From: Hymenobacter sp. GOD-10R
GTDB lineage: Bacteria; Bacteroidota; Bacteroidia; Cytophagales; Hymenobacteraceae
Length of the DNA: 64,000 nucleotides
NCBI RefSeq assembly: GCF_035609205.1
Contig: NZ_CP141188.1
Span: forward strand, 62,001 to 126,000
Reading direction: 5' to 3'
Shown: positions 1-64,000 of the stretch, one piece after another
Layout: each line of letters begins with the position of its first letter
How positions within the stretch are numbered: position 1 is the stretch's first letter
Notes under the pieces: model-generated
Told to the model about the DNA's origin: nothing
Database searches by the model: none
The model's input: only the letters and a program-made list of their open reading frames with translations
Position numbers and translations under genes: made by a program

Positions 1-1354
1 GCGCGCCGGCTTGCCCGCGTACGTTGATGCGGCGCAAGCCATAGTGGTGCAGCAAGTTGCCGAATACGGGTTCGATGGTGCGTTGTCGCACACGGCGCAT
101 GTGCTGCCCTTGGCGGCTGCGCTGCCGATGCCAGGCCCGATGATAGGCCGCGTCAAAAGCGGAGCGATTCAGTTGCTTATGGTCCGCGTAGGGGACGCAA
201 CTCGCCTTGAAGGGACAGTGCTGGCAATCCTGATAGAAGGCTCGATAATGTTTCATCCAGTTGCCATCAGCGGTAGAGCGGTACTTGCGAAAGGGCAGCG
301 GCTTATCTGCTCGGCACCGATATTCATCGACGCGGGCGTGGTAAGTAAAGCCCTCCACGATCGGTTTGTAGGCGCCAAACACGGGTATCCACGGGGTAAC
401 ACCACTATTTTCGAGCAGGGCATAGTTAAAGCCATTGGAGTAGCCCGTATCGGCAACCAAGTCCCGCAACTGCAAGTCATTGGCCGTTAGACGTTGCTGC
501 AGGTGCTGCACAATCCGAGGTAAGTGCAGGCTGTCGCGACTGTCCGCTAAGTTCGCTTGCACATGGCTGATGACCCCCTGGGCGGTATCCACGACTAGGC
601 TGCACAGGTAGTTCAAAGCGCGCGCTTTGCCGGGCTTGATGGAGATGCGGGCTTCCGGATCGGTAGGGCTATAGTGCGTTTTGTTGCTCAGCAAGCGCGC
701 TTGGGGACGGGTAGCGCCCAAGGAACCGGGCTCCTGTTGTCGCTTGGCTTGGCGCGCCGCCTCATAGCGGAGTTGATGGGCTGGCGCGGAACGAATCGAG
801 GCCGGGTGTGGCGTGGCCGGTGTTTTCGGGGTGCTCCCCACGATGGTTAAGGTCGGCCACACTGCTTGTACTGGCTGCTTTTCGCACAGGCTGTCGAGGG
901 AGGCATTGGCTTTCACCAGGGCGGAGTCCACGGTCTGCGTGTCGCCGGCCACCAAGCCGTGTTGCACGCAGAGGCTAAAGACGCGGTCGAAGAGTTGCTC
1001 AAAAAGTGCCGCCGGGTAGAGTTGGCGGGTGCGGCTCACAGTGGAGTGCCAGGGCAGGGCTTCGTCGAGCTCGTAGCCCAGAAAGTAGAGCAGGTCCAGC
1101 CGCATCGCACAGTGCTCGAGCAGGCGGCGGTCGCTGGTGATGTTTTCCAAGTAGCCAATGAGCACTAGCTTGAAGAACACGACCGGGTCGAGCGAGGGCT
1201 GCCCGGTGTGGCTATACAGGCCTTGGGTGGCTTCATAGAGGAAGCCCAGGTCCAAGAGCGCGTCGAGTCGCCGGTAGAAGTTATGCGTGGGCACCCGCTC
1301 GGAGAGGCGGAAGTGCGTGACGAGCTGATCGGTGAACTGCTTCTTGCCTTGCAT
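1..1354 (-). CDS. IS1182-type DDE transposase, 3' end beyond the window
   Basis: The reading frame is open from an ATG at 1354 to the window edge, so about 451 N-terminal residues are present and the C-terminus is missing. The protein starts MQGKKQFTDQL and has the layout of IS1182-family transposases: an N-terminal helical domain with a NITSDRRLLEHC stretch, then a DDE core. Candidate catalytic residues are the Asp in the GDTQTVDSALV region, the Asp in LVADTGYSNG, and the Glu in RTIEPVFGNL. A Cys cluster (DCQHCPFKASC) precedes the last block, as in this family. The sequence CTTCTGCAACAGCC at 1391-1404, upstream of the start, resembles the terminal inverted repeats of such elements, but the partner end is outside the window. 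The element abuts the A+T-rich CHAT island, so it may mark an insertion boundary. The family call is firm; whether the copy is intact is unknown. Confidence 0.85.
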   Translation of the reverse strand, partial: MQGKKQFTDQLVTHFRLSERVPTHNFYRRLDALLDLGFLYEATQGLYSHTGQPSLDPVVFFKLVLIGYLENITSDRRLLEHCAMRLDLLYFLGYELDEALPWHSTVSRTRQLYPAALFEQLFDRVFSLCVQHGLVAGDTQTVDSALVKANASLDSLCEKQPVQAVWPTLTIVGSTPKTPATPHPASIRSAPAHQLRYEAARQAKRQQEPGSLGATRPQARLLSNKTHYSPTDPEARISIKPGKARALNYLCSLVVDTAQGVISHVQANLADSRDSLHLPRIVQHLQQRLTANDLQLRDLVADTGYSNGFNYALLENSGVTPWIPVFGAYKPIVEGFTYHARVDEYRCRADKPLPFRKYRSTADGNWMKHYRAFYQDCQHCPFKASCVPYADHKQLNRSAFDAAYHRAWHRQRSRQGQHMRRVRQRTIEPVFGNLLHHYGLRRINVRGQAGA

Positions 1355-1390
1355 CTTCCCTCTACGCGAATGGCTTCCCGCTGACTAGCA

Positions 1391-1404
1391 CTTCTGCAAC
1401 AGCC
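1391..1404. repeat. candidate IS1182 terminal inverted-repeat end
   Basis: CTTCTGCAACAGCC lies about 37 bases upstream of the transposase start and resembles ends of IS1182/IS5-type elements. The other end is not in the window, so the match cannot be confirmed. Apart from this, 1405-1623 holds no gene that I can see. Confidence 0.35.
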
Positions 1405-1623
1405 ACGGGCGTTTGTGAAACGATACAAACTCGACATTTGTGCAGATAAGTCGACTATGTGACTTTTACAAGGTTTACTGAGCAGCTGGGCTAATCCACA
1501 ACTAATTATAGATCAGTCTAGTCCATGTAGCTGCAAAGAATATTGTGCTCAGCTTCTATTTATACCTCACAAGCATTGTATAGCTAAATGCATGATAGCC
1601 TTTAGGTAGTTGCTTGTTCAAAC

Positions 1624-4600
1624 TCATAGCGGCAATCCCATAACTTGAAAAGCAGCCCAAAAGAAAGGATTGCTTCTATATTTCTCTTTCTGGCGTACGT
1701 GCTGAATAGCCTGTTGTAGCGCTTCAGCATTACTGATTCGGCTTTCTTGCCGTGTTGCGTAAAAGGCTTCAAATAGTACACGTGTGGCTCGATCCGGGAC
1801 TGACCATTGACTAGAAACAACAGCAGAGGCTCCTGCAGCTAAAAACGCCCATGACAAGCCGTTGGTTTCGTCTCCCTGTTCTGGGCGAGTTTGCCCTGTC
1901 TGGCAAGCACTGAGTGCCACTAGCGGATTTCCTTTAAGACGCAAGCGTAATCTTATATCGTTAACCGTAAGTCTGAGCCCTTGAGCTAGCTCTAGTCCTG
2001 AATGCAACGGATTTCGCATATCGAAACCTCCGTGGCAATTGATATGCACTACCTCAAATGATTGACTAGCAGCAGCCTCGAGTACACTTGCTGGTAACGC
2101 CTCTTCTTCTAGTAACTGTACAGCCTGCGCGAAGTGCTTACACACGGCCATTGCTTCAGGTACCACATTAGATAGATGTGCGCCACCCTCACCAGAATAG
2201 CCAACGCTAAGTAGACGTTGTTCTCCTGATTCTATTTTCTCCCTCGCATTTCGTTGCTGCTGCTCATACAGTACCTTCAGTGTAGCTAAACTAGGAACGA
2301 AGCTAATCGCATAATCTTCACTCAGATACCTACCTCGAGTACTTAAAAGTGCTTGAAAAGGTACCAGATGTAACGCATAAGTAGGAGCTACTACTAAAGA
2401 TCCATTAGGAGGCAGATAAGGAAGCAGAGGAGTTATAAGTAGCTCGTGCATCTGTTCTAGAACAGCAGAGCAATCGATTGGCTCTCTATTTATAACCCAA
2501 AAGTTATCGTGCAGAATAGCATTCAGGGGATTCGCAATTCGTTCTAATAAATTATTGGCTAACGCAACATAGCTGACAGTAGTAGGAGTAAAGATGAAAG
2601 CTCCCCAACCACCACCATGCCTGATGTATTCGACTAGTGGCACACCGTCTAGTCGTTCAGACAATACTTGAGCCTGTGTCACCGATAAAGGTGGTAACGG
2701 CTGCACAGCGATTAGTGATGGATAATTAAATAATAAGGTGTCCGTACGGCGATTAATTTCCTGCTGCAAGTAGGTTATACGACTTAGTATTTCCACAGGA
2801 GTTCGGCCTTGCCTAGAAAACGCTAACAATCCATCCAACTCTGCTCGGAATTCTTGAATAGGTTCCCAGTCCTTTGCTAAGATCGGATCGTTCTGTAGTA
2901 GTGTATCTAACGACTCTGAGTCACCAGCTAATGTCTCTGTTAGTGAACGACCTTTTCCAATCAAGGCATACGAAGCAGCTGCTTCATAATCGTTTAACAA
3001 TAAGCAGCAGTGAATAAGGTCGGCATATATCTGTGCATTGTCGTAGACTAGGTAACTTCGACTTTCTTGCCGGTAGGTTTCTGCTTGTATTAGGGTTATA
3101 GCCCTGTGAACTTCCTCAAAAGCAGCACGAGCTTCGCCCCAGCGCTTCGCTTCATAGAGTAGATTTCCTAAGCTGTAGAAAGTGTCCCGGTAAGCTTGAG
3201 GTAATTGGTCAAGCGTTCGGACTTGCAATGAGTTTCGGTAAGCTTCTATCGCCTTCTCTACGTTATGAACTCGTTCGCCATACTGACGCATTCGGTAACC
3301 ATTCCCTAAGTTCGTCTGCGTACCCGCCCACTGCTCCGGGTACGCGTCCTGGGTTAGTATCAGTAAAGATTGCTCGCACAGATCAATAGCATACTCTATG
3401 TTTTCTGCTCGAACTCCACCAGAATGTCGCAGATAAGCGTTACTCAAGTCGCTTTGCGTAAATGCTCGCTCTATTGGATACTCCTCTGGCGTAAAAACAG
3501 ACAATGCTTGCTCGAAGGCTTGAATGGCATCTACTGAGTCACCCATCAGTGCTCCATAAGAGCGTTGCACATAAGCGATTCCGAGATTCTTCTGTGCAGT
3601 TCCCCATTCAGATGGGTACTGTTCTTTGGAACACAATTCCAGTATAAGCTCACAGATTTTGATTGCTTCTTTTACGTTCTGAGCCTTGTCTTCTCTCGTA
3701 CGTTCTAAATAAATATGCCCTAAATTATTCTGTGTCCCAGCCCACTTCTCCGGATAGTGTTCATAAGTGTAAACTTGCAAGGCTAATTCTGAAGTGGATA
3801 TTGCTTTCTCTAAATTCTCTGCTCTTTCCCCACGCAAGCGGTTTCCATAACAAGAAGCTAGATTACTCTGCGCCATGGCCCAATGCTCCGGATGACGTTC
3901 ACGAGTGTACACTTGTAGTGCTCTCTCACAGAGCTGAATAGCGTGTTCTATGTTTTCTGCTGGTTCGCCAAGTAGACGTTCTAGATAGGTGGCACCTAAG
4001 TTATTCTGTAGGCTAGCCCACTCTTCCGGATACTTGTCACGGGTATGCACTTGTAATGCGAGCTCGTAAGCACGAATTGCCTCTTCTATATTTCGAGCTC
4101 GTTCGCCCATTAAACGTGTACGGTAGGTGTTTCCGAGGTTGTATTGCGCACCAGCCCATCCTTCAGAAAAATGCTCTTGCGTATACACTTTTAGAGCTTG
4201 CTTGACCTGCCAGATCGCCGTTTCTTGGTTCACTGATCTACTTCCATCTACACGTTCTTGGTAAGCTGCACCTAAGTTACTTCGTGTTCTAGCCCACTGT
4301 TCAGGATGGTGTTCACGCGTAAATTCTTCTAGCGCTGATTGAAACGCTTGTATGGCGATTTCGAGGTTGTCGACTTTCTTTCCATGCAAGCGGTTGCGAT
4401 ACGCGTTGCCTAGATTATTTTGAACGTCAGCCCAATACGCAGGAAATTGAGTTCGATTTAACGCTGTTATAGCTTGTTGATAGGCATGAATAGCATCCTC
4501 GATATTTTGCGCACGCTCACCATCTAGGCGCTCATGGTAAGTAAGTCCTAAATTATACTGCGTCTTTCCCCACAGTTCTGGTAATTTTTGCGCCGGGAGT

Positions 4601-5580
4601 ACTTGTAGTACCTGTTCGTAAATTTGAAGAGCCTTCTCTAAGTTCTCTGCTTTATCCCCATGCACTCGTACTCTGTAAGCATTGGCCAGATTGTTAAGTG
4701 TTGCAGCCCAATCCTCGAGATATTGTTCGGGTGTATATACTTGTAGTGCTTGCCTAAACGCGTAAATAGCTTCTTCTATATTCTGAGCCCGCTCTCCAGT
4801 AGTAGAATTTTTGAGGTCTGTTCCCAGCGTCATCTGCAAGAGTGCCCGTTTCTCAAGGCGATACTCTGGAGTGGATGGAAGTTGTGAGTCTTCGAGTAGC
4901 ACTAGCGCTCGACGCACTAAGGGTATACGAGTATCATCTGTCGTTTCATCGATCTTGTACAATAGCAAGCTTAATTCCATCTCCTTAAGCACTGGTTCAA
5001 CTCCCTCTTCTACACAACGTCGGATTGCCTCTTGCAAGCTGGCTACATGTTCAGTAAGCTGTGGCTGCTGCTGCACTATTTCTGTAAAGCTAGTTGCTGC
5101 TCCTGGGTGCACTAGCCATGATATACTATTTCGAAAGAAGGAGCAGGTCTGCTTCCAGTCGCCACTATTAGTCAATAGGATCGCCGCGGCTCGCGCTAGT
5201 TCGGTTTGACATTCTAGTAGAAAATTACACATATCAGAGTCACCTGCATGCTGCACTAATAAGCGTTCAAGTCCGACGTATGTATCTTGTGTTAGTAATT
5301 CAATATGGTTTAGAATATAAGCATCAACCTCCTCGGCCGGTAGATTCAAATATTCATTCAAAGCCTTATAGCTAAGCAACGTTGTGAGCACTTGGTTCAG
5401 CCACTGCTTCGCCTTTAACGACTCCGTATCAGTGGTAGAGCGAGCTGTCAATGTTTTCAACAGCGTATAATCCAATAGCGTTGGATGAGCTGCAAAGTGA
5501 TCCGCTACTTCTTGCGCCATGGTGCAGGTGAGCAACTTGTCTAGTAGCTTTTGATAAGGATTTAAGTCAAGAGAATTCAC
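1624..5580 (-). CDS. TPR-repeat CHAT domain caspase-like protease
   Basis: This 1318-residue protein has a C-terminal CHAT domain, a caspase-fold cysteine protease domain. The catalytic His is H1183 in VVHINCHGGF and the Cys is C1226 in LSACQTG; both are intact. Residues about 289-795 hold eleven regular 46-residue TPR units with the pattern P-E-x-W-A-x-x-Q-x-N-L-G-x-x-Y...G-E-R-A-x-N-I-E-x-A-I, and a twelfth, divergent unit follows. No signal peptide or membrane segment is seen, so it should be cytosolic. In known TPR-CHAT proteins (for example Csx29 of the Craspase complex) the repeats receive a trigger and the CHAT domain cuts a partner. Neither the trigger nor the substrate is visible here, and no gasdermin or Cas7-11-like gene adjoins it. 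The gene diverges from the alpha/beta hydrolase gene across only 54 bases. Base composition is more A+T-rich than most of the window, suggesting transfer. Confidence 0.88.
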   Translation of the reverse strand: MNSLDLNPYQKLLDKLLTCTMAQEVADHFAAHPTLLDYTLLKTLTARSTTDTESLKAKQWLNQVLTTLLSYKALNEYLNLPAEEVDAYILNHIELLTQDTYVGLERLLVQHAGDSDMCNFLLECQTELARAAAILLTNSGDWKQTCSFFRNSISWLVHPGAATSFTEIVQQQPQLTEHVASLQEAIRRCVEEGVEPVLKEMELSLLLYKIDETTDDTRIPLVRRALVLLEDSQLPSTPEYRLEKRALLQMTLGTDLKNSTTGERAQNIEEAIYAFRQALQVYTPEQYLEDWAATLNNLANAYRVRVHGDKAENLEKALQIYEQVLQVLPAQKLPELWGKTQYNLGLTYHERLDGERAQNIEDAIHAYQQAITALNRTQFPAYWADVQNNLGNAYRNRLHGKKVDNLEIAIQAFQSALEEFTREHHPEQWARTRSNLGAAYQERVDGSRSVNQETAIWQVKQALKVYTQEHFSEGWAGAQYNLGNTYRTRLMGERARNIEEAIRAYELALQVHTRDKYPEEWASLQNNLGATYLERLLGEPAENIEHAIQLCERALQVYTRERHPEHWAMAQSNLASCYGNRLRGERAENLEKAISTSELALQVYTYEHYPEKWAGTQNNLGHIYLERTREDKAQNVKEAIKICELILELCSKEQYPSEWGTAQKNLGIAYVQRSYGALMGDSVDAIQAFEQALSVFTPEEYPIERAFTQSDLSNAYLRHSGGVRAENIEYAIDLCEQSLLILTQDAYPEQWAGTQTNLGNGYRMRQYGERVHNVEKAIEAYRNSLQVRTLDQLPQAYRDTFYSLGNLLYEAKRWGEARAAFEEVHRAITLIQAETYRQESRSYLVYDNAQIYADLIHCCLLLNDYEAAASYALIGKGRSLTETLAGDSESLDTLLQNDPILAKDWEPIQEFRAELDGLLAFSRQGRTPVEILSRITYLQQEINRRTDTLLFNYPSLIAVQPLPPLSVTQAQVLSERLDGVPLVEYIRHGGGWGAFIFTPTTVSYVALANNLLERIANPLNAILHDNFWVINREPIDCSAVLEQMHELLITPLLPYLPPNGSLVVAPTYALHLVPFQALLSTRGRYLSEDYAISFVPSLATLKVLYEQQQRNAREKIESGEQRLLSVGYSGEGGAHLSNVVPEAMAVCKHFAQAVQLLEEEALPASVLEAAASQSFEVVHINCHGGFDMRNPLHSGLELAQGLRLTVNDIRLRLRLKGNPLVALSACQTGQTRPEQGDETNGLSWAFLAAGASAVVSSQWSVPDRATRVLFEAFYATRQESRISNAEALQQAIQHVRQKEKYRSNPFFWAAFQVMGLPL

Positions 5581-5634
5581 AGAGATAGAATTAATTTGTG
5601 TGTAGCTAAACTTTTATAAGCTCTGTTAAAACCT
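5581..5634. promoter_or_regulatory. 54-base divergent intergenic region between CHAT and hydrolase genes
   Basis: The start codons of two divergent genes are separated by only 54 A+T-rich bases, so both promoters must overlap here or extend into the genes. I see no exact TTTG-N19-TAnnTTTG Bacteroidota promoter and no clear palindrome. Co-regulation of the pair is inferred from geometry only. Confidence 0.4.
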
Positions 5635-7188
5635 ATGCTTGCTATCAATCAAGATCGTGGATTTCAACTGCGTATCAAATATCAATCTGTTGAGCGGTTT
5701 AGTATAGCAGCAGCTCATAGAGTACATGAGTCTACAGCGACGCGCTTAAAACTCATAGGAAGACCAGTCAATGAATTGATTGCAAGTATCCCTTCTGCTG
5801 TGATTGGCGATTCAATTAGAATTCTATTGGTACCTACGGTTGAATCAGCAGAGATCCAGTACTCAATCCCGCTTGAAGGTTGGTGGTCTAATCCGCGTGT
5901 CATCACCGATACGGTTATAGAAGGAACAGCATCAGGGGCAATTGAGTTAGTGATTACACTGCTACCAGAATCTTCAATCCATACCTCTGTCGAGCCAGTT
6001 CCTGATAGCTATGAACTTCCCTACGACTTATTTGACCTAGGTAACGCCGAGTATATCAGCGATTGGGTGGAAAGCGTTTCAGTTTCTGAATTGATCATGA
6101 CTGAACTAGAGAGAGATGAAGTAGAATATGAAGACGAATACTTTACACGTGGTAACTTATATACTCCTATCAAAGAAGAATACGTTTCTCCAGCAACCGA
6201 TTACACACTTTGGTATGCTACCAATCGAGAAGCTATAGTAAACGAAGGGCAAGTAAAGTTTTCTGCTAAGCGAACTAGCACGACTTTATATGGTACTTGC
6301 GTCGTGCATATTCCAGAAGGGCATATAACTGGTAAAGTCGAATCAGGCTTGATCAGAAGACAATGGAGAAAGCTAACTAACAGACCCGATGATCAAGCGC
6401 TTCAATTAGTAAAGACTGAAGCGCTACAGGCCGATGTGTATTGGGCCAGCATTAAAGCTGAAGTAAAACGCTGGCAAGAAGATGAACGTTGTGGGGTTGT
6501 CTTTCTGCATGGCTACAACGTCTCATTCGAGGAAGCAGCCATTCGAGCTGCGCAGATCGGCTACGATTTAGACATACAGGGTCCAGTTGGTTTCTTTAGT
6601 TGGCCTTCTAGCGGAGCTCTCCTCGGGTATCTATATGATGATGCCGCAATTAGTGGTAGCGAAGTAGCAATTAGTGAATACTTGCAAGAGTTTGCTCGTA
6701 ACTGCGGTGCCGAGCGCGTGCATGTTATTGCGCACAGTATGGGAAATTTACTTTTGTTACGTGCTCTTCAACGTATCGCAGAAAGTACTAAGGATAATAC
6801 TAAAATGTTCCACCATTTTATCCTGGCGGCTCCGGACGTTGACAAAGGGTTATTCGAAAGCTTAGCGCAGAACTATGATCGCGTTGCACATCACACAACG
6901 TTGTACATTTCTCATAAAGATAGAGCCTTACGTCTTGCCAGTATATTGCGGGGAGGGACCCCACGTGTTGGGTTAGCACCTCCATATACTGTTGTATCAA
7001 ACGTCGACACTATACATGTGGGCAATGTAGACATGAGCCAATTAGGCCATGGTTATTTGGCAGAAGCACGATTAGTTATTAACGACATTCATCAAGTACT
7101 ATTTCAAGATGTCTTACCTAGTAAACGTGCAGGTTTGAGCCCCAAGTTATCTGCCGAAGGATTACAATACTGGTTTATAAAAGCGTGA
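5635..7188 (+). CDS. DUF900-like alpha/beta hydrolase with a unique N-terminal half
   Basis: The 517-residue protein has a C-terminal alpha/beta hydrolase domain (about residues 190-480) of the DUF900 type. It shows the strand VVFLHGYNVSFEEAA, the nucleophile elbow AHSMGN with S368, a candidate acid in LAAPDVD, and a candidate His in QLGHGY. DUF900 proteins are predicted esterases or lipases; the substrate is unknown. Residues 1-190 match nothing I recognise. They begin as a beta-rich segment and pass through an acidic stretch (ERDEVEYEDEYF) before the hydrolase start at YTLWYATNRE. No signal peptide is evident, so it is probably cytosolic. The gene diverges from the TPR-CHAT gene and converges on the trypsin-like protease gene. 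Such hydrolases occur among effectors of NTPase-centred conflict systems, but no NTPase is visible here, so that role is inference. Confidence 0.75.
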   Translation: MLAINQDRGFQLRIKYQSVERFSIAAAHRVHESTATRLKLIGRPVNELIASIPSAVIGDSIRILLVPTVESAEIQYSIPLEGWWSNPRVITDTVIEGTASGAIELVITLLPESSIHTSVEPVPDSYELPYDLFDLGNAEYISDWVESVSVSELIMTELERDEVEYEDEYFTRGNLYTPIKEEYVSPATDYTLWYATNREAIVNEGQVKFSAKRTSTTLYGTCVVHIPEGHITGKVESGLIRRQWRKLTNRPDDQALQLVKTEALQADVYWASIKAEVKRWQEDERCGVVFLHGYNVSFEEAAIRAAQIGYDLDIQGPVGFFSWPSSGALLGYLYDDAAISGSEVAISEYLQEFARNCGAERVHVIAHSMGNLLLLRALQRIAESTKDNTKMFHHFILAAPDVDKGLFESLAQNYDRVAHHTTLYISHKDRALRLASILRGGTPRVGLAPPYTVVSNVDTIHVGNVDMSQLGHGYLAEARLVINDIHQVLFQDVLPSKRAGLSPKLSAEGLQYWFIKA

Positions 7189-7333
7189 CTAATTAATAGA
7201 AAGCTATTTGATTTAAGGGCTTGATCCAATCAAAGAGTACTCTACTAGCCAGAATGAATTAATATTTACTATTTTATATAATTATATTCACTACAGTGAG
7301 CAAAATCAACTTTAAATATTTTGCTTTAAACTT

Positions 7334-8455
7334 CTACAACTCACCTGCAGCCCATTTTTCCATAAATTCGAGCGACTCATACATTTCTTGGTCCCATCCT
7401 GCCAATCGACACTTCTGAATAAATTCAAAGTTTCTCCATGCTTTTGCTATTTCGAATTTATCTTTGAGTTGTTGTAATCTCAATAGTGGAAGTATGTGTC
7501 TGATATGTGTGACTCTTCCCACGGTATCGCTTTCATTGAAATTAGAATTGCTAGCAAGTATTTCTGGTGTTAAGCTACGCCGTCTGCTTACTATTCCGAC
7601 TAATTTATCTCTGGCAATCACTGGACCCCCACTATTTCCATAATTAATTGGCATAACAGCCCAGAAATAGGTCAGTTCTTGCTTGCTCATCACAACTTTA
7701 CCAGTAACTGAATTAGGCAGAGCAAACGTTGAGGCTACCAAATTCTGAAACGATGGTTCTACTGGTATAGGGCTTTGATGCGAGTTAATGGGAAAACCTA
7801 TTGCGTATACATCTTCTCCTTCCGATACAGGTTCAGATGCCAGATCAGCAACAGTTATAGGAGTGTAGCCGCTTTTGAGTAGATCTTCCGCAAACCCGGT
7901 GTTAATACGATCTAACGATATCACAGCAAGATCTAGATGGGAAGCAGGGGTAGACCAAGCAAAAGAATCGGTAGGCCCAATTTGCAGGTGCGACAAGTAG
8001 GGCATTAAAGGAAACGCTAGTTTACTTTCACCTTTGATTTCGTCAATAGACAACCCACGATAGATCTTCTGAAAAATGGTGTCTTGGGCTCGTTTCTTAG
8101 CATAAGCTGCTGCATCTTCTTGCATATCGGGGGGATGCGATTTATGCCACTCTGCATCCCTTTCCATTACTCGCGTAGCAGATAGCTCATCCCACACGAC
8201 GTGTTTAGCAGTAAGTAAGTATCTTCTATTCTCGTGTAAAAGAAATATGGCTGTACCAAAATCACGTATAGGAGTCCTGCGATCTTCTATAGCTGCTAAT
8301 GCAGAGTGAAACTCAGATTCGGTGATTCTTTCCTGATTTAAGTTCAGTTGAAGCCGGTGTAATATTTCATGTTGTGCGATACTATCTTCACTATCAACTA
8401 TGCATTCTAGGTGTACGACAGCTCGTTCCCATTTTTTACTATTCATAAACAGCAT
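7334..8455 (-). CDS. trypsin-like serine protease, cytosolic
   Basis: The 373-residue protein has a chymotrypsin-fold protease domain with a complete triad: H85 in LLTAKHVV, D175 in SHLDLAVIS, and S275 in NYGNSGGPV. An insertion of about 60 residues lies between the His and Asp blocks. An N-terminal helical segment of about 65 residues precedes the fold, and the last 60 residues are helical and Trp-rich. There is no signal peptide, unlike periplasmic DegP-type proteases, and no PDZ domain. Trypsin-like domains without export signals are frequent effectors in bacterial conflict islands, where a sensor triggers cleavage. It sits tail to tail with the alpha/beta hydrolase and near the CHAT protease, so three hydrolase folds are clustered. 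MNSKKWERAV at codon 4 is an alternative start. Confidence 0.78.
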   Translation of the reverse strand: MLFMNSKKWERAVVHLECIVDSEDSIAQHEILHRLQLNLNQERITESEFHSALAAIEDRRTPIRDFGTAIFLLHENRRYLLTAKHVVWDELSATRVMERDAEWHKSHPPDMQEDAAAYAKKRAQDTIFQKIYRGLSIDEIKGESKLAFPLMPYLSHLQIGPTDSFAWSTPASHLDLAVISLDRINTGFAEDLLKSGYTPITVADLASEPVSEGEDVYAIGFPINSHQSPIPVEPSFQNLVASTFALPNSVTGKVVMSKQELTYFWAVMPINYGNSGGPVIARDKLVGIVSRRRSLTPEILASNSNFNESDTVGRVTHIRHILPLLRLQQLKDKFEIAKAWRNFEFIQKCRLAGWDQEMYESLEFMEKWAAGEL

Positions 8456-8870
8456 AATTATTGGGCTAGTGTATACTTTCCGTTAAAAAATACAATTAAT
8501 TGTCCAAACAAATTTACATTTTCAATCAACTACAGAGCTAATATTAGTATGAGAACACAATCTCCTAGAGTATTCTTTATTTCATGATAATTGAGAATGT
8601 AATTCCGAGTTTTTCAACTTAGTAGCATCTAATTACTGAGCACGTCATGTGATGATACTAAGCGCAGTGACTACAGCCTATTCAATTGCAAAAGCAATCG
8701 CCTAGAGCACGTGCATGCCGCACAAATTATAACAAAACGACCTCGAACATACAGTTTTCCGGGGCCGTTGAGGTGAAGATTAAAAGTGTTCAAAAGAGCA
8801 TTCTAATTCGAGTACTTCCTAATCGTCAGGTGGGTTCAGAAAGGTGTACCTTTTTGACCTCGATTCAATG
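8456..8870. other. A+T-rich intergenic stretch with a decayed terminator copy
   Basis: No convincing gene is seen in this 415-base stretch. It holds the upstream region of the trypsin-like protease gene, and at 8734-8769 a degenerate copy of the AAAACGGCC...GGCCGTT hairpin found intact at 9346 and 12277. Confidence 0.4.
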
Positions 8871-9254
8871 TTATTTATGTCTATATATTTTGAAATCTGG
8901 TGAAGCAACCACAGAATAGTCTAGCCAGTGCTTGACAACAGTGTAATCAACCTTGTCACGGAAGTACAATAACAGAGTTGTAACGAAAAGCCCATTCAAC
9001 TTGCTGTATGATCCATTCGGACTATCTGGTTTAGGTGTACAGAGAAAGGTAAGTGCATCTTCATTTTCTAACTTTTCTTCGACACACTGAACTGCTCCAC
9101 CAGCCAACTCTTCTTTGTCAGCTACAATAAGAACAGGTACTTCGGAATCATCGAAACTCCACTCCGGTATTCCTCCTGCTTCTACTCTAGAATAAATTGT
9201 ATCAAGTAGTTCTGAGTTTGAAACCCCTGCTTTGGGGTAAACAGTAATAGCCAT
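8871..9254 (-). CDS. unrecognised 127-residue protein of the hydrolase island
   Basis: I do not recognise this protein. It starts MAITVYPKAG and is acidic in its first half. It contains a hydrophobic strand (VPVLIVADK) and a later aliphatic-aromatic segment (LNGLFVTTLLLYF) that could be a buried helix or strand. No signal peptide is present. The frame is supported by an ATG after a clear gap, by composition like its A+T-rich neighbours, and by the intact terminator behind the facing gene. It lies 415 bases upstream of the trypsin-like protease on the same strand. A role as sensor, substrate or inhibitor of the neighbouring proteases is possible but unsupported by sequence. Confidence 0.5.
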   Translation of the reverse strand: MAITVYPKAGVSNSELLDTIYSRVEAGGIPEWSFDDSEVPVLIVADKEELAGGAVQCVEEKLENEDALTFLCTPKPDSPNGSYSKLNGLFVTTLLLYFRDKVDYTVVKHWLDYSVVASPDFKIYRHK

Positions 9255-9345
9255 GTTTAAGAGATTAAGTCTGCAAACAAGGTACTGAAAAAGTATCCAG
9301 TACTATTAGCTAACGGTCGTTTATTGGAGGGCATGACACATCGCC

Positions 9346-9383
9346 AAAACGGCCTGGAAATGCAGGTTTTCCAGGCCGTTTTT
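9346..9383. terminator. bidirectional hairpin terminator
   Basis: A 13-15 base stem (AAAACGGCCTGGAAA / TTTTCCAGGCCGTTTTT) with a short loop and a T-run on the plus side and an A-run on the other. It sits downstream of the NlpC/P60 gene (minus strand) and upstream of the 127-residue protein gene. The same hairpin family recurs at 12277-12310 and, decayed, at 8734-8769. Confidence 0.75.
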
Positions 9384-9531
9384 TATTACCGTTTTTTGGA
9401 GGGCTAATGAGCCTTCCTCTTTGTCGTAGATAGCCACTCTCATGCCTTTGGAAGTGCTACGATCATGTCACAGGCCACCTACACAAGTGTTCTTGCTAAT
9501 ACGCAGAAGGATCAAGGCACCAGAAATAAGT

Positions 9532-11247
9532 TTACTGCGCCTTGTAGTACATAACCATGCTATTCCCTCTTATCCGCAACTGTGTTGCAGTAATAGCTTC
9601 AAGGGTGTAGCTGACGCTTCCGGAACCTGAAGCAAGAGGTATGGAAATCAATGTCGTTGTAGGTGATGTTTTTGTGACACAAAATGGCCCAGTTGTAGTA
9701 CCTATTTGTGCAATGTAGTATGTGCAAGTGGAGGAGACAGAGATTGGGTAGCTTCCGGACGCATCCGTGTTGGCACACGTACCGGTGGAAGAAAATACCA
9801 GCTTTGGAGTACCTGCTCCATTAAAGGTGGCTTTAGGGCAGTGGAGATTATTGGATGACAGATCGTCGAAGCCTTCCGCCACCCAGGTCCTAGAACTACC
9901 ACCGGTTAACAACTGCAAAATTGGATTGGCTACGTCAATACAGTTGTTGTTGGCTGTGGCGGTGAATGCGGCGGTTGCTGAAGCCGAAGATTTCACTGCA
10001 GCGTTTAGTTGCTGCGTGCCAAGTGTACTGCCTAACGTCCAAGTAGTCTTTACTAAGCCGTTGGCATCACTCACTGCGCTACTCGGCGTGGCGCTTCCAC
10101 TGGTTGCATCTTTGGGCACAAACGTTACGGTGACGCCTTTCTGGGCGACCCCGTCTTCATCGACAACCTTTAGTTGGACCGGTTGCGGTAGCTGCGCGTA
10201 GAGTTGGCCTGTTTGCCCATCCCCCGAGAGTTTCGTTAACTTATATTCTGGGAAGAAGCGTATGACTCCATAGCTTGACCCGAACCATGTAGTAGTTAGT
10301 GTTAGGGGACGGGGGCCCCTGCCAGGGCCTCGGTTAGCTTTCATCTGTTCGAGGACGCAAGCCTCATCGATGACGCCATTTTTTAAACAGGGCTCTTCAG
10401 GGTCAGAATGTAGTCTGTAGGAACAGTCTGAGCCATTCGATTGAAAGATACCTAATCCCTTGGCATCTCTCAGCACAATGCCAATGTGGTGAGGTGCTTG
10501 GTCCGGCCAAAATATGATGTCTCCAGATTCCAAGTCGCTGATAGACACGTCTACTTTCCGTGCTTCTACATGATAGGAGCTGCTTTGTAACGCTTTGTTC
10601 CATACAGCGGGATCAGATTGTCCACTAGCGCCCTCCGCGTCTAGTTTTAAATTTGCTCCGGCAGCAACTCGGAGGATAAAGCCACTGCAGTCCAAGCCGT
10701 ACAACGCCTCTGTTCCCCAGGTGCCTTTATACCCCCTTTTCGTAACATCTGCTTGAGTCTGAATAGTTGTGGGGCGTCCTGGTGTACGCGACGCGTAGGA
10801 CTTGGCGCCATATACGTACGCTAACCCATTGGGCTGAGCAGGTTCGTTACTTTGTACGCCTTGCGCTTGCTGATGCAGCTTTCGTGTGGTGATGTTGTTA
10901 GCCACCACCTGCATGCGGGCAAGCAACAGGCGTTTTTGCGATTCATAATTCGTCGGCTCGCTAGCGGTAGCAACTCCTCCCCGCTGCAAAGAGGGATAAT
11001 CGTTCAAGAAGTTCGGGTCGTAGGCACGTAGCGTGTCTAACAACTTGCTCCCATCAGGCAATTCTAATTCGGATAATTTATAGGTTTTCTCCGCCTGAGC
11101 ATCCAAGAGTTCCACCAGCTTCTCGCTGGGTCGCTCTGGGTCATCCGGCGTAGACGGGTTAGGATCTTTGCTGGCACAAGCTTGTAGCACTAGAAGGGCA
11201 CCGAAGAGCAGCATTGGTACCCATCGAGAATTAATAAAAAAAGTCAT
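9532..11247 (-). CDS. NlpC/P60 lipoprotein with bacterial Ig-like domain
   Basis: Starting at the ATG at 11247, the protein (571 residues) opens with a lipoprotein signal peptide ending in LVLQAC, so it should be anchored in the envelope. A longer in-frame start at 11346 would bury the signal. The NlpC/P60 cell-wall hydrolase domain follows, with catalytic Cys C187 in GLDCSGFI and catalytic His H254 in APHHIGIV. The family cleaves peptidoglycan stem peptides. An Ig-like (Big_1-type) domain with the pattern LKVVDEDGVAQKGVTVTFVP follows at about residues 345-440. The last 110 residues are Thr/Ser-rich, contain four Cys, and resemble no domain I know. It is a single-gene unit. Substrate and partners are unknown. 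Confidence 0.82.
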   Translation of the reverse strand: MTFFINSRWVPMLLFGALLVLQACASKDPNPSTPDDPERPSEKLVELLDAQAEKTYKLSELELPDGSKLLDTLRAYDPNFLNDYPSLQRGGVATASEPTNYESQKRLLLARMQVVANNITTRKLHQQAQGVQSNEPAQPNGLAYVYGAKSYASRTPGRPTTIQTQADVTKRGYKGTWGTEALYGLDCSGFILRVAAGANLKLDAEGASGQSDPAVWNKALQSSSYHVEARKVDVSISDLESGDIIFWPDQAPHHIGIVLRDAKGLGIFQSNGSDCSYRLHSDPEEPCLKNGVIDEACVLEQMKANRGPGRGPRPLTLTTTWFGSSYGVIRFFPEYKLTKLSGDGQTGQLYAQLPQPVQLKVVDEDGVAQKGVTVTFVPKDATSGSATPSSAVSDANGLVKTTWTLGSTLGTQQLNAAVKSSASATAAFTATANNNCIDVANPILQLLTGGSSRTWVAEGFDDLSSNNLHCPKATFNGAGTPKLVFSSTGTCANTDASGSYPISVSSTCTYYIAQIGTTTGPFCVTKTSPTTTLISIPLASGSGSVSYTLEAITATQLRIRGNSMVMYYKAQ

Positions 11248-11665
11248 AATTGGTGAAGAATGACTACTGTGAGGTTCAAACGTATTATATTTTAATCCTG
11301 ATTTGACGTAAAAATATACAATTTTTATCCTGCCGTAGCTAAGCAAGGCGCACTTTTCATAGGCACCTTTGGGGTGCTGTAGTTGTGCTATTGAATCTAC
11401 TCAAAGTAAGTTCTGCTGCTTGGCCCTAAACCAACGGTTTTTGGGCAGTTTCTAAGGCTGCGAATACACGCTAGAAACGCCGTTTTTCAGGACTGATTTT
11501 GGTACCCTTTTTTGCGCACCATCAGAAGATCTTGTTGTATAGGTTGTGCACGCCATAGAAAAGTGTGGTACCCTGCGACTACTTTACGTAGTTATCTGGT
11601 GGCAAATCCGTAGTTATACTTCTGGAGTCCGTAGTAGCCGCTTTTTTCCGGCCGTACAACCAGGG
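11248..11665. other. divergent intergenic region before the BLUF gene
   Basis: This 418-base stretch separates the NlpC/P60 gene from the BLUF gene and should hold both promoters. A longer BLUF reading frame begins at 11546, but its extra 40 residues have no domain-like features. I see no other gene. Confidence 0.4.
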
Positions 11666-12247
11666 ATGGAAGATCTCTCGACAGAAGCGGCGCGACGCCG
11701 GGCCATTGCCTGGGCCACGGCCTTGGCAGCTAATACTCCCCTGGAACCACAAGCCTACGAACGAGCGCTACTAGATGAGTATGCCGTGGGGACCCTTTCC
11801 CTGGAACAGGTGCTGCGCCTACTTGATGGACGAATCAAGCACGTGCTCTATCGCAGCCGTGCAACACAGGCCTTCGAGGAAGAGCAGATTAGCGAACTGC
11901 TCGAGGAATCACGTGCCTGGAATGAAAGGCACGGCATCACGGGGCTGCTGTGCTACAGTGATCGCCAGTTTGTGCAGTTGCTAGAAGGCAATTCTGACCC
12001 CGTGGACTTGCTCTATAGCCGCATTCAGCGCGACACCCGCCACCGACAAGTAACGACCCTAAGTACCGCGCACGGGGCACAGCGCTTTTTTGCCGATTGG
12101 CAAATGGGCTTCGTGACCGTGGACGAAGGGGAGTTTCACTGGGTACTAACCAGTTTGGATCACCCGAGCTATAATGCCTCTCTCATCGAGCAGTACGTGC
12201 GGGATCCACATTTGCGCACCCTGCTAGAAGCTTTCAGTAAGGCGTAA
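11666..12247 (+). CDS. BLUF-domain blue-light sensor with N-terminal helical extension
   Basis: The 193-residue protein has a BLUF domain (about residues 57-150), which binds FAD and responds to blue light. The photochemical residues match AppA in spacing: Y62 (YRSR), N86 (WNERHG) and Q104 (FVQLLEG) are 24 and 18 residues apart, as are Y21, N45 and Q63. W145 and M147 sit where AppA has W104 and M106. The first 55 residues are helical and include YAVGTLSLEQVLRLLDG, which resembles the C-terminal helix motif of VbhA-like antitoxins; that match is tentative. No output enzyme is fused, so signalling must go through a partner protein. The start at 11666 is preferred because the 40 upstream codons look non-coding. 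The gene stands alone and ends before a strong hairpin. Confidence 0.88.
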   Translation: MEDLSTEAARRRAIAWATALAANTPLEPQAYERALLDEYAVGTLSLEQVLRLLDGRIKHVLYRSRATQAFEEEQISELLEESRAWNERHGITGLLCYSDRQFVQLLEGNSDPVDLLYSRIQRDTRHRQVTTLSTAHGAQRFFADWQMGFVTVDEGEFHWVLTSLDHPSYNASLIEQYVRDPHLRTLLEAFSKA

Positions 12248-12276
12248 TCCTACTACGTTCACATTACTTGGGCAAA

Positions 12277-12310
12277 AACGGCCCCGAAAAACCGCGTTTT
12301 CGGGGCCGTT
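12277..12310. terminator. hairpin terminator after the BLUF gene
   Basis: AACGGCCCCGAAAA and TTTTCGGGGCCGTT form a perfect 14-base stem about 30 bases after the BLUF stop codon. It also faces the end of the Hxs operon on the other strand, and belongs to the same hairpin family as 9346-9383. Confidence 0.75.
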
Positions 12311-12418
12311 AAGTCGGGTACTAAATGTGTTCAGAAAAGAACCCTTTATAGAATAGGAGCAGCGTCGATCTCGATGTATTCTAAATAAAGATAGCCTCCT
12401 GTTGAGGAATTTCTTTAC

Positions 12419-12589
12419 TCAACATCCACAGCCTTTGCCTGTAGTCCAAGTGCAGCCGTGAGTAGAACAATCGGATTTATTATACTTACTACAACCGCAT
12501 TTACTTCCTTTTGAGGTAGAAGGGCTAGGGGAATCGCCGCTACATCCTGCCACGGCAGCCAAAGAGAGAATTAGTAGAAGTTTTCGCAT
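12419..12589 (-). CDS. 56-residue Cys-rich lipoprotein at the end of the Hxs operon
   Basis: This small gene starts 4 bases after the hxsC stop codon, so it is almost certainly in the same operon and translationally coupled. The product begins MRKLLLILSLAAVAGCSGD, a lipoprotein signal with the lipidated Cys at residue 16. A short Ser/Pro/Thr linker follows, then a compact Cys-rich tail with CGC at 31-33, C41, C46 and a terminal GKGCGC. The tail also has Lys, Tyr, Trp and His. I know no named family for it. Small secreted peptides beside two radical SAM enzymes are typical modification substrates, so it may be a second target of HxsB/HxsC besides HxsA. It could instead be a metal-binding or redox lipoprotein. 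Its presence as a gene is well supported by frame, signal peptide and coupling. Confidence 0.75.
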   Translation of the reverse strand: MRKLLLILSLAAVAGCSGDSPSPSTSKGSKCGCSKYNKSDCSTHGCTWTTGKGCGC

Positions 12590-12593
12590 ATGG

Positions 12594-13760
12594 TTATTCG
12601 TTTGTCATAACGAAGAGCTGCTCTGGCGAAATAGCACGAATGTGCGCGCTATGCAGGCTGGCACACGAAGCAAAAAAGCCCCCGCACTGCTCCTGCACCC
12701 CGCAACCATCACACGCGGGCAGATAGATATTCTTCCAGTCCGAGATCGAGCGGCGAGCAAAGCCCCACAGCGACTCGGGTAGCAAGCAGAGCTGGTGGTT
12801 GTAGATGGAGACGTGCAGGCGATGCAAGGCTAAGAACTCTACCGCTTCCTGCAGTTGGGTCATGTATTCCACCGGATCCATCCACAGCTTATCCCTGTTG
12901 TGGGGCGTGTAGCCTGTGTTCTCCAGGCCCATGAAGGTGACGTGCTCGACAAAGGGCAAGTTGCGGTAGATGAACTTGGCTAGCTTGACCAACCGAGGCA
13001 CGGTCAAGCGGTGTACCACCACGCGAATTTCTACCCGTTGCCCGACGGCTGCCAAGTGATGCAAGCCCCGCACGGTTTGGTCAAATGCCCCCGGCGCTTG
13101 CACGATGTAGTCGTGCAAGTGGTAATGATCCGCGTAGAGCGGAATACCCAGCATAAGCTGCGGCAACTCCAAGGCGCCTAAGCGCTCGGCGAAACCCTTC
13201 CAGGCAAACGTGCGTCCATTGGTCAGGCAATGCAACTCCGTGGTAGGCAAGTGCTGCTTGCACAGGCCGAGCAGCTCAAAGAAGGCGTCTCCCAGCAAAG
13301 TAGGCTCCCCGCCCGTGATGCCTAGCTCCGCGCAATCCGCGGGAATCAGCGGAATCACTTGCCGGTACAGCTGCATCAGATAGCCCGTGTCATCCCGGTC
13401 TTTCGGCGGCTGTGAGCACATCAGGCAGTTACTATTACAGCGCTCCGTGGCCAGCAGAAAGTTCTGCCGGGACTGTACCCGGTACTGGCGTACGATCTGC
13501 CCATTCGGATCCAAGGAGACCACATCGCCTTCATCGAGATCGGCGAGCGCTAGCAGGTTGTACACACAGGGGGTCTGTAGTTCCGCCGGCACCTGCAGAG
13601 CTGAGGTGAGCACCGCCCCAAAGCCTGCGGCATGTGCAGGATCAACGCGCGCGGCATCGACCACCAGAAAACGGTTATGACCACCTTGCGCCGGATCATA
13701 GGTAATAGTGCCCACCAAAGAGATTGTAATCTGGTGTGCGTTTCCTCGAATACGTAACAT
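12594..13760 (-). CDS. hxsC: His-Xaa-Ser system radical SAM protein HxsC
   Basis: The 388-residue protein carries the radical SAM iron-sulfur motif CNSNCLMC (C108, C112, C115) and the LGITGGEPTLLG region that follows in this superfamily. A Cys cluster near the C-terminus (CDGCGVQEQC) fits an auxiliary-cluster site. It is the third radical SAM-type position of the known His-Xaa-Ser cassette, in the order hxsA-hxsD-hxsB-hxsC. HxsB and HxsC are thought to modify the HxsA repeat protein, but the chemistry has not been shown as far as I know. The gene begins 7 bases after hxsB and is followed directly by the Cys-rich lipoprotein gene. Confidence 0.85.
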   Translation of the reverse strand: MLRIRGNAHQITISLVGTITYDPAQGGHNRFLVVDAARVDPAHAAGFGAVLTSALQVPAELQTPCVYNLLALADLDEGDVVSLDPNGQIVRQYRVQSRQNFLLATERCNSNCLMCSQPPKDRDDTGYLMQLYRQVIPLIPADCAELGITGGEPTLLGDAFFELLGLCKQHLPTTELHCLTNGRTFAWKGFAERLGALELPQLMLGIPLYADHYHLHDYIVQAPGAFDQTVRGLHHLAAVGQRVEIRVVVHRLTVPRLVKLAKFIYRNLPFVEHVTFMGLENTGYTPHNRDKLWMDPVEYMTQLQEAVEFLALHRLHVSIYNHQLCLLPESLWGFARRSISDWKNIYLPACDGCGVQEQCGGFFASCASLHSAHIRAISPEQLFVMTNE

Positions 13761-13767
13761 GCCTAGC

Positions 13768-15258
13768 TTAGCTAAAATCCGCTACCCAGCGGCGGAAAAT
13801 GTCCTCAATGCGCGGATCCGTATCCATCAGTTCAAAGAGGTAGCGGATAATTTCCATGTTCTTCTGGCAGAACACACTCGTAGGCCGGTGCCCGTACATA
13901 TCGCCTTGCGTGGCATGGTGTAGCACCGGATCGGCGCCACAGTAAGGCTGAAAGGCGCATTCGGAGCAGCCCGCCAATCCTTCGTTGGACCACACGCCAG
14001 CAATCTCCTGGGCTTTGGCGCCGTAGAAGAGTTCCTGGTAGGTGTGCGTATCCAGGTGGCCGAGGCGGAATGTGTCGTCCTGCATTTCGGCCAACATGCG
14101 CGCCTCATCGGAGGCATACACGGCCCCATCGTAGTTGAACACGACCACGCTGTTCACCAGACCCGCCGGGGATTGCAAGTCCACGTATCCTACTGAGAAG
14201 GGCGTCAGAATCTTGCGCAGGATGATAGTGGCGTAGTCCTCGCGGAAGTAGTGGCCCCGGAAGTTATAATCCAGAATGTGCGCCAGGGCCGTTTTGTAGA
14301 AGGTTAAAAAGGTGTCGGTGGCGTACTTATTCTTCTTGTCGCTGCGTAAGGCAAAGCCGTAGGGCGAGATGGGCCGCAGAAAAATGCTTTTGAAGCCGCG
14401 GGCGTAGTACTCGTCGACAATGGCCAGCGGGTGCTGCAGTGAGAGGGTGGAAGTGGTCATCAGCGCCGAGACGCGATCCTCGCCCACCCACTGGCGAGCC
14501 CGCTCGATGCCTTGCACCGTCAGCTCGTAGCTGTTGCGCTTAGGCCGGTGCCGGTTGGCGTTGTGCAGGAACTCGGGACCATCCAGCGAAGTGGAGATCA
14601 GGATCTGGTGCTGCTGGCAGTACTGTAGGATCTCGTCCGTGACTACCGCCAGGTTCGTGCAGATCACAAAGGTGATGTACTTGCCCGCTTGCTGGGCTAG
14701 CCGTTCAGCGCGCTCCACGCCGTACTGGATCAACTCGAAGGCGAGTAGCGCCTCTCCCCCTTGGAACTCCATGGTGACGTATGGGTTCGGCGACTGCAAC
14801 ATCAAGTCAATCCCCTGCTCCAAGTGGTGCCGGGCCATGTTGAACGCGTCTTGATTCGCCGTCACGCGCGAGACCTGGCAGTAGTGGCAGGTGTGCTCGC
14901 AGCGCAAGGTCACCACGAAGATGTGCAGCGCGGTGAAGTGATCCAGAAAAGCCTTCTTGGTGCGATAACGGGTGGCTAGCACATCCAGCAGCGGCAGTTC
15001 GGGGGCATCGGCGATGAAGAAGCCCGCCAGCAGGTCCGCGTACAATTCTTCCTCTTGCTCGCGGTCCAATTGCCGGGTGACTAAACGGGCTACCGTACCC
15101 CGTGGCACGATCAGGTAATCTCCTACTTCGCTGACGAGTACTTCCCGCTGGGGGCTGAGCACGTGAAAGCGGAAGGGCAGTAGGTGGTACTCCTCTCCTT
15201 GAGTATATGTGTCTGCCGTCTGGAACTTGCGGGTTTTACGGGTAACGGTTGTTATCAT
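13768..15258 (-). CDS. hxsB: His-Xaa-Ser system radical SAM protein HxsB
   Basis: The 496-residue protein has the radical SAM motif CEHTCHYC (C120, C124, C127). It is followed by EFQGGEALL, the equivalent of the usual GGEP segment, and by a C-terminal SPASM-like Cys cluster (CSECAFQPYCGADP, then a further Cys). SPASM enzymes such as anaerobic sulfatase maturases and peptide-modifying enzymes use extra clusters to act on peptide side chains. The start codon overlaps the hxsD stop by four bases, so translation is coupled. The N-terminal 110 residues form a separate domain that may bind peptide, comparable to RiPP recognition elements; that last point is inference. Confidence 0.87.
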   Translation of the reverse strand: MITTVTRKTRKFQTADTYTQGEEYHLLPFRFHVLSPQREVLVSEVGDYLIVPRGTVARLVTRQLDREQEEELYADLLAGFFIADAPELPLLDVLATRYRTKKAFLDHFTALHIFVVTLRCEHTCHYCQVSRVTANQDAFNMARHHLEQGIDLMLQSPNPYVTMEFQGGEALLAFELIQYGVERAERLAQQAGKYITFVICTNLAVVTDEILQYCQQHQILISTSLDGPEFLHNANRHRPKRNSYELTVQGIERARQWVGEDRVSALMTTSTLSLQHPLAIVDEYYARGFKSIFLRPISPYGFALRSDKKNKYATDTFLTFYKTALAHILDYNFRGHYFREDYATIILRKILTPFSVGYVDLQSPAGLVNSVVVFNYDGAVYASDEARMLAEMQDDTFRLGHLDTHTYQELFYGAKAQEIAGVWSNEGLAGCSECAFQPYCGADPVLHHATQGDMYGHRPTSVFCQKNMEIIRYLFELMDTDPRIEDIFRRWVADFS

Positions 15259-15647
15259 ATGGCTTCGCCCTGCGGTGCTTCAGACGTCAGCAGAAAGCCG
15301 ACTGGGTCGGAAATGTCGGTGAGTAGGGGCTGCTCAGTGTCGAAGTGAGCGAATGCCTTTGCAATGAGTAGCTCCCGCACCGGACGGGTTTCCTCCGCAA
15401 TAAATTCACGCAGTTTGAAGTCAATTAAATCATTGTGCACTTGGTCCACGAGGGTAGTAGGGGAAACGGGAAAGGAAGTACCTTCTTTGGGCCGCAATTG
15501 CACGCGTGTCTGCGTAGTCGATATAGGTTCCAGCAGGACTTGGTAGTCGCGCGTGTACCAGTAAAAGCATTTGTGCAGAGTGGCTTGGCTATACTGAGCC
15601 GCATCCAGTACAAACGCTAGGGTTTGTTCGGTAAGTATTACCTGCAT
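15255..15647 (-). CDS. hxsD: His-Xaa-Ser system protein HxsD
   Basis: This 130-residue protein lies between hxsA and hxsB, the standard position of HxsD. It has no signal peptide or membrane segment. It is rich in beta-strand patterns (QVLLEPISTTQTRVQLRP) and ends in a helical segment with LREFIAEETRPVRELLIAKAF. HxsD has no established activity; a chaperone or recognition role toward HxsA would fit its size and place. It starts 2 bases after the hxsA stop and overlaps hxsB by four bases. The assignment rests mainly on gene order and length. Confidence 0.75.
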   Translation of the reverse strand: MQVILTEQTLAFVLDAAQYSQATLHKCFYWYTRDYQVLLEPISTTQTRVQLRPKEGTSFPVSPTTLVDQVHNDLIDFKLREFIAEETRPVRELLIAKAFAHFDTEQPLLTDISDPVGFLLTSEAPQGEAI

Positions 15648-15649
15648 AC

Positions 15650-16411
15650 TTAGGGGAGTTGAAGCAGAGTAAGGGTTTGTGGGCCTGCCACGCCATCAGC
15701 AGTCAAACCTTGTTCCTTTTGAAAGGCCTTCACTGCTGCATTCGTCGTCAAACCAAAGTTGCCATCGGCTGTAAGCTGATAACCAAGCGCCATTAGAAGC
15801 TTCTGCATCGCTTGCACATCCGTACCGCGATCGCCAAGTTTCAGTACGCGGGCGCCTAGATCGTAAACGGGCAGCAATACTTCCCCATTTTCGGAGTAAT
15901 AAGTTGGAGTAGTATACGAGGGGACTCTAGTAGACCTCGCCCGAGAACCACTCGCTTTCTTCGTCTTCATCTTAATCTTAAAGGAAGAAGTAGCAGGTGT
16001 ATAGGATCGGACAGAAGGGGTGGAATAGGAACTAGAGCTACTGGAAGGTGTCGTATAGCTAGCCGAGGAATAGTGGGAACTGTGCGAGCTATGCGAGCTG
16101 TGCCCACTGCTAGAAGAAGAGTAATGCGAGCTATGGGAACTGTGAGACCGGTGCGAACTATGGGAGGTATGCATCATAGCTTTGCTAGCCAGCGGATTGG
16201 CAGCATTTAGCTTAAGCACGAGTTGCGGCTTACGCTTGAGCGTGCGCAACCGGGCCACAAAGTCTTCATCAAGTTTGAGCGAGGCCCCGCTTTCAAAAGG
16301 ACTTGCTTCCGCCTTACCAGTAAAGGCGAACAAACTAGTGTAGAATAATAACAGGGCTTTGGTAAAGAGCGCCTGCATGCCTAATTCGGGGGCATCAAGG
16401 TCGTCTGACAT
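15650..16411 (-). CDS. hxsA: His-Xaa-Ser repeat protein HxsA with peptidoglycan-binding domain
   Basis: The 253-residue protein has ten His-Xaa-Ser triplets in two blocks (six, then four, split by SSSSSG) around residues 80-115. Ser/Tyr/Thr/Pro-rich and Lys-rich segments follow. The last 65 residues are a peptidoglycan-binding domain of the PG_binding_1 type (LGDRGTDVQAMQKLL through GVAGPQTLTLLQ). A hydrophobic helix at residues 12-30 (MQALFTKALLLFYTSLFAF) suggests a signal or membrane anchor. The repeats are the presumed target of the radical SAM enzymes HxsB and HxsC, and the PG domain would hold the modified product at the cell wall. It is the first gene of the operon. A shorter start at Met12 is possible. 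Confidence 0.88.
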   Translation of the reverse strand: MSDDLDAPELGMQALFTKALLLFYTSLFAFTGKAEASPFESGASLKLDEDFVARLRTLKRKPQLVLKLNAANPLASKAMMHTSHSSHRSHSSHSSHYSSSSSGHSSHSSHSSHYSSASYTTPSSSSSSYSTPSVRSYTPATSSFKIKMKTKKASGSRARSTRVPSYTTPTYYSENGEVLLPVYDLGARVLKLGDRGTDVQAMQKLLMALGYQLTADGNFGLTTNAAVKAFQKEQGLTADGVAGPQTLTLLQLP

Positions 16412-17028
16412 ACAGCTATAGAAAAGTAAATAGTAAGAAGTGGAGAAAAACGAAAATCACATCAGTAGATTACAATAAAGACGCAGAAGCAATGCAGGAA
16501 ACGGATAGTGACTTCCTTCACAGCATACCAGTACTGGTGAAATGCGCCTTGTACCTCGGTGTAGCTAGTGTCTAGGAAAGGAGCCAATGTTTGGCCACCA
16601 GGCAGGAGCAGTAGTCGCTGCATCCCGCAGCGGTCCTTGTTGGTGCTTTATCAGAGTACTGAACTACCTACTAAACAGGCAGCCGCTGATAAGCTAAGTG
16701 TGCATGCGCATCATAGCGCCAATAGATACGCTCCTCTTGCCGTTGTGCAAGGTAGGATACGTCGTTAGCCAATAGCTCGAGAGGAATCGGGTGGAAAGCA
16801 TAAGAAGGACTGTATAAGAATAGCGATTGATAGCATCCTGCACCCCAATGAATAGATTTACATGATGGTAGTCAGCATACCAATATAGAAAATTTTAGAA
16901 TAAATAGTAATAGTCGCTGAAGTAGTAACTATTACGGAGCCCTATCTAGCCATACTATCTGCTTGTTGCTTTTACTTGGATCAACGCCTTAATAAGTCTT
17001 AACAGGTTTGAGCTTGCTCACCTGTAGG
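16412..17028. other. 617-base intergenic region upstream of the Hxs operon
   Basis: This should contain the hxsA promoter (its left side) and the 3' end of the MORN-like gene (its right side). Open frames here are short and have no recognisable domains. I see no strong hairpin, and no gene that I would call. Confidence 0.4.
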
Positions 17029-18012
17029 CTACTTGCACGCTTGAACCAAAGCCGACACGCTGAGCGTGGCGGTAGCGGAGGTAATCTCGTTATTGTTGTC
17101 GACGCAAACGTAGAGTCGCTGCGTTCCCGCACGCACGGATAACTCGCGCGTTTCCTGCGTGATGTTGCGTGCTACGCGGTAACAATCCGCCGTGTTGGTG
17201 ATGCGCCCCTTGGTAGCCATGAACTCTTTGGCGGCCTCTGGCTGATCGGTGATGTACCAGTGGCATTGGGTGCTCACGGCGGGAGCGGCATCCGCGCGGT
17301 TCTGGCTTGCCAATGCTTTCGCCCCGGTCAGCAAGGTAGCGGTGGTCGTCATAGTTGGATCGAAAGCCACCGCCCCTAATACTAGCGCCGTACTCCAGCT
17401 AATGGGCGGTTGTCCCTCGTCGCGCACATCTAGCTTGTAGATGGCCCCGACGGTGCCTTCCGGTAGATTGACGACGAAGACCGTGCGACTACTGCCGGAG
17501 TTATAGTACGAATGCAGCTTGGCCGTGCTCACGGGCAAGGCGTCCTGATAGGTATAGCGGCATTGTACGAGGCGCCCGTCCTCGTGCCATTGCTGGTAAT
17601 CGCGTTGCCGCTCGCCTTGTACGAACGTGCCGCGAAAGTGTAGCTGCCCCGTTTCGTACCAGGCCGTACACAGCCCACTAGGGACATCCGGCGCTTCCTG
17701 CACCAATTTCCCTTGCCACTGCTTTTTCCAGGAAGGATAAAAATAGTCGCGTACCGTCCCCGTGGGCTTCCCGTCCGCCGTATGGCGCACAATGCGTGCG
17801 TACTGGCGGTCCTCCGGCACCTGCGTTCGTTCCCAATCCTGATCGAAGTAGAGCGTGTCGGGTGGTGCCAGGGGCGCGGTGATGGGCTTGGCGCGCTGCG
17901 CCCATAAAGGGAGCGGCAGGAAAATACCCAGCAACACGACGTGCATAGGCAACTTTGTAAGCGCAGGCAGGGGGAACACGCCGCGCAAGAGGCGATAGAA
18001 TGGCGATAACAC
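17029..18012 (-). CDS. secreted MORN-like (YwqK-type) repeat protein
   Basis: The 327-residue protein begins with a hydrophobic segment ending PLWAQ, a typical Bacteroidota signal peptide; Met23 (17946) is an equally good start. Residues about 110-150 carry two MORN_2/YwqK-like repeats (GLCTAWYETGQLHFRGTFVQGERQ and QQWHEDGRLVQCRY), a pattern that usually folds as a beta-solenoid. The C-terminal 150 residues contain four Cys and no recognised domain. Proteins of this kind are common in the phylum and rarely characterised. It stands alone, with 346 bases between it and the divergent AbiE pair. Confidence 0.6.
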   Translation of the reverse strand: MLSPFYRLLRGVFPLPALTKLPMHVVLLGIFLPLPLWAQRAKPITAPLAPPDTLYFDQDWERTQVPEDRQYARIVRHTADGKPTGTVRDYFYPSWKKQWQGKLVQEAPDVPSGLCTAWYETGQLHFRGTFVQGERQRDYQQWHEDGRLVQCRYTYQDALPVSTAKLHSYYNSGSSRTVFVVNLPEGTVGAIYKLDVRDEGQPPISWSTALVLGAVAFDPTMTTTATLLTGAKALASQNRADAAPAVSTQCHWYITDQPEAAKEFMATKGRITNTADCYRVARNITQETRELSVRAGTQRLYVCVDNNNEITSATATLSVSALVQACK

Positions 18013-18358
18013 GAGAGCCTGATTCGCTTTAAACGGTAAAGGGGCGCTTTGCTTCTCCAGATCTCATCCGACACTAGGCCGCCGTGGTTTCAGACTGGAA
18101 TAAGTGTAGCAGAGAATAGAATAAGATAGCTGCTGCAATAATATTAAAATATATTAATATATACTGCTCATTGCGGCCGTCGATGCTTGTAGATAAGCAA
18201 GAAACCTGCATAAGTAGTATGCAGCAATGCCGCTAAGGCAAGAGCGGCAGGCGTTTTTTTCTAGGTTCAAAGCGCCGTAAACAGCCCCTCTACTGTTTGC
18301 TTAAATGCTGGCTGTTCATTATTATTACGTGTTCATTACACATGAACATACGATAATA
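18013..18358. other. divergent promoter region before the AbiE pair
   Basis: The stretch is A+T-rich near 18140-18165 (AATATATTAATATATAC) and contains the operator described separately at 18313-18365. It should carry promoters for both the MORN-like gene and the AbiE pair. No other gene is seen. Confidence 0.4.
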
Positions 18359-18365
18359 ATGAACA
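18313..18365. promoter_or_regulatory. nested palindromic operator over the AbiEi start codon
   Basis: Two inverted repeats are nested here. The outer arms are TGTTCATTATTAT (18313-18325) and ATAATAATGAACA (18353-18365), perfect over 13 bases. The inner arms are TGTTCAT (18330-18336) and ATGAACA (18342-18348), perfect over 7. This gives four TGTTCAT half-sites, and the AbiEi start codon (18359-18361) lies inside the last arm. AbiEi antitoxins are known to repress their own promoters by binding inverted repeats, so this is a strong candidate autoregulatory site. Confidence 0.75.
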
Positions 18366-19399
18366 CTTGGACGGAGCAAAACCTCTTGGATCTGGCAGCG
18401 GCGGCCCTGCAGGAGCAGTTGCAACAGCCAGTTCAGGTACAGGAGCCACAGGTGGCAGCCACAAGTGATCCTCACCTCCATTTGGACGGTCGACTATTGA
18501 TCGGGGAACCAGCCTGCGGTTTTCGAGTAGAAGCTAAGCGAAAGTTTACTCCCGCGATGCTGGCGCAATTACGCACCCGAAACCAGCAAAGCACTGAGCC
18601 ACCTGTCTTGGTTATTCCGTATGTATCCGATGCACTGGGACAAGCGCTGCAGCGCCAGGGGGTATGTTATCTCGATACGGCGGGGAATGCCTACCTCCGT
18701 TCGACCGACCCGCCCTTCTTGGTGCTGATCCGTGGGCAACGGCAATCACAAGTGGCAGCGCATGGGCCGCAGCGGGCTTTTCAACCGGCGGGCGTGCAGC
18801 TGCTCTACCATTTACTGAGTACGCCTGCACTCTTACAAGCCAGTTACCGCCGTCTGGCCGAGCAGGCCCAGGTAGCCCTAGGCTCCGTAAGTATCCTGCT
18901 GCGTAGCTTACAACAACTGGGTCTCCTGCGCGAGGAAGAGGGCATCCGCCGCTGGACAGAACCAACGCAAGTGCTACGCCGCTGGGTGGAAGCCTACGGG
19001 GAGGTAGTCCGCCCTAAGCTCGCCGCCCAGCGCTACCGCTGGCTTGATTCGAACGTGGCTCGGCAAGGCTGGCAAGTCATAGAGCTTGGCTCTCAGGCGG
19101 CGTGGGGCAGCGAACCCGCGGCGCATCTACTGCTCGACGGCTACTTACTGCCGGAGTTCTTTACTATCTATTCAACTTTACCGCGCAGTGCGGTCATGGG
19201 CCAGTTGCGGCTGGTACCGGATCCTGCTGGCAACGTAGAAGTGCTTTCTCCGATGCCAACATCCTTAAACGTAGAGAGAGTCTACCCACAAGCCGTACCC
19301 CCGTTACTGGTCTATGCCGACTTACTCCTAACAGCCGATCCCCGCAACCGGGAAGTGGCCCACTTGCTGCATGAACGCTACTTATCCGATCTGGCCTGA
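18359..19399 (+). CDS. AbiEi-like type IV antitoxin / autoregulator
   Basis: From the ATG at 18359 the protein has 346 residues. Residues about 155-205 form a winged helix-turn-helix (QLLYHLLSTPALLQASYRRLAEQAQVALGSVS...LQQLGLLREEEG). The N-terminal 130 residues and the C-terminal 140 residues resemble the large AbiEi-type antitoxins that accompany AbiEii nucleotidyltransferases. The antitoxin of type IV systems counteracts the toxin without binding it directly and represses the operon. The upstream start at 18305 would put the palindromic operator inside the gene and is less likely. The 3' end overlaps the toxin gene by 29 bases. Confidence 0.72.
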   Translation: MNTWTEQNLLDLAAAALQEQLQQPVQVQEPQVAATSDPHLHLDGRLLIGEPACGFRVEAKRKFTPAMLAQLRTRNQQSTEPPVLVIPYVSDALGQALQRQGVCYLDTAGNAYLRSTDPPFLVLIRGQRQSQVAAHGPQRAFQPAGVQLLYHLLSTPALLQASYRRLAEQAQVALGSVSILLRSLQQLGLLREEEGIRRWTEPTQVLRRWVEAYGEVVRPKLAAQRYRWLDSNVARQGWQVIELGSQAAWGSEPAAHLLLDGYLLPEFFTIYSTLPRSAVMGQLRLVPDPAGNVEVLSPMPTSLNVERVYPQAVPPLLVYADLLLTADPRNREVAHLLHERYLSDLA

Positions 19400-20270
19400 G
19401 CACCTACAACCAGCGGGTATGAGCCAAGCGATGGAAGCCTTGGAGCGCGGCTTTGCGCAGTTCGGCATTGACTTCTACCTGATCGGCGCAGTGGCCCGCG
19501 ATATCTGGTTAACCCAGGTCTATGACGAGCCAGCGCGGCGTATGACCAAAGATCTGGACCTGGCGGTGTTCATTCACGACACAGCCGAATACGAGGCCCT
19601 GCTGAGCTGGCTGCAGGAACGCGAGGGCTTTCGCTTGACAGCGCATAGCGCGTTCTGCTTACTATACGAGCCGGCCCCCAACGCAAGCCGGGTCACGATC
19701 GACCTGATGCCTTTCGGGGCCATCGCCGATGAAGCGGGAACGGTGCACTTCACGACTCGAGGGGTGGAGCGTATCTCTACGGTGGGTTTTACCGAAGTGC
19801 TAGCGGGCGCGGCAACCATGATCACCCCTGCGGGGCAGCCTTGGCGAGTCGTGACTTTGCCGGGTATCGTCATCTTGAAGCTGCTAGCGTGGCAGGATCG
19901 GCCCGAGCGGGGCAAAGATGCCACCGATATCTGGGGCTTGCTGGCCCTCTATTTCGACTTAGTGACCGAGGAGATCTATACCCACCATCTCGACTTGCTC
20001 TCGGAAGAGGAAACCCCAGATACGACCAAGCTGACGTTGCTGGTTGGAGCCCGCGTACTGGGCCGTCATCTTCAGCAACTCGTAGCAGCACAGCCTATTC
20101 GTGCGCGCCTACTGGCGTTATTGGATGCCGAGCTCGCTTTACAGGACCGTAGTCCGCTAGCTAGAACCATGAGTCAGCAGGGACCAACCCTTGCCACTGT
20201 TCTGGCGGCGCTCACGGCATTGCGTGCCGGGATGCAAGATCCAGGGCCACCTACGCATTCAAACCACTAA
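19371..20270 (+). CDS. AbiEii-like nucleotidyltransferase toxin
   Basis: The 299-residue protein has the nucleotidyltransferase core of the AbiEii/AbiGii family: YLIGAVARDIWL, then TKDLDLAVF with the catalytic Asp pair D61 and D63, and later a third acidic strand in VTIDLMPFG. The motif LPGIVILKLLAWQDRPERGKDATDIWGLL is the typical Lys/Asp-rich segment of the family. Such toxins transfer nucleotides to RNA targets and arrest growth, which aborts phage infection. Its start overlaps the antitoxin gene by 29 bases, so the two are translationally coupled. The glycines of the canonical GG-S motif are partly replaced (GAVA). Confidence 0.75.
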   Translation: MNATYPIWPEHLQPAGMSQAMEALERGFAQFGIDFYLIGAVARDIWLTQVYDEPARRMTKDLDLAVFIHDTAEYEALLSWLQEREGFRLTAHSAFCLLYEPAPNASRVTIDLMPFGAIADEAGTVHFTTRGVERISTVGFTEVLAGAATMITPAGQPWRVVTLPGIVILKLLAWQDRPERGKDATDIWGLLALYFDLVTEEIYTHHLDLLSEEETPDTTKLTLLVGARVLGRHLQQLVAAQPIRARLLALLDAELALQDRSPLARTMSQQGPTLATVLAALTALRAGMQDPGPPTHSNH

Positions 20271-20671
20271 ATAGTTAGCCAACCAGCAGGAGTATTTCCT
20301 TCACAGTACACCTTTCTCATGAATCCAAGAAGCAAGTTGTACTTTGATTAGTGAACAACTTGATTGAACCATTTTCTCGCCCTTGTACCACTCCCAACTG
20401 CCCCTCTTCTTAGGCGGACAGTTGTTCAGTTAAACGAGGTTAAGATTGTTGCTTTAGAGCTTCTCGTTTCGCTTACTTGATGAGCACCAAGCGCAGCGTG
20501 AGTTCACCAGCTGAGAGGTAGCAAGAGCCGAGATCAAGGGCAATACGCTCACCCTTACTGAAGTGCCACTCCGCGCCAAGTTGACGATGAAGCTGACCAT
20601 CATAGCCTGGCAGTACGGCCGTAACAGCGAGTTAACGCTTCAAGCGGCGGAGCTGGTACCCCTGTTTTACT

Positions 20672-20723
20672 TGACAAAGCAGATGACCTCGCCCCTGCGG
20701 AGGCTAGGTCATCTGCTTTGTCA
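20672..20723. terminator. long perfect hairpin, 18-base arms
   Basis: TGACAAAGCAGATGACCT (20672-20689) and AGGTCATCTGCTTTGTCA (20706-20723) are perfectly complementary with a 16-base loop. It may end transcription from the AbiE pair or from the relic before it; no clear T-run follows. Confidence 0.5.
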
Positions 20724-20804
20724 GCGTTTCTTCCAAGTCAAGTCTACTGCTTCTGTATGCAATCATGCTGCCGCTCTCTCCCTCGCTGCCCTGCTAGCCA
20801 CAAA

Positions 20805-20835
20805 AATCAGGGCTACCATTTTGGCAGCCCTGATT
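20805..20835 (-). terminator. Rho-independent terminator of the SusCD operon
   Basis: On the minus strand AATCAGGGCT...AGCCCTGATT forms a 10-base stem with an 11-base loop and is followed by TTTTTG. It begins about 19 bases after the SusD stop codon. Confidence 0.75.
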
Positions 20836-20853
20836 CATCTAAGTTGTATGATT

Positions 20854-22314
20854 TTAAAACTTGTCCCAGAATATTTTGGAAGTAACTACATCTCCCCCTA
20901 TTGCAGTTGCTGCCGCATTGTAGTTAGCACCATTCAAATTAGCTTCGGTAGTGGGGTAAGTTAACCGAAGCGGAATATCCGATATGGCAGCCGCAGGTTT
21001 TACTAAAGCAGGGGAGTCCAACCTTCTCCACTCCTTCCACGATTCTACTGGCTCGTTATATAGCGCAATCCATTTTTGAACACCAATCTTTTGCTTGTAG
21101 GAGGTGCCTGCCGTAGCGTAGGCAACACTAGGCTGAGCTAGGTAGGTAGCTGCGCTGGCAGCAGTTCCTTTCCAGTCCGCCACAATAGAGTTCGTAATGG
21201 CTGCATTGTAGTGGCTTTCTGCCGTGCCACCTACCGCAAAGCCTCTTTCCACTGCCTCGGCTAGCAGAAACTGTACTTCTGTGTAAGATAGTAGGGTTGC
21301 GGGGAAGGTAGGATCTTCCAGCACTGTGCCCGGAGCAGAGTTGGCTTCGTACGAGTTGGGCGCTCCGTACGTACCGCCTTTGTAAGTAGTGGGCGTGACT
21401 CCCCCAACCGGTTTGAAGTACGTGCTTATCCTAGGATCTTTCAGCGCATTCAGCTTGTCAACAAAGGTATTGGCCCCCACGAAGTCTGCTCTGCCGCTGT
21501 TTACCAAGGATACCCACAGCTGACTAGCATTCGGAATACTTGATAAGTACGTCAGCTTGGTATCATCCGTACTGGCAGTAAATACGTTAGGAGCTGCCGC
21601 CTCAACTAGCGTCTTTGCTTTGGCCGCATCAACGTCGGCTAGGGTCATGCCCAAGCGTAGTTTGAGTGAGTTCGCAAACTTAATCCAGTTTGCCGTAGAG
21701 CCTTTATAGTATAAATCGGCATTGCCCAACCCATTGTTGGCTGCATCAAATTGTCCGATTGCGGTATTCAAACGAGTACTTAAGTCGTTGTAAATCGCAG
21801 CATCATCATCAAACTTGGCATTCAACTTATCGATATCCAGGGCCTCTGAGTAGGGGATATCACCAAAGGTATCTACCAAGACCATCCAAGCATACACTTG
21901 CAGTACCTCAACGGATGCTAGTTGATTGGCCCTGACCTTTTCCCGGGCTACCGGATCCGTAACGCTCAACAGCGGGTCTGCCGCAATCAACCTTTTGGCT
22001 TCGTTCAGGTCACTCAGCACGTCTCTATACAACGGGTCCCAGAAGAATCGGTTGATCGTCCTGATTTCGATGTTGTATTGGCTCTCGTCGGGGTAAGTGG
22101 TTTCCGCCCAGTACTGTACGTACAGTCGGAAAGGGTTAAGGTTATAATCCGGCGTCGCAACGGTGTTAGCTAACATGCGCTGTGCATTGCTAACCAAACT
22201 TGTACTTGGTATAGTCGAAGCCGCTTTCGGGTTAATATTATCCAGCTCATCTAGCTTACTGCAAGAAGTTGCGAGCAGCAGCGCCGGAATGCAAAACAAA
22301 AGTGTCTTTTTCAT
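20854..22314 (-). CDS. SusD/RagB-family nutrient-binding lipoprotein (SusD-like_2)
   Basis: The 486-residue protein starts with a lipoprotein signal (LLFCIPALLLATSC, lipid Cys near residue 18) and continues DELDNINPKAAS, as in the SusD-like_2 group. SusD proteins sit on the cell surface as a lid over a SusC channel and bind the nutrient before import. The helical pairs expected of the fold are visible (YWAETTYPDESQYNIE; QVYAWMVLVDTFGDIPYSEAL; FLLAEAVERG). The gene lies 33 bases downstream of the susC-like gene and shares its terminator. No glycoside hydrolase or sulfatase adjoins it, so the substrate cannot be named; this subgroup also serves peptides or other nutrients. Confidence 0.9.
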   Translation of the reverse strand: MKKTLLFCIPALLLATSCSKLDELDNINPKAASTIPSTSLVSNAQRMLANTVATPDYNLNPFRLYVQYWAETTYPDESQYNIEIRTINRFFWDPLYRDVLSDLNEAKRLIAADPLLSVTDPVAREKVRANQLASVEVLQVYAWMVLVDTFGDIPYSEALDIDKLNAKFDDDAAIYNDLSTRLNTAIGQFDAANNGLGNADLYYKGSTANWIKFANSLKLRLGMTLADVDAAKAKTLVEAAAPNVFTASTDDTKLTYLSSIPNASQLWVSLVNSGRADFVGANTFVDKLNALKDPRISTYFKPVGGVTPTTYKGGTYGAPNSYEANSAPGTVLEDPTFPATLLSYTEVQFLLAEAVERGFAVGGTAESHYNAAITNSIVADWKGTAASAATYLAQPSVAYATAGTSYKQKIGVQKWIALYNEPVESWKEWRRLDSPALVKPAAAISDIPLRLTYPTTEANLNGANYNAAATAIGGDVVTSKIFWDKF

Positions 22315-22347
22315 CTATGTTCCAATTAAATCTTGGTTTAGTTTCAA

Positions 22348-25300
22348 TTAAAATTGGAATCTTAAGTTGAAGCCAATATTTCTCGTGGCTGGGATGCTGC
22401 CTGACATATAGCCTAGACCAAAGTTGCCACCCGCGCCCGCGCCCAAGTTATCCTCTGGGTCAGCATAGGGAACGTGCTTGCTGATAATCCAAAGGTTGCG
22501 GCCAGTGATCGAAAGGTCGATGCTTTTTACCAATCCAATTCTGGAAACCAACGGCTTAGGCAAGGAATACGTCAGCGAAGCTTCGCGCAGCTTCGCAAAA
22601 CCCGCGTCATAGATGTGCATCTGAGCGGGCTCGTCGTTACCATAGATGGCAGACAAGTTCTCGATACGCTTGTCATTTGGCGTGCCGTCGGCTTTAACAC
22701 CGGGCAGAATCACGCCGCCACCTTGAGCAATTGGGCTTCTGGATGGATTGCCTAGGTCGTTCAAGCCGGTAGTTTCCTTATACAGACCGCTGCCGTAGCC
22801 ATAGTACGTGTCAAGGTTAAACAGCTGGCCACCGTGGCGCATGTCTACCAGGAAATACAGGGAGATGCCTTTGTACGAAACTGTGTTGGAGATACCGCCT
22901 AGCCAAGCTGGGTTAGGGTTAGCGATTACCGTCGTAGCGGGCGATTTAGCATACAGGCCGTTGGTGCCCACTACTTTTTCGCCGTTCACGTAAGTGAAAC
23001 CAGATCCGCGGATCAGACCGAATGGCTGGCCGATGGTCGCGTTGGACGATACACCGCCTTGGTAGCTAGCCAGAACCAAGTTGGAAGTGCCTTCAGCCAA
23101 GCTGAGTACTTTGTTGCGGTTGCGCGTCCAGTTGGCATTCACTGTCCAGGTGAAATTGCTGGTTTTGATAGGTGTCACAAAGCCGGAAAGCTCTACCCCT
23201 TTATTTTCTACCTCACCGGAGTTCACGTATTTGAAACCGTAACCGGTGGTGGTAGATACCTGAATAGGAATGATTTGATCGACCGTGTTCGATTTGTAAA
23301 CTGTTGCTTCAAACCCGATGCGGCTGTTTAAGAAGGCGGCTTCAACGCCAGCCTCAACGCTCTTAGTTCTTTCGGGCTTCAGGTTAGGGTTGTTCCGCGT
23401 GTTCGGCAGTGAGAACAGCGGAACAGAGCCGTAGCCACCAACAGAAGGTCTAGTGGAGCTGTTGATTTCCTGATCCTGTTTTCCGTACGAGTTATAGATA
23501 GAGTAAACAGGAGCATCTGCGCCTACTTCAGCATAGTTGACGCGTGCTTTGCCATAAGACATCCAAGGAGCTTGTTCTTTCAGGAGCTCTGAGAAAACAA
23601 AGCTGCCTGCTACGGAAGGGTAGTAGTAGACGTTATTCCCCTTGGGCAAGGTGGAAGACTCGTCGCGGCGGGCCGTCAAATCCAAGAAAGCTAGGTCTTT
23701 GAAGCCCAGCGTAGCGCTGGCGAAATACCCATTTACGCCCCAGCGTTGATCAACTTCCGTAGGTGGGTTGAGCGGGTTAATAGAGTTAGAGAGCGAATAC
23801 AACCTAGGTACCACCAGACCGCCACTGGTTTGGGCGAATATAGAGTTGATCTGGTTTCTCCTAAAGTTGGTGCCAATCAAACCTCTGATGTTGAACTTGT
23901 CGGTGATGTTCTTGTTGAAGTTGGCAATCAGGTCGTAGTTGTATTCCCGCGACGTTCTGTTGTAGCGGGAGTAAAAAGGTGTTCCGGTGCTACCAACCGC
24001 GTTTCTTTCTTCCTGCAATTCGTCGTACGAATCCAAGGTCACGCGACCCATAATATCAAACCAGTCGTTGACTTTATAGCTAGCTATTGCATTTCCGAAA
24101 TAGTGGTAGCGCTCATCGTTTTCGTAGTTCTCATAACGCACCCAGTACGGGTTGTTGGAGTAGATGGGCCGCAGGTCAGTAGGGCTCCGCCAGTTCCAGG
24201 TGATGTTCTGCCGGTTGCGGAAGTAAGCTTCTTTTTGCTCCTTAACATCCACGTTGGTCTGCCACCATTCCCGGAACTGCTCCATCACATTGAAGCCGCT
24301 GTAGCCGGTACCGTAACGGCCTAGGCCATTGTTCTTGGTGAAGTTGATCGTGGCGCTAGTCATTAGCTTTGCCGTGGGCTTGAACGACGCCGCCAGGTTG
24401 ACCATGTTCTTCTCTACCTTGCTGTTGGGCAGAATGCCTTTGTTGTAGGTGTTCGTGTAGCCTAGCTTGAAGGTCGCCACATCGTTACCGCCGTCGATGG
24501 TAAAGTTGTTGTTCAGCGATACCGCGTCTTGTAGGAAGTAGTTAGGATCATTCTTGGCACCCACCCACGGGGTAGCCTGATGATAAGTAGGAGAGCTAGG
24601 ATCTAGCGAATTCCATTGATACACCAGCTGATTAGGGTTGAAAGGGGCTCCGTAAGAAGCATCTTCGGTGAACGGAACTACTAAATCAATCACGCCATCA
24701 CCATTGATATCCCGTTGGTTGAAGTAGCTCTTCTCATCAGGACCGTAGAAAGGGCCGTAGCCAGCGCCATACTCCTTTTGGTATTTAACAAAGGTGCTTC
24801 TATCAACGAAGCCCATCTGCGCCCCTAGGTTCACCGTAACGCCTAAGCCTTTCTTGCCTTTTTTGGTCGTGATGAGTACTACCCCGTTTGAAGCGCGGGA
24901 GCCGTACAGGGCCGTAGCGGCCGCACCCTTCAGCACCGTGACGGAAGCAATATCATCGGGGTTGACGTCGCCGGCTACGTTGCCGTAGTCATAACCGCCG
25001 CGGCCGGTGGCTTGGTCGGTGGTGTTCGTGTTGGCATTGCTGATCGGCACGCCATCCACTACGAAGAGGGCTTGGTTGTTTCCGTACAACGACTTGGTGC
25101 CCCGAATCACTACGTTGGTAGAGCCCCCAAGGGAGTTATTCTGCCGGATGTTTACACCCGCTACTTTGCCAGATAAGCCGCTGACAAAGTTTGGGTTACG
25201 TGCTTTCGTGACATCTTCGCCTTCTATTTGCGTGGCAGCATACGGTAGCGAGTTCCGGGTTCTTTCCACCCCTAGCGCTGTCACGACTACCTCGTTTAGC

Positions 25301-25605
25301 TGCTTCGTGTCAGAAGCCAGACTAACGTTGAGGGTGGAGGCGGTGCCGATGGCGCGCTCTACCGCTACGTAGCCAATCGAGGTGAACGAGAGGGTAGTAG
25401 CGGAGCTAGGTACACTCAGGGAGAAGTTCCCATCAGCATTCGTTGAAGTTCCGGTTGTGGTGCCTACCACCAGCACGGTTACCCCTGGTAACCCTTGACC
25501 TCCGGCGGCGTCCGTCACGCGGCCGGAAATAGATCGGTCTTGTGCAATAGCCTGTTGCAACAGACTAATCACAAGCAAAAAGGTGAACAATAAAAGTCTT
25601 TTCAT
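22348..25605 (-). CDS. SusC/RagA-family TonB-linked outer-membrane transporter
   Basis: The 1085-residue protein has a signal peptide (to about residue 21), then a CarboxypepD_reg-like domain (SISGRVTDAAGGQGLPGVTVLV). A TonB-box region (LNEVVVTALG), a plug domain (NPNFVSGLSGKVAGVNIRQ ... YGNNQALFVVDGVPISN) and a long 22-strand-type beta-barrel end in FNLRFQF with a terminal Phe. It is the energised channel of the pair with the SusD-like lipoprotein 33 bases downstream. The 1 kb upstream is non-coding and A+T-rich just before the start. The transported substrate is not deducible from sequence. Confidence 0.93.
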   Translation of the reverse strand: MKRLLLFTFLLVISLLQQAIAQDRSISGRVTDAAGGQGLPGVTVLVVGTTTGTSTNADGNFSLSVPSSATTLSFTSIGYVAVERAIGTASTLNVSLASDTKQLNEVVVTALGVERTRNSLPYAATQIEGEDVTKARNPNFVSGLSGKVAGVNIRQNNSLGGSTNVVIRGTKSLYGNNQALFVVDGVPISNANTNTTDQATGRGGYDYGNVAGDVNPDDIASVTVLKGAAATALYGSRASNGVVLITTKKGKKGLGVTVNLGAQMGFVDRSTFVKYQKEYGAGYGPFYGPDEKSYFNQRDINGDGVIDLVVPFTEDASYGAPFNPNQLVYQWNSLDPSSPTYHQATPWVGAKNDPNYFLQDAVSLNNNFTIDGGNDVATFKLGYTNTYNKGILPNSKVEKNMVNLAASFKPTAKLMTSATINFTKNNGLGRYGTGYSGFNVMEQFREWWQTNVDVKEQKEAYFRNRQNITWNWRSPTDLRPIYSNNPYWVRYENYENDERYHYFGNAIASYKVNDWFDIMGRVTLDSYDELQEERNAVGSTGTPFYSRYNRTSREYNYDLIANFNKNITDKFNIRGLIGTNFRRNQINSIFAQTSGGLVVPRLYSLSNSINPLNPPTEVDQRWGVNGYFASATLGFKDLAFLDLTARRDESSTLPKGNNVYYYPSVAGSFVFSELLKEQAPWMSYGKARVNYAEVGADAPVYSIYNSYGKQDQEINSSTRPSVGGYGSVPLFSLPNTRNNPNLKPERTKSVEAGVEAAFLNSRIGFEATVYKSNTVDQIIPIQVSTTTGYGFKYVNSGEVENKGVELSGFVTPIKTSNFTWTVNANWTRNRNKVLSLAEGTSNLVLASYQGGVSSNATIGQPFGLIRGSGFTYVNGEKVVGTNGLYAKSPATTVIANPNPAWLGGISNTVSYKGISLYFLVDMRHGGQLFNLDTYYGYGSGLYKETTGLNDLGNPSRSPIAQGGGVILPGVKADGTPNDKRIENLSAIYGNDEPAQMHIYDAGFAKLREASLTYSLPKPLVSRIGLVKSIDLSITGRNLWIISKHVPYADPEDNLGAGAGGNFGLGYMSGSIPATRNIGFNLRFQF

Positions 25606-26054
25606 CGATAAGAGATTTGGTGAAAGGATAGGAAAAAGCCGTGATTAACATGAGAGAGCAAAGCAATAAAGCCTTTAGTTATTTCGAAAAAAGTAAAAAA
25701 CAGCTCCCTCGTTGCTATTTATATAAAATTATCTGTAAAAAAATTTGATTTTTTCATTGACGTTATACATTTTGGAGTTGTGCGATCAGTCGCTATTATG
25801 TGGAGCATGAAGGTGCCGGAAATAAGAGATGAAGAGTACAGTACATCCCGCGGGTGGCCCTTTTAGGAGCGATAAGTGACCTAGAAACTACTTGCGTGCA
25901 AACGGGTAGCCCACGATCCATTCACGTTGTCTCTTGTCTGGAAAGAGGTTAATCGTTTGCTATTGATAGATTTTCTGAACAGACTACGCGAGAAACTGCT
26001 CCTATTTCACAGGAATGTAGATTGTTGATGCTCCTAAGACGAGGCCAATCTGTC

Positions 26055-26171
26055 GTGGTGGGCGAGTGCCAGCACCTCACCCTGAACCTAGGCCGCTATC
26101 CGATCGGCGTGTGTCTAATGCGCCTGACCACGAATTCGGGCACCCAGCAGGTGCGCGTGGTCAAGCAATAA
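26055..26171 (+). pseudogene. remnant of a T9SS C-terminal sorting domain
   Basis: The frame reads VVGECQHLTLNLGRYPIGV followed by CLMRLTTNSGTQQVRVVKQ and a stop. It is nearly the same as the last 37 residues of the VCBS/malectin protein at 40158-43610 (GERQQLTLTLGRYPIGVYLV...GTQQVRVVKH). The similarity continues past the stop codon into the downstream hairpin. No start codon or upstream coding sequence remains, so this is the 3' end of a lost paralogue on the opposite strand to its relative. Confidence 0.7.
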
Positions 26172-26212
26172 CTGACGGTGCGCACCCACAGCGGTACGTC
26201 CTCACACCCGTC

Positions 26213-26243
26213 TCGGTAAGCGACCCAGCGTCGTTTACCGGGC
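26213..26243 (+). terminator. hairpin copied with the T9SS remnant
   Basis: CGGTAAGCGAC and GTCGTTTACCG form an 11-base stem (with a following GGGCC) behind the remnant. The same hairpin, better kept, follows the intact paralogue at 40089-40125, where flanking bases (GGCCGTGRTGCG) also match. Confidence 0.5.
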
Positions 26244-26529
26244 CGTGATGCGTTCGGCCGGTGAGTACCGAATGCCTCTAAGTAGCTGCCCCCTACTGCT
26301 CCATCCGGAACGGTTTACCTCTTTTTCTGAACAAGAGGGGTACTTGGCAGGCGTGAAACTGCCCAAAAACGATTGACTAATTAGGCGCTACAAGCAACCA
26401 ATATATAATTGAAATATACTGCAAGGCATTACGATCAAGTCCTTATGAGTTATGCTTACTACACCGTATACTATGCTAAGTGCTGAGCTTACTGTGGCTA
26501 TAGTCAGGCTTTTAAAGTGCGTCTTCTAC

Positions 26530-26588
26530 CCGTTCTTACTAGAAAAGTCACTCTTACGCTGTAGGAGTGACTTTTCTAGTAAGAACGG
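26530..26588. terminator. 24-base perfect inverted repeat after the delta-60 repeat gene
   Basis: CCGTTCTTACTAGAAAAGTC (continuing ACTC) at 26530-26553 pairs perfectly with 26565-26588 across an 11-base loop. It starts 15 bases from the stop codon of the minus-strand gene at 26603, so it most likely ends that transcript. The stem is unusually long for a terminator. Confidence 0.6.
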
Positions 26589-26602
26589 AACACAAGCTTC
26601 GG

Positions 26603-29600
26603 TTAGGGCTGTACCACTATTTTTTGGCTGTGGCGCTGACCATCGGCTGTGCGCAACACAAATTGATAAATACCCGCCTGTACTAGAGTCGGCGACACTG
26701 TCACGTAGTTAGGACCAGCCTGCAACGTCACCGGCTGCTCATACACCAGGCGGCCTAGGTGATCAACTAGGGTAAGGGTACTGCTCTGGGCCTGCACTGA
26801 TGAGTAAGACAATGTGCAGTAGCCATCTGTGGTGGGGTTGGGGTACACCTGTAACGTAGAGGTGGTAATTGAACGCTTATCCGCTGGTGCCATAGCCAGT
26901 GCCCCCTGACTGCTAGTAGTCGGCAAAATTTCTAGACCCGACAGCTTCGCTTGGTCTCGCCCTCCACTCAGATAGGGTACGCTCATATCTAGGTTCAGCA
27001 CACCATCTAGCACCATTACGGTAAAGGTTTCCGTAGTAGCCGTCAACGGCCCGACTTTGGCCACGATGTCATAATTAGTGCGCACGGTTGTGTTTTCCAA
27101 GGCGATGTTGAACACACGCTGGCCGGCTTGGGTCCAGTACGTTTCAGCAAAGTGTAGTACCACCCGGTACGCGCCATTAGTCACAGGCACGGCGTAGCGC
27201 AATTGCCCGTTGGTGCTGTAACGTTCCGTTTGGTACAGTGCATCATCGGTTGTACCTGCAATAGGGGCCGTAACGCTGGCGGTCGCGCTGGCAGTCGAGA
27301 AATATTGGTCGGCCGCAAAAGTACCTTGCGTTGTCGTCAGAGTCATGCCACCCGCATTGATACGACGAGTTGTACTTGTATTAGGGGTCGTAACTATTAC
27401 GGCATTGGATGTAGCAGAGTAGCCATTGAGGGTGGCTGTAACCAAAAAAGAACCGCTCGTCGTTACTAGTAGATTAGGCCCGGTAGCCCCCGTGTTCCAG
27501 GTGTAATTGGCCCCCACGACAGGCGTAGCGGTATTGTTGACGCTCCCGTCGGCATTGAGGCGAGTAATGCCTTGGGGAAAATTTCCTCCTGCTAGAAACT
27601 GATTGTTGGATAGGGGTACCACTGCGTTTACGGCGTCACTCCATGTTCCGGACAGGGCAAAGGCTTGTTCGAGGCTGCCATTGATACCCAGCCGAGCTAG
27701 GCGCGTGGTGCCATTATCAAAGACAAGAAAGCCGCCGATGAGTAGTTTGCCATCCGCTTGCATAGCCAGCGTATTGACGTAACCATAATTATCACTCCAG
27801 TCGGTAAAGCTCCTATCTACAGCCCCGCTTGCTGTGAGCCGCGTCAGGTACACTAACTGGGTATTGTTAATGAAGGTCCGGTCACCACCTACCAGCACGT
27901 TCCCATCCGCTTGCACGAGTAGCACGCGGATATGCCGCGTAAAGTTAAAGTTAGCTATAGGGGGCACAAAACTCTCATCTAGGTTCCCATCAGGGTTCAG
28001 GCGGGCAATACCTTCTCGTAGGGTCGTCCCGTAGCTGGTAAAATCACCTCCGACCAGCACTTTGCCGTCCGCTTGTACTGCGAGCGCTGCTACCTTCCCA
28101 TTGAACCCCGTCGAGGAGAATCCGGTATCCAAGCTCCCATCAGCATTCAACTGTGCTACCCGGTTCCGAGGTATGTTATTATACAGGGTAAAGGTCCCGC
28201 CAACGAGCAGCTTACCGTTGGCCTGCACGGCTAAGGCATTAACAGTACCATTGAAGCCCGCAGCGGTGCTTCCCCCCACAAAGGTGGAATCTAGGCTGCC
28301 ATCGGCGTTGAAGCGCGCTATATAACGCAATGCGCCACGATTCAGTTGAAAGCTGCCGCCTACTACTATTTTTCCATCGCGCTGCACCACGAGTGCTTGT
28401 ACGCTACCGCTCAATCCTGCACGCATCACTTGGAAGCTAGCATCCAGACTTCCATCCGCGTTCAAGCGCGCTACCGGGGCGCCCGGCATACCTTTGTAAG
28501 CAGTAAAACTACCTCCGACCAAGATTTTACCGTTGGGCTGCACGGCGAGCGTCGTCACGGGCCCAGTGAAGCCGACCCCGGTGTCAAAAGCGGGATAGAG
28601 AGCCGTAGCAGTGAGCGTCTGGCTGCCACCAATTGGCAGGGCAATTGGCCCGTCTGGCGTCACCCGCACGGTAAAGGATGAAGGAGCAGTAGGGATTGGA
28701 ATCACTGTGACTACTACTGCGTTGGAAGTAGCGGATTGGCCAGCGAAGGTGGCTGTGGCTGAATAGGTACCGCTTGTTGTTACCGTCAAATTAGGACCTG
28801 TGGCGCCCGTGTTCCATATGTAGTTGGCTCCTGCAACGGGTACTGCTGTCGCGTTAAGCGCGCCGTTGGCATCGAGGCGAGCTAGACGGTTTTGAGCTGT
28901 GCCGTTATAAGTAACAAACGAGCCGCCAATGATAATCTGCCCGTTGGGTTGCACGACGATGGCGGCCACAGGGCGGAGCGCATTGAAGTTGACGGCGCTA
29001 CCCAAAACTGCTTCTTGGTTACCGGCCGCTGTCAGTCGCACCAGGTAGTTGTTAACGTACCCGCTCCCCCCTGCAGGAGGCGCTCCAAAACTAGATTGCC
29101 CGACTAGGATGCGGCCATCGGCCTGTATGGCCAGCGCTGTGACGCCTAGGGTGGTTAGGTTGGGGTCGTTATAGCGAAATTCCTGCCCGCCACTTAGGTT
29201 GAGTCGCGCAACCAAACTGTTGGCAGATCCCGAACTATACTGGATGTAGCCGCCGACGATAGCTTTATTATCTGGTTGTAGAATCAAGGCTGTCAAGCGG
29301 ATAGTCTCGAAGCGCGAGGAGGATACTAGCGAGTTGGTAAAGGTCGGATCCAATTGGCCATTGTACATCAGGCGCACTAGCGTCGATGTGTTTCCCACTA
29401 CAAGCTTGCCATCCGTTTGACGAGCCAGTAGCGTCACGGCAAAGTTAAGGCTGGGCACGAGGGAAATGTCGAGATTGCCGACCGTGGTAAGACGGGCCAG
29501 GAACGTGCGGGCTGTACCATTATAATTGGTGAAGGCACCGCCTACTACTAACTGCCCATCAGGTTGCAATGCGAGGGCATTAACCGCCCCGTTGAGTCCG

Positions 29601-30121
29601 CTGCCATTTTGGCGAAAGCTGGCATCTATGCTGCCGGTAGCGGTTAGGCGCACCAAGTTGCTGCGTGCTGTCCCGTTGTAGCTGTTGAACATGCCACCTA
29701 TTACTATGTTCCCATCAGGTTGTACGAGCACCGCGTTGATCGATCCATCCAGTCCAGTGCCCACGTTAAAACTCGGGTCAAGACTGCCATCAGGATTGAG
29801 GCGCACCAGCCGGTTCCGGGTGATGCCATTGTAAGCGGTAAATTCGCCGCCCACCACCACCTTGCCATCGCGCTGCAAGGCCACGGCATTGACAGTTCCA
29901 TTGAAGCCGGCTCCGACTGAAAAGGCGGGGTAAGTAGCTGTGGCTGTCAGTGTCTGATTGCGACCGGCTAATAGGGTTACTGGTCCCGTTGGAGTGACCT
30001 GTACGTTGAAGGGGGAGGTCGTTTGGCTATGCGCTAACCATGGAGTGCTGAGGCTAAGTAATAAACCTAGCAGCCATGTATTCAGCCAATTCTTGTGGTA
30101 AAATAATAGTATTCGTTTCAT
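26603..30121 (-). CDS. T9SS-secreted delta-60 repeat / malectin-domain protein
   Basis: The 1172-residue protein starts with a signal peptide (to LAHSQ, about residue 32). Two long blocks of delta-60 repeats follow (pattern LQPDGKIVVGGxFTxYNGxxRxxLARLNxDGSLDxxF), about residues 55-425 and 510-870. Each block ends in an Ig-like segment reading ANYIWNTGATGPNLTVTTSG or close to it. A malectin-like carbohydrate-binding domain (RINAGGMTLTTTQGTFAADQYF ... VLHFAETYWTQAGQRVFNI) covers about 915-1070. The last 75 residues are a type A T9SS sorting domain (LQVYPNPTTDGYCTLSY ... KIVVQP), so the protein should cross the outer membrane through the Por system and be anchored or released. It is likely a large surface protein, possibly binding polysaccharide. 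Confidence 0.85.
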   Translation of the reverse strand: MKRILLFYHKNWLNTWLLGLLLSLSTPWLAHSQTTSPFNVQVTPTGPVTLLAGRNQTLTATATYPAFSVGAGFNGTVNAVALQRDGKVVVGGEFTAYNGITRNRLVRLNPDGSLDPSFNVGTGLDGSINAVLVQPDGNIVIGGMFNSYNGTARSNLVRLTATGSIDASFRQNGSGLNGAVNALALQPDGQLVVGGAFTNYNGTARTFLARLTTVGNLDISLVPSLNFAVTLLARQTDGKLVVGNTSTLVRLMYNGQLDPTFTNSLVSSSRFETIRLTALILQPDNKAIVGGYIQYSSGSANSLVARLNLSGGQEFRYNDPNLTTLGVTALAIQADGRILVGQSSFGAPPAGGSGYVNNYLVRLTAAGNQEAVLGSAVNFNALRPVAAIVVQPNGQIIIGGSFVTYNGTAQNRLARLDANGALNATAVPVAGANYIWNTGATGPNLTVTTSGTYSATATFAGQSATSNAVVVTVIPIPTAPSSFTVRVTPDGPIALPIGGSQTLTATALYPAFDTGVGFTGPVTTLAVQPNGKILVGGSFTAYKGMPGAPVARLNADGSLDASFQVMRAGLSGSVQALVVQRDGKIVVGGSFQLNRGALRYIARFNADGSLDSTFVGGSTAAGFNGTVNALAVQANGKLLVGGTFTLYNNIPRNRVAQLNADGSLDTGFSSTGFNGKVAALAVQADGKVLVGGDFTSYGTTLREGIARLNPDGNLDESFVPPIANFNFTRHIRVLLVQADGNVLVGGDRTFINNTQLVYLTRLTASGAVDRSFTDWSDNYGYVNTLAMQADGKLLIGGFLVFDNGTTRLARLGINGSLEQAFALSGTWSDAVNAVVPLSNNQFLAGGNFPQGITRLNADGSVNNTATPVVGANYTWNTGATGPNLLVTTSGSFLVTATLNGYSATSNAVIVTTPNTSTTRRINAGGMTLTTTQGTFAADQYFSTASATASVTAPIAGTTDDALYQTERYSTNGQLRYAVPVTNGAYRVVLHFAETYWTQAGQRVFNIALENTTVRTNYDIVAKVGPLTATTETFTVMVLDGVLNLDMSVPYLSGGRDQAKLSGLEILPTTSSQGALAMAPADKRSITTSTLQVYPNPTTDGYCTLSYSSVQAQSSTLTLVDHLGRLVYEQPVTLQAGPNYVTVSPTLVQAGIYQFVLRTADGQRHSQKIVVQP

Positions 30122-30390
30122 AACGGAACGGGATTAAGAATGAAAAAAGGAATAGAGTGGCAGACTATTTCGGGACTTAGAAAAGCAGCCGTAATCGCGA
30201 GAACGGGCTAGCCTGACCTTCAGGCAATCCGTAGCGTGTCAGATCAAGAGGGAAGGATATTGGGGAGTGCTCACCGCTTATGATGAGATGGTTGAGGGAA
30301 GCACCCTCTAGTAATATATGGGCGTTGACAATGATGACGTAGGATAGAGGACCGCCCCAAAGGGCCATTGCGGGGGCGGCTAGTCGTTGG
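30122..30390. other. intergenic region upstream of the delta-60 gene
   Basis: This stretch of about 270 bases should hold the delta-60 gene promoter and the 3' flank of the next minus-strand gene. No gene is seen. Confidence 0.3.
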
Positions 30391-31728
30391 CTATTGTCGA
30401 ATCAATCGTTGCTGCGCTACGCCGCGGCTTGTGTGCAATAGAAGCGTATAGAGGCCCGGAGCCTGGGCGCTCAGGTCTAATTGTGCTAGGTCACTGGGCG
30501 GGAGAAGACCCGTCTGTACCACGCGGCCTAGCGCGTCGGTAACGGTGTAGCTTTCGGGCCGCACACCTGGAGCCAGCTTGAGGGCGAAGTAACCATTGGC
30601 GCTTGGGTTAGGGCTAGCGCTAAGCGTCTCAGCCGGCAGTCTGAGTAGGGACGCCGTGTTCAGCACCGTACTCGTGAGCTTGTACGCGCCTAGCCCCGCT
30701 CGCGTGGTGCTCGTAAAGTTCAAGGCCGCCGACCACGCCACCGTGGGGGAGAGCACCGCTAGGTCGAAGTGGCTCTTCGTCGTTTCCAGTGCGGTCCAGG
30801 TAGCCCCATTGTCGCGGCTGTAGGAAGTACCCGCATCAGTACCCTGACCGACGGACAGATAATTATTGGTCCCCGGTACCGCGGCCACTATGCGGTGGAC
30901 AGGACCACTAACCGCAACGGGAGTCCAGGTGACGCCACCGTCGGTGGTTTGCAGCAGAGCCTCACCCGGCACGTAATACAGGCCGTTGCGCACATCGCGG
31001 AAGGCGATGCTGCCCGCCTGGGTGAGGGATGTTTGCGCCACCGACCAGCTGATGCCCCGGTCCGGCGAGTGATAGACCCGTCCTTTGTTGGTCGTAAACC
31101 AAAGGTGGTCGCCCAGTCGTTGCGCCTTATAGTTTATGTCGGCGTACTCCTCGGCCTGGGCCACGGGCATGTTGGCCGTGCTAACTGCCACCCAAGTAAG
31201 GCCCACATCCAGACTGCGGTACATTTCGAAGTGGTTGCCCAGCGCCGCAACAGGGTCACCTATGCAGAGTATCTCGGTCGGGCTGAACGCCAGTAGAAAA
31301 TCGGCATAGCTATCGGGGTAGCCAAACTGCGCGGGAGTGGTGCGGGTCGTCCAGGTGGCACCTCCATCCGCCGTTCGCAAGATCCGGCCCGGCCCAACAC
31401 CGTTGGCGGTGGAAATGAGCGCCGTCGAGGCATTTAGCCCCACCACGCCAAAGACACATTCATAGTAGAAATCCATATCCGGTATCGTCTGCACCGTCCA
31501 CGTGGCACCGCCGTTAGTGGTGTGCGCCACCTCATTGCTACCTATGTTATAGCCCTCGTACTGGTTGATGGAAGTGGCCCAGACCGTCTGCGCATCTACG
31601 ATGTGAAGGGTAGCCGCATTCGGTGGATAAGGTGCAATCGTATTCTGAAAGGTGAAAGGCTGAAGTACCCACTGTGCGCGCGCGGTTAGGCTACCCATCA
31701 GTACGAACAGGAGTAAAACGTTTTTCAT
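30391..31728 (-). CDS. T9SS-secreted BNR/YCF48-like beta-propeller protein
   Basis: The 445-residue protein has a signal peptide (MKNVLLLFVLMGSLTARAQ). At least six sialidase-type BNR/Asp-box repeats follow (HTTNGGATWT, RTADGGATWT, RSLDVGLTWV, HSPDRGISWS, QTTDGGVTWT, YSRDNGATWT), which predict a beta-propeller of the YCF48/sortilin type. No sialidase active-site pattern (such as an Arg triad with FRIP) is visible, so an enzymatic role should not be assumed. The last 70 residues are a T9SS type A sorting domain (LSASPNPSANGYFALKL ... GVAQQRLIRQ). It is a separate unit from the delta-60 gene. Confidence 0.82.
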   Translation of the reverse strand: MKNVLLLFVLMGSLTARAQWVLQPFTFQNTIAPYPPNAATLHIVDAQTVWATSINQYEGYNIGSNEVAHTTNGGATWTVQTIPDMDFYYECVFGVVGLNASTALISTANGVGPGRILRTADGGATWTTRTTPAQFGYPDSYADFLLAFSPTEILCIGDPVAALGNHFEMYRSLDVGLTWVAVSTANMPVAQAEEYADINYKAQRLGDHLWFTTNKGRVYHSPDRGISWSVAQTSLTQAGSIAFRDVRNGLYYVPGEALLQTTDGGVTWTPVAVSGPVHRIVAAVPGTNNYLSVGQGTDAGTSYSRDNGATWTALETTKSHFDLAVLSPTVAWSAALNFTSTTRAGLGAYKLTSTVLNTASLLRLPAETLSASPNPSANGYFALKLAPGVRPESYTVTDALGRVVQTGLLPPSDLAQLDLSAQAPGLYTLLLHTSRGVAQQRLIRQ

Positions 31729-32077
31729 AAGGCAAGGAGTTATAGGATAGGAAATAGCGGAGGAAACTCAGACGCTCGGTAGCCCACGGTGCTCGGTAGC
31801 CAGGTAGCCGGTAAGGAAGATGGCGCTTCCCAGCAGTCATTCTGCTGAAGCGTACGCTGCGCCCAAAGATTTCTTATGTTCGCCCAGATTGTGGGCATAA
31901 TACCTGCCAATCTTATTTAAGCCCTATTTTTTGGCACTTTTGGCAGAAATCGTGTCTGGCAGACGACTCCCGGCCACTCTCAACGCTCTCTTACCAGCAA
32001 GCGTAAAGCGCATTATCCGGTCGCCACGTCTTGCCCGGGAGCAAGCGTGGTGCGTTGGCCGTGACGACGGTCCGCTT
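31729..32077. other. intergenic region between propeller gene and kinase gene
   Basis: This 349-base stretch contains the propeller gene promoter region and the 3' flank of the kinase gene. I see no gene and no strong hairpin. Confidence 0.3.
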
Positions 32078-35000
32078 TTACTTAGGATAGGTGCTAGGCC
32101 GCCGTCCAAAACGCTCGGCGTAGCGTTGGCTGAATGACTTAACGTTGCTGAAGCCCGTGGCTTCCGCTACCTCGGCCACGGAGCCGAAGCTGCCCGCCTC
32201 GAGCAGGCGGCGAGCGTGGTTTAGGCGCAACTCGCGCAGCCAAGCAGCGGGCGTTAGGCCGGCCAGCTCCCCCAGGCGCCGGTACAACGTGCGCTCACTC
32301 AGGCAAAGGCAATGGGCTAGCTCGGCTGGCCCGAAAGCCGGGTTGACCAGCTCTGACGCCACCTCTGCCTGCCATTGAGCTAGTTGCTCAGCCGCCAGGC
32401 TAGCCGGCGTGGCTTGCTCAAGTAACAATGTAGGCGAACTAGGAAGCGGCCATAATGCGGATAGTAAGTTCTCTTCTACGGGCTGCTGCGCTGCAAAATG
32501 ACGGCGTGTCTCACAGCGTGTGAGCAGCACCTGCACCCGGGCTAGTAGCTCCATCGTTACGAAGGGCTTGGTCAAGTAATCGTCGATGCCTAAGGTGAGG
32601 GCCGCTAAGCGGTGACCCTCATCGGCGCGGGCGGTGAGCATGAGTACCGGGATGCTGGCCCAAGTAGCATGGGCTTTGAGGTGCGTGAGCAGTTCGGTAC
32701 CACTCAGCCGGGGCATCATCGCATCGGTGATCAGCATATCAATGGGGGCTTCTCGCTCAAGTACTTCCAATGCGTCCTGGCCATCCTCTGCCGTGAGCAC
32801 CTCATACCTAGGAGCTAATAAATCCCGCAGATAACTGCGCAAATCGGGTTGGTCTTCCACGACCAGTATGCGGGCACGAACTGTCGCGTGGTCGTGAATG
32901 GCAGAAGGTTCTTGCGCTCCGATAAGTTCTTCCTGTGGCGCTTCAGATAATGCTGGCGGCACTGTTTGCGCCGGAAACCGTAAGGTAAAAGCAGCGCCTT
33001 GTCCCGGCTCGCTTACCAGCGTAAGGGAGCCACCAAGCAGCGTGGCTAAGTCGCGGCTTAGGGCTAAGCCCAAACCAGTGCCGCCCTGCGCCTGCGCTTG
33101 CGGGCTTTGGTAGTAGCGTTCGAATAGGTGCGCCTGCTCGCTCATTGCAATGCCCGGACCTGTATCGCAGACCGTAAGTACGTACTGACTAGCAGAACCA
33201 GAGAAAGCGGCACTTACGGTTACGGCACCTCCAGCGGGGGTGTACTTGAGCGCATTCATGCACAGATTCGTAAGAATTTGCTCTATTTTATCAGCGTCAA
33301 CTAGCACGTGCAGCTCGTCGGGCAGTTGCGAAGCGTACGCCAGCGATACGCGCCGCTCCGCCGCCAGCGAACTGAACTGAGCTACTATTTGGCGGAGCCG
33401 AGAAGATAAGGCGGTGGGAGTTGGGTAGAGCTCTAAACGCCCCGCTTGCAGCTTGGTCAGGTCGAGGATCCGATTGACCAACTCCAGCAGGCGGCGGGCA
33501 TGACGATGCGCTAGCGTTACAGGGGCTTGCACATTGGGCGGCAAACCTACTGAAGGCGTGGTGAGTAAGCCGTCGAGGGGGCTTAAAATCAAAGTTAACG
33601 GCGTGCGCAGCTCATGGCTTACGTTGGCGAAGAACTGATTTTTTGCCGCATCTAACTTTCCCAACTGCTCTGCCTGCTCCTGCAGACGACGGCTTTGGGT
33701 AGCTAGCTGCCGATTCAACCGACGAGTGGTGTGCCACGCGGCGCCAGCCGCCAGGAGCAGCAGGGTCAGCAGCGCGGCTCCGGTTAGGGCGAGCTGTGTA
33801 CGCGCTGTCAGTAGTTGAATCTGAGTGGCCTGCTCACGGGTGCGAAAGCGTGCTTCTGTGTCTGCGAGCAGGGCAAAGTGTTGCGCTGTGCGTTGGGTAT
33901 CAATCAGGGCTTGCGTGCGGCGGGCATAGTAGTAGGCACTATCGTAGCGACCGGCCTTCGCGTAGACTTGCATCAGTAACGTTGTTACCTGGCTCAGGGC
34001 GAACGGGCTCTGATACGGGTAACGGCGGAGCAACTGCTGCAACAAAGGCTGCGCCTGCTGGGGCTCTCCCATCGCGAGGGCGTAGCTGGCCAACTGCTGC
34101 TGCAGGTAAGCTTGTTGCGTAGCAGGCTGTGCTTGCCCCGCGAGGATAATAGCCTGCTGCAAGTCCTGGCGTGCCCGAACCGGGTTAGTGGCATGCTGCT
34201 GCCAAGCGCGAAGGCCTAGGAAATGTGCTTGTACAGGCAGATAGTCCGGGGTGATAGAATGATCATTCTCCGTACGTGCATACCCTAACCACTGTGCTGC
34301 CGCCCGTAGGTAGGGTACGGCCGCGGTGAACCGCCCGGCCCGTAGTGTTTCTTCGGCAAGTACTAGCTGCAACTTGCTTAGCAGTGCCGCATCGTGGGGT
34401 GTGGCACGGAGAACAGACTGTGAGTATGCCGTTTGCAAGGCCTGAATGGCTTCCGTGGCTACTGGGCACGCGTAGCTTTGGTGGCGAGGCGCCATGAGTT
34501 GCAGCGGGGCATAATACTCCAGCGCCAAGCCCGCCAACATGTGGCTGCCTGCTTGGGGATCCTGTCGTTGGTAGCGGCGCACCGTGCGCAAGGCCTGTTC
34601 GTAGGCCGGTAGCGCCTGCATGAGACTACCTTGCTCGGCATAGGCTTCCCCAATCAAACATTGCGTCCAAATAATCCCCGGTAGATCCTGTTGGTATAGG
34701 TAAAGGGCTTGGGCTCGCTCATAATAATGCAGTGCGTTGAGCAAGTCTCCGCGGTGTCGGCTAGCCAAACCTGCATGTCCTACGACGCGGGCCAGCATGC
34801 GGCCACCCATTTTGGCGTGAGTAGTTGACAGCGTGCTACTAGTGCTTTGGCTACTGTCCAACCTAGCCTGTCGAAACACAGCCATTGCTTGTCGGTAATA
34901 CACTAGGGCGCTGTCATATTCCCCGCGTACGTGATAATGATTGGCTAAACTATTGGCTAACGCAACCACTTCAGCGGGCTGGGCTCGTCGTTGAGCAGGG

Positions 35001-35317
35001 CTTGCTGCGCTCCAAGCCAAACGGAGGTATCGGTAGCCGGAATCCGCTTGCTGTAGGGCGTAAAAGTCAGCACTCAAGCGAGCGTACACGAGCAATCTAC
35101 TTAAGGAATCGTAGGCCCACTGCGCGTGTGCTGCTTGCAGGCGGCGTACATCTTGTTGAGGTAGCTCTTTGGGCTCAAGCAGATGCACTACCGCTGGCGC
35201 TAAGGCAGCTTTCTCCACCAAGCGCTGGAGTTGGCGAGACTGCGCCGAGAGTGATTCAGCTAATAACTCCAGAAGGAGAAAAATACAGCTAAAGATAACT
35301 ATTCGTGAGTGCCGCAT
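32078..35317 (-). CDS. hybrid sensor histidine kinase / response regulator with AraC output
   Basis: This 1079-residue one-piece two-component system has a signal peptide or first membrane segment at residues 1-25 and a TPR-rich periplasmic sensor to about residue 500. A transmembrane helix follows (LALTGAALLTLLLLAAGAAW). The HisKA domain has phospho-acceptor H568 in NVSHELRTP, and the HATPase has LTNLCMNALKYTP and GTGLGLALSRD. The receiver domain has phospho-acceptor D865 in LITDAMMP, and a C-terminal AraC-type HTH runs from about 970 to 1079. The layout matches the hybrid systems that Bacteroidota use to control nutrient-uptake loci, but the sensor is TPR rather than the usual Reg_prop propeller. 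Its target is not evident; the flanking T9SS genes or the SusCD operon are candidates by proximity only. Confidence 0.9.
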   Translation of the reverse strand: MRHSRIVIFSCIFLLLELLAESLSAQSRQLQRLVEKAALAPAVVHLLEPKELPQQDVRRLQAAHAQWAYDSLSRLLVYARLSADFYALQQADSGYRYLRLAWSAASPAQRRAQPAEVVALANSLANHYHVRGEYDSALVYYRQAMAVFRQARLDSSQSTSSTLSTTHAKMGGRMLARVVGHAGLASRHRGDLLNALHYYERAQALYLYQQDLPGIIWTQCLIGEAYAEQGSLMQALPAYEQALRTVRRYQRQDPQAGSHMLAGLALEYYAPLQLMAPRHQSYACPVATEAIQALQTAYSQSVLRATPHDAALLSKLQLVLAEETLRAGRFTAAVPYLRAAAQWLGYARTENDHSITPDYLPVQAHFLGLRAWQQHATNPVRARQDLQQAIILAGQAQPATQQAYLQQQLASYALAMGEPQQAQPLLQQLLRRYPYQSPFALSQVTTLLMQVYAKAGRYDSAYYYARRTQALIDTQRTAQHFALLADTEARFRTREQATQIQLLTARTQLALTGAALLTLLLLAAGAAWHTTRRLNRQLATQSRRLQEQAEQLGKLDAAKNQFFANVSHELRTPLTLILSPLDGLLTTPSVGLPPNVQAPVTLAHRHARRLLELVNRILDLTKLQAGRLELYPTPTALSSRLRQIVAQFSSLAAERRVSLAYASQLPDELHVLVDADKIEQILTNLCMNALKYTPAGGAVTVSAAFSGSASQYVLTVCDTGPGIAMSEQAHLFERYYQSPQAQAQGGTGLGLALSRDLATLLGGSLTLVSEPGQGAAFTLRFPAQTVPPALSEAPQEELIGAQEPSAIHDHATVRARILVVEDQPDLRSYLRDLLAPRYEVLTAEDGQDALEVLEREAPIDMLITDAMMPRLSGTELLTHLKAHATWASIPVLMLTARADEGHRLAALTLGIDDYLTKPFVTMELLARVQVLLTRCETRRHFAAQQPVEENLLSALWPLPSSPTLLLEQATPASLAAEQLAQWQAEVASELVNPAFGPAELAHCLCLSERTLYRRLGELAGLTPAAWLRELRLNHARRLLEAGSFGSVAEVAEATGFSNVKSFSQRYAERFGRRPSTYPK

Positions 35318-36055
35318 AAGGAGAGCAAAATAACCTGTTCAGCAACAAGTAGATGCTTCTCCGGTGTACTCCAGAACAAACACTTTCGGCTATTTGGATC
35401 AGCAATGCATCCAAATAGCTTTCTTCCTCGCCTAGAAGCTTGTGTATTTGATCATGCGACTGCCTACAGAGACATCAGTGCGCAATAAATTTGAGGTCTA
35501 ATTTTGCATACTAAGGCCATGCTCGCAGCCGCGTTGTTGGAGTAGCTGATGCGTGGCCCACCCAAAGGGCACATCAGAGAGTATTTTATGAGGGCCGTAG
35601 TTATTGCAAAAATTAATTTAGGACCTATGATGACCAAAATGGCTTGTCCTTCTTCGACTGAACAAATGACCTTCTATGTGAAGAACTGAAAATCCGCCTT
35701 TTGTATACTTAAGGCAGGTGTGCAGCGAAGTTATTTATAAAAATTAACCGTTCCGCTGAACAGACTAAGTGAGAAATGCCTCTTGGGTTGCATCGGAGCA
35801 TATTCTTAATTCGCTCAGAAGAAACTATTTGTTCAGCCAAACGAGCGTAGTCGTGTACCCGGACCCGTTCTGGCGCGCAGGAGTGGTCAGGTTTTGCCGT
35901 GAGCCCGCCAGATCCTTTATTCTGGTTGACTTCTTGCCGCTGCTAACACCACGTAGTAGTTTACTTATCACATGTTTATGTGAGTTAAGGCTAGCGTGGT
36001 TTATGTACTTTCACCCGTGCTGGCCGCGTGGTGCGGCCTTGGTTCTTTCCATCGT
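35318..36055. other. 738-base intergenic region with IS-end-like inverted repeats
   Basis: No gene is recognised. At 35750-35763 CGTTCCGCTGAACA and at 35831-35844 GTTCAGCCAAACG-type sequence face each other, so a stretch of about 100 bases is bounded by imperfect inverted repeats, like a small non-autonomous element. The left end resembles the sequence at about 25976. The last part of the region should contain the promoter of the amidohydrolase fusion. Confidence 0.35.
35750..35846. repeat. possible miniature transposable element
   Basis: CGTTCCGCTGAACA on the left and TGTTCAGCCAAACG on the right are inverted copies matching at 12 of 14 bases, about 95 bases apart end to end. The right end belongs to a dispersed motif, TTGTTCAGnnAAACGAG, also found at 20422 and 56471. 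The interior codes for nothing. Confidence 0.4.
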
Positions 36056-38233
36056 ATGTTCCCCTCGCGCCTCCGCTCCGTTTGCTTCTGGTATTTGACG
36101 CTGGTTCCCTTCCTGGGCTTTGCCCTTGCCTTCGGGCTGGGGCACACCTCGCCCCGGGTGTATGTCCCGCTATGGCTCGGGCATAGCGCCTTGATGAGCG
36201 CAGCCGCTTGGGTGCTGGGTGGGCATCAGAGCCGCCGTCTGGCTGCTGATCGGCGCCAACTCGTGCTCGGTGCCACGTTGCTGCTGGCCCCGTGGCTGCT
36301 GCTCTCGTTGTTTGCCGGCATGGGCCCGCCCCCAGCGGATCCGGCGGGGTGGGTTGCTACTGCCGTCGAGCAGCAACTACGCTACACCTTGCTCATCCTT
36401 TGTGGGGTGCTGCTAGTCGCTGGGTTCGTGCTACTAGGCGCGTGGCTGCGCCGGGCAGGGGAGAACACCTATACGCTGCTCGGCCTGACGGCTCTGCTGC
36501 TGGCTACACCCTTGTTCATCGTGAACATGGCGTACTGGGGCACCTTTCTGCTGGATTCGTTCCGCCTGGTGGTCGCCACTGGGTCGGCTCAGCGCCCTGA
36601 CTGGTACAAGCCCATGCGAGATCTCATGAACCTACTGGGCGCGGTGGCCGTGGCCCTGCAGTATGCCACCGCGATTGCCTTTACGGCGGCGCTCCACCGG
36701 GTGGGGTGGTGCCGCCCAACGGCCAGCCGGTGGTTGATGGGCCTGAGTGGGACAGCATTGGTGTTGAGTGTCTTACCGGCTGCGGTGCCGGTGCCCTTGG
36801 CTATTGCTAGCTATGTCGTCTCGATTCCAGCGGTTCCCTTCCTCATTCCCTATTGGCTGTCTTTGCTGCTCTTACGCCGAGCAGGCGCCACCGCCTCGCC
36901 CGCCATTCTTGCCCCTCTCGAAACCTGTTCCCCTGCCCCCAATCCGCCTGAGATCCTGCCTTTGAAGTGGATGCCCGTCTTTTTTCTGGTTCTCCTAGGG
37001 TACTCTGGGCGGGCACAAGTAACCGGGAGCAACTATGCGCTTACGGGCGTGACCATTATCGATGCGAGGCATCCCGTGCCGGTTGCTCACCAAACCATCC
37101 TCATTCGCCACCAGACGATCACCGCTATTTTCCTCGATGGCAGCCAGCCCCTTCCCGACTCCGCGCGCGTGGTGCGCCTGCAAGGAAAATACGTGGTGCC
37201 CGGCTTGATCGATGCGCACGTGCACCTGGCCACGGACCCGTCCGGGGTGGACAACCGCGCTCATGTGCTGGCCGTGTTGCGCCGCCTGTTGTATAGCGGC
37301 GTAACGTCCGTGCGCGACATGGCAGGGGATGCCCGGATCTTGGCGGGGTTGGCTCGCGACGCCGCCACGGGGGAGATCGTGTCGCCGGCGATTTATTATT
37401 CCGCCCTGCTGGCAGGCCCTGCTTTTTTCCAGGATCCGCGCACGGCGCTGGCGTCGAAAGGTGCGGTCGCCGGCACCCTGCCGTATATGCGGGCCGTGAC
37501 GAGTTCCACCGACCTGGTCTTAGCCGTGGCCGAAGCGAAAGGTACCGGCGCCACGGGCCTGAAGTTATACGCAGATGTCGCGGCGCCCCTGGTAGCTCAC
37601 ATCGTGCGGGAAGCTACTCGGCAGAACCTGCCGGTTTGGGCGCACGCCTGGCTGCAACACGCCAAGCCTGCCGAGGTGGTGGCAGCCGGCGTGGGCGTCG
37701 TGTCGCACGCCCCGTTGCTGCTGTACGAAAAGCTGGACACCATCCCCCCCTCTTGGAAGACCCAACGCCATGGGGCTGCATTTTGGGACAGCGCCACCCC
37801 GGATTTGTCCGCCCTATTTGCCCTGATGAAGGAGCGGCACACGATTCTCGACGCCACCTTGTTAACCTACCAAGAATGGGGGCAAGAAGATTCGACCATG
37901 CGCTACGCGTATGAGGTAGGAAAACGGCTCACCACGCAAGCCTATAAAGCCGGCGTGCTCCTCGCGGCCGGAACGGATGACGACCAGAAGCAATTCGTGC
38001 CTAAAGAAGTGGAGCTGCTCGTCAAAGGGGCCGGTTTGAGCGCCTTCGACGCCCTGACAGCCGCCACGCTCAATGGGGCAAAAGCCCTGCACCTGGAGAC
38101 CACCCGGGGCACGGTGGCCGTCGGAAAAATGGCCGACTTGGTCGTCCTGGATAAAAACCCTTTGCAGGACATTAGCAACCTAGAGGCGGTGTACGCCGTG
38201 ATCAAAGCCGGAAAGTTCTTCCAAAAAGAATAG
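36056..38233 (+). CDS. membrane domain fused to an amidohydrolase
   Basis: The first 310 residues are a polytopic membrane domain with about eight hydrophobic segments and no family I recognise. At residue 306 (base 36971) the sequence MPVFFLVLLGYSGRAQ reads like a complete signal peptide. An amidohydrolase of the imidazolonepropionase type then follows, with the metal-binding pair H388/H390 in GLIDAHVHL. Also visible are K503 in GLKLYAD (candidate carboxylated Lys), AHAWLQHA, and a late Asp in LLAAGTDDD. The family hydrolyses C-N bonds in cyclic or peptide-like substrates. The frame is continuous, so either this is a true fusion that places the enzyme in the periplasm, or two genes have lost the stop between them. 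The start at 36056 (MFPSRLRS) is preferred; 35996 is possible. Confidence 0.75.
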   Translation: MFPSRLRSVCFWYLTLVPFLGFALAFGLGHTSPRVYVPLWLGHSALMSAAAWVLGGHQSRRLAADRRQLVLGATLLLAPWLLLSLFAGMGPPPADPAGWVATAVEQQLRYTLLILCGVLLVAGFVLLGAWLRRAGENTYTLLGLTALLLATPLFIVNMAYWGTFLLDSFRLVVATGSAQRPDWYKPMRDLMNLLGAVAVALQYATAIAFTAALHRVGWCRPTASRWLMGLSGTALVLSVLPAAVPVPLAIASYVVSIPAVPFLIPYWLSLLLLRRAGATASPAILAPLETCSPAPNPPEILPLKWMPVFFLVLLGYSGRAQVTGSNYALTGVTIIDARHPVPVAHQTILIRHQTITAIFLDGSQPLPDSARVVRLQGKYVVPGLIDAHVHLATDPSGVDNRAHVLAVLRRLLYSGVTSVRDMAGDARILAGLARDAATGEIVSPAIYYSALLAGPAFFQDPRTALASKGAVAGTLPYMRAVTSSTDLVLAVAEAKGTGATGLKLYADVAAPLVAHIVREATRQNLPVWAHAWLQHAKPAEVVAAGVGVVSHAPLLLYEKLDTIPPSWKTQRHGAAFWDSATPDLSALFALMKERHTILDATLLTYQEWGQEDSTMRYAYEVGKRLTTQAYKAGVLLAAGTDDDQKQFVPKEVELLVKGAGLSAFDALTAATLNGAKALHLETTRGTVAVGKMADLVVLDKNPLQDISNLEAVYAVIKAGKFFQKE

Positions 38234-38395
38234 CGTAAACGACTATACTACCTGCCTGAGTTAAAGCGAGCACAGCGCCCCCGGGTCCGCTGGGGTGAGC
38301 CCCACGGTGCTCTTAAAGCCTTCCCGCACGATAAAGCCAAACAGGACGGCAGAAGCGCCGCTTTGCTCGTCTCGAAAGGGGGGCTTTGTCCAAAC

Positions 38396-38454
38396 AGCCC
38401 GATAAGCTGTGAGCCTGATAAGCTGGACTTATCGGGCTCACAGCTTATCGGGCT
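38396..38454. terminator. long hairpin shared by converging genes
   Basis: Arms of about 27 bases (38396-38422 and 38428-38454, AGCCCGATAAGCTGTGAGCC type) pair with one mismatch around a 5-base loop. It sits between the converging amidohydrolase and serine hydrolase genes. The stop codon of the shifted serine hydrolase frame (38445-38447) is inside the right arm. On the minus strand, 38268-38400 also reads as an open frame ending in GFKSTVGLTPADPGALCSL; it has no start and may be a relic. Confidence 0.65.
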
Positions 38455-39777
38455 ATCTTATTAGTGAGTCCTTGGACGATCTTCAACTGCGCAATTTTAT
38501 TGTCTTTGGCCATAAACTCTACCACCAGGTCCTCATCGGGGGCAAAAAACACCCCCTCTTTTTCTGCCAACAGGGCCGTTTTGGTGCCGTCCGTGGTTTT
38601 CAGAACCAGTTTTCCCGCTTCTATCGAGATTTCTATCTTAGACTGGGCCTGATACTTCAAAGGTGCCGACATATTGCGCCAGAATAGCCTCAGGCAAGTA
38701 AATAGCCTTTTTAGGTTGGGGAACACGGTAGGGCTTGTTGCGCAAAGCGGCATACAGGGAGGTGCCTAGTTTCTCCAGGGAGGTGGACGTGATGTTATTC
38801 AACAGGATAATCCCAATGCGGTGCTCCGGCATGAGCAAAAAATAGCTGGTCGCCCCTTCTATGTTTCCCCCGTGGTCAATGACGCGCTCGCCCTGTACCT
38901 GATCGATATACCAGCCATACCCATAGCCGCCTAAGAACGGCGTAGTGGCTTGGGCAAAGGTTTCTGGCGAGATAATCTGGAAGCTACTCAGCCCGTAATA
39001 AAATTTAAGCAGGTCTTCCGCGGAGCTATAGAGGCCGCCAGAGGAGTAGGTTAAGCTGGCATTCCAGGGCTGCACTTCCACCGTTTTGGTCGCCGATAAA
39101 TAGGCGTACAGCTTGGTTTTATGCGCGTCCTGTAGCTCCGCAAAACCCAGCCCCGTATGGGTCATGTGCAGGGGGCTCAGAATATAGGTCCGCACGGCCT
39201 CGGCATAGGAGCGCCCCGTTACTTGTTCAATGATGAGGCCCAGCAAGTCGAAGCCCGAGTTGGAGTAGCTAAACTTGGTGCCGGGTTCAAAATCCAAAGG
39301 CTCCTGTTGAAAGAAAGCCAGTCTTTCGGCGGTGCTGAAGGCGCGCGTGGACGTGAGCTGCTCATAGAACTGTCGATTTCTAAACTTCTCATAGATGCCG
39401 CTCGTGTTGGTCAGCAGGTGGCGGATTTGGATGTCCTTTCCTCTGGGATAGTCGGGAATATACTGGCTAACCGAATTGTCGAGGGATAACTTATGCTCCT
39501 CCGCTAGTTTCAAGACGACCAAGGCCGTAAACGACTTGGTCAAGGAGCCAATGGGAAAAATGCTCGTGGGAGCGTTCAAGCGCTTAGCGGTCGCATTCTG
39601 ATAGCCATAGCTTTTTTGATAGCGTATTTTCCCCTCGCGGACAACGACCGCCGTGCCATTAAACTTGTTAATGGCCACATAGGCTTTGACTAAGCTATCG
39701 ACCGCGGGCGTAGTGACCTGGGCAGTTGCGCCAAGACTGGCAAAGGCCAGGATACTGGCGAGCAGGGGTTTGTTCAT
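38445..39777 (-). pseudogene. class C beta-lactamase-like serine hydrolase, frameshifted near its C-terminus
   Basis: The first frame (39777 to 38638, 379 residues) has a signal peptide (SLGATAQ) and the full catalytic set of the penicillin-binding/class C fold: S78-x-x-K81 in GSLTKSF, Y171-S-N in SYSNSGF, and H302-G-G. It stops just after QYVGTFEVSGPV. The missing C-terminal DUF3471-type beta-domain continues in another frame from about 38650 to 38445 (QSKIEISIEAGKL ... IVQGLTNKIAR). Removing one base from the G-run at 38645-38647 joins the two. The catalytic domain is whole, so the enzyme may still fold. The shift may also be a sequencing error. Confidence 0.75.
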
Positions 39778-40088
39778 GAACGGCTACAGGGAAGACGGCT
39801 CGTTGACCCGTTGTTAGCAGCCACCTTGCGGCCCGGATGAACAAGATGAAAGCAAATATAACCGCCGACGCACTAGGTGGGCAAGTGAGGGCAAAGAAGG
39901 AACGGGGTACATCTACCACCGCGTGGCGCTGGCTTGCAAGCCGACCAGTCCGAAAGGTGTCCCATCTTGAGCCCCCTCTAAAAGAACTGATTTAGGCGCT
40001 CTTTGTAGATCAAAAAGAGGGAAACCGTGCCAGATAGCACAGCCACGTCTGCTCAGGTGCGCCTAGTACGCACCGGCCTGACGCACCA
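39778..40088. other. intergenic region upstream of the serine hydrolase
   Basis: Contains the serine hydrolase promoter region on the left. No gene is seen. The hairpin that ends the large T9SS gene follows it. Confidence 0.3.
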
Positions 40089-40125
40089 CGGCCCGGCAAA
40101 GGACGCGCAGTCCTTTACCGGGCCG
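40089..40125 (-). terminator. terminator of the VCBS/malectin gene
   Basis: CGGCCCGGCAAAGGAC and GTCCTTTACCGGGCCG form a 16-base stem with one mismatch and a 5-base loop, 33 bases past the stop codon. A decayed copy follows the T9SS remnant at 26055-26171. Confidence 0.7.
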
Positions 40126-40157
40126 GGTAGGGGGCCTTCGGGCGGGTGGGGTGGGGG

Positions 40158-43100
40158 TTAGTGCTTCACGACGCGCACTTGTTGCGTACCCGAGGGCGTG
40201 GTCAGGCGCACCAGATATACCCCGATTGGATAGCGGCCTAGGGTCAGGGTGAGCTGCTGGCGCTCACCCGCCGCCACGGCCATGCCCGTTTGCTGCTGCA
40301 GCTGCCGCCCGGCCAGATCATACACGGTGAGCGTATAGGCTTCAGCTTGCGGGAGCTGGAAGCTCAGACTGACCCGTTCGGAGAAGGGGTTGGGCAGGGC
40401 TTCGAGGCGCGCGGCGAGCTTACCCGGGCTCGTGGTGGCCAGTAGCGCTTGGCTGGCCAGCGTCGAGCGATTCTGCGCCGCGCCGGGGGCCAGCACCTCC
40501 AGGGCCGAGAGCTTGGCCGCGTCGCGGCCGCCGTCGCTCTCGAGGGCCGACAAGTCTAGGTTGAGTACGCCATCCGTCACCACCACCGAGAAGGTCTCGG
40601 TGGTGGCCGTAAACGGGGCCACTTTCTTCAGGATGTCGTAGTTGTCCAAGACGAGTTGGTTTTCCGCCCGCACATCAAAAACACGTTGTCCCGGCTGGGT
40701 CCAGTAGAGTTCGGCAAAGTGCAGCACGACTTGGTAGGTGCCATTAGGCACGCGCAAACTGTAGCCAAAGGCGCCTTCGAAGCGTTCCGTCTGGTACAAG
40801 GCATCATCGGTGGTGCCGGCAATGGGCCCGGAGTTGGCCCCGGTGCGGCTAGGAGAGAAGAACTGGTCGGCGGCAAAGGCACCAAAGCTCGTGTTCAAGG
40901 CCGGGCCGCCCGCGTGGAGGCGGTAGAGCACCTGGGTAACGGGCGTCACGGTGACGGTGATGGTGGCGGTGCTCGCCAGACTCGGGCTGCCGTTGTCCTG
41001 TACGCTGACCGTCAGCGCATAGGTGCCCGTGCTGGTGAGTACCGCGGCGTTGGCCACTTGCAGTTGATTGCCCACGAAAGAGAAGGCCCCCGCCGGATTA
41101 CCGGCCGTAATCGAATAGGTCAGCGTCTGGCCCGCATCGGGGTCGGTGGCTACCACCGTGCCGACCACGGTACCCGCTGGGGAACTAGCCGGCACTGAGA
41201 AGGCCTGATTGGCCACTACTGGGACCTCGTTGATGTTGGTGACTTGAATCGTGAAGCTGGCGGAACTGGTAAGCGTGCCATCCGAGGCTTGTACGGTGAT
41301 GGCGTGAGATGTAGCCGTTTCGTAGTCCAGCAAGCGGTCATTGGCCACCGTGACCACGCCCGTGGTGGGGTTGATAGCAAAGCGCCCGCCGGCGTTGTTG
41401 GTCAGCGAATAGGCTAGGGTCGGGCTATCGGCATCGGTCGCCGTCACAGTTAGGCCCACCAGCGTGCCAGTGGGCGCATTTTCGGCGACCGTGTTGAGGG
41501 TCGGATCACTGTCGGTGGGTACCGAGGGGGCACCATTCACGGCCTGCACTTGCACTTGCTTGGTGGCTGGGGTACTGCTCAGCTCCCCGTCGCTCACCAC
41601 GAAGCTCACCGTGCGCGCGCTAGTCGTAGGCGTCTGAGAACTGTTGCGGTAGCTCACCGTGCGCAGTACAGCTCGGTACTGGGCCACGGATGCCGTGCCG
41701 GTGAGCGTGAGCACGCCGGTGCTGGCTGTGTAGCCGCCGCTGATCGGGGCCGTAGGCGTAAACGCCAGCACGTCCTCGCTGCTGACCAGCCCGCTGCTGA
41801 GGGTCACGGTAGCAGAGGCTAGATTTGGACTGTCGGCGTCGGTGACGGTCAGGCCTGCATCGACCACGGTGGCAGTCTGCTCCAACGCCGTGGTCGGGTT
41901 GGCCGTGGTCGTCACCACCGGCGCGAACAGTACGGTGAAATTGGTCGTACTGGTAGCCGTTCCGCTGGGCGTAGTTACACTCACTGGGCCCGTCGTGCTG
42001 CCCGCCGCTACCACCGCCGTCAGGCTGGTGGCCGAGTTGACGATGAACGAGCTGGCCGCCGTGCCGTTGAAGCGCACCGCCGTGGCGCCGTTCAGGCCAG
42101 TACCCATGATCGTGACGCGGGTGCCCACCGGTCCGTTCAGGGGCGAGAAGCTGGTGAGGGTGGGCGCTAGTGGGACCTGGCCTAGCAGTACTGAGACGGA
42201 GTTAGCGTCCCGGTTAGCCGTGACAATATCTAAACGGCCATCCTCATTGACGTCGCCTAGCGCTAAGCCGTAAGGACGAGTGCCAGCGGGATAGTCGGCC
42301 TTCGCCGCGAAGGTGCCCTGCGCTTGCCCCAGCAGCACCGAGACCGTGCCCGAAATGCTCCCATTTGCTGTGACGATATCCAAACGACCGTCGCCATCCA
42401 CGTCGCCCAGCGCCACACCTCGCCCTCCCCCACTTGTGGGATAATCGGTCTTTGCTGCGAAGGTGCCCGCTGCCTGGCTCAGCAGCACCGAGACGGAGTT
42501 AGCGTCCCGGTTAGCCGTGACAATATCTAAACGGCCATCCTCATTGACGTCGCCTAACGCCACACTGTTGGTGCTTGCTCCAGTAGGATAGTCGGTCCTG
42601 GCTCCAAAGAGGCCCTGCGCCTGACTTAGCAGCACCGAGACGGAGCTACTCTCATTGGCCGTGACGATGTCCAAACGACCGTCGTCATTGACGTCGCCTA
42701 GCGCGGCGCTTTGCACCTCCCCACCAACAGGATAGTCGGTCTTGGCCGCGAAGGTGCCCTGCGCTTGCCCCAACAACACCGAGACCGAGTTGTCGCTGAT
42801 GTTAGCGGTGACCAGGTCCAAGCGGCCGTCTCCGTTCACGTCGCCTAGCGCGACGCTGTTGGTCCCGGCCCCAGTGGGATAGTCCATGCGCGCTGCAAAA
42901 AGGCCCTCTGCTTGGCCCAATAGCACCGAGACCGTGCCGGGGCCAAAATTAGCCGTGACAATATCCAGGCGGCCGTCGCCGTTCACATCACCCAGTGCTG
43001 CGCTCCGGATGCTGTTCCCCGTGCTATAATGGGTCTTGGCGGCAAAGGAGCTGTTCGCCTGGCCAAGTAGCACCGAAACCGAATTATCGCCTCTACTAGC

Positions 43101-43610
43101 CGTAACGATATCCAAGCGGCCGTCTGCATTGACGTCGCCCAACGCCACGCTATAAGGACTTTCTCCGGTGTTAAAGTCGGCCTTGGAAGCAAAGGTGCCG
43201 GAGGCCGGCGTAGTAGCAGTGGTAAATTGGTAGACGTAGGGCTGCGAGGCCACCCCTGCGGAACTGGTTACCGTGGCGGGCGAGGTGACGAATACCCGCT
43301 CGCCGGGCAGAAAGTTCATGGCCGGGTTCACCGTCACGGTGCTGCTGCTAGCCGTGACGTTCCCGTCACGCACGAGTTGGCCGCCACGTTGAGCAGAGTA
43401 TACGCGCACGTTGCTAGCGGAGCCTGCGTTGAGGGGCTGGCTGTAGATCAGCTTCACGGCAGTCGCGCGCGGCGCCAGGTTGCGGTTACGCACTGGGGTG
43501 GTGCTCGTGACGGTGAGCTGAGCCTGAGCACTCAAGCCCAGGGCCAGCAGAGGAAGAGGCTTGCCCCAGTGCTGGCGGGGGAAGGTAGCTGAAGGTAGAC
43601 GTGTGGGCAT
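40158..43610 (-). CDS. giant T9SS-secreted VCBS / cadherin-like / malectin protein
   Basis: From the ATG at 43610 the protein has 1150 residues with a signal peptide ending LSAQAQ. In order: a Big_5-like domain (PVRNRNLAPRATAVKLIYSQPL), then seven VCBS/FG-GAP repeats of about 49 residues (ALGDVNxDGRLDIVTANxxxNSVSVLLGQ), whose DxNxDGxxD loops should bind calcium. Next are an IPT/TIG domain (LTSFSPLNGPVGTRVTIMGTG), cadherin-like domains (NEVPVVANQAFSV...; VPTDSDPTLNTVAENAPTG), a malectin-like domain, and a T9SS type A sorting domain ending QVRVVKH. It is probably a large surface adhesin or polysaccharide-binding protein. The malectin and sorting domains are close relatives of those in the delta-60 protein. 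The alternative start at 43718 adds residues without signal-peptide character. Confidence 0.85.
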   Translation of the reverse strand: MPTRLPSATFPRQHWGKPLPLLALGLSAQAQLTVTSTTPVRNRNLAPRATAVKLIYSQPLNAGSASNVRVYSAQRGGQLVRDGNVTASSSTVTVNPAMNFLPGERVFVTSPATVTSSAGVASQPYVYQFTTATTPASGTFASKADFNTGESPYSVALGDVNADGRLDIVTASRGDNSVSVLLGQANSSFAAKTHYSTGNSIRSAALGDVNGDGRLDIVTANFGPGTVSVLLGQAEGLFAARMDYPTGAGTNSVALGDVNGDGRLDLVTANISDNSVSVLLGQAQGTFAAKTDYPVGGEVQSAALGDVNDDGRLDIVTANESSSVSVLLSQAQGLFGARTDYPTGASTNSVALGDVNEDGRLDIVTANRDANSVSVLLSQAAGTFAAKTDYPTSGGGRGVALGDVDGDGRLDIVTANGSISGTVSVLLGQAQGTFAAKADYPAGTRPYGLALGDVNEDGRLDIVTANRDANSVSVLLGQVPLAPTLTSFSPLNGPVGTRVTIMGTGLNGATAVRFNGTAASSFIVNSATSLTAVVAAGSTTGPVSVTTPSGTATSTTNFTVLFAPVVTTTANPTTALEQTATVVDAGLTVTDADSPNLASATVTLSSGLVSSEDVLAFTPTAPISGGYTASTGVLTLTGTASVAQYRAVLRTVSYRNSSQTPTTSARTVSFVVSDGELSSTPATKQVQVQAVNGAPSVPTDSDPTLNTVAENAPTGTLVGLTVTATDADSPTLAYSLTNNAGGRFAINPTTGVVTVANDRLLDYETATSHAITVQASDGTLTSSASFTIQVTNINEVPVVANQAFSVPASSPAGTVVGTVVATDPDAGQTLTYSITAGNPAGAFSFVGNQLQVANAAVLTSTGTYALTVSVQDNGSPSLASTATITVTVTPVTQVLYRLHAGGPALNTSFGAFAADQFFSPSRTGANSGPIAGTTDDALYQTERFEGAFGYSLRVPNGTYQVVLHFAELYWTQPGQRVFDVRAENQLVLDNYDILKKVAPFTATTETFSVVVTDGVLNLDLSALESDGGRDAAKLSALEVLAPGAAQNRSTLASQALLATTSPGKLAARLEALPNPFSERVSLSFQLPQAEAYTLTVYDLAGRQLQQQTGMAVAAGERQQLTLTLGRYPIGVYLVRLTTPSGTQQVRVVKH

Positions 43611-44058
43611 GGTAAAGCGTGAGAAAAAGTATACGAACCGCAAAGGGCATGGGAATCGCCTGCCGGGAAACCAGGGGTGCCTTAGCAGGACTAGCCAAAG
43701 GTATTCGGGCCGGTTCATTACGTCCTAAGCAACCACTACCCCTAAACAGGGGGGACTACCTTTTTTTTAGTTCCCGTTGCTTAATCCTCTACGTCCCGTC
43801 GGTTCATCCCCACCTCTACTGCTACGGGACCAACTTTCCTCAAGCGAATGGGCTGGCACGGCCGCGCAGAACGCCTTCCCTGCTTAGGCTTGTGTGTCGC
43901 GACCAGGGCATACGGCTTGTGGGAACTTCCTTGGCAGACCGCCGCTACTTACCCCCAGGTTACGGGGCCTTCGTAGCCCATGAACAAAGCCCAGCAACCC
44001 TAGGAGCAGAAGGCAAGTAATCAGTACGTAAAGCCTGCTCTAGTATGCTGTTCCTTCG
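43611..44058. other. divergent intergenic region
   Basis: Should contain the promoter of the large T9SS gene on the minus strand and of the small plus-strand gene. No further gene is seen, although 43840-44020 has protein-like composition. Confidence 0.3.
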
Positions 44059-44487
44059 TTGCGAATGATTTTTCCTATGGCCCCGCCCCCTTGCTGTTTC
44101 GCCAATGAGGCGGCGCAGATCTACCGGCATCCGCTGGGCTTCGTGCAGCATGTGTGGTTGCCGGGCGCGCACGCTAGCGCAGTGCTGCGGGCAGCCTTTG
44201 AAGCGCTGCTGGGCCAGTTGCACCCCGTAGGGGCCGGCAAGGTCTTGATTGACCAACGTCGCTTCGTGACGCCTTCCGCCCCGGACACGAGCTGGTTTCT
44301 GCTCGACTGGTTGCCGCGGGCCGTGCAGCAAGGCTACCGTTACGGGGCGGTGCTCAGTGCCGGCCCGGCCCTAGACCGGGTGAGCCGGCACACCACCCGG
44401 CAAGAGGCCATGCGGCAGTACCCGATCATCTACCACCGGTTTGACCAGGAGTCCCTGGCCATTGCCTGGCTCCTAGCCCAGCCGTAA
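44059..44487 (+). CDS. small conserved protein, possible STAS/SpoIIAA-like fold
   Basis: The 142-residue protein has no signal peptide. Its pattern is an N-terminal strand (GFVQHVWLPG), a long helix (ASAVLRAAFEALLGQL), a strand (GKVLIDQRRF), a Trp-rich helix (SWFLLDWLPRAVQQGYRYGAVLS) and a C-terminal segment (YHRFDQESLAIAWLLAQP). This order, and a final segment ending in A-x-A-W-L, resemble the STAS-like proteins common in Hymenobacter relatives. The assignment is a weak structural impression, and no function can be given. A start at Met7 (44077, MAPPPCCF) is also possible. The gene stands alone before a hairpin terminator. Confidence 0.6.
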   Translation: MRMIFPMAPPPCCFANEAAQIYRHPLGFVQHVWLPGAHASAVLRAAFEALLGQLHPVGAGKVLIDQRRFVTPSAPDTSWFLLDWLPRAVQQGYRYGAVLSAGPALDRVSRHTTRQEAMRQYPIIYHRFDQESLAIAWLLAQP

Positions 44488-44616
44488 CAACCACCAGGCA
44501 AGCTCCTGTCGCTCCGCAGTGAGGCGCTGTCGCGGGCAGCCCTCGTACAAGCGTGGGCAAAGGCGTACAGGGTACTACGGATTACATCGGCTGGTAAAAA
44601 CCCGCTAGAGGAACGC

Positions 44617-44648
44617 AAAAAAGGCCCAGCGGCTCGCCGGGCCTTTTC
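44617..44648. terminator. hairpin terminator between converging genes
   Basis: AAAAAGGCCC and GGGCCTTTT pair around an 11-base loop, with A-run and T-run flanks, so it can work in both directions. Confidence 0.7.
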
Positions 44649-44679
44649 AGGCAGGTAGTAGGAGTAGGATAGGGTCTGG

Positions 44680-45363
44680 TTAGAAGATGAACCAGCGGTG
44701 CTTTTTCACTTTCGCCGCTTTCGTGCGCGGTACTAGGGTCATGTTTTCGGTGGTGCCCCCCTTCACCTGTACTTCTTCATCGGTGTAGCCACCGTAGCCG
44801 TATTGCAGCGTCACGGGCTGATTCGCCGGTACACGTAGCAGGTATTCGCCCTTGGCATCGGTGCTCACGCCGTAGAAGCTGCCTTTCTGCAGCACGGTAG
44901 CGCCCACCAGCGGCTTACCTTCTTCGTCCAGGATACGGCCGCGTACCGTGGCCACACGCAGCAGGCTCGCAGAACCTTCGGTCTCGGCTGCGGCCATCGT
45001 CGTTGAAGCGAGGGGAGACGTAGCCTCCGTGGTGATGGGGCGGCTCGAGCCGGCAAACACGGCGCTGCCCACCAGGGCGGTACCCACGACCATCGCTGCG
45101 GCCCGCTGGCGGAAACGCTGGGGCTCGGTGCGGATCAGATCAAATTGGCGTTGTACCCAGCCGACAGCTTGTACCTCATGTCCTTTGCCCTTCAGCTCAT
45201 AGAAGCGGCGCAGTGTGGCATCGGCTTGCTGGCTGTTGGCTTTGATGTAGGCATCGACGGCGTCGGTATTTTTGCTGGAGAGGTCCCCGCGCAAGTACGC
45301 GTCGCGGTAGGCGGGGAGCAGATCACCGGTAATGGGGTGGAAAGGGGAGGCGTGGAGTTTCAT
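44680..45363 (-). CDS. carboxypeptidase-regulatory-like domain protein with one membrane segment
   Basis: The 227-residue protein starts with a cytosolic helical region (about 1-85; AYRDAYLRGDLSSKNTDAVDAYIKA). A transmembrane segment follows (AAAMVVGTALVGSAVFAGS, about 88-107), then a CarboxypepD_reg-like beta-sandwich (ATVRGRILDEEGKPLVGATVLQKGSFYGVSTDAKGEYLLRVP). It ends with a basic tail (TKAAKVKKHRWFIF). The topology (soluble N-terminus, one helix, exported beta-domain) resembles signalling anti-sigma/TonB-type adaptors of Bacteroidota, but no sigma factor adjoins it. Its role is unknown. Confidence 0.7.
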   Translation of the reverse strand: MKLHASPFHPITGDLLPAYRDAYLRGDLSSKNTDAVDAYIKANSQQADATLRRFYELKGKGHEVQAVGWVQRQFDLIRTEPQRFRQRAAAMVVGTALVGSAVFAGSSRPITTEATSPLASTTMAAAETEGSASLLRVATVRGRILDEEGKPLVGATVLQKGSFYGVSTDAKGEYLLRVPANQPVTLQYGYGGYTDEEVQVKGGTTENMTLVPRTKAAKVKKHRWFIF

Positions 45364-45444
45364 ACGAGAGTTGCAAATAGAAGGTAGAAAGGAACAAGGG
45401 TGCTCTTGAAAGCAAGGGCAAGTTCAACATAACGTTTAAACATA

Positions 45445-45479
45445 TAAATATATAAATGTTGTGTATTAGAAAAGTCAAA
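45445..45479 (-). promoter_or_regulatory. candidate Bacteroidota promoter of the CarboxypepD-reg gene
   Basis: On the minus strand TTTG is followed, 23 bases later, by TATATTTA, close to the phylum consensus TTTG-N19-21-TAnnTTTG. It lies about 80 bases upstream of the start codon in an A+T-rich patch. Spacing is a little long. Confidence 0.3.
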
Positions 45480-46702
45480 CTCCCTGCTACAAGCCCTTGT
45501 TCCGCGTTTCGGCCATTCCCGCCAGATTTTCAGCTTTTATAGCGCAGAAGTGCGTTGCGCGAGCGTAAGCATTAGCAAAAGTTCCTAAAAATATACAAAT
45601 AACCCATTTTGGGAATTCTGCTGCTAAACGCTTTTTGGTGAGTTATTTATAAACTAAACAAGAATAAATTTAACTAGCTCAGCCATTGATTACGTGCTAC
45701 TCCGCGTTAAATCTAGTCTCGCGTAAACGATCCAAGTAGCCTAGGTAGAGCGATCCTTTCCTCCCCGCTTTTCTCGCCCTCACTTTTCTCATAATGGGAA
45801 ATCTCCTCGTGGTATCCCTTCGGCGACCTGCTGGCAGAAGCGCGGCCCGGTCGCGGTAGAGACGAGAGACTTCGGGTAAGTAGGAGCCAGTTTCACCGCT
45901 GCACCAGCTGCCTAAGGGTATATATTAAATTATTTTAATGTTAACTCTTGGTCCGGGCTCCGCCAGTGTGTAGGTTTGCACCCGTTATCCATTATTCTTA
46001 CTTGCTCTTGAAAGCAAAAAGCCCAGTCAATGCTGGGCTTTTTTCATGCGATCGGCTGTAATCAAGATCATTGCGTGTTCGCTGGTGCTGCGGCCATTGG
46101 TAAAGGCAGGATCTACTAGCCAATCATTTAACACGCTATTAGTCTGCCATTCTGGTTGGCGCGCTATGCACCAGCAGCACTCGGTAGAACGAGCGGCACG
46201 TCGCTATAGCAAGCAAGCGCACCTGAACAGCTAGTACCTGCCACCGGTGCCAGTGAGTGGCGGCCGTGGCCCAAGGTCAGGGGTAAGAGGCTGGCATCAC
46301 ACGCCTAGCCGGCCTCCTCTTCTTGGGTATTCAACGAGCAGGTGGCCCGGCGACGGACGACCAAGTACAGACCCTGGCATAAGGGATACAGGCGCTGGAA
46401 AAACGCTGGCACGCATAACCGACTACCTAGCCCCTCTACTTACACAACAAAGCTTAGGCTGGAAAGTAGAATAGAGCGTCTACTACCCCGCCACCGCTTG
46501 ACGGGCCGTCGCCTACCCTGCTGCCCACGAGGTGAGCAGCTACGCTTCCCAGCCGGTTTACCGGCGCGTGATGACCTACATGGCCTGGAAGAAGGTCGTC
46601 ACCCAATACAGATCCGCATGCTGCGGTAAATACGCTAAAAAGGCCCGGTGCGCTAGGCCGACAAAGCGACTAGCAGTGCTAGGAACCGTTTGAACCACCT
46701 GG
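45480..46702. other. 1.2 kb gene-poor region
   Basis: No gene with a recognisable product is seen on either strand. A hairpin terminator lies at 46016-46044. An open frame on the plus strand from 46502 to about 46692 reads AYPAAHEVSSYASQPVYRR and so on, but has a stop just before it and no start codon at its head; it may be relic coding sequence. The stretch is unusually long for this window. Confidence 0.35.
46016..46044 (+). terminator. Rho-independent terminator without an obvious gene
   Basis: AAAAAGCCCAG and CTGGGCTTTTTT form an 11-base stem with a 6-base loop and a T-run on the plus strand. The 500 bases before it contain no recognisable gene, so it may end a small RNA, a relic, or nothing. 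Confidence 0.6.
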
Positions 46703-48145
46703 TTAGCGACCACTGGTTTGCTGCCAGTCATAGTGTCCTTTCATCGCTGTATAGCGTTTGGAGAGCTTCGCCAGCATTGCGTCGAGGGTGGGGCGCTTAA
46801 GCCAACGACCGTTGACGAAAACGCCCGCAATCGCACGCGTATTTCGCACGTCATCTAGCGGATTAGCAGTTAGTAATACCAGGTCCGCCCGTTTGCCCAC
46901 CTCGATGGTGCCGATTTCCTGGCCCAGCCCGAGCCACGCCGCGGGCAGTCGCGTCGCGGCAGCTAAGACTTCTTCGGCCGTCAGGCCCGCGGCCGCTAAG
47001 AACTCCAGTTCGTCGTGCACGGCAAAGCCCGCGATGACCCCCGACGTGCCGGTGTCGGTTCCCACGACCAGGGGCACCCCCGCGGCCCGAAACGCCTGCA
47101 CCAACCGGACGTGAAACGAAACGAGTTTCTCCCAATAGGCGATCCGTTCGGGTGAGGTGTTGCGGTTGTAGTTATTCGCCGTTAACCACTTACTTTGGAA
47201 AAGTGGGTGGACGTATTGCAATTCTGAAGACGCGCGCAGTTCGTCCAAGGAGCGGGTTTGGCGCAGAATCTGGTGGCTAGTCGTCAAGGTTGGGGATAGC
47301 CATGTCCCATTGGCGCGCGCGAGTTGCGCGAACTGCTGCGCCTCTTGGTCGCTGAAGGCCGTGGCTTGTTTGGAAAACTCCTCCGCGTGCGCCACCATGC
47401 CGAAGTGCGGGACAAAAGCGTGGGCTAACTTTCCCCGAAAAGCGTTGGGAATGTGCCCTATCGTGCGAAGCCCTTGCTTGTCTGCTTCGTCCACAATGGC
47501 TTGGAACGTCTCGCTGTTGAGTTGCGAATACACCTTGATGAGCTCATACCCCTCGGCTTTGGCGCTGCGAACGGCTTGTCGTCCATCCGCCGCCGTAGTG
47601 GCAATGCGACCGGGGCCCTCCCCGCCATTGATCAAGGCGGCGAGCGCCAGGCGCGGCCCGATGACGTCCCCGCGGGCGATTTCGTTTCGTTGCCCAAAAT
47701 GCTCTGCCCGCGAATTAAGATCCACGATGGTCGTCACGCCATTGGCGACATAAGGCGTCATGATATCCTGGGTATGCAAGAACAGGGTAGCGGCGTGGGT
47801 GGGACTGGGAGGACCAAAATGCGTATCCGTTGGCACGTGCACATGCATGTCGATCAGCCCGGGCATCAGCCATTTGCCCCGCCCGTCAATGCGCTTCGTG
47901 CCGGCCGGAAGCGGCCCATTGAGCGCGGCAATCCGATCATTCCTGATCAAGACTGTCACATTCGGCAACACGTGTCCTCCAGCAGTGAGGGGGATGACGT
48001 TCACGTGGGTGATCGCCACCACGGGATGGGTAGTGGCGCCGCCGCGCGACGAGACGGTGCCGGGGGCTGGTAGGCGCCCGCACCCGGTCGTCAACGCGAG
48101 AAAAGCCAGGCGAAGCAAAAGACGAGAAAACGAGGCGGTGCACAT
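46703..48145 (-). CDS. amidohydrolase lipoprotein
   Basis: The 480-residue protein begins with a lipoprotein signal (LLLRLAFLALTTGC, lipid Cys at about residue 22), so it is envelope-anchored. It is a metal-dependent amidohydrolase with H101/H103 in GLIDMHVHVP, a candidate carboxylated Lys in ELIKVYSQLN, a His in IGHIPN, another in GMVAHAEE, and the final metal Asp in VVGTDTGTSG. The C-terminal strand AVGVFVNGRWLKRP-like ending is typical. The family acts on amide or ester bonds of cyclic compounds and dipeptides; the substrate is not deducible. It is related to the amidohydrolase part of the fusion at 36056 but not closely. It forms a single-gene unit. Confidence 0.85.
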   Translation of the reverse strand: MCTASFSRLLLRLAFLALTTGCGRLPAPGTVSSRGGATTHPVVAITHVNVIPLTAGGHVLPNVTVLIRNDRIAALNGPLPAGTKRIDGRGKWLMPGLIDMHVHVPTDTHFGPPSPTHAATLFLHTQDIMTPYVANGVTTIVDLNSRAEHFGQRNEIARGDVIGPRLALAALINGGEGPGRIATTAADGRQAVRSAKAEGYELIKVYSQLNSETFQAIVDEADKQGLRTIGHIPNAFRGKLAHAFVPHFGMVAHAEEFSKQATAFSDQEAQQFAQLARANGTWLSPTLTTSHQILRQTRSLDELRASSELQYVHPLFQSKWLTANNYNRNTSPERIAYWEKLVSFHVRLVQAFRAAGVPLVVGTDTGTSGVIAGFAVHDELEFLAAAGLTAEEVLAAATRLPAAWLGLGQEIGTIEVGKRADLVLLTANPLDDVRNTRAIAGVFVNGRWLKRPTLDAMLAKLSKRYTAMKGHYDWQQTSGR

Positions 48146-48701
48146 GCGGCTATCTTTCGTGCGTGAGGCAACGGGCAGATACGTACTCGCCCCTCCCCAA
48201 CTAGACGGGACTTAGCCCAAGCGGGCTGCATGGACCAGGTTACCCGTGGGTGCGCACGCCAGCAGTTGCGCTTACCTAATGGCGACGAACGAGTAGGCGC
48301 TAAACGACCTATTTTCGGATGGTTCATCTCGTAGTGCAGCTTATAACAGTCATCACACCTGGTTTTGCTGACTAGGGGTGAGCTGACCAAGACGTCAAGC
48401 GGAGTTTTGTCGCTTGGTCTGTTGGCCTCGCCCTTGATTTCGTCCCCAACTGGGGCACCGGAAACTAGATTCGAGTTTGGACACCTTCTAATAGTTCGTT
48501 CTTCCTATGTTTGCCTACCTGCCGTATTGGCGGCACTAAGCAGGAAAAGAGGCTAATAGTAGGATAAAGAGAACCGGTAAAGTGTCCTTCTTTCGTTAAG
48601 AAGCCTTCTACCCAACTGTCCCATTTAAGAAGAGTATGTCATCCTAAGCACCTCTTTTCCTATAACGACACAGATGGAATGAGGTAGTCTAGCTGGTCTA
48701 G
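48146..48701. other. intergenic region before the IS3 relic
   Basis: Contains the amidohydrolase promoter region on the left. A weak imperfect hairpin (GACCAAG ... CTTGGTC) occurs near 48390-48420. No gene is recognised, and I could not locate the right end of the IS3 element. Confidence 0.3.
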
Positions 48702-49400
48702 CTAAGCCGGACAGAGTTGAGACGTGGTTTGCAATTGGGTTTCGAAGTGGTTGGGAGCGACATAACCAAGCGCCGAATGCCGGTGTTCGGCATTGTAATA
48801 GGCGATGTGGTGGCTGATTTCGAGCTTGGCTTCGGCTAGGCCAGGGAAGCGGCCGCCGTCGAGCGGTTCAGCCTTGAAGCGGCTCCAAAAGGATTCGGCA
48901 TGGGCGTTGTCGTAGCAGTTGCCTGGCCGGCTCATGCTTTGCCGGGCCCCGTGGTGGGCCAGTAGGGCCTTGAAGCGGGTGGCCGTGTACTGGCTGCCCA
49001 AGTCAGAATGCACAATGAGCCCGGCCGGGGGCCACCGCACAGCTAGTGCCCACCGCAAGGCTTCACTGACTAGGTCCTCGGGCATCGTGTCACGCACGTC
49101 CCAACCGTCGATTTTACGCGAGCAGCGGTGCAACTCTTGCTCGGCCCGCTTCAGTTGGGCACGCAATTAACGTACTTCCGGGTCGCGCGCCACTTCTGCG
49201 CTGCCCACTTCAGCTACTAATTGCTCCTGTTGCCAGCGATAAAGCAGCTTCGGACTAATGCCTAACTGCTGAGCCGCCGCTTGCGTACTGCGGTTCTCCG
49301 AAGCGAGACGTAAGGCTTCCACTTTGAAGGTTGCGTCGTACTTGCGCCATTTATCAGGCCACGTTCCACTCTTTTTTTCGTAGTCATGACTGAAGAAAGA
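48702..49400 (-). pseudogene. IS3-family transposase relic with internal deletion and nonsense codon
   Basis: OrfA-like sequence is present (KWRKYDATFKVEALRLASEN, then QQLGISPKLLYRWQQEQ, the helix-turn-helix). It runs in frame into a TAA at 49167-49169, then continues LRAQLKRAEQELH as the usual leucine-zipper segment. It jumps directly to the middle of OrfB (SRKIDGWDVRDTMPEDLVSEAL). The second catalytic Asp (HSDLGSQYTA) and the Glu (NCYDNAHAESF) are present. The first Asp and about 100 residues around it are gone, so the copy is catalytically dead. It lies between the lipoprotein amidohydrolase and the AraC regulator. Confidence 0.8.
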
Positions 49401-49578
49401 TGCGTCCTTCTTCTGTCCATCATCTCTAGACCATCGCAATAAGGGCGTGGTCGATGTACTTGACCGGGGCCAGGCCGTCGGCCGTTGGGTCGGGCACGTC
49501 CATTCCATCGTTTGCTACTGCCTTGCGTGCGGGGGGGGCATCGTAGGCTGGTGCCCGAAGGGGCCTAGCGCGGCCGGC

Positions 49579-50496
49579 TTACCGAAAGGAGCGCCGAAAT
49601 TCCAAAGGGGAAAGAGCGGTTTTTAGTTTAAATAATTTGCTGAAAGATTGCGGGTGTTCGAAGCCTAGCTCATAGGCTACTTCACTGACGGTCAACTGGG
49701 TAGTTGCTAATTTTTCCTTTGCTTTTTCGATGAGCTTCTGGTGGATGTACTGCTGCGCATTTTGCCCGGTCAGCGCGCGCAGCGTATCACTCAAATAACT
49801 GGGCGAGAAATGAACGCAACTTGCTAAGTACTGCACCGTCGGCAGGCCGTGATGCGCGAGGTTATCGCTGCTCAGATAGGTAGTTAACACGTCTTCTATT
49901 CGCTGCAACAAGTCGGTGCTCACGGCTTTGCGGGTAATAAACTGCCGTTTGTAAAACCGGTTGGCGTACCGTAGAAGCAACTCGATTTGGGCAATCAGCA
50001 CATCCTGGCTAAACTCATCTATCCGGCTGTTCAACTCCCCGTTGATAAGGTCGAAAACGGCTATAATAGTGGTTTTCTCCGCATCTGAAAGATGCAGGGC
50101 TTCATTGGCTGCATAGGAGAAAAAACCATAGTGCGTAATATGCTTAGCTAGGGGATAGGGCAAGAGAAAATCCGGGTGAATGAGCAGGGTATAGCCTGCA
50201 TGGTCGCCATTGGTCACGTGACCCGCTCCTACTTGGTTCGGCGAAACGAATAGGAGGCCGCCTTCCTCAAAATCGTAAAAATGTTGTCCATACCTGAATT
50301 TTCCTTGCAGATGGGGCTTGTAGGCAATCTTATAAAAATTCATGCTGAACGGCGTCGCGAAGGACTGGGGCGCCACCTGATTGTCCCGATTATCGACTAA
50401 GCTGATCAGCGGGTGCAGCGGCTTAGGCAAGCCTAATGCCCGATGCAAGTCGGAGAGTGATTCAAACCGGCGAGGAGCTTCTGCGGGCTTTTTCAT
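49579..50496 (-). CDS. AraC-family transcription regulator
   Basis: From the ATG at 50496 the protein has 305 residues (MKKPAEAPRRFESL). The N-terminal about 180 residues form a cupin-like sensor region (HPLISLVDNRDN ... FRYGQHFYDFEEGGLLFVSPNQVG). The C-terminal 100 residues are the two helix-turn-helix AraC domain (GLPTVQYLASCVHFSPSYLSDTLRALTG and VSEVAYELGFEHPQSFSKLFK). It lies downstream of the frameshifted short-chain dehydrogenase on the same strand, and this regulator type often controls such an adjacent oxidoreductase gene. The longer frame from 50568 adds 24 residues that look non-coding. Between this gene and the IS3 relic there is an unassigned stretch ending in KYIDHALIAMV and a stop (about 49425-49560). 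Confidence 0.85.
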   Translation of the reverse strand: MKKPAEAPRRFESLSDLHRALGLPKPLHPLISLVDNRDNQVAPQSFATPFSMNFYKIAYKPHLQGKFRYGQHFYDFEEGGLLFVSPNQVGAGHVTNGDHAGYTLLIHPDFLLPYPLAKHITHYGFFSYAANEALHLSDAEKTTIIAVFDLINGELNSRIDEFSQDVLIAQIELLLRYANRFYKRQFITRKAVSTDLLQRIEDVLTTYLSSDNLAHHGLPTVQYLASCVHFSPSYLSDTLRALTGQNAQQYIHQKLIEKAKEKLATTQLTVSEVAYELGFEHPQSFSKLFKLKTALSPLEFRRSFR

Positions 50497-50625
50497 AGGC
50501 GGGAATAGTTGGCGGGTTAGGCAACAGGCAATCGGAACAGAGCTGCTACACCGATTAAATCGATTCAAGGAGCCGATTAGGTGTCTTGGCTGTTCCCCGG
50601 CGACGTGCCAAGTGACAACAGCTAT

Positions 50626-51449
50626 TTACCAGGGAATGATGCCGCGGGTGGCGTGCGTAAAGCCACCGGTTGGGCCATCTGGACCAATCAGGGCCATGCG
50701 TACGGCCTCGCGGGCACCTTCCTCCACCGTTTCCGTGCCGGCATAGCCATTGAGTGCTGTCTTGGTGAAGCCCGGCGAGACCGCATTGACCTTGATGTCG
50801 GTCGCTTCCAATTCAATGGCCATGGCCAATGTTAGGGCGTTGAGGGCCGTTTTGGAGGCCGGGTAAACGGGACTGAAGAAAGGACGGAAGGGATTCGTTA
50901 GGTCCGAGTTGCTGGTCAGCGAGCCCACGCCGCTGGAGACGTTGACGATGCGGCCGGGGCTTCGCGTAGCAGCGGCAGCAGGGCCTGATAGACGGCCAGC
51001 ACGCCAAAGACATTGGTCTCCCAAACCATCCGCACATCGTTAATGTCGACGTTGCTGGCCTTTGATATCTGGGCGTATTCCTGCATAGACATGCTCCCGT
51101 TCCGTGCATTCGAGATAGCCGCGTTTTGGATGAGTACGTCGAGGCGGCCCACTTCCAGGCGGATGCGCTCAGTGGCGGCGGTGATGGATTCCGAGTCCGT
51201 CACGTCCAATTGAAGCGCAATGGCGGCGGGGCCAATCTCCTGAGCGGCCGCTTCGCCGCGCTGGAAGTTGCGCGAGCCGACCAGCACCGTGAAGCCGTGC
51301 GTGACGAGGTCCTTGGCTATCTGTAGCCCGATACCTTGGTTGGCCCCGGTGACCAAAGCAACGGGTTTGGTCGACTTGGTTGATGCAGTTGAGCTATTTA
51401 AGGAGCCAGGCATTGCATCAGCGGAAGAAGTTTCTGTCTGAGAGGTCAT
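50626..51449 (-). pseudogene. short-chain dehydrogenase/reductase, single frameshift
   Basis: The N-terminal frame (51449 to 50916) has a Rossmann nucleotide-binding motif TGANQGIG (residues 34-41), the DVTDSES acidic site, and NAAISNA. The C-terminal frame (to 50626) holds GRIVNVSSGVG, the catalytic PVYPASK (Tyr and Lys), and VNAVSPGFTKTALNGYAG. Adding one C to the run at 50956-50959 restores PGRIVNVSSG and one continuous enzyme of about 275 residues. These enzymes are NAD(P)H-dependent oxidoreductases of broad substrate range. The extended N-terminus (28 residues, Ser/Thr-rich) is unusual. The shift may be a real mutation or a base-calling error in a C-run. The gene lies upstream of the AraC regulator. 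Confidence 0.8.
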
Positions 51450-51725
51450 GAGAGTAGGTGAAGTTAAAAGAATGACCTCGCAAAGGTCTAGGGCAGTTTA
51501 GTGGAGCTTGTAGGCTGATTGCGGATTTTTGTAGCCAAACCCAGGCGACTGACCCAACCAGTTTAAGGAGTTCTTCTCTTCCCGCTTAGAAGACGCCGAA
51601 CACTACTCGGCAGAGTTGTTCATTTAAAGGAGGGTGATTAACTCAACAAAGCAGGCGAAATTGTCAACTTATTCGAGGACAAGACACCAACCCTTTTCCG
51701 CTTACCCAGTTACAAATCCAACGCC
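51450..51725. other. promoter region of the dehydrogenase and DUF4287 genes
   Basis: This divergent region of about 275 bases should hold both promoters. No gene is seen. Confidence 0.3.
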
Positions 51726-51944
51726 ATGTCTTTTCAAGCCTACATCGACAACATTAAAGCTAAAACGGGCAAAAGCCTTGATGACTTCAGGCAACTCGCG
51801 GAAGCAAAAGGATTCTTACAGGATGGGCAGCTAGTTGCTTCCATTAAGGCAACGGTCATCACGAATTGGCTCAAGGAAGAGTTTGAACTGGGGCATGGGC
51901 ATGCCATGGCCATTTACGCCAGCTTTAAGGGCAAGACGGAATAA
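51726..51944 (+). CDS. DUF4287-domain small protein
   Basis: The 72-residue protein starts MSFQAYIDNIKAKTGKSLDDFRQLAEAKGF and ends in GHGHAMAIYASFKGK, the full DUF4287 pattern. It is usually found alone or fused to a DUF5655 domain; here it is the single-domain form. Its function is not known. It is cytosolic, has no signal peptide, and stands alone with about 130 bases before the M23 peptidase gene. Confidence 0.85.
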   Translation: MSFQAYIDNIKAKTGKSLDDFRQLAEAKGFLQDGQLVASIKATVITNWLKEEFELGHGHAMAIYASFKGKTE

Positions 51945-52078
51945 GATGAATAACAGCTGGCCCAGGCATCGCCTCAGCAGCCCGCTTTCACATCCTTTCT
52001 AGTTCCTTCGCCAAGGCCTGCACACCGCGCACCACGAACGTAGTCAGCACCCGTGTGGCGGGGTAAGTTCCTCGCCTT

Positions 52079-53269
52079 GTGCTTGTTCAATTTGCCCACG
52101 GGGCTAATTTCTTTCATCCCGAGTCTTCTACCCCCATTTTTAGACTTTCTGTGAAGTTCTATCTGCAAGCGATTAGCTGTCTGTTACTCATCGAGTTGAA
52201 GGGCGCCGATTCTGTCCCGCGCGCGCTAGAGTTGCACGTGCCATTTGCGCCCGCCGTGGTGCGTATTGCCGGTCAGCCTACCCTGTACTACGAATTGCTG
52301 CTGACGAACCCAACCGCGGATACCCTAAACGTCCAGAAACTACGCGTCGTGAGTGAAGCCCACGCGGCGGTGGCCGTGTTGGAAGGAGCCGCTTTGGCTG
52401 CCCGCTTTGGCCGCACTGGCCAGCCTTCTACCAGCGTGCTCCCTGGCGCAGCCCAGGTCCTTTATCTCGAAGTGGAACTGCCTGCCGAGGCTTCGGTTAA
52501 GCAACTGGGTCATCACCTGACGTACACCTACCGCCAGGGAGTTCAAAAACGGGTGGTGCACAGCCGGGACGCGTGGCTACCCCTCAAGCAGCACCGCGCC
52601 CCCGTGCTCGGTCCGCCCCTGCGTGGGGGCCCTTGGGCGGCCGTATACGAGCCGTCGTGGGAGCGGGGACATCGCCGGGTACGCTATACCATTGATGGCC
52701 AAACGCGCATCCCCGGGCGCTACGCCATCGACTTTATCAGACTCGACCGGCAAGGCCGCTACGCCCGCGCCGACGAGAACGTGGTGGGCAACTGGTACGG
52801 CTACGGGGCTGACGTGCTGGCCGTGCGCGACGGCGTGGTGGTAGCGACGCAGAATGATTTTTCCGAAAGCCCAACGCTGGCCGCCCATCCCGCTTATTCG
52901 GCGGCGCAGGCAACTGGCAACTACATCGCCTTGGATCTGGGCCGGCAGCAGACGGCTTTTTACGAGCATCTGCGCCCCGGTAGCCTGCGCGTACGACCCG
53001 GCCAGCATGTCAAACAGGGTCAGGTGCTGGCGCAAGTCGGTTTCACGGGCCAGACGACCGGCCCGCACCTGCACTTTCACCTCGCCGATGCTCCTTCGGC
53101 GCTCGGCGCTGAAGGAGCAGCCTATTCCTTCGCCCGTTTCACTCACCTGGGGACTTATCTGGATTTTAATCAGTTTGGCAAGCGGCCCTGGACGGCTGGT
53201 GGCGGCTCTCAGCCCGTCTTGTTCGTCGAGGAACGACCAGCGGCCAATTCGGTAATCCAATTTGAATAG
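52079..53269 (+). CDS. secreted M23-family (LytM/lysostaphin-type) metallopeptidase
   Basis: The 396-residue protein carries an M23 domain at about residues 215-345. The HxH metal site is HLHFH (H332 and H334), and GRYAIDFIRLD is the first metal-binding strand, where the Asp is present but the expected His appears as Arg or is displaced. The usual VLAVRDGVVVATQNDF, VKQGQVLAQVGFTGQTTGPHLHFH and YFEHL-like (AFYEHLRPG) elements are all visible. These enzymes cut peptidoglycan cross-links or act as LytM-type activators. Residues 45-200 hold a beta-rich N-terminal domain (ELHVPFAPAVVRIAGQPTLYYELLLTNP). An internal hydrophobic segment (FYLQAISCLLLIELKG) could be the signal peptide, in which case the true start lies near codon 26. 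Confidence 0.78.
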   Translation: MLVQFAHGANFFHPESSTPIFRLSVKFYLQAISCLLLIELKGADSVPRALELHVPFAPAVVRIAGQPTLYYELLLTNPTADTLNVQKLRVVSEAHAAVAVLEGAALAARFGRTGQPSTSVLPGAAQVLYLEVELPAEASVKQLGHHLTYTYRQGVQKRVVHSRDAWLPLKQHRAPVLGPPLRGGPWAAVYEPSWERGHRRVRYTIDGQTRIPGRYAIDFIRLDRQGRYARADENVVGNWYGYGADVLAVRDGVVVATQNDFSESPTLAAHPAYSAAQATGNYIALDLGRQQTAFYEHLRPGSLRVRPGQHVKQGQVLAQVGFTGQTTGPHLHFHLADAPSALGAEGAAYSFARFTHLGTYLDFNQFGKRPWTAGGGSQPVLFVEERPAANSVIQFE

Positions 53270-53383
53270 CCCGGAGTGGAAACAACCCAGCCGCTGGCTG
53301 TACCCACCAATTGTATTTAAGTCTGACCTACTCGTCGGTACGAGCTTAAAGAGCAGGGAATGTGACCCCCTGGTCAACATCGA

Positions 53384-53551
53384 CAGCCAAAAAAATCCCG
53401 CTGGAGTTGCGTCCGCTAGCCCAAACACGTGCAGCTTCGTGGTCAAGCCGTCACGGCTGCGAACCAAGGCGCGCGGTCCTTTTTTGCTGGCCCTGGTTAC
53501 GTTGCGCCCGTACCTCGTATTGGGCACTGCAGTGGACAAGGCCACCGTCAC
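53384..53551 (-). pseudogene. IS5-like transposase scrap
   Basis: The minus-strand frame reads GPRALVRSRDGLTTKLHVFG followed by LADATPAGFFWL. This matches the DDE-core segment of IS5-family transposases (GRSRGGLTTKIHL type). About 55 residues can be read, without the rest of the gene on either side. The remaining sequence of 53270-53674 holds no other gene. Confidence 0.5.
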
Positions 53552-53674
53552 TCACCGCCACCACGAAGCCCATAAGCAGTGCGACCTAGTCAACCCGGTG
53601 AAGGCAACCCGTGATGTGCAAGGATTCTGGGAGTGTGCTTCGTGAGGTAGTAGGAGTACGGTACACGAAGCTGA

Positions 53675-54082
53675 CTACGTTAGCGCTACCACCAGCGCAT
53701 GGGTGTCTTCCAGCAGCCTGTAGCGCACTATTTTCCCCTGCGCCACGGTCAATAAGAGGAAGAAAGGGGAGGTAAACAACCGGCCCGTTTGCCTCAGGGT
53801 GCTGGCAAAGGTTCCGGTAACGATGGCCACTGGACCCGCCACGAGCAAGTGCTCCAGTTGCGCATCCACTGGCGCGGTATGCGCAAACAGCAACTCAAAA
53901 AACTGCTGAATTTCCGCGCGCTGCTGGCGGGGGCCCAGCCACGACGCTAAGTCACGGGCACCTGGCACGCCCCAGTCCACCCGGTCGGCAAAGCACGTCA
54001 TCAGAGCGGGTATGTCGCGGGTAGTGAGGGCCTGCAAGTAGGTGCTGACTAACCGGTGGGTATCGGAAGAAGGGGGAGCCAT
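53675..54082 (-). CDS. NTF2-like (SnoaL) protein
   Basis: From the ATG at 54082 (MAPPSSDTHRL) the protein has about 135 residues with an NTF2/SnoaL fold pattern: an N-terminal helix (RLVSTYLQALTTRDIPALMTCFADRVDW), the segment LGPRQQRAEIQQFFELLF, and a curved sheet to its C-terminus. Such small proteins bind or process diverse small molecules; the substrate is unknown. A longer frame from 54160 adds 26 residues that look non-coding. It diverges from an AraC regulator at 54284. Confidence 0.7.
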   Translation of the reverse strand: MAPPSSDTHRLVSTYLQALTTRDIPALMTCFADRVDWGVPGARDLASWLGPRQQRAEIQQFFELLFAHTAPVDAQLEHLLVAGPVAIVTGTFASTLRQTGRLFTSPFFLLLTVAQGKIVRYRLLEDTHALVVALT

Positions 54083-54283
54083 AGGAGGCAGGCAATGAAG
54101 TAAGAAATCGGCGAGAGCTACACTAGGGTTCAGGCACCAGTCTAGTAGTTGGTTTGGCAAAGGTGCTCGCCGCTTGCCCCGCGCTCGTTACCCTCAGACG
54201 CCATTCAATTGCCTTAGCACGCCACGGGTGCATTCGTAGGCGAACGGGCTGCTACCTTCGCCCCGCTCACTTCCGGTTGTTCT

Positions 54284-55318
54284 ATGCACCCTCAACAACA
54301 ACTCGCCCTGGCCTTGTTGGCCTATGTCGCCCAGCGGGGCTTGGCCGTGGACCGCCTGGCCCGGCAGTCGGGGCTGGACACGGCCGCCCTGCTCAGCCCC
54401 CTCCACGGCCCCCCGTCGGCGAAGCAGTGGCACGACCTCTGGCTCAATGCGGCCCAGCTAGCCCGTGACCCCACGTTTGGGTTGCACTTCGGCGAAGCTG
54501 CGACCCCGGCGGCACTGGGTGTTGTCGGCCAACTCGTGCAGAGCAGCCGCACGGTGGGCGAGGCCTTAACCCACGGAGCCGCCGCGCTACCCTTGCTCAC
54601 CGACCAGGTGTGGCTCGACTTGGCCCACTCCCCCCAGTCCGTGCGGCTGCGGTTTCGGCCGCTACCCGCCGAGCCGGCGGGTAGCGCCACCGTCGTCGAG
54701 CACCTCGTAGATTTTGTGCTGGCATTTGTCCTGCACGAGCTGGATGGCTTGCTGCTCGAACGTCTTCAGCCGCGGGCCGTGCGGTTTCCGCCCGGCGCCC
54801 GGCAGTTGCCCGAGCATCTGCGGGTGCTACGCGTGGCCACGCTGGCGGATGGTCCGCCCGGCGAGTACAGCGTCGAGTTGGCCGGCGCGTGCTGGGGGAT
54901 GCCCCTGTTCACCGCTGACTACGAACTGCAAGCTGCGTTGCTGCAGAAAGTAGCCCAATGGCAAGCGGCCCGGCCGGCTGGGGAACCATTGCGCGACAAG
55001 ATTGCGGGTTACTTGCTGGCCAACGCGTACTTGGGCATCCCATCGTTGGAAGAGCTAGCGGCAAATTTTTCCACCAGTGCTCGCAGCCTGCAACGCAAGC
55101 TGCAGGCTGAAGGTGTTAACTATCAAGAGGTAGCCGATGCCGTGCGCAAGTCGCTGGCTTTGCATTACCTGCAAGCGGGCGCCTATCCGCTTAAAGAAAT
55201 ATCCTACTTATTGGGCTACAACGAGTTGAGCGCTTTCAGTCGTGCCTTTAAGCGCTGGACGGGGCACAGCCCGGCCCACTACCCGCCTGCGTTGCCCAGC
55301 CGCTCGCTTTCGGGGTAG
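54284..55318 (+). CDS. AraC-family regulator (arabinose-binding-type N-terminus)
   Basis: The 344-residue protein has a long N-terminal domain of the AraC_binding-type found in OruR-like regulators (ALLAYVAQRGLAVDRLARQSGL...DPTFGLHFGEAATPAALGVVGQLVQSS). The C-terminal AraC helix-turn-helix runs from about residue 245 (YLGIPSLEELAANFSTSARSLQRKL ... KEISYLLGYNELSAFSRAFKRWTG). It is flanked by an NTF2-like gene on each side, one divergent and one downstream, so it probably regulates one or both. The ligand is unknown. Confidence 0.85.
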   Translation: MHPQQQLALALLAYVAQRGLAVDRLARQSGLDTAALLSPLHGPPSAKQWHDLWLNAAQLARDPTFGLHFGEAATPAALGVVGQLVQSSRTVGEALTHGAAALPLLTDQVWLDLAHSPQSVRLRFRPLPAEPAGSATVVEHLVDFVLAFVLHELDGLLLERLQPRAVRFPPGARQLPEHLRVLRVATLADGPPGEYSVELAGACWGMPLFTADYELQAALLQKVAQWQAARPAGEPLRDKIAGYLLANAYLGIPSLEELAANFSTSARSLQRKLQAEGVNYQEVADAVRKSLALHYLQAGAYPLKEISYLLGYNELSAFSRAFKRWTGHSPAHYPPALPSRSLSG

Positions 55319-55488
55319 CCAGCCTTGGCGGAAAAGGGCAAGAGGGTGGCGTTCGGTGGTAAGCGGTTCGGACGCTAACGGGAGAAACTTTGCGGTAGGA
55401 AAACGCGGCCTTTTCTGCCGTGAAGTGCCCGGCTGTCTGATTGCCGGCTGGGTCTCACCATTTTTTCACCCTCACTCCTATTTCACTT

Positions 55489-55887
55489 ATGCAAACGCAA
55501 CCCCAAGACGTGGTGCGCCGCTTTCTAACGGCCGTGCAGCAAAGCAAATTTGACCAAGTGGCCGCCGCCTTGCACCCGCAGGTGCAATGGAGTCAGCCCG
55601 GCCACCATCGCCTTTCGGGCCTCAAGCATTCGCGCGACGAAGTATTCGGCATGGTAGGCGCCATGCAGGAGTTGGCTGCCGGCACGCTTACCTTAACTAA
55701 AGTGGACCTGCTCAGTATGAATGGCCGCCGGGTTGCCTGCCGCGTGCACTGGCGCGCCGCCCAGCCAAGCGGCGCCGTGCTCGACGTGGATAACCTTGAT
55801 GTGTACACGATCGAAGGGGGACTAATTACTCACGTGCAGGTCTTCACCGCCGATACGGCCCAGGAAGATGCCTTTTGGGGCCAATAA
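55489..55887 (+). CDS. NTF2-like (SnoaL) protein
   Basis: Starting at the ATG at 55489 (MQTQPQDVVRR) the protein has 132 residues with the SnoaL pattern: RRFLTAVQQSKFDQVAAALHPQVQWSQPG, a central MVGAMQELAAGTLTL helix, and a final sheet (VDNLDVYTIEGGLITHVQVF). It is a paralogue of the NTF2-like gene at 53675-54082 in fold but not close in sequence. It lies 170 bases after the AraC regulator on the same strand and may be its target. Confidence 0.75.
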   Translation: MQTQPQDVVRRFLTAVQQSKFDQVAAALHPQVQWSQPGHHRLSGLKHSRDEVFGMVGAMQELAAGTLTLTKVDLLSMNGRRVACRVHWRAAQPSGAVLDVDNLDVYTIEGGLITHVQVFTADTAQEDAFWGQ

Positions 55888-56547
55888 ATCTGTCCGTCGT
55901 GTGTCCGTAGCACAGCCATGCTCCCTGCACGGCGTATTGGTCGAACTAGGGCTGAAAACTACGCTGCGTTGTCCGCGCGTGCGAAGCGGAAGGCCCAGGC
56001 TGGCAGCGCGTAAACCGCCACAGGCCAGCGGTCAGATAGCCCTAAAGGGTTGGGTTGCGCGCATACCTGTTTTTCATCATCGGAGCCGTTTCGTTGCGCC
56101 GCTTAGGGAGTGGGTGCACAGGGCCCCAAACTGCCCGCATGACAACAGGCACAGAAATGGTCATTTTGACCATCACAGCCTCTCGTGTCCGCTCCTGCTC
56201 GCTCCGCCTTTATAGGTCCGGCTTGCCCACCAGGTGCAAATACAGGTGGAAAAGCGCGTCTGGTGGGCCGCGGGCCTGTCCGCCGTGCGGGGGCAGGCCC
56301 GCGGCAGGGGGGGAGCCTCCACACGGCCCTGCAAACCGATGACCTGCTGGAGCGCCAAGGCTTCATCGAATCACGACCGCGCTTAGAGTCGTTTCCTTGA
56401 ACAACCCCGCTGCAAAACGGCTCCCGTTTCACTAAAAAGCAGATTTGCCATGGTACTTGCAAGAGGCCATTTGTTCAGTAAAACGAGGGGTTCAGCAGAA
56501 GGGGCAGGACGTAGCACGACTGAGCCGCCGTCGCACTATCTTGCCGC
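55888..56547. other. 660-base intergenic region with hairpin and PadR-like scrap
   Basis: No complete gene is seen. A plus-strand segment near 56290-56390 reads GSLHTALQTDDLLERQGFIE, similar to the winged-helix part of PadR regulators (GTLYPALxRLEExGLIE), and may be a decayed regulator. A strong hairpin lies at 56267-56305 and a dispersed IS-end-like motif (TTGTTCAGTAAAACGAGG) at 56471-56488. Confidence 0.35.
56267..56305. other. G+C-rich hairpin
   Basis: GCCGCGGGCCTG and CAGGCCCGCGGC form a perfect 12-base stem with a 15-base loop. No T-run follows, so a terminator role is uncertain. Confidence 0.4.
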
Positions 56548-58116
56548 ATGCAAAAACTTCTATTTTTTATAAGAAGTATCCTGACACTTGGTACCAGCTG
56601 GCTGCTGGTTCAGACGCCGGCCGCCCGCGCTCAATCCCCCACCACCGCGCCGGCAGATGGCGGCCGCATGGCCAACATAGCGGCGGCCTTCCCGGTGCTG
56701 GACAAGATTTACGCTGACTTTGCGGCCCAGCGCCACGTACCGGGCTTGGCCTACGGCCTCGTCGTAGACGGGCAGCTGGTGCACGCCGGGGCCGTGGGCT
56801 ACACCGACGTGACCGCCCGCACCGCCGCGACGCCCCAGTCGGTCTTTCGCATCGCCAGCATGACCAAGAGCTTCGTAGCCCTGGCCGTGCTGCGCCTGCG
56901 CGACGAAGGCCGCCTGCGCCTCGACGACCCGGCCGAAAACTACCTGCCCGAGCTGAAAAAAGGGCCCCACACCTCTTCCGACACGCCGCCCTTCACCATT
57001 CGCCAGCTGCTGAGCCACAGCGCCGGCCTGCCCGAAGACAACCCCTGGGGCGACCGCCAGATGGGCCGCTCCGACGCCGAGTTGAGCGCGCTGGTCGGCC
57101 GGGGCCTGAGCGTCTCCAATGCGCCCGGCGTGGGCTTCGAGTACAGCAACCTGGGCTACGCGCTGCTGGGGCGCCTCGTCACGCGGGTGTCAGGCCAGCC
57201 GGTGCAGGCCTACATCAGCGAAAAAATTCTGCACCCGCTGGGCATGAGCCACACCACCTGGGATTACCAGCAGGTGCCCGCCGCCCGCCTGGCCCACGGC
57301 TACGGGGCGTCCACCGGCCCGGGCCCGGGCCCGGGCCCGGAAGAGCCGCTGCTGCCCCGAGGCGAGTCGTTTGCGGCCCTGGGCGGGCTGCTCACCTCAG
57401 TCGACGATTTTGCCAAGTACCTGGCGTTTCAGGCCGATGCCGCCCCACGCCTCGGCCCCGACGCCGGGCCGGTGCGCCGCAGCTCGCGGCGCGAGATGCA
57501 GCAGTCGTGGACATTCGATGCCCTCATCAGCAACCGCCGCCGGCCCAACGGCCAAGCTTGCCCCATTAGCATTTCGTACGGCTATGGCCTGAGTGTCTCG
57601 CACGATTGCGACGGGCACCGCTTCATCAGCCACAGCGGCGGGCTGCCCGGCTTCGGCTCGCATTGGCTTCTGCTGCCCGAATACGGCATCGGCGTGGTAG
57701 CCTTTGTCAACCAAACCTACACCGCGCCCAATTACGCGAACTACAGCGCCCTCGATACGCTGCTCACGCTGGCCGGGCTGCGGCCGCGCGTGGTGACCAT
57801 CTCGGCCATTTTGGCGCAGCGCAAAGCCGAGCTGGCAGCCCTGCTGCCCGATTTCAACACGCTAGCCACCAACCCGCTGTTCGCCGACAACTTCTTCCTT
57901 GATGAAGCCTTGGCCACTCGGCGCAAGGCCGCCCAAGCCCTGCTGGCGCAGGCCGGTCCCATCCGTAGCGTCGGCGAATTGGAGCCGGAGAACCAGTTGC
58001 GCGGCCGCTTCCGGCTGCTGGGCGAGCGAGCCGCAGTAGAGGTTTTCTTCACCCTAAGCCCCGAAACCCCGGCACGAGTGCAGCAGCTCGAGTTGACGCT
58101 CGTGCCTACGCCCTGA
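56548..58116 (+). CDS. class C beta-lactamase-like serine hydrolase
   Basis: The 522-residue protein has a signal peptide (IRSILTLGTSWLLVQTPAARAQ). It carries the catalytic set of the beta-lactamase class C / PBP4-like fold: S104-x-x-K107 in SMTKSF, Y199-S-N in YSNLGY, and H362-S-G-G. A GPGPGPGP linker interrupts the fold at about residue 260. The last 120 residues (LRPRVVTISAILAQRKAELAALLP ... VQQLELTLVP) form an extra domain. Such enzymes act as esterases, D-aminopeptidases or beta-lactamases; a specific activity cannot be given. It is G+C-richer than the 38-39.8 kb serine hydrolase, with which it shares only the fold. Confidence 0.85.
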   Translation: MQKLLFFIRSILTLGTSWLLVQTPAARAQSPTTAPADGGRMANIAAAFPVLDKIYADFAAQRHVPGLAYGLVVDGQLVHAGAVGYTDVTARTAATPQSVFRIASMTKSFVALAVLRLRDEGRLRLDDPAENYLPELKKGPHTSSDTPPFTIRQLLSHSAGLPEDNPWGDRQMGRSDAELSALVGRGLSVSNAPGVGFEYSNLGYALLGRLVTRVSGQPVQAYISEKILHPLGMSHTTWDYQQVPAARLAHGYGASTGPGPGPGPEEPLLPRGESFAALGGLLTSVDDFAKYLAFQADAAPRLGPDAGPVRRSSRREMQQSWTFDALISNRRRPNGQACPISISYGYGLSVSHDCDGHRFISHSGGLPGFGSHWLLLPEYGIGVVAFVNQTYTAPNYANYSALDTLLTLAGLRPRVVTISAILAQRKAELAALLPDFNTLATNPLFADNFFLDEALATRRKAAQALLAQAGPIRSVGELEPENQLRGRFRLLGERAAVEVFFTLSPETPARVQQLELTLVPTP

Positions 58117-58482
58117 ATCCTTCCCCTGAGGAGGGCTGAAGAAGCATCAGCTGTGAAAACGAGAAGGAATACTTTTTGGGAGCCGAAGTAGTTTACGAAA
58201 ACGGTGGTTTGAATTAGGATAAAAGCTCTTTTACATACTGCTAACCATTCTTTGAGACACGTGAACTGGCTGTAACGTTTTCTGAACGTTCTATTGGAAC
58301 AGGTTATGCCCTTGCTCATGGCCATCTATACCTCCCGTTAACGCCTGGTGATAGGATAGAATAGGCATGTTGGCGTAGGGGGAAAGTACGTCGGGGAATG
58401 AAACACCGCTTAGCAGGACTAGCTACGGGTCGGTCCTGCGCGGCCGCTTTCATGCTAACACGTGGCGTCGTATTTTGCTGCT
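58117..58482. other. 366-base intergenic region
   Basis: Separates the serine hydrolase and S41 peptidase genes. Shifted A+T-rich sequence follows the first stop codon. No gene or strong hairpin is seen. Confidence 0.3.
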
Positions 58483-60234
58483 ATGCTTACTCGGTCTCGC
58501 CTCTGGACGCTGCTCCCACTCACGGGCCTCCTTCTGCTGCTGGGTAGCCGCGTCGGCCAGGCCACCCCCTCAGCGTCCCCTCCCGCCGCGCTGACCCAGC
58601 GCCTGGCCACCTTTGCCCAGGTCTGGGGCTTTCTCAAGTACCATCACCCCGGCATGGCCCGCCCCCACCTGGACTGGGACAGCGTGCTGGTTCGCCAGCT
58701 CCCGCAGGTGCAGGCGGCGCGCACCCCGGCTGCCTTCCACGTGCAGGTTGCCCGGCTGCTGAGTGTGCTGGGACCGCCGCCCACCACCGCCCGGGCCGTG
58801 CCCCCGGAGCTGCTCCCCCGCAACGTGGACGTCGGCTGGCTCACGCACGATCCCCTGCTTTCTCCCGCCCTGCGCCAGCAACTCATGCAGCTCTGGCAGC
58901 AGCACGCCTTCCCCGCCGTGCATCCTACTGTGACGGAAACTGCCGCCGGCTTGCTGGAACACCACGAGCGAGCTTACCCGGACATGGTCCTGCCTGCGGA
59001 AGCCTACCGGCTGCTAACCTTGTTCCGCTACTGGAACATTATTCAGTACTACTATCCCTACAAGTACGCCATCGGCACGCCCTGGCCCTCCGTGCTGCGC
59101 ACCTTTATCCCACGCTTCCAACAGGCCACTACCGCGCCGGCTTATCACCTACTGGTGCTGGAGTTGGTGGCCCAGTTGCACGACACGCATGCTTTCCTCT
59201 ATGGTAGTACTGTGCTCTCGGCCCAGTTGGGCGACTACTATCCGCCTCTGGAGCTCACGCAGCTCGAGGGCCAGGTCGTGGTGGCACAGGTCTACCGTGA
59301 CGCCACGCCAGCGGTGCTGCCGGTGCAAGTAGGGGACGTAGTCCTGCAAGCCAACGGCGTCGCGGTGCAGCAGATCCTGACCCGCTATCAGCCTTACGTG
59401 GCGGCCTCCACACCAGCAGCCCTCCAGCGCGATCTGCTGCGCTTTGTCTTGCGCGGGCAAGCGCAGGACTCGCTCGCCCTAACGGTGCGTACCCGCACGG
59501 GCGTGCGTACCGTGCGGCTGGCGCGCTCCTTGTCGATTCTCTCCTTGCGCTCGGCTTCGTACAAGACCTACTTCTTTGGGATGAACCCACGGGACACCAC
59601 GCACCTGTGGCGGCGCTTCGGCTATCTGCACCTAGGCGGGCTGCAAGAGACTCAGCTGCCCTCCGTGCTGCCCCAGCTAGCACGCACACGCGGCCTGATC
59701 CTGGACCTGCGGGCCTACCCCAGTGCAAGTGTCGGGTCGTTGCTGGCGGCCTTGCCACCGGCTGCTGCCCCCGTGCGGCGCCTGGGCTTGCGCGCCGACT
59801 CGGTTGCCGCTATTGGGTGGGCGCGGTCGACGGTGCCCACCCTGACCTATCCGGGCTACACCCGCTGGACGCCGCTGGCAACCCTGGCACCCAGTACCCG
59901 CCGCCCAGCGTCCTATCCGGGCCAGGTGGTAGTGCTGGTGAACGAAAAGACGCAGAGTTACGGCGAGACCCTGGCCATGCTCCTGCAAGCGCGGCCGGGG
60001 GTGGTGATCGTCGGGAGCCAAACGGCCGGCGCGAACGGCAACATCGTGCCAGTGCCCTTACCCGGGGGCCTGGAGACCTACTATAGTGGCGTGGGCATGT
60101 ACTACCCGGATGGCGGGGAAACGCAACGCCGGGGCATCGTGCCGAACCTGGTCGTCACGCCCACCGTAGCCGGCTTGCAAGCCGGCCGCGATGAGGTGCT
60201 CGACCGGGCCGTCGCCTATCTGCAACAGCCGTAG
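58483..60234 (+). CDS. S41-family peptidase
   Basis: From the ATG at 58483 the protein has 583 residues with a signal peptide (LWTLLPLTGLLLLLGSRVGQA). An N-terminal helical region (QVWGFLKYHHPGM) precedes a PDZ-like region around 250-300 (GQVVVAQVYRDATPAVLPVQVGDVVLQANGV). The C-terminal S41 protease fold has GLILDLRAYP and the nucleophile S492 in KTQSYGETLAMLLQ. GSQTAGANGN, the usual oxyanion/Lys segment, and a late GGETQRRGIVPNLVV complete the family pattern. S41 enzymes process proteins from their C-terminus or internally, often in the periplasm. The expected Lys of the dyad is not obvious in this stretch. Confidence 0.82.
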   Translation: MLTRSRLWTLLPLTGLLLLLGSRVGQATPSASPPAALTQRLATFAQVWGFLKYHHPGMARPHLDWDSVLVRQLPQVQAARTPAAFHVQVARLLSVLGPPPTTARAVPPELLPRNVDVGWLTHDPLLSPALRQQLMQLWQQHAFPAVHPTVTETAAGLLEHHERAYPDMVLPAEAYRLLTLFRYWNIIQYYYPYKYAIGTPWPSVLRTFIPRFQQATTAPAYHLLVLELVAQLHDTHAFLYGSTVLSAQLGDYYPPLELTQLEGQVVVAQVYRDATPAVLPVQVGDVVLQANGVAVQQILTRYQPYVAASTPAALQRDLLRFVLRGQAQDSLALTVRTRTGVRTVRLARSLSILSLRSASYKTYFFGMNPRDTTHLWRRFGYLHLGGLQETQLPSVLPQLARTRGLILDLRAYPSASVGSLLAALPPAAAPVRRLGLRADSVAAIGWARSTVPTLTYPGYTRWTPLATLAPSTRRPASYPGQVVVLVNEKTQSYGETLAMLLQARPGVVIVGSQTAGANGNIVPVPLPGGLETYYSGVGMYYPDGGETQRRGIVPNLVVTPTVAGLQAGRDEVLDRAVAYLQQP

Positions 60235-60336
60235 CGTACCCGCGCCAGGCGAGGGCTGGCTGATTGCCTAGGCGCCGAGCAGACCGTAGAGACAACCTCG
60301 AAGGGGCAGGAGAGATCTACTAAAGAAAACGTACTC

Positions 60337-61170
60337 ATGGCTTCTATCAGGCTGCTTCGCGTTGAATTATGGGTGGTTCTGCTGCTGCTCTCCCAATCCG
60401 GGCGGGCCCAACGGCCCACGCTACCGGAGCTGCCACCGCCCCAATCCGCCACGGCGGCTCCCCAACCCGTGCGGCGGGCGCCACCCCACCGGTGGTCCGT
60501 GATCGTCGCCGCCCAAGCCCACGGGAGTCGGCACGTCTTTGCCGATCAGACGCTGGTGAGTCCGCGCCTGCTGCTGCGCCCTACCGTCGGGTTGGCGGGC
60601 CTGCTCGGGGTCCGCTATGGCCTGCGCCCCCGCCTCGGCATCGAGGCGGGCGTGAGTGTGCGCTCGGACGGCGTCTCAATTGCCTCCGTGGCGGACTACC
60701 GCGGGGGGCGCCGCTATGAGTCAGTCGAAGTCTCCACCATTTGGTTTAACAGCCCCCAGCTCCAGGTAGTGCTGGCCTACCAGGCCAAGCCTTCCCCCGC
60801 CGGGCACGCTTGGGTCTTGGAAGCGGGCGCGGATGTGATCTCGCGCCGATACATGCATCTAGGCGGGTACAGTACGGGCTTAAGTACCAATGCCGGGCAG
60901 CCCCCCGCCACGCTGACGGCCAGCCAACAACTCGTCCCAGGGTCCGTTTGGCGCTTCGGGCTGCAAGGGCGGATCGGACGGGAATGGCACGTGTCACCGG
61001 CGCAGTTTGTCGGGTTACGGTTTGTCGGGCGGATCGGCTTGCAAGAATTCAGCCGCTGGCAGTTGCGGTACACTTTTGTGGAGGACGGTATTCAACGGGG
61101 CTATCAAAACCAGATCCAGACGAAGCTGGGCTATGTCGGCCTCCAAACATGGTACCGGTTTCAGGGGTGA
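60337..61170 (+). CDS. predicted outer-membrane beta-barrel protein
   Basis: The 277-residue protein has a signal peptide (LWVVLLLLSQSGRAQ) and a Pro-rich linker (RPTLPELPPPQSAT). About ten alternating hydrophobic strands follow (WSVIVAAQAHGS, LLGVRYGLRPRLGIEAGVSV, GLQGRIGREWHV, GYVGLQTWYRFQG). The terminal aromatic residue pattern fits an outer-membrane barrel of the porin/OmpW-like size class. No specific family is recognised. It lies 103 bases after the S41 peptidase gene on the same strand and may be co-transcribed with it. Confidence 0.65.
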   Translation: MASIRLLRVELWVVLLLLSQSGRAQRPTLPELPPPQSATAAPQPVRRAPPHRWSVIVAAQAHGSRHVFADQTLVSPRLLLRPTVGLAGLLGVRYGLRPRLGIEAGVSVRSDGVSIASVADYRGGRRYESVEVSTIWFNSPQLQVVLAYQAKPSPAGHAWVLEAGADVISRRYMHLGGYSTGLSTNAGQPPATLTASQQLVPGSVWRFGLQGRIGREWHVSPAQFVGLRFVGRIGLQEFSRWQLRYTFVEDGIQRGYQNQIQTKLGYVGLQTWYRFQG

Positions 61171-61497
61171 TCCGTGCTTGCGTTCCCATAAGCAAGGGCA
61201 GAACGGCTACGGCTGATGAGGCTCGGGTTCCCCTTCTTTCCTTGCCAAAAGAGTAGCGAGGCGGCTTGGACATTTTGCAAAGGGACTACCGGAAGATGTC
61301 CAAGCTACGTGGCTATGTTCCTCTCTGTGATTTTACCTCGGGCGAACCCCCCTTATCTCCCCAATGGGCCATGACACCTGTACTTATTCCTCTCCCTGCT
61401 GCAGCTCTGCTTCCCATTACTTTCCTGACAAAAGCATCGTGGCAGAGGGCTTTGCGGGTGTTCGGTAGCGTAGCAACTGCAGAAGGAAAGCAGGGTC
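61171..61497. other. intergenic region between converging beta-barrel genes
   Basis: This 327-base stretch lies between the 3' ends of two converging genes. No clear hairpin or gene is seen. Confidence 0.3.
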
Positions 61498-62163
61498 TTA
61501 CCAGCGGCCAAAGGTATAACGCAAGCCCAAGGCGCCCGCTTGGGTCACATCCCGTAAGGCCCGTAGGCTGGTGCTCACCGTCCCATCGGCCACGGCCTCT
61601 AGGTGCGTGGTGAGCCGGTAGCGCACGCTCACGCCGGCCGTGAACAGCGCGTCTGTCGTGCGCGAATGGTTGTCGTAGCTGCTAAAGCCCCCGGGCGCAT
61701 TGGGGTCGGGGTAGGAACCCGTGCCGTCAAACGAGAAATGGTGCAGCGTGAAACCGCCCAGACCGTCTAGCTGCAACCGATGAGCTGCCGTGCGCGTGAA
61801 AGTATAGCGGGCGAGTGCCGCAAGCGAGGTCGACCGGTTGGCATACCTTTGAGCGTAGGGTAGATTCGTGCCGTCGGCTTGCGGTACGAGGCCCGCATAA
61901 GAGCCTTTGATGGCTGCGGACGCGCCACTTAGCTGCAAGGCAAGGCGTGGGCGTAGCTGGTAGCCCAGCGTCACCTGCACGGGATGAGTGGAGGGGAATT
62001 CATAGCGGCTCCCCCAGTACTCGTGATCACTGGTATAGGCTCCCACCCCTACATAAAGTCGGTACGTGGGCGCCTGCTGTGCCGGAACCGCAGGCGACTG
62101 CGCCCAACTGAGCAAGGGCGTACTGACCAGAAAGGTGCAAAAGGCAAAGTGACGATTTAGCAT
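61498..62163 (-). CDS. predicted outer-membrane beta-barrel protein
   Basis: From the ATG at 62163 (MLNRHFAFC) the protein has about 221 residues with a signal peptide ending LLSWAQ. Eight or so amphipathic strands follow (YRLYVGVGAYTSDHEYWGS, VQVTLGYQLRPRLALQLSG, SVRYRLTTHLEAVADGTVS), ending GLRYTFGRW, with the C-terminal aromatic signature of the BAM-inserted barrels. It converges with the other barrel gene at 60337, and the two share the GYQLRPRLALQ / RYGLRPRLGIE motif. A longer frame from 62319 is not needed. Function unknown. Confidence 0.7.
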   Translation of the reverse strand: MLNRHFAFCTFLVSTPLLSWAQSPAVPAQQAPTYRLYVGVGAYTSDHEYWGSRYEFPSTHPVQVTLGYQLRPRLALQLSGASAAIKGSYAGLVPQADGTNLPYAQRYANRSTSLAALARYTFTRTAAHRLQLDGLGGFTLHHFSFDGTGSYPDPNAPGGFSSYDNHSRTTDALFTAGVSVRYRLTTHLEAVADGTVSTSLRALRDVTQAGALGLRYTFGRW

Positions 62164-62666
62164 ACTAATTAGGCCGAAATGATACGGTAATTTACCAGTA
62201 GAAACACAGCTAAAGAGAAGAAACCAAATGGCCTCACCTGGTTGCATAGCAACCAAAATATAACGTAGCGAGCAAGCGCTAGAGGAGGTGCTCAGACCAA
62301 AGTACTCCTCGCCTTGCACTCGTTAAAGCAGGATTGGCGGCCCACGCGCAATTCGGCCTGCGAGCGGGGGGCTGCTGGCGAGCTTTGCCCCTTCTACAGT
62401 CAATGACTTTCATCCCCACTTGCGCGGCACGCGGCGCGCTCACGAGCAGCAAAGCGAAGAGAAAATAGTAGTTCATAGGAATACGGCTGCCGTACCTGCT
62501 CGGACGAACCGCACAGGGGTGAAGAGCCGGATAGTGTACGAGTGGACCCCCTTCGCCGAATCGGTGGTTTGCCGCCAAGCCCTTTGGAAAGAGCATAGTA
62601 GTCTGAGGTGGCGTCATACGATTATCAGTGGGCCGTCGTTTGCTTTCGCAGCCGTTATCCTATCCT
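62164..62666. other. intergenic region with a possible gene relic
   Basis: A minus-strand frame from 62476 to 62279 begins MNYYFLFALLLVSAPRAAQ, a good signal peptide, but the 45 residues after it are Arg/Ala/Pro-rich and look out of frame. It may be the start of a broken envelope gene. No other gene is seen. Promoters for the DUF4249 gene and the barrel gene lie here. Confidence 0.35.
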
Positions 62667-63620
62667 ATGCTCAAACACTATACGTCCTTTCGTTTATCGG
62701 TTCTAGCCAGCCTATTCCTCCTTTTGCCGGGTTGTATCGACCAGATTAGTGCTGATTTGCCGGTGCCCCCCAACGTACTGGTCGTAAATTCCATCCTCAC
62801 GCCGGACAGCGTGGTTCGGGTGCAGGTCAGCCGCGTCACCAGTACCGTAGATTCCGCTTCACGCCTGTTGTCTTCGGCCCGGGTATACCTGGGGACACCC
62901 AGTCAGGGAGAGGAACTGCTGCGCAACCAGGGACGGGGGCTGTACGTCAGCCCTACGAAACCCGTCAGTGGGATACCCTATACCCTGCGGGCCGAAGCCG
63001 ACGGTTACCCGTCCGCCAGCGCGACGGACACGATGCCGGCGGCCATACCCATCCGGGAAGCCTGGTATGCTTATCCCACGGGTACAGACCGCAACAATGA
63101 ATTACTAGGTACCATCGTCGTGCGCTTCGATGACCCCGCGTCGACCACTAATTTCTATGAGATTACGGCCTATCAGCGCCAGGGTGGGCGCACTGACCAG
63201 AGCCAGAACTTTGTCCTGGATGTGCGGGGTAATGCTGCGCTGGCCGCCGAAGGGGACGCGGAGTTTAACCCCGGCTCGCTGGTCTTTTCGGATCGGCTTT
63301 TCAACGGCCAAGCGTTTGAGCTGCGTGCTTCGTTTCATCCTTTCTGGGGCAGTGGAGGCGGTATCAGCAACGGGCAGCCCGTGGGGCCCCGGGTAACGGG
63401 CGAGGTATACGTCGAGTTGCGTTCCATCAGCCGCGCCTACTACCAGTACCGCAAAAGTTGGACCCGGCACTTCTACAACCAGGGCACCAAAGGTCCGAGT
63501 GGCGACCTGAACCAACTCCTGTTTCTGGGTGACCCCACCCGGATGTACTCCAACGTGAACGGTGGCTACGGCGTGGCTGCAAGCCACGCCGTCGTTGTCC
63601 AGCCGCTGCCCCTGCGCTAA
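62667..63620 (+). CDS. DUF4249 lipoprotein
   Basis: From the ATG at 62667 the protein has 317 residues with a lipoprotein signal (LSVLASLFLLLPGC). The pattern then follows DUF4249: PPNVLVVNSILTPDSVVRVQVSRV, LSSARVYLGTP, GIPYTLRAEADGYPSASATDTMP and a long C-terminal region with RSISRAYYQYRKSW. DUF4249 lipoproteins are the usual partner of a TonB-dependent receptor, which here starts 7 bases downstream. The pair is likely an import complex for an unknown ligand. The order (lipoprotein first) is the reverse of the more common arrangement. Confidence 0.85.
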   Translation: MLKHYTSFRLSVLASLFLLLPGCIDQISADLPVPPNVLVVNSILTPDSVVRVQVSRVTSTVDSASRLLSSARVYLGTPSQGEELLRNQGRGLYVSPTKPVSGIPYTLRAEADGYPSASATDTMPAAIPIREAWYAYPTGTDRNNELLGTIVVRFDDPASTTNFYEITAYQRQGGRTDQSQNFVLDVRGNAALAAEGDAEFNPGSLVFSDRLFNGQAFELRASFHPFWGSGGGISNGQPVGPRVTGEVYVELRSISRAYYQYRKSWTRHFYNQGTKGPSGDLNQLLFLGDPTRMYSNVNGGYGVAASHAVVVQPLPLR

Positions 63621-63626
63621 GCTCCT

Positions 63627-64000
63627 ATGCGCTTGCCTTCTCCTTGCTCCCGCTTGCTGCTTGGTTTGCTCTCGTTGCTGCCCGTCGTTACGCTGCCCGC
63701 CTACAGCCAAAGCCCGGGAGCCCACATTACCTTCAGCGGCACCGTGCAGGACGCGCGCACCGGCGAGAAGCTGCTGGGCGCCGCCGTCTACCTGGCCGGC
63801 GAGCCGGTCGGCACGGCCACCAACGCGGCGGGCTTCTATTCGCTGACCCTGCCGGCGCGGGATTCTGTGCGTCTAACCGCCAGCTATCTGGGGTACAGCC
63901 GCGCCACGGTCGTCCTGGCGGCTCGCCAGACCGCCACCCATACGTTTGCCTTGACATCCAACACGGAGTTGGGGGAAGTGCAGGTCCGCGGGGCCGTGGA
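63627..64000 (+). CDS. TonB-dependent receptor, 5' part only
   Basis: The frame is open from the ATG at 63627 to the window edge (about 124 residues). It has a signal peptide (LLGLLSLLPVVTLPAYSQ), then a CarboxypepD_reg-like domain (FSGTVQDARTGEKLLGAAVYLAGEPVGTATNAAGFYSL). A TonB-box-like segment (LGEVQVRG) then begins. The start is 6 bases after the DUF4249 stop codon, so the two are one operon. The plug and barrel should follow outside the window. Confidence 0.85.
   Translation, partial: MRLPSPCSRLLLGLLSLLPVVTLPAYSQSPGAHITFSGTVQDARTGEKLLGAAVYLAGEPVGTATNAAGFYSLTLPARDSVRLTASYLGYSRATVVLAARQTATHTFALTSNTELGEVQVRGAV

Follow-up and report, generated by a model that had tools for sequence, protein, structure and literature searches.

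A TPR-CHAT protease and a divergently encoded DUF900 hydrolase form a candidate protease-gated cell-death pair in Hymenobacter

Introduction

Do neighbouring genes for three enzymes of different folds, a TPR-CHAT protease, a DUF900-clade alpha/beta hydrolase and a trypsin-like protease, form one system together with a small protein of no family, or did separate units come to lie side by side? The question is raised by a GC-poor stretch of a Hymenobacter contig, which an initial annotation had read as a single transferred module for phage defence or programmed cell death. We analysed a window of 64,000 nucleotides around it (positions 62,001-126,000 of a 135,233-bp contig, one of seven in a 7.5-Mb genome), and asked which of the four genes recur together elsewhere and which known systems they resemble.

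Results

The four genes and their surroundings

The four open reading frames lie where the initial annotation had placed them (Table 1), three with Pfam family matches and the 127-aa one without a family, and much of what had been said of them was borne out: the catalytic residues (H1183/C1226 in CHAT, S368 in the hydrolase, H85/D175/S275 in the trypsin-like protease), the divergent CHAT and hydrolase start codons 54 bases apart, the IS1182-family element as left neighbour and, judged by eye, the lack of a signal peptide in the enzymes. The argument from composition and the IS to transfer stood only in part. GC (0.40-0.46) and GC3 (0.31-0.39) are low across the four genes and the IS adjoins them, but the gene immediately to the right has a GC3 of 0.49 (0.70-0.77 in the downstream radical-SAM genes) and the contig's replication region is likewise GC-poor (0.41-0.45; L160 8-12 kb), so that composition by itself is weak evidence for transfer of the four-gene stretch alone. 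Because of a Rep3 initiator and ParA genes to the left of the window (L160:8212-11708), with integrases close by, we regard the contig as plasmid-like; when circularity was checked by end overlap, its two ends did not overlap.

Genome-wide searches returned one CHAT, one match to the hydrolase and one to the trypsin-like protein, all inside 7 kb, a clustering that is beyond chance. Scanning the region for sigma-70 promoters and terminators gave sites no more frequently than in shuffles, and the terminator scan did not report the inverted repeat found at the stretch's right border. Repeats at window 1360-9600 were mainly TPR coding repeats; the 20 repeat families shown, out of 33, included nothing CRISPR-like. 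PHROGs searches with the four proteins gave weak matches or none.

Table 1 Features of the four-gene stretch and its borders (window coordinates)
Feature	Position	Strand	Remarks
IS1182-family transposase	2..1354	-	516 aa overall, extends beyond the window's left end; abuts the island
TPR-CHAT protein	1624..5580	-	1318 aa; Pfam PF12770 E 1.2e-53, and TPR_12
Divergent spacer, protease/hydrolase	5581..5634	.	54 bases between CHAT and hydrolase start codons
DUF900-clade alpha/beta hydrolase	5635..7188	+	517 aa; PF05990 E 4.9e-42
Trypsin-like protease	7334..8455	-	373 aa; H85/D175/S275; Trypsin_2 PF13365 E 1.2e-10; no signal peptide visible
127-aa ORF	8871..9254	-	no family (Pfam)
Perfect 15-bp inverted repeat	9346..9382	.	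right edge of low-GC stretch; terminator-like by eye

To the right, the low-GC stretch is adjoined by a gene (9532-11346) whose 604-aa product matches NlpC/P60 (1.2e-7) and, by eye, begins like a lipoprotein, followed by a BLUF blue-light sensor protein (11546-12247; PF04940, 4.2e-29). Two adjacent radical-SAM genes at 12594-15258, coding for proteins of 388 and 496 aa, are possibly a peptide-modification locus; by eye, the cysteine-rich C-terminal region of the second protein resembles a SPASM domain.

A caspase-clan protease faces a lipase-like hydrolase

The TPR-CHAT protein consists of an N-terminal domain (residues ~1-240), a TPR array of 46-residue units (repeat spacing 138 bp) and a CHAT protease domain (1039-1315; PF12770) with the His/Cys pair of a caspase-clan protease, as looked for in gasdermin systems. 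In the hydrolase, an N-terminal part of no known kind (1-187), which includes an acidic stretch (112-187; 20 D/E, 3 K/R), precedes the hydrolase domain (188-517). The latter combines the PF05990 match with a conserved nucleophile, acid and His, which defines DUF900 membership here, and its putative triad, S368/D429/H472, is invariant across 20 aligned relatives. Structure comparison matched the fold to lipases, PHB depolymerase and esterases; acylaminoacyl and prolyl oligopeptidases were among the Foldseek matches, no peptidase was among the 50 VIA-align rows shown, and the modelled fold may also accommodate a peptide substrate.

The DUF900 hydrolase clade comprises 2,102 proteins at E <= 0.001. 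Among the 120 relatives listed, the domains fused to the hydrolase were CHAT (9), caspase (6), TIR (3), kinase (3), FHA (3) and PF19953 (EACC1; 1). The clade belongs to the predicted effector pool of known conflict systems.

CHAT and caspase genes are enriched beside DUF900 hydrolases

Linkage was surveyed across 84,980 species, each represented by a single genome, keeping the best 80 of at least 504 DUF900 loci, near relatives among them (L022/L023, L030/L036, L021/L026), and adding 16 more from Bacteroidota. Counts refer to the 95 of these 96 loci that were gene-called; L021 was missed by the gene caller and is counted separately. CHAT, called with profiles trained partly on the DUF900 loci themselves, was present in 10 of 179 next-door genes versus 1 of 547 genes lying five or more positions off (Fisher 5.9e-6), with L021 as an eleventh locus of this kind, and was fused to the hydrolase in 7/95 loci. 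Caspase domains, most of them called with a home-made profile with which Pfam agreed for those scanned (L128, L071), occurred in 10/179 next-door genes versus 6/547 (Fisher 1.3e-3). Altogether, CHAT or caspase domains are fused to the hydrolase or encoded next door to it in 27 of the 96 loci and are absent from both places in the other 69; in the bacterial family of the window, eight DUF900 loci had a CHAT neighbour in no case and a caspase neighbour in one (L128).

The arrangements vary. CHAT-STAND genes lie upstream of the hydrolase in L021, L022 and L036, the CHAT is C-terminal, partly with TPR, in L046, L079 and L146, and a divergent order like that of the window occurs in L046 and L080. 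A CHAT-hydrolase fusion in L013 is followed by VMAP-C, AAA and NYN-FGE genes. Two neighbours have an architecture of their own: in Bryobacter (L080:7514-9550) the divergent CHAT is fused to a SIR2-like domain, and in another Hymenobacter genome (L128:11168-14212) the gene next to the hydrolase encodes a DEAD/DEAH helicase with a fused caspase domain.

On an 89-row quick tree of hydrolases, the CHAT label requires at least 10 changes, which indicates that the association was gained or lost repeatedly. The CHAT-adjacent rows do not cluster (7 changes versus a shuffled mean of 8.4; 104 of 500 shuffles as low). The window hydrolase, on a long branch, groups with a set of rows among which are four CHAT-adjacent ones and the caspase-adjacent L128 (SH-aLRT 82). 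We also considered a longer N-terminal lock in CHAT-linked hydrolases and rejected it: the N-terminal part had a median length of 121.5 in 8 of 11 CHAT-adjacent proteins versus 134.5 in the others, so that such a lock is not general. As judged from these genomic contexts, CHAT and the DUF900 hydrolase are a recurrent, putatively functional pair; a literature search by listings and selected passages found no report that pairs them.

Close kin of the protease face a gasdermin-like protein

CHAT was found in 28 of 120 Hymenobacter genomes (27 above the cut-off), with 31 loci outside the window, and seven among the best-scoring of these were examined. Two of the seven carry close kin of the window protease (L179, 50%, and L177, 47% identity over ~990 residues; 60-61% in the last 345 residues), and the three proteins form a clade with support 97/98 in an eight-row tree whose branches outside this clade are long and uninformative on other CHATs. 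The L179 protease shares the N-terminal part (42% identity in an alignment piece beginning at residue 1), and the L177 frame is without ~200 residues there. In both loci the divergent neighbour is no hydrolase; it belongs to one family of ~245-aa proteins (L179:948-1679 and L177:5613-6347), found in eleven further loci. Among the genes nearest CHAT in the other five loci there was no DUF900, trypsin-family or gasdermin-like match, and this TPR-CHAT clade was seen with a DUF900 partner in one genome only.

The ~245-aa family has no Pfam or PADLOC match. A 13-row profile, built without any gasdermin, was searched against the PDB with hmmsearch and matched 7n50, 'Gasdermin', at E 0.0016 (columns 51-205; next match 0.32); this was the sole chain below E 0.01, and no other gasdermin chain appeared up to E 10. 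With an earlier 8-row profile this chain already ranked first, at E 0.13. The family is possibly an undescribed gasdermin branch, by this profile similarity. It occurs in 4/120 genomes of the genus (one a 28% match), in 5/385 sampled from the phylum and in four plasmid records; a viral scan gave nothing. In six of the 13 loci a CHAT or caspase gene lies immediately beside it (L177, L179, L185, L186, L196, L198), divergently in all save L186, and in two more (L195, L187) one lies within three genes; none was recognised next to it in L184, L188, L189, L197 and L199. A transglutaminase-like match near the gene in L188 is weak (E 0.0057, below the cut-off).

DUF900 and gasdermin-like genes did not occur in the same locus in any of 97 DUF900 and 13 gasdermin-like loci. 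The absence of a gasdermin, which the initial annotation had pointed out, held in that the window's genome has no match to the gasdermin-like partner or its 8-row profile, a search that very diverged gasdermins could escape. As candidates for hidden gasdermins, the hydrolase, the trypsin-like protein and the 127-aa protein were tried against the 13-row profile and did not match. From its gene order and its protease's kin, the window has the appearance of a death module under protease control, in which a lipase-like hydrolase takes the gasdermin-like slot.

The trypsin-like gene has relatives in a P2 hotspot

The trypsin-like protein has 66 relatives in a protein search, and its triad is invariant in 27 aligned rows. 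Counting the window's own each time, the family occurs in 2/120 genomes of the genus and 2/395 sampled from the phylum; relatives also lie on 12 viral contigs, one by a weak match. In five of these (L150, at L150:7953-8963, L151, L153, L155 and L156) the gene lies between P2 gpA-like replication and gpQ-like portal genes, and in L152 only the portal (gpQ) and terminase are visible beside it. The phage genes on either side share 87-97% identity with their L150 counterparts, and the five proteases share 53-83% among themselves; trypsin genes more diverged than their phage flanks are as expected of hotspot cargo. The gpA-gpQ interval of P2 is an anti-phage hotspot, holding old and tin in P2 itself (Rousset 2022, PMC9122126). 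The words 'protease' and 'trypsin' are absent from the main text of that paper, and a literature search by listings and selected passages found no trypsin-like protease placed in the P2 hotspot. Searches of plasmids with the window protein, of phages with the L150 relative and of E. coli genomes with the L151 gene gave no match.

CHAT, caspase and DUF900 had no match in the 14 trypsin contexts outside the window (L136, L147 and the 12 viral loci). In L068 a convergent trypsin-fold gene (357 aa, PF13365 1.9e-17) adjoins a DUF900 hydrolase; its resemblance to the window's family is weak (2.4e-5), and similarly weak matches (1.6e-5 to 9e-4) came from trypsin-fold genes of four other DUF900 loci. 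By its family's genomic positions, the trypsin-like gene is an additional, independent anti-phage candidate unit within the low-GC stretch. The 127-aa protein, 415 bases from the trypsin gene, had no family or relative in any search run, and its single-sequence structure model is unreliable (pLDDT 40.6).

Discussion

Judged by gene context, the single wired module of the initial annotation dissolves into a putative CHAT-hydrolase pair, an independent trypsin gene of prophage type and an orphan 127-aa protein. Its proposal of a role in defence or death is supported for the pair (recurrent linkage, domain fusions and the gasdermin-like partner of orthologous proteases) and for the trypsin family as phage-hotspot cargo; it is not supported for all four genes as one unit. 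The sequences show that the pair recurs, that its catalytic residues are conserved and that in two congeners the orthologous protease faces a gasdermin-like protein, encoded divergently in the equivalent position.

We give roughly even chances to a two-gene, protease-gated cell-death module as the core of the stretch, in which the TPR-CHAT protein, once switched on, would act on the divergently encoded DUF900 hydrolase. The N-terminal and TPR part would keep the caspase-clan protease inactive and would sense an infection cue; activated CHAT would then cut or release the hydrolase, the acidic, poorly modelled stretch 112-187 being the likeliest region for a cut. The lipase-like domain, as its fold and published predictions suggest, would harm the cell's own membrane, and the infection would be aborted.

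Could the hydrolase act on its own? It might be a solitary enzyme or effector, placed beside CHAT by accident in a stretch that acquires genes, and the bordering IS, the 69 of 96 DUF900 loci in which neither CHAT nor caspase is fused to the hydrolase or adjoins it and the absence of CHAT from the eight loci of the bacterial family are all in keeping with this. We nevertheless consider it unlikely, given that CHAT is ~30 times commoner next door than at least five genes away, that it is directly fused to the hydrolase in seven loci and that orthologues of the protease have a different candidate for membrane attack in the divergent position. The fusion followed by VMAP-C, AAA and NYN-FGE genes in L013, and the pairing of caspase with an alpha/beta hydrolase described for VMAP systems (Kaur 2020, PMC7159879), raise instead a cut-down MoxR-vWA (VMAP) network, with CHAT and hydrolase as its signalling and effector parts and an NTPase core encoded elsewhere. 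This seems quite improbable to us: Pfam detects no NTPase domain among the four gene products, in agreement with the missing sensor NTPase of the initial annotation. The window's genome has no VMAP-C match, in a search that gave no positive-control match either and so does not show absence.

A four-gene defence module, with a cascade of the trypsin-like and CHAT proteases acting on the hydrolase and the 127-aa protein as a regulator, would account for the common low GC and for genes that lie together, and the trypsin-fold gene next to a DUF900 hydrolase in L068 would suit it. It is very improbable in our view, because none of the 14 outside trypsin contexts has a CHAT, caspase or DUF900, the L068 protease, like those of four further DUF900 loci, resembles the window's family only weakly, and the 127-aa gene lies 415 bases away from that for the trypsin-like protein.

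The CHAT-hydrolase pair may have a broader meaning. A lipase could have replaced the pore former of a pyroptosis-type module, with one Hymenobacter TPR-CHAT clade serving either a gasdermin-like or a DUF900 partner at the same divergent slot; the protease would then be a general trigger and DUF900 hydrolases protease-gated membrane-death enzymes. We hold this wider reading tentatively, at somewhat less than even chances, and with two gasdermin-like loci versus one DUF900 locus the direction of exchange cannot be told. If it is true, a large DUF900 hydrolase clade of unassigned function gains a testable one, gasdermins turn out to be one kind among several interchangeable CHAT-protease effectors, and matched loci with the same protease clade and two effectors become available to work out how TPR-CHAT proteases recognise their substrates. 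The trypsin-like family, for its part, is pointed to as candidate anti-phage cargo of P2-like prophages, five viral contigs carrying its relatives in the gpA-gpQ hotspot (PMC9122126).

How does the pair compare with known systems? Craspase (type III-E) shares its TPR and CHAT architecture, and the window protein has a weak similarity to Csx29 (51.2 bits), far short of the 300 bits that the Csx29 model requires. A model of BovA, from the Borvo system, matches the CHAT region (E 1.5e-8), but the match spans residues 1152-1299 only, and the window protein differs in its TPR array and its partner gene. Bacterial gasdermin operons combine a bGSDM with a caspase-like, CHAT or other protease, and protease gating has been demonstrated for gasdermins (PMC9612521). 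The window resembles them in having a cysteine protease beside a small membrane effector, and its protease's close kin face a gasdermin-like protein; it differs in that the gene facing the protease encodes a DUF900 hydrolase and not a gasdermin. In the VMAP and GAP1-N1 systems, as Kaur 2020 (PMC7159879) describes them, a caspase-superfamily protease likewise has a neighbouring alpha/beta hydrolase, and the window's hydrolase clade adjoins VMAP-C in L013, but the four window genes have no VMAP, MoxR, vWA, STAND or GTPase domain by Pfam. The initial annotation's claim that the wiring would be new is therefore partly anticipated by these published pairs. Hachiman, AVAST and canu pairs share the proposed logic, in which a protease activates a partner proenzyme effector, and there the gating of nuclease effectors has been demonstrated (Tuck 2025, PMC12799240); their effector is an MBL-fold nuclease, whereas that of the window is a lipase-like alpha/beta hydrolase with putative gating. 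No gated lipase-like effector was found in a literature search by listings and selected passages. The predicted CHAT-hydrolase pair is a variant, unlike those known, of protease-gated death systems.
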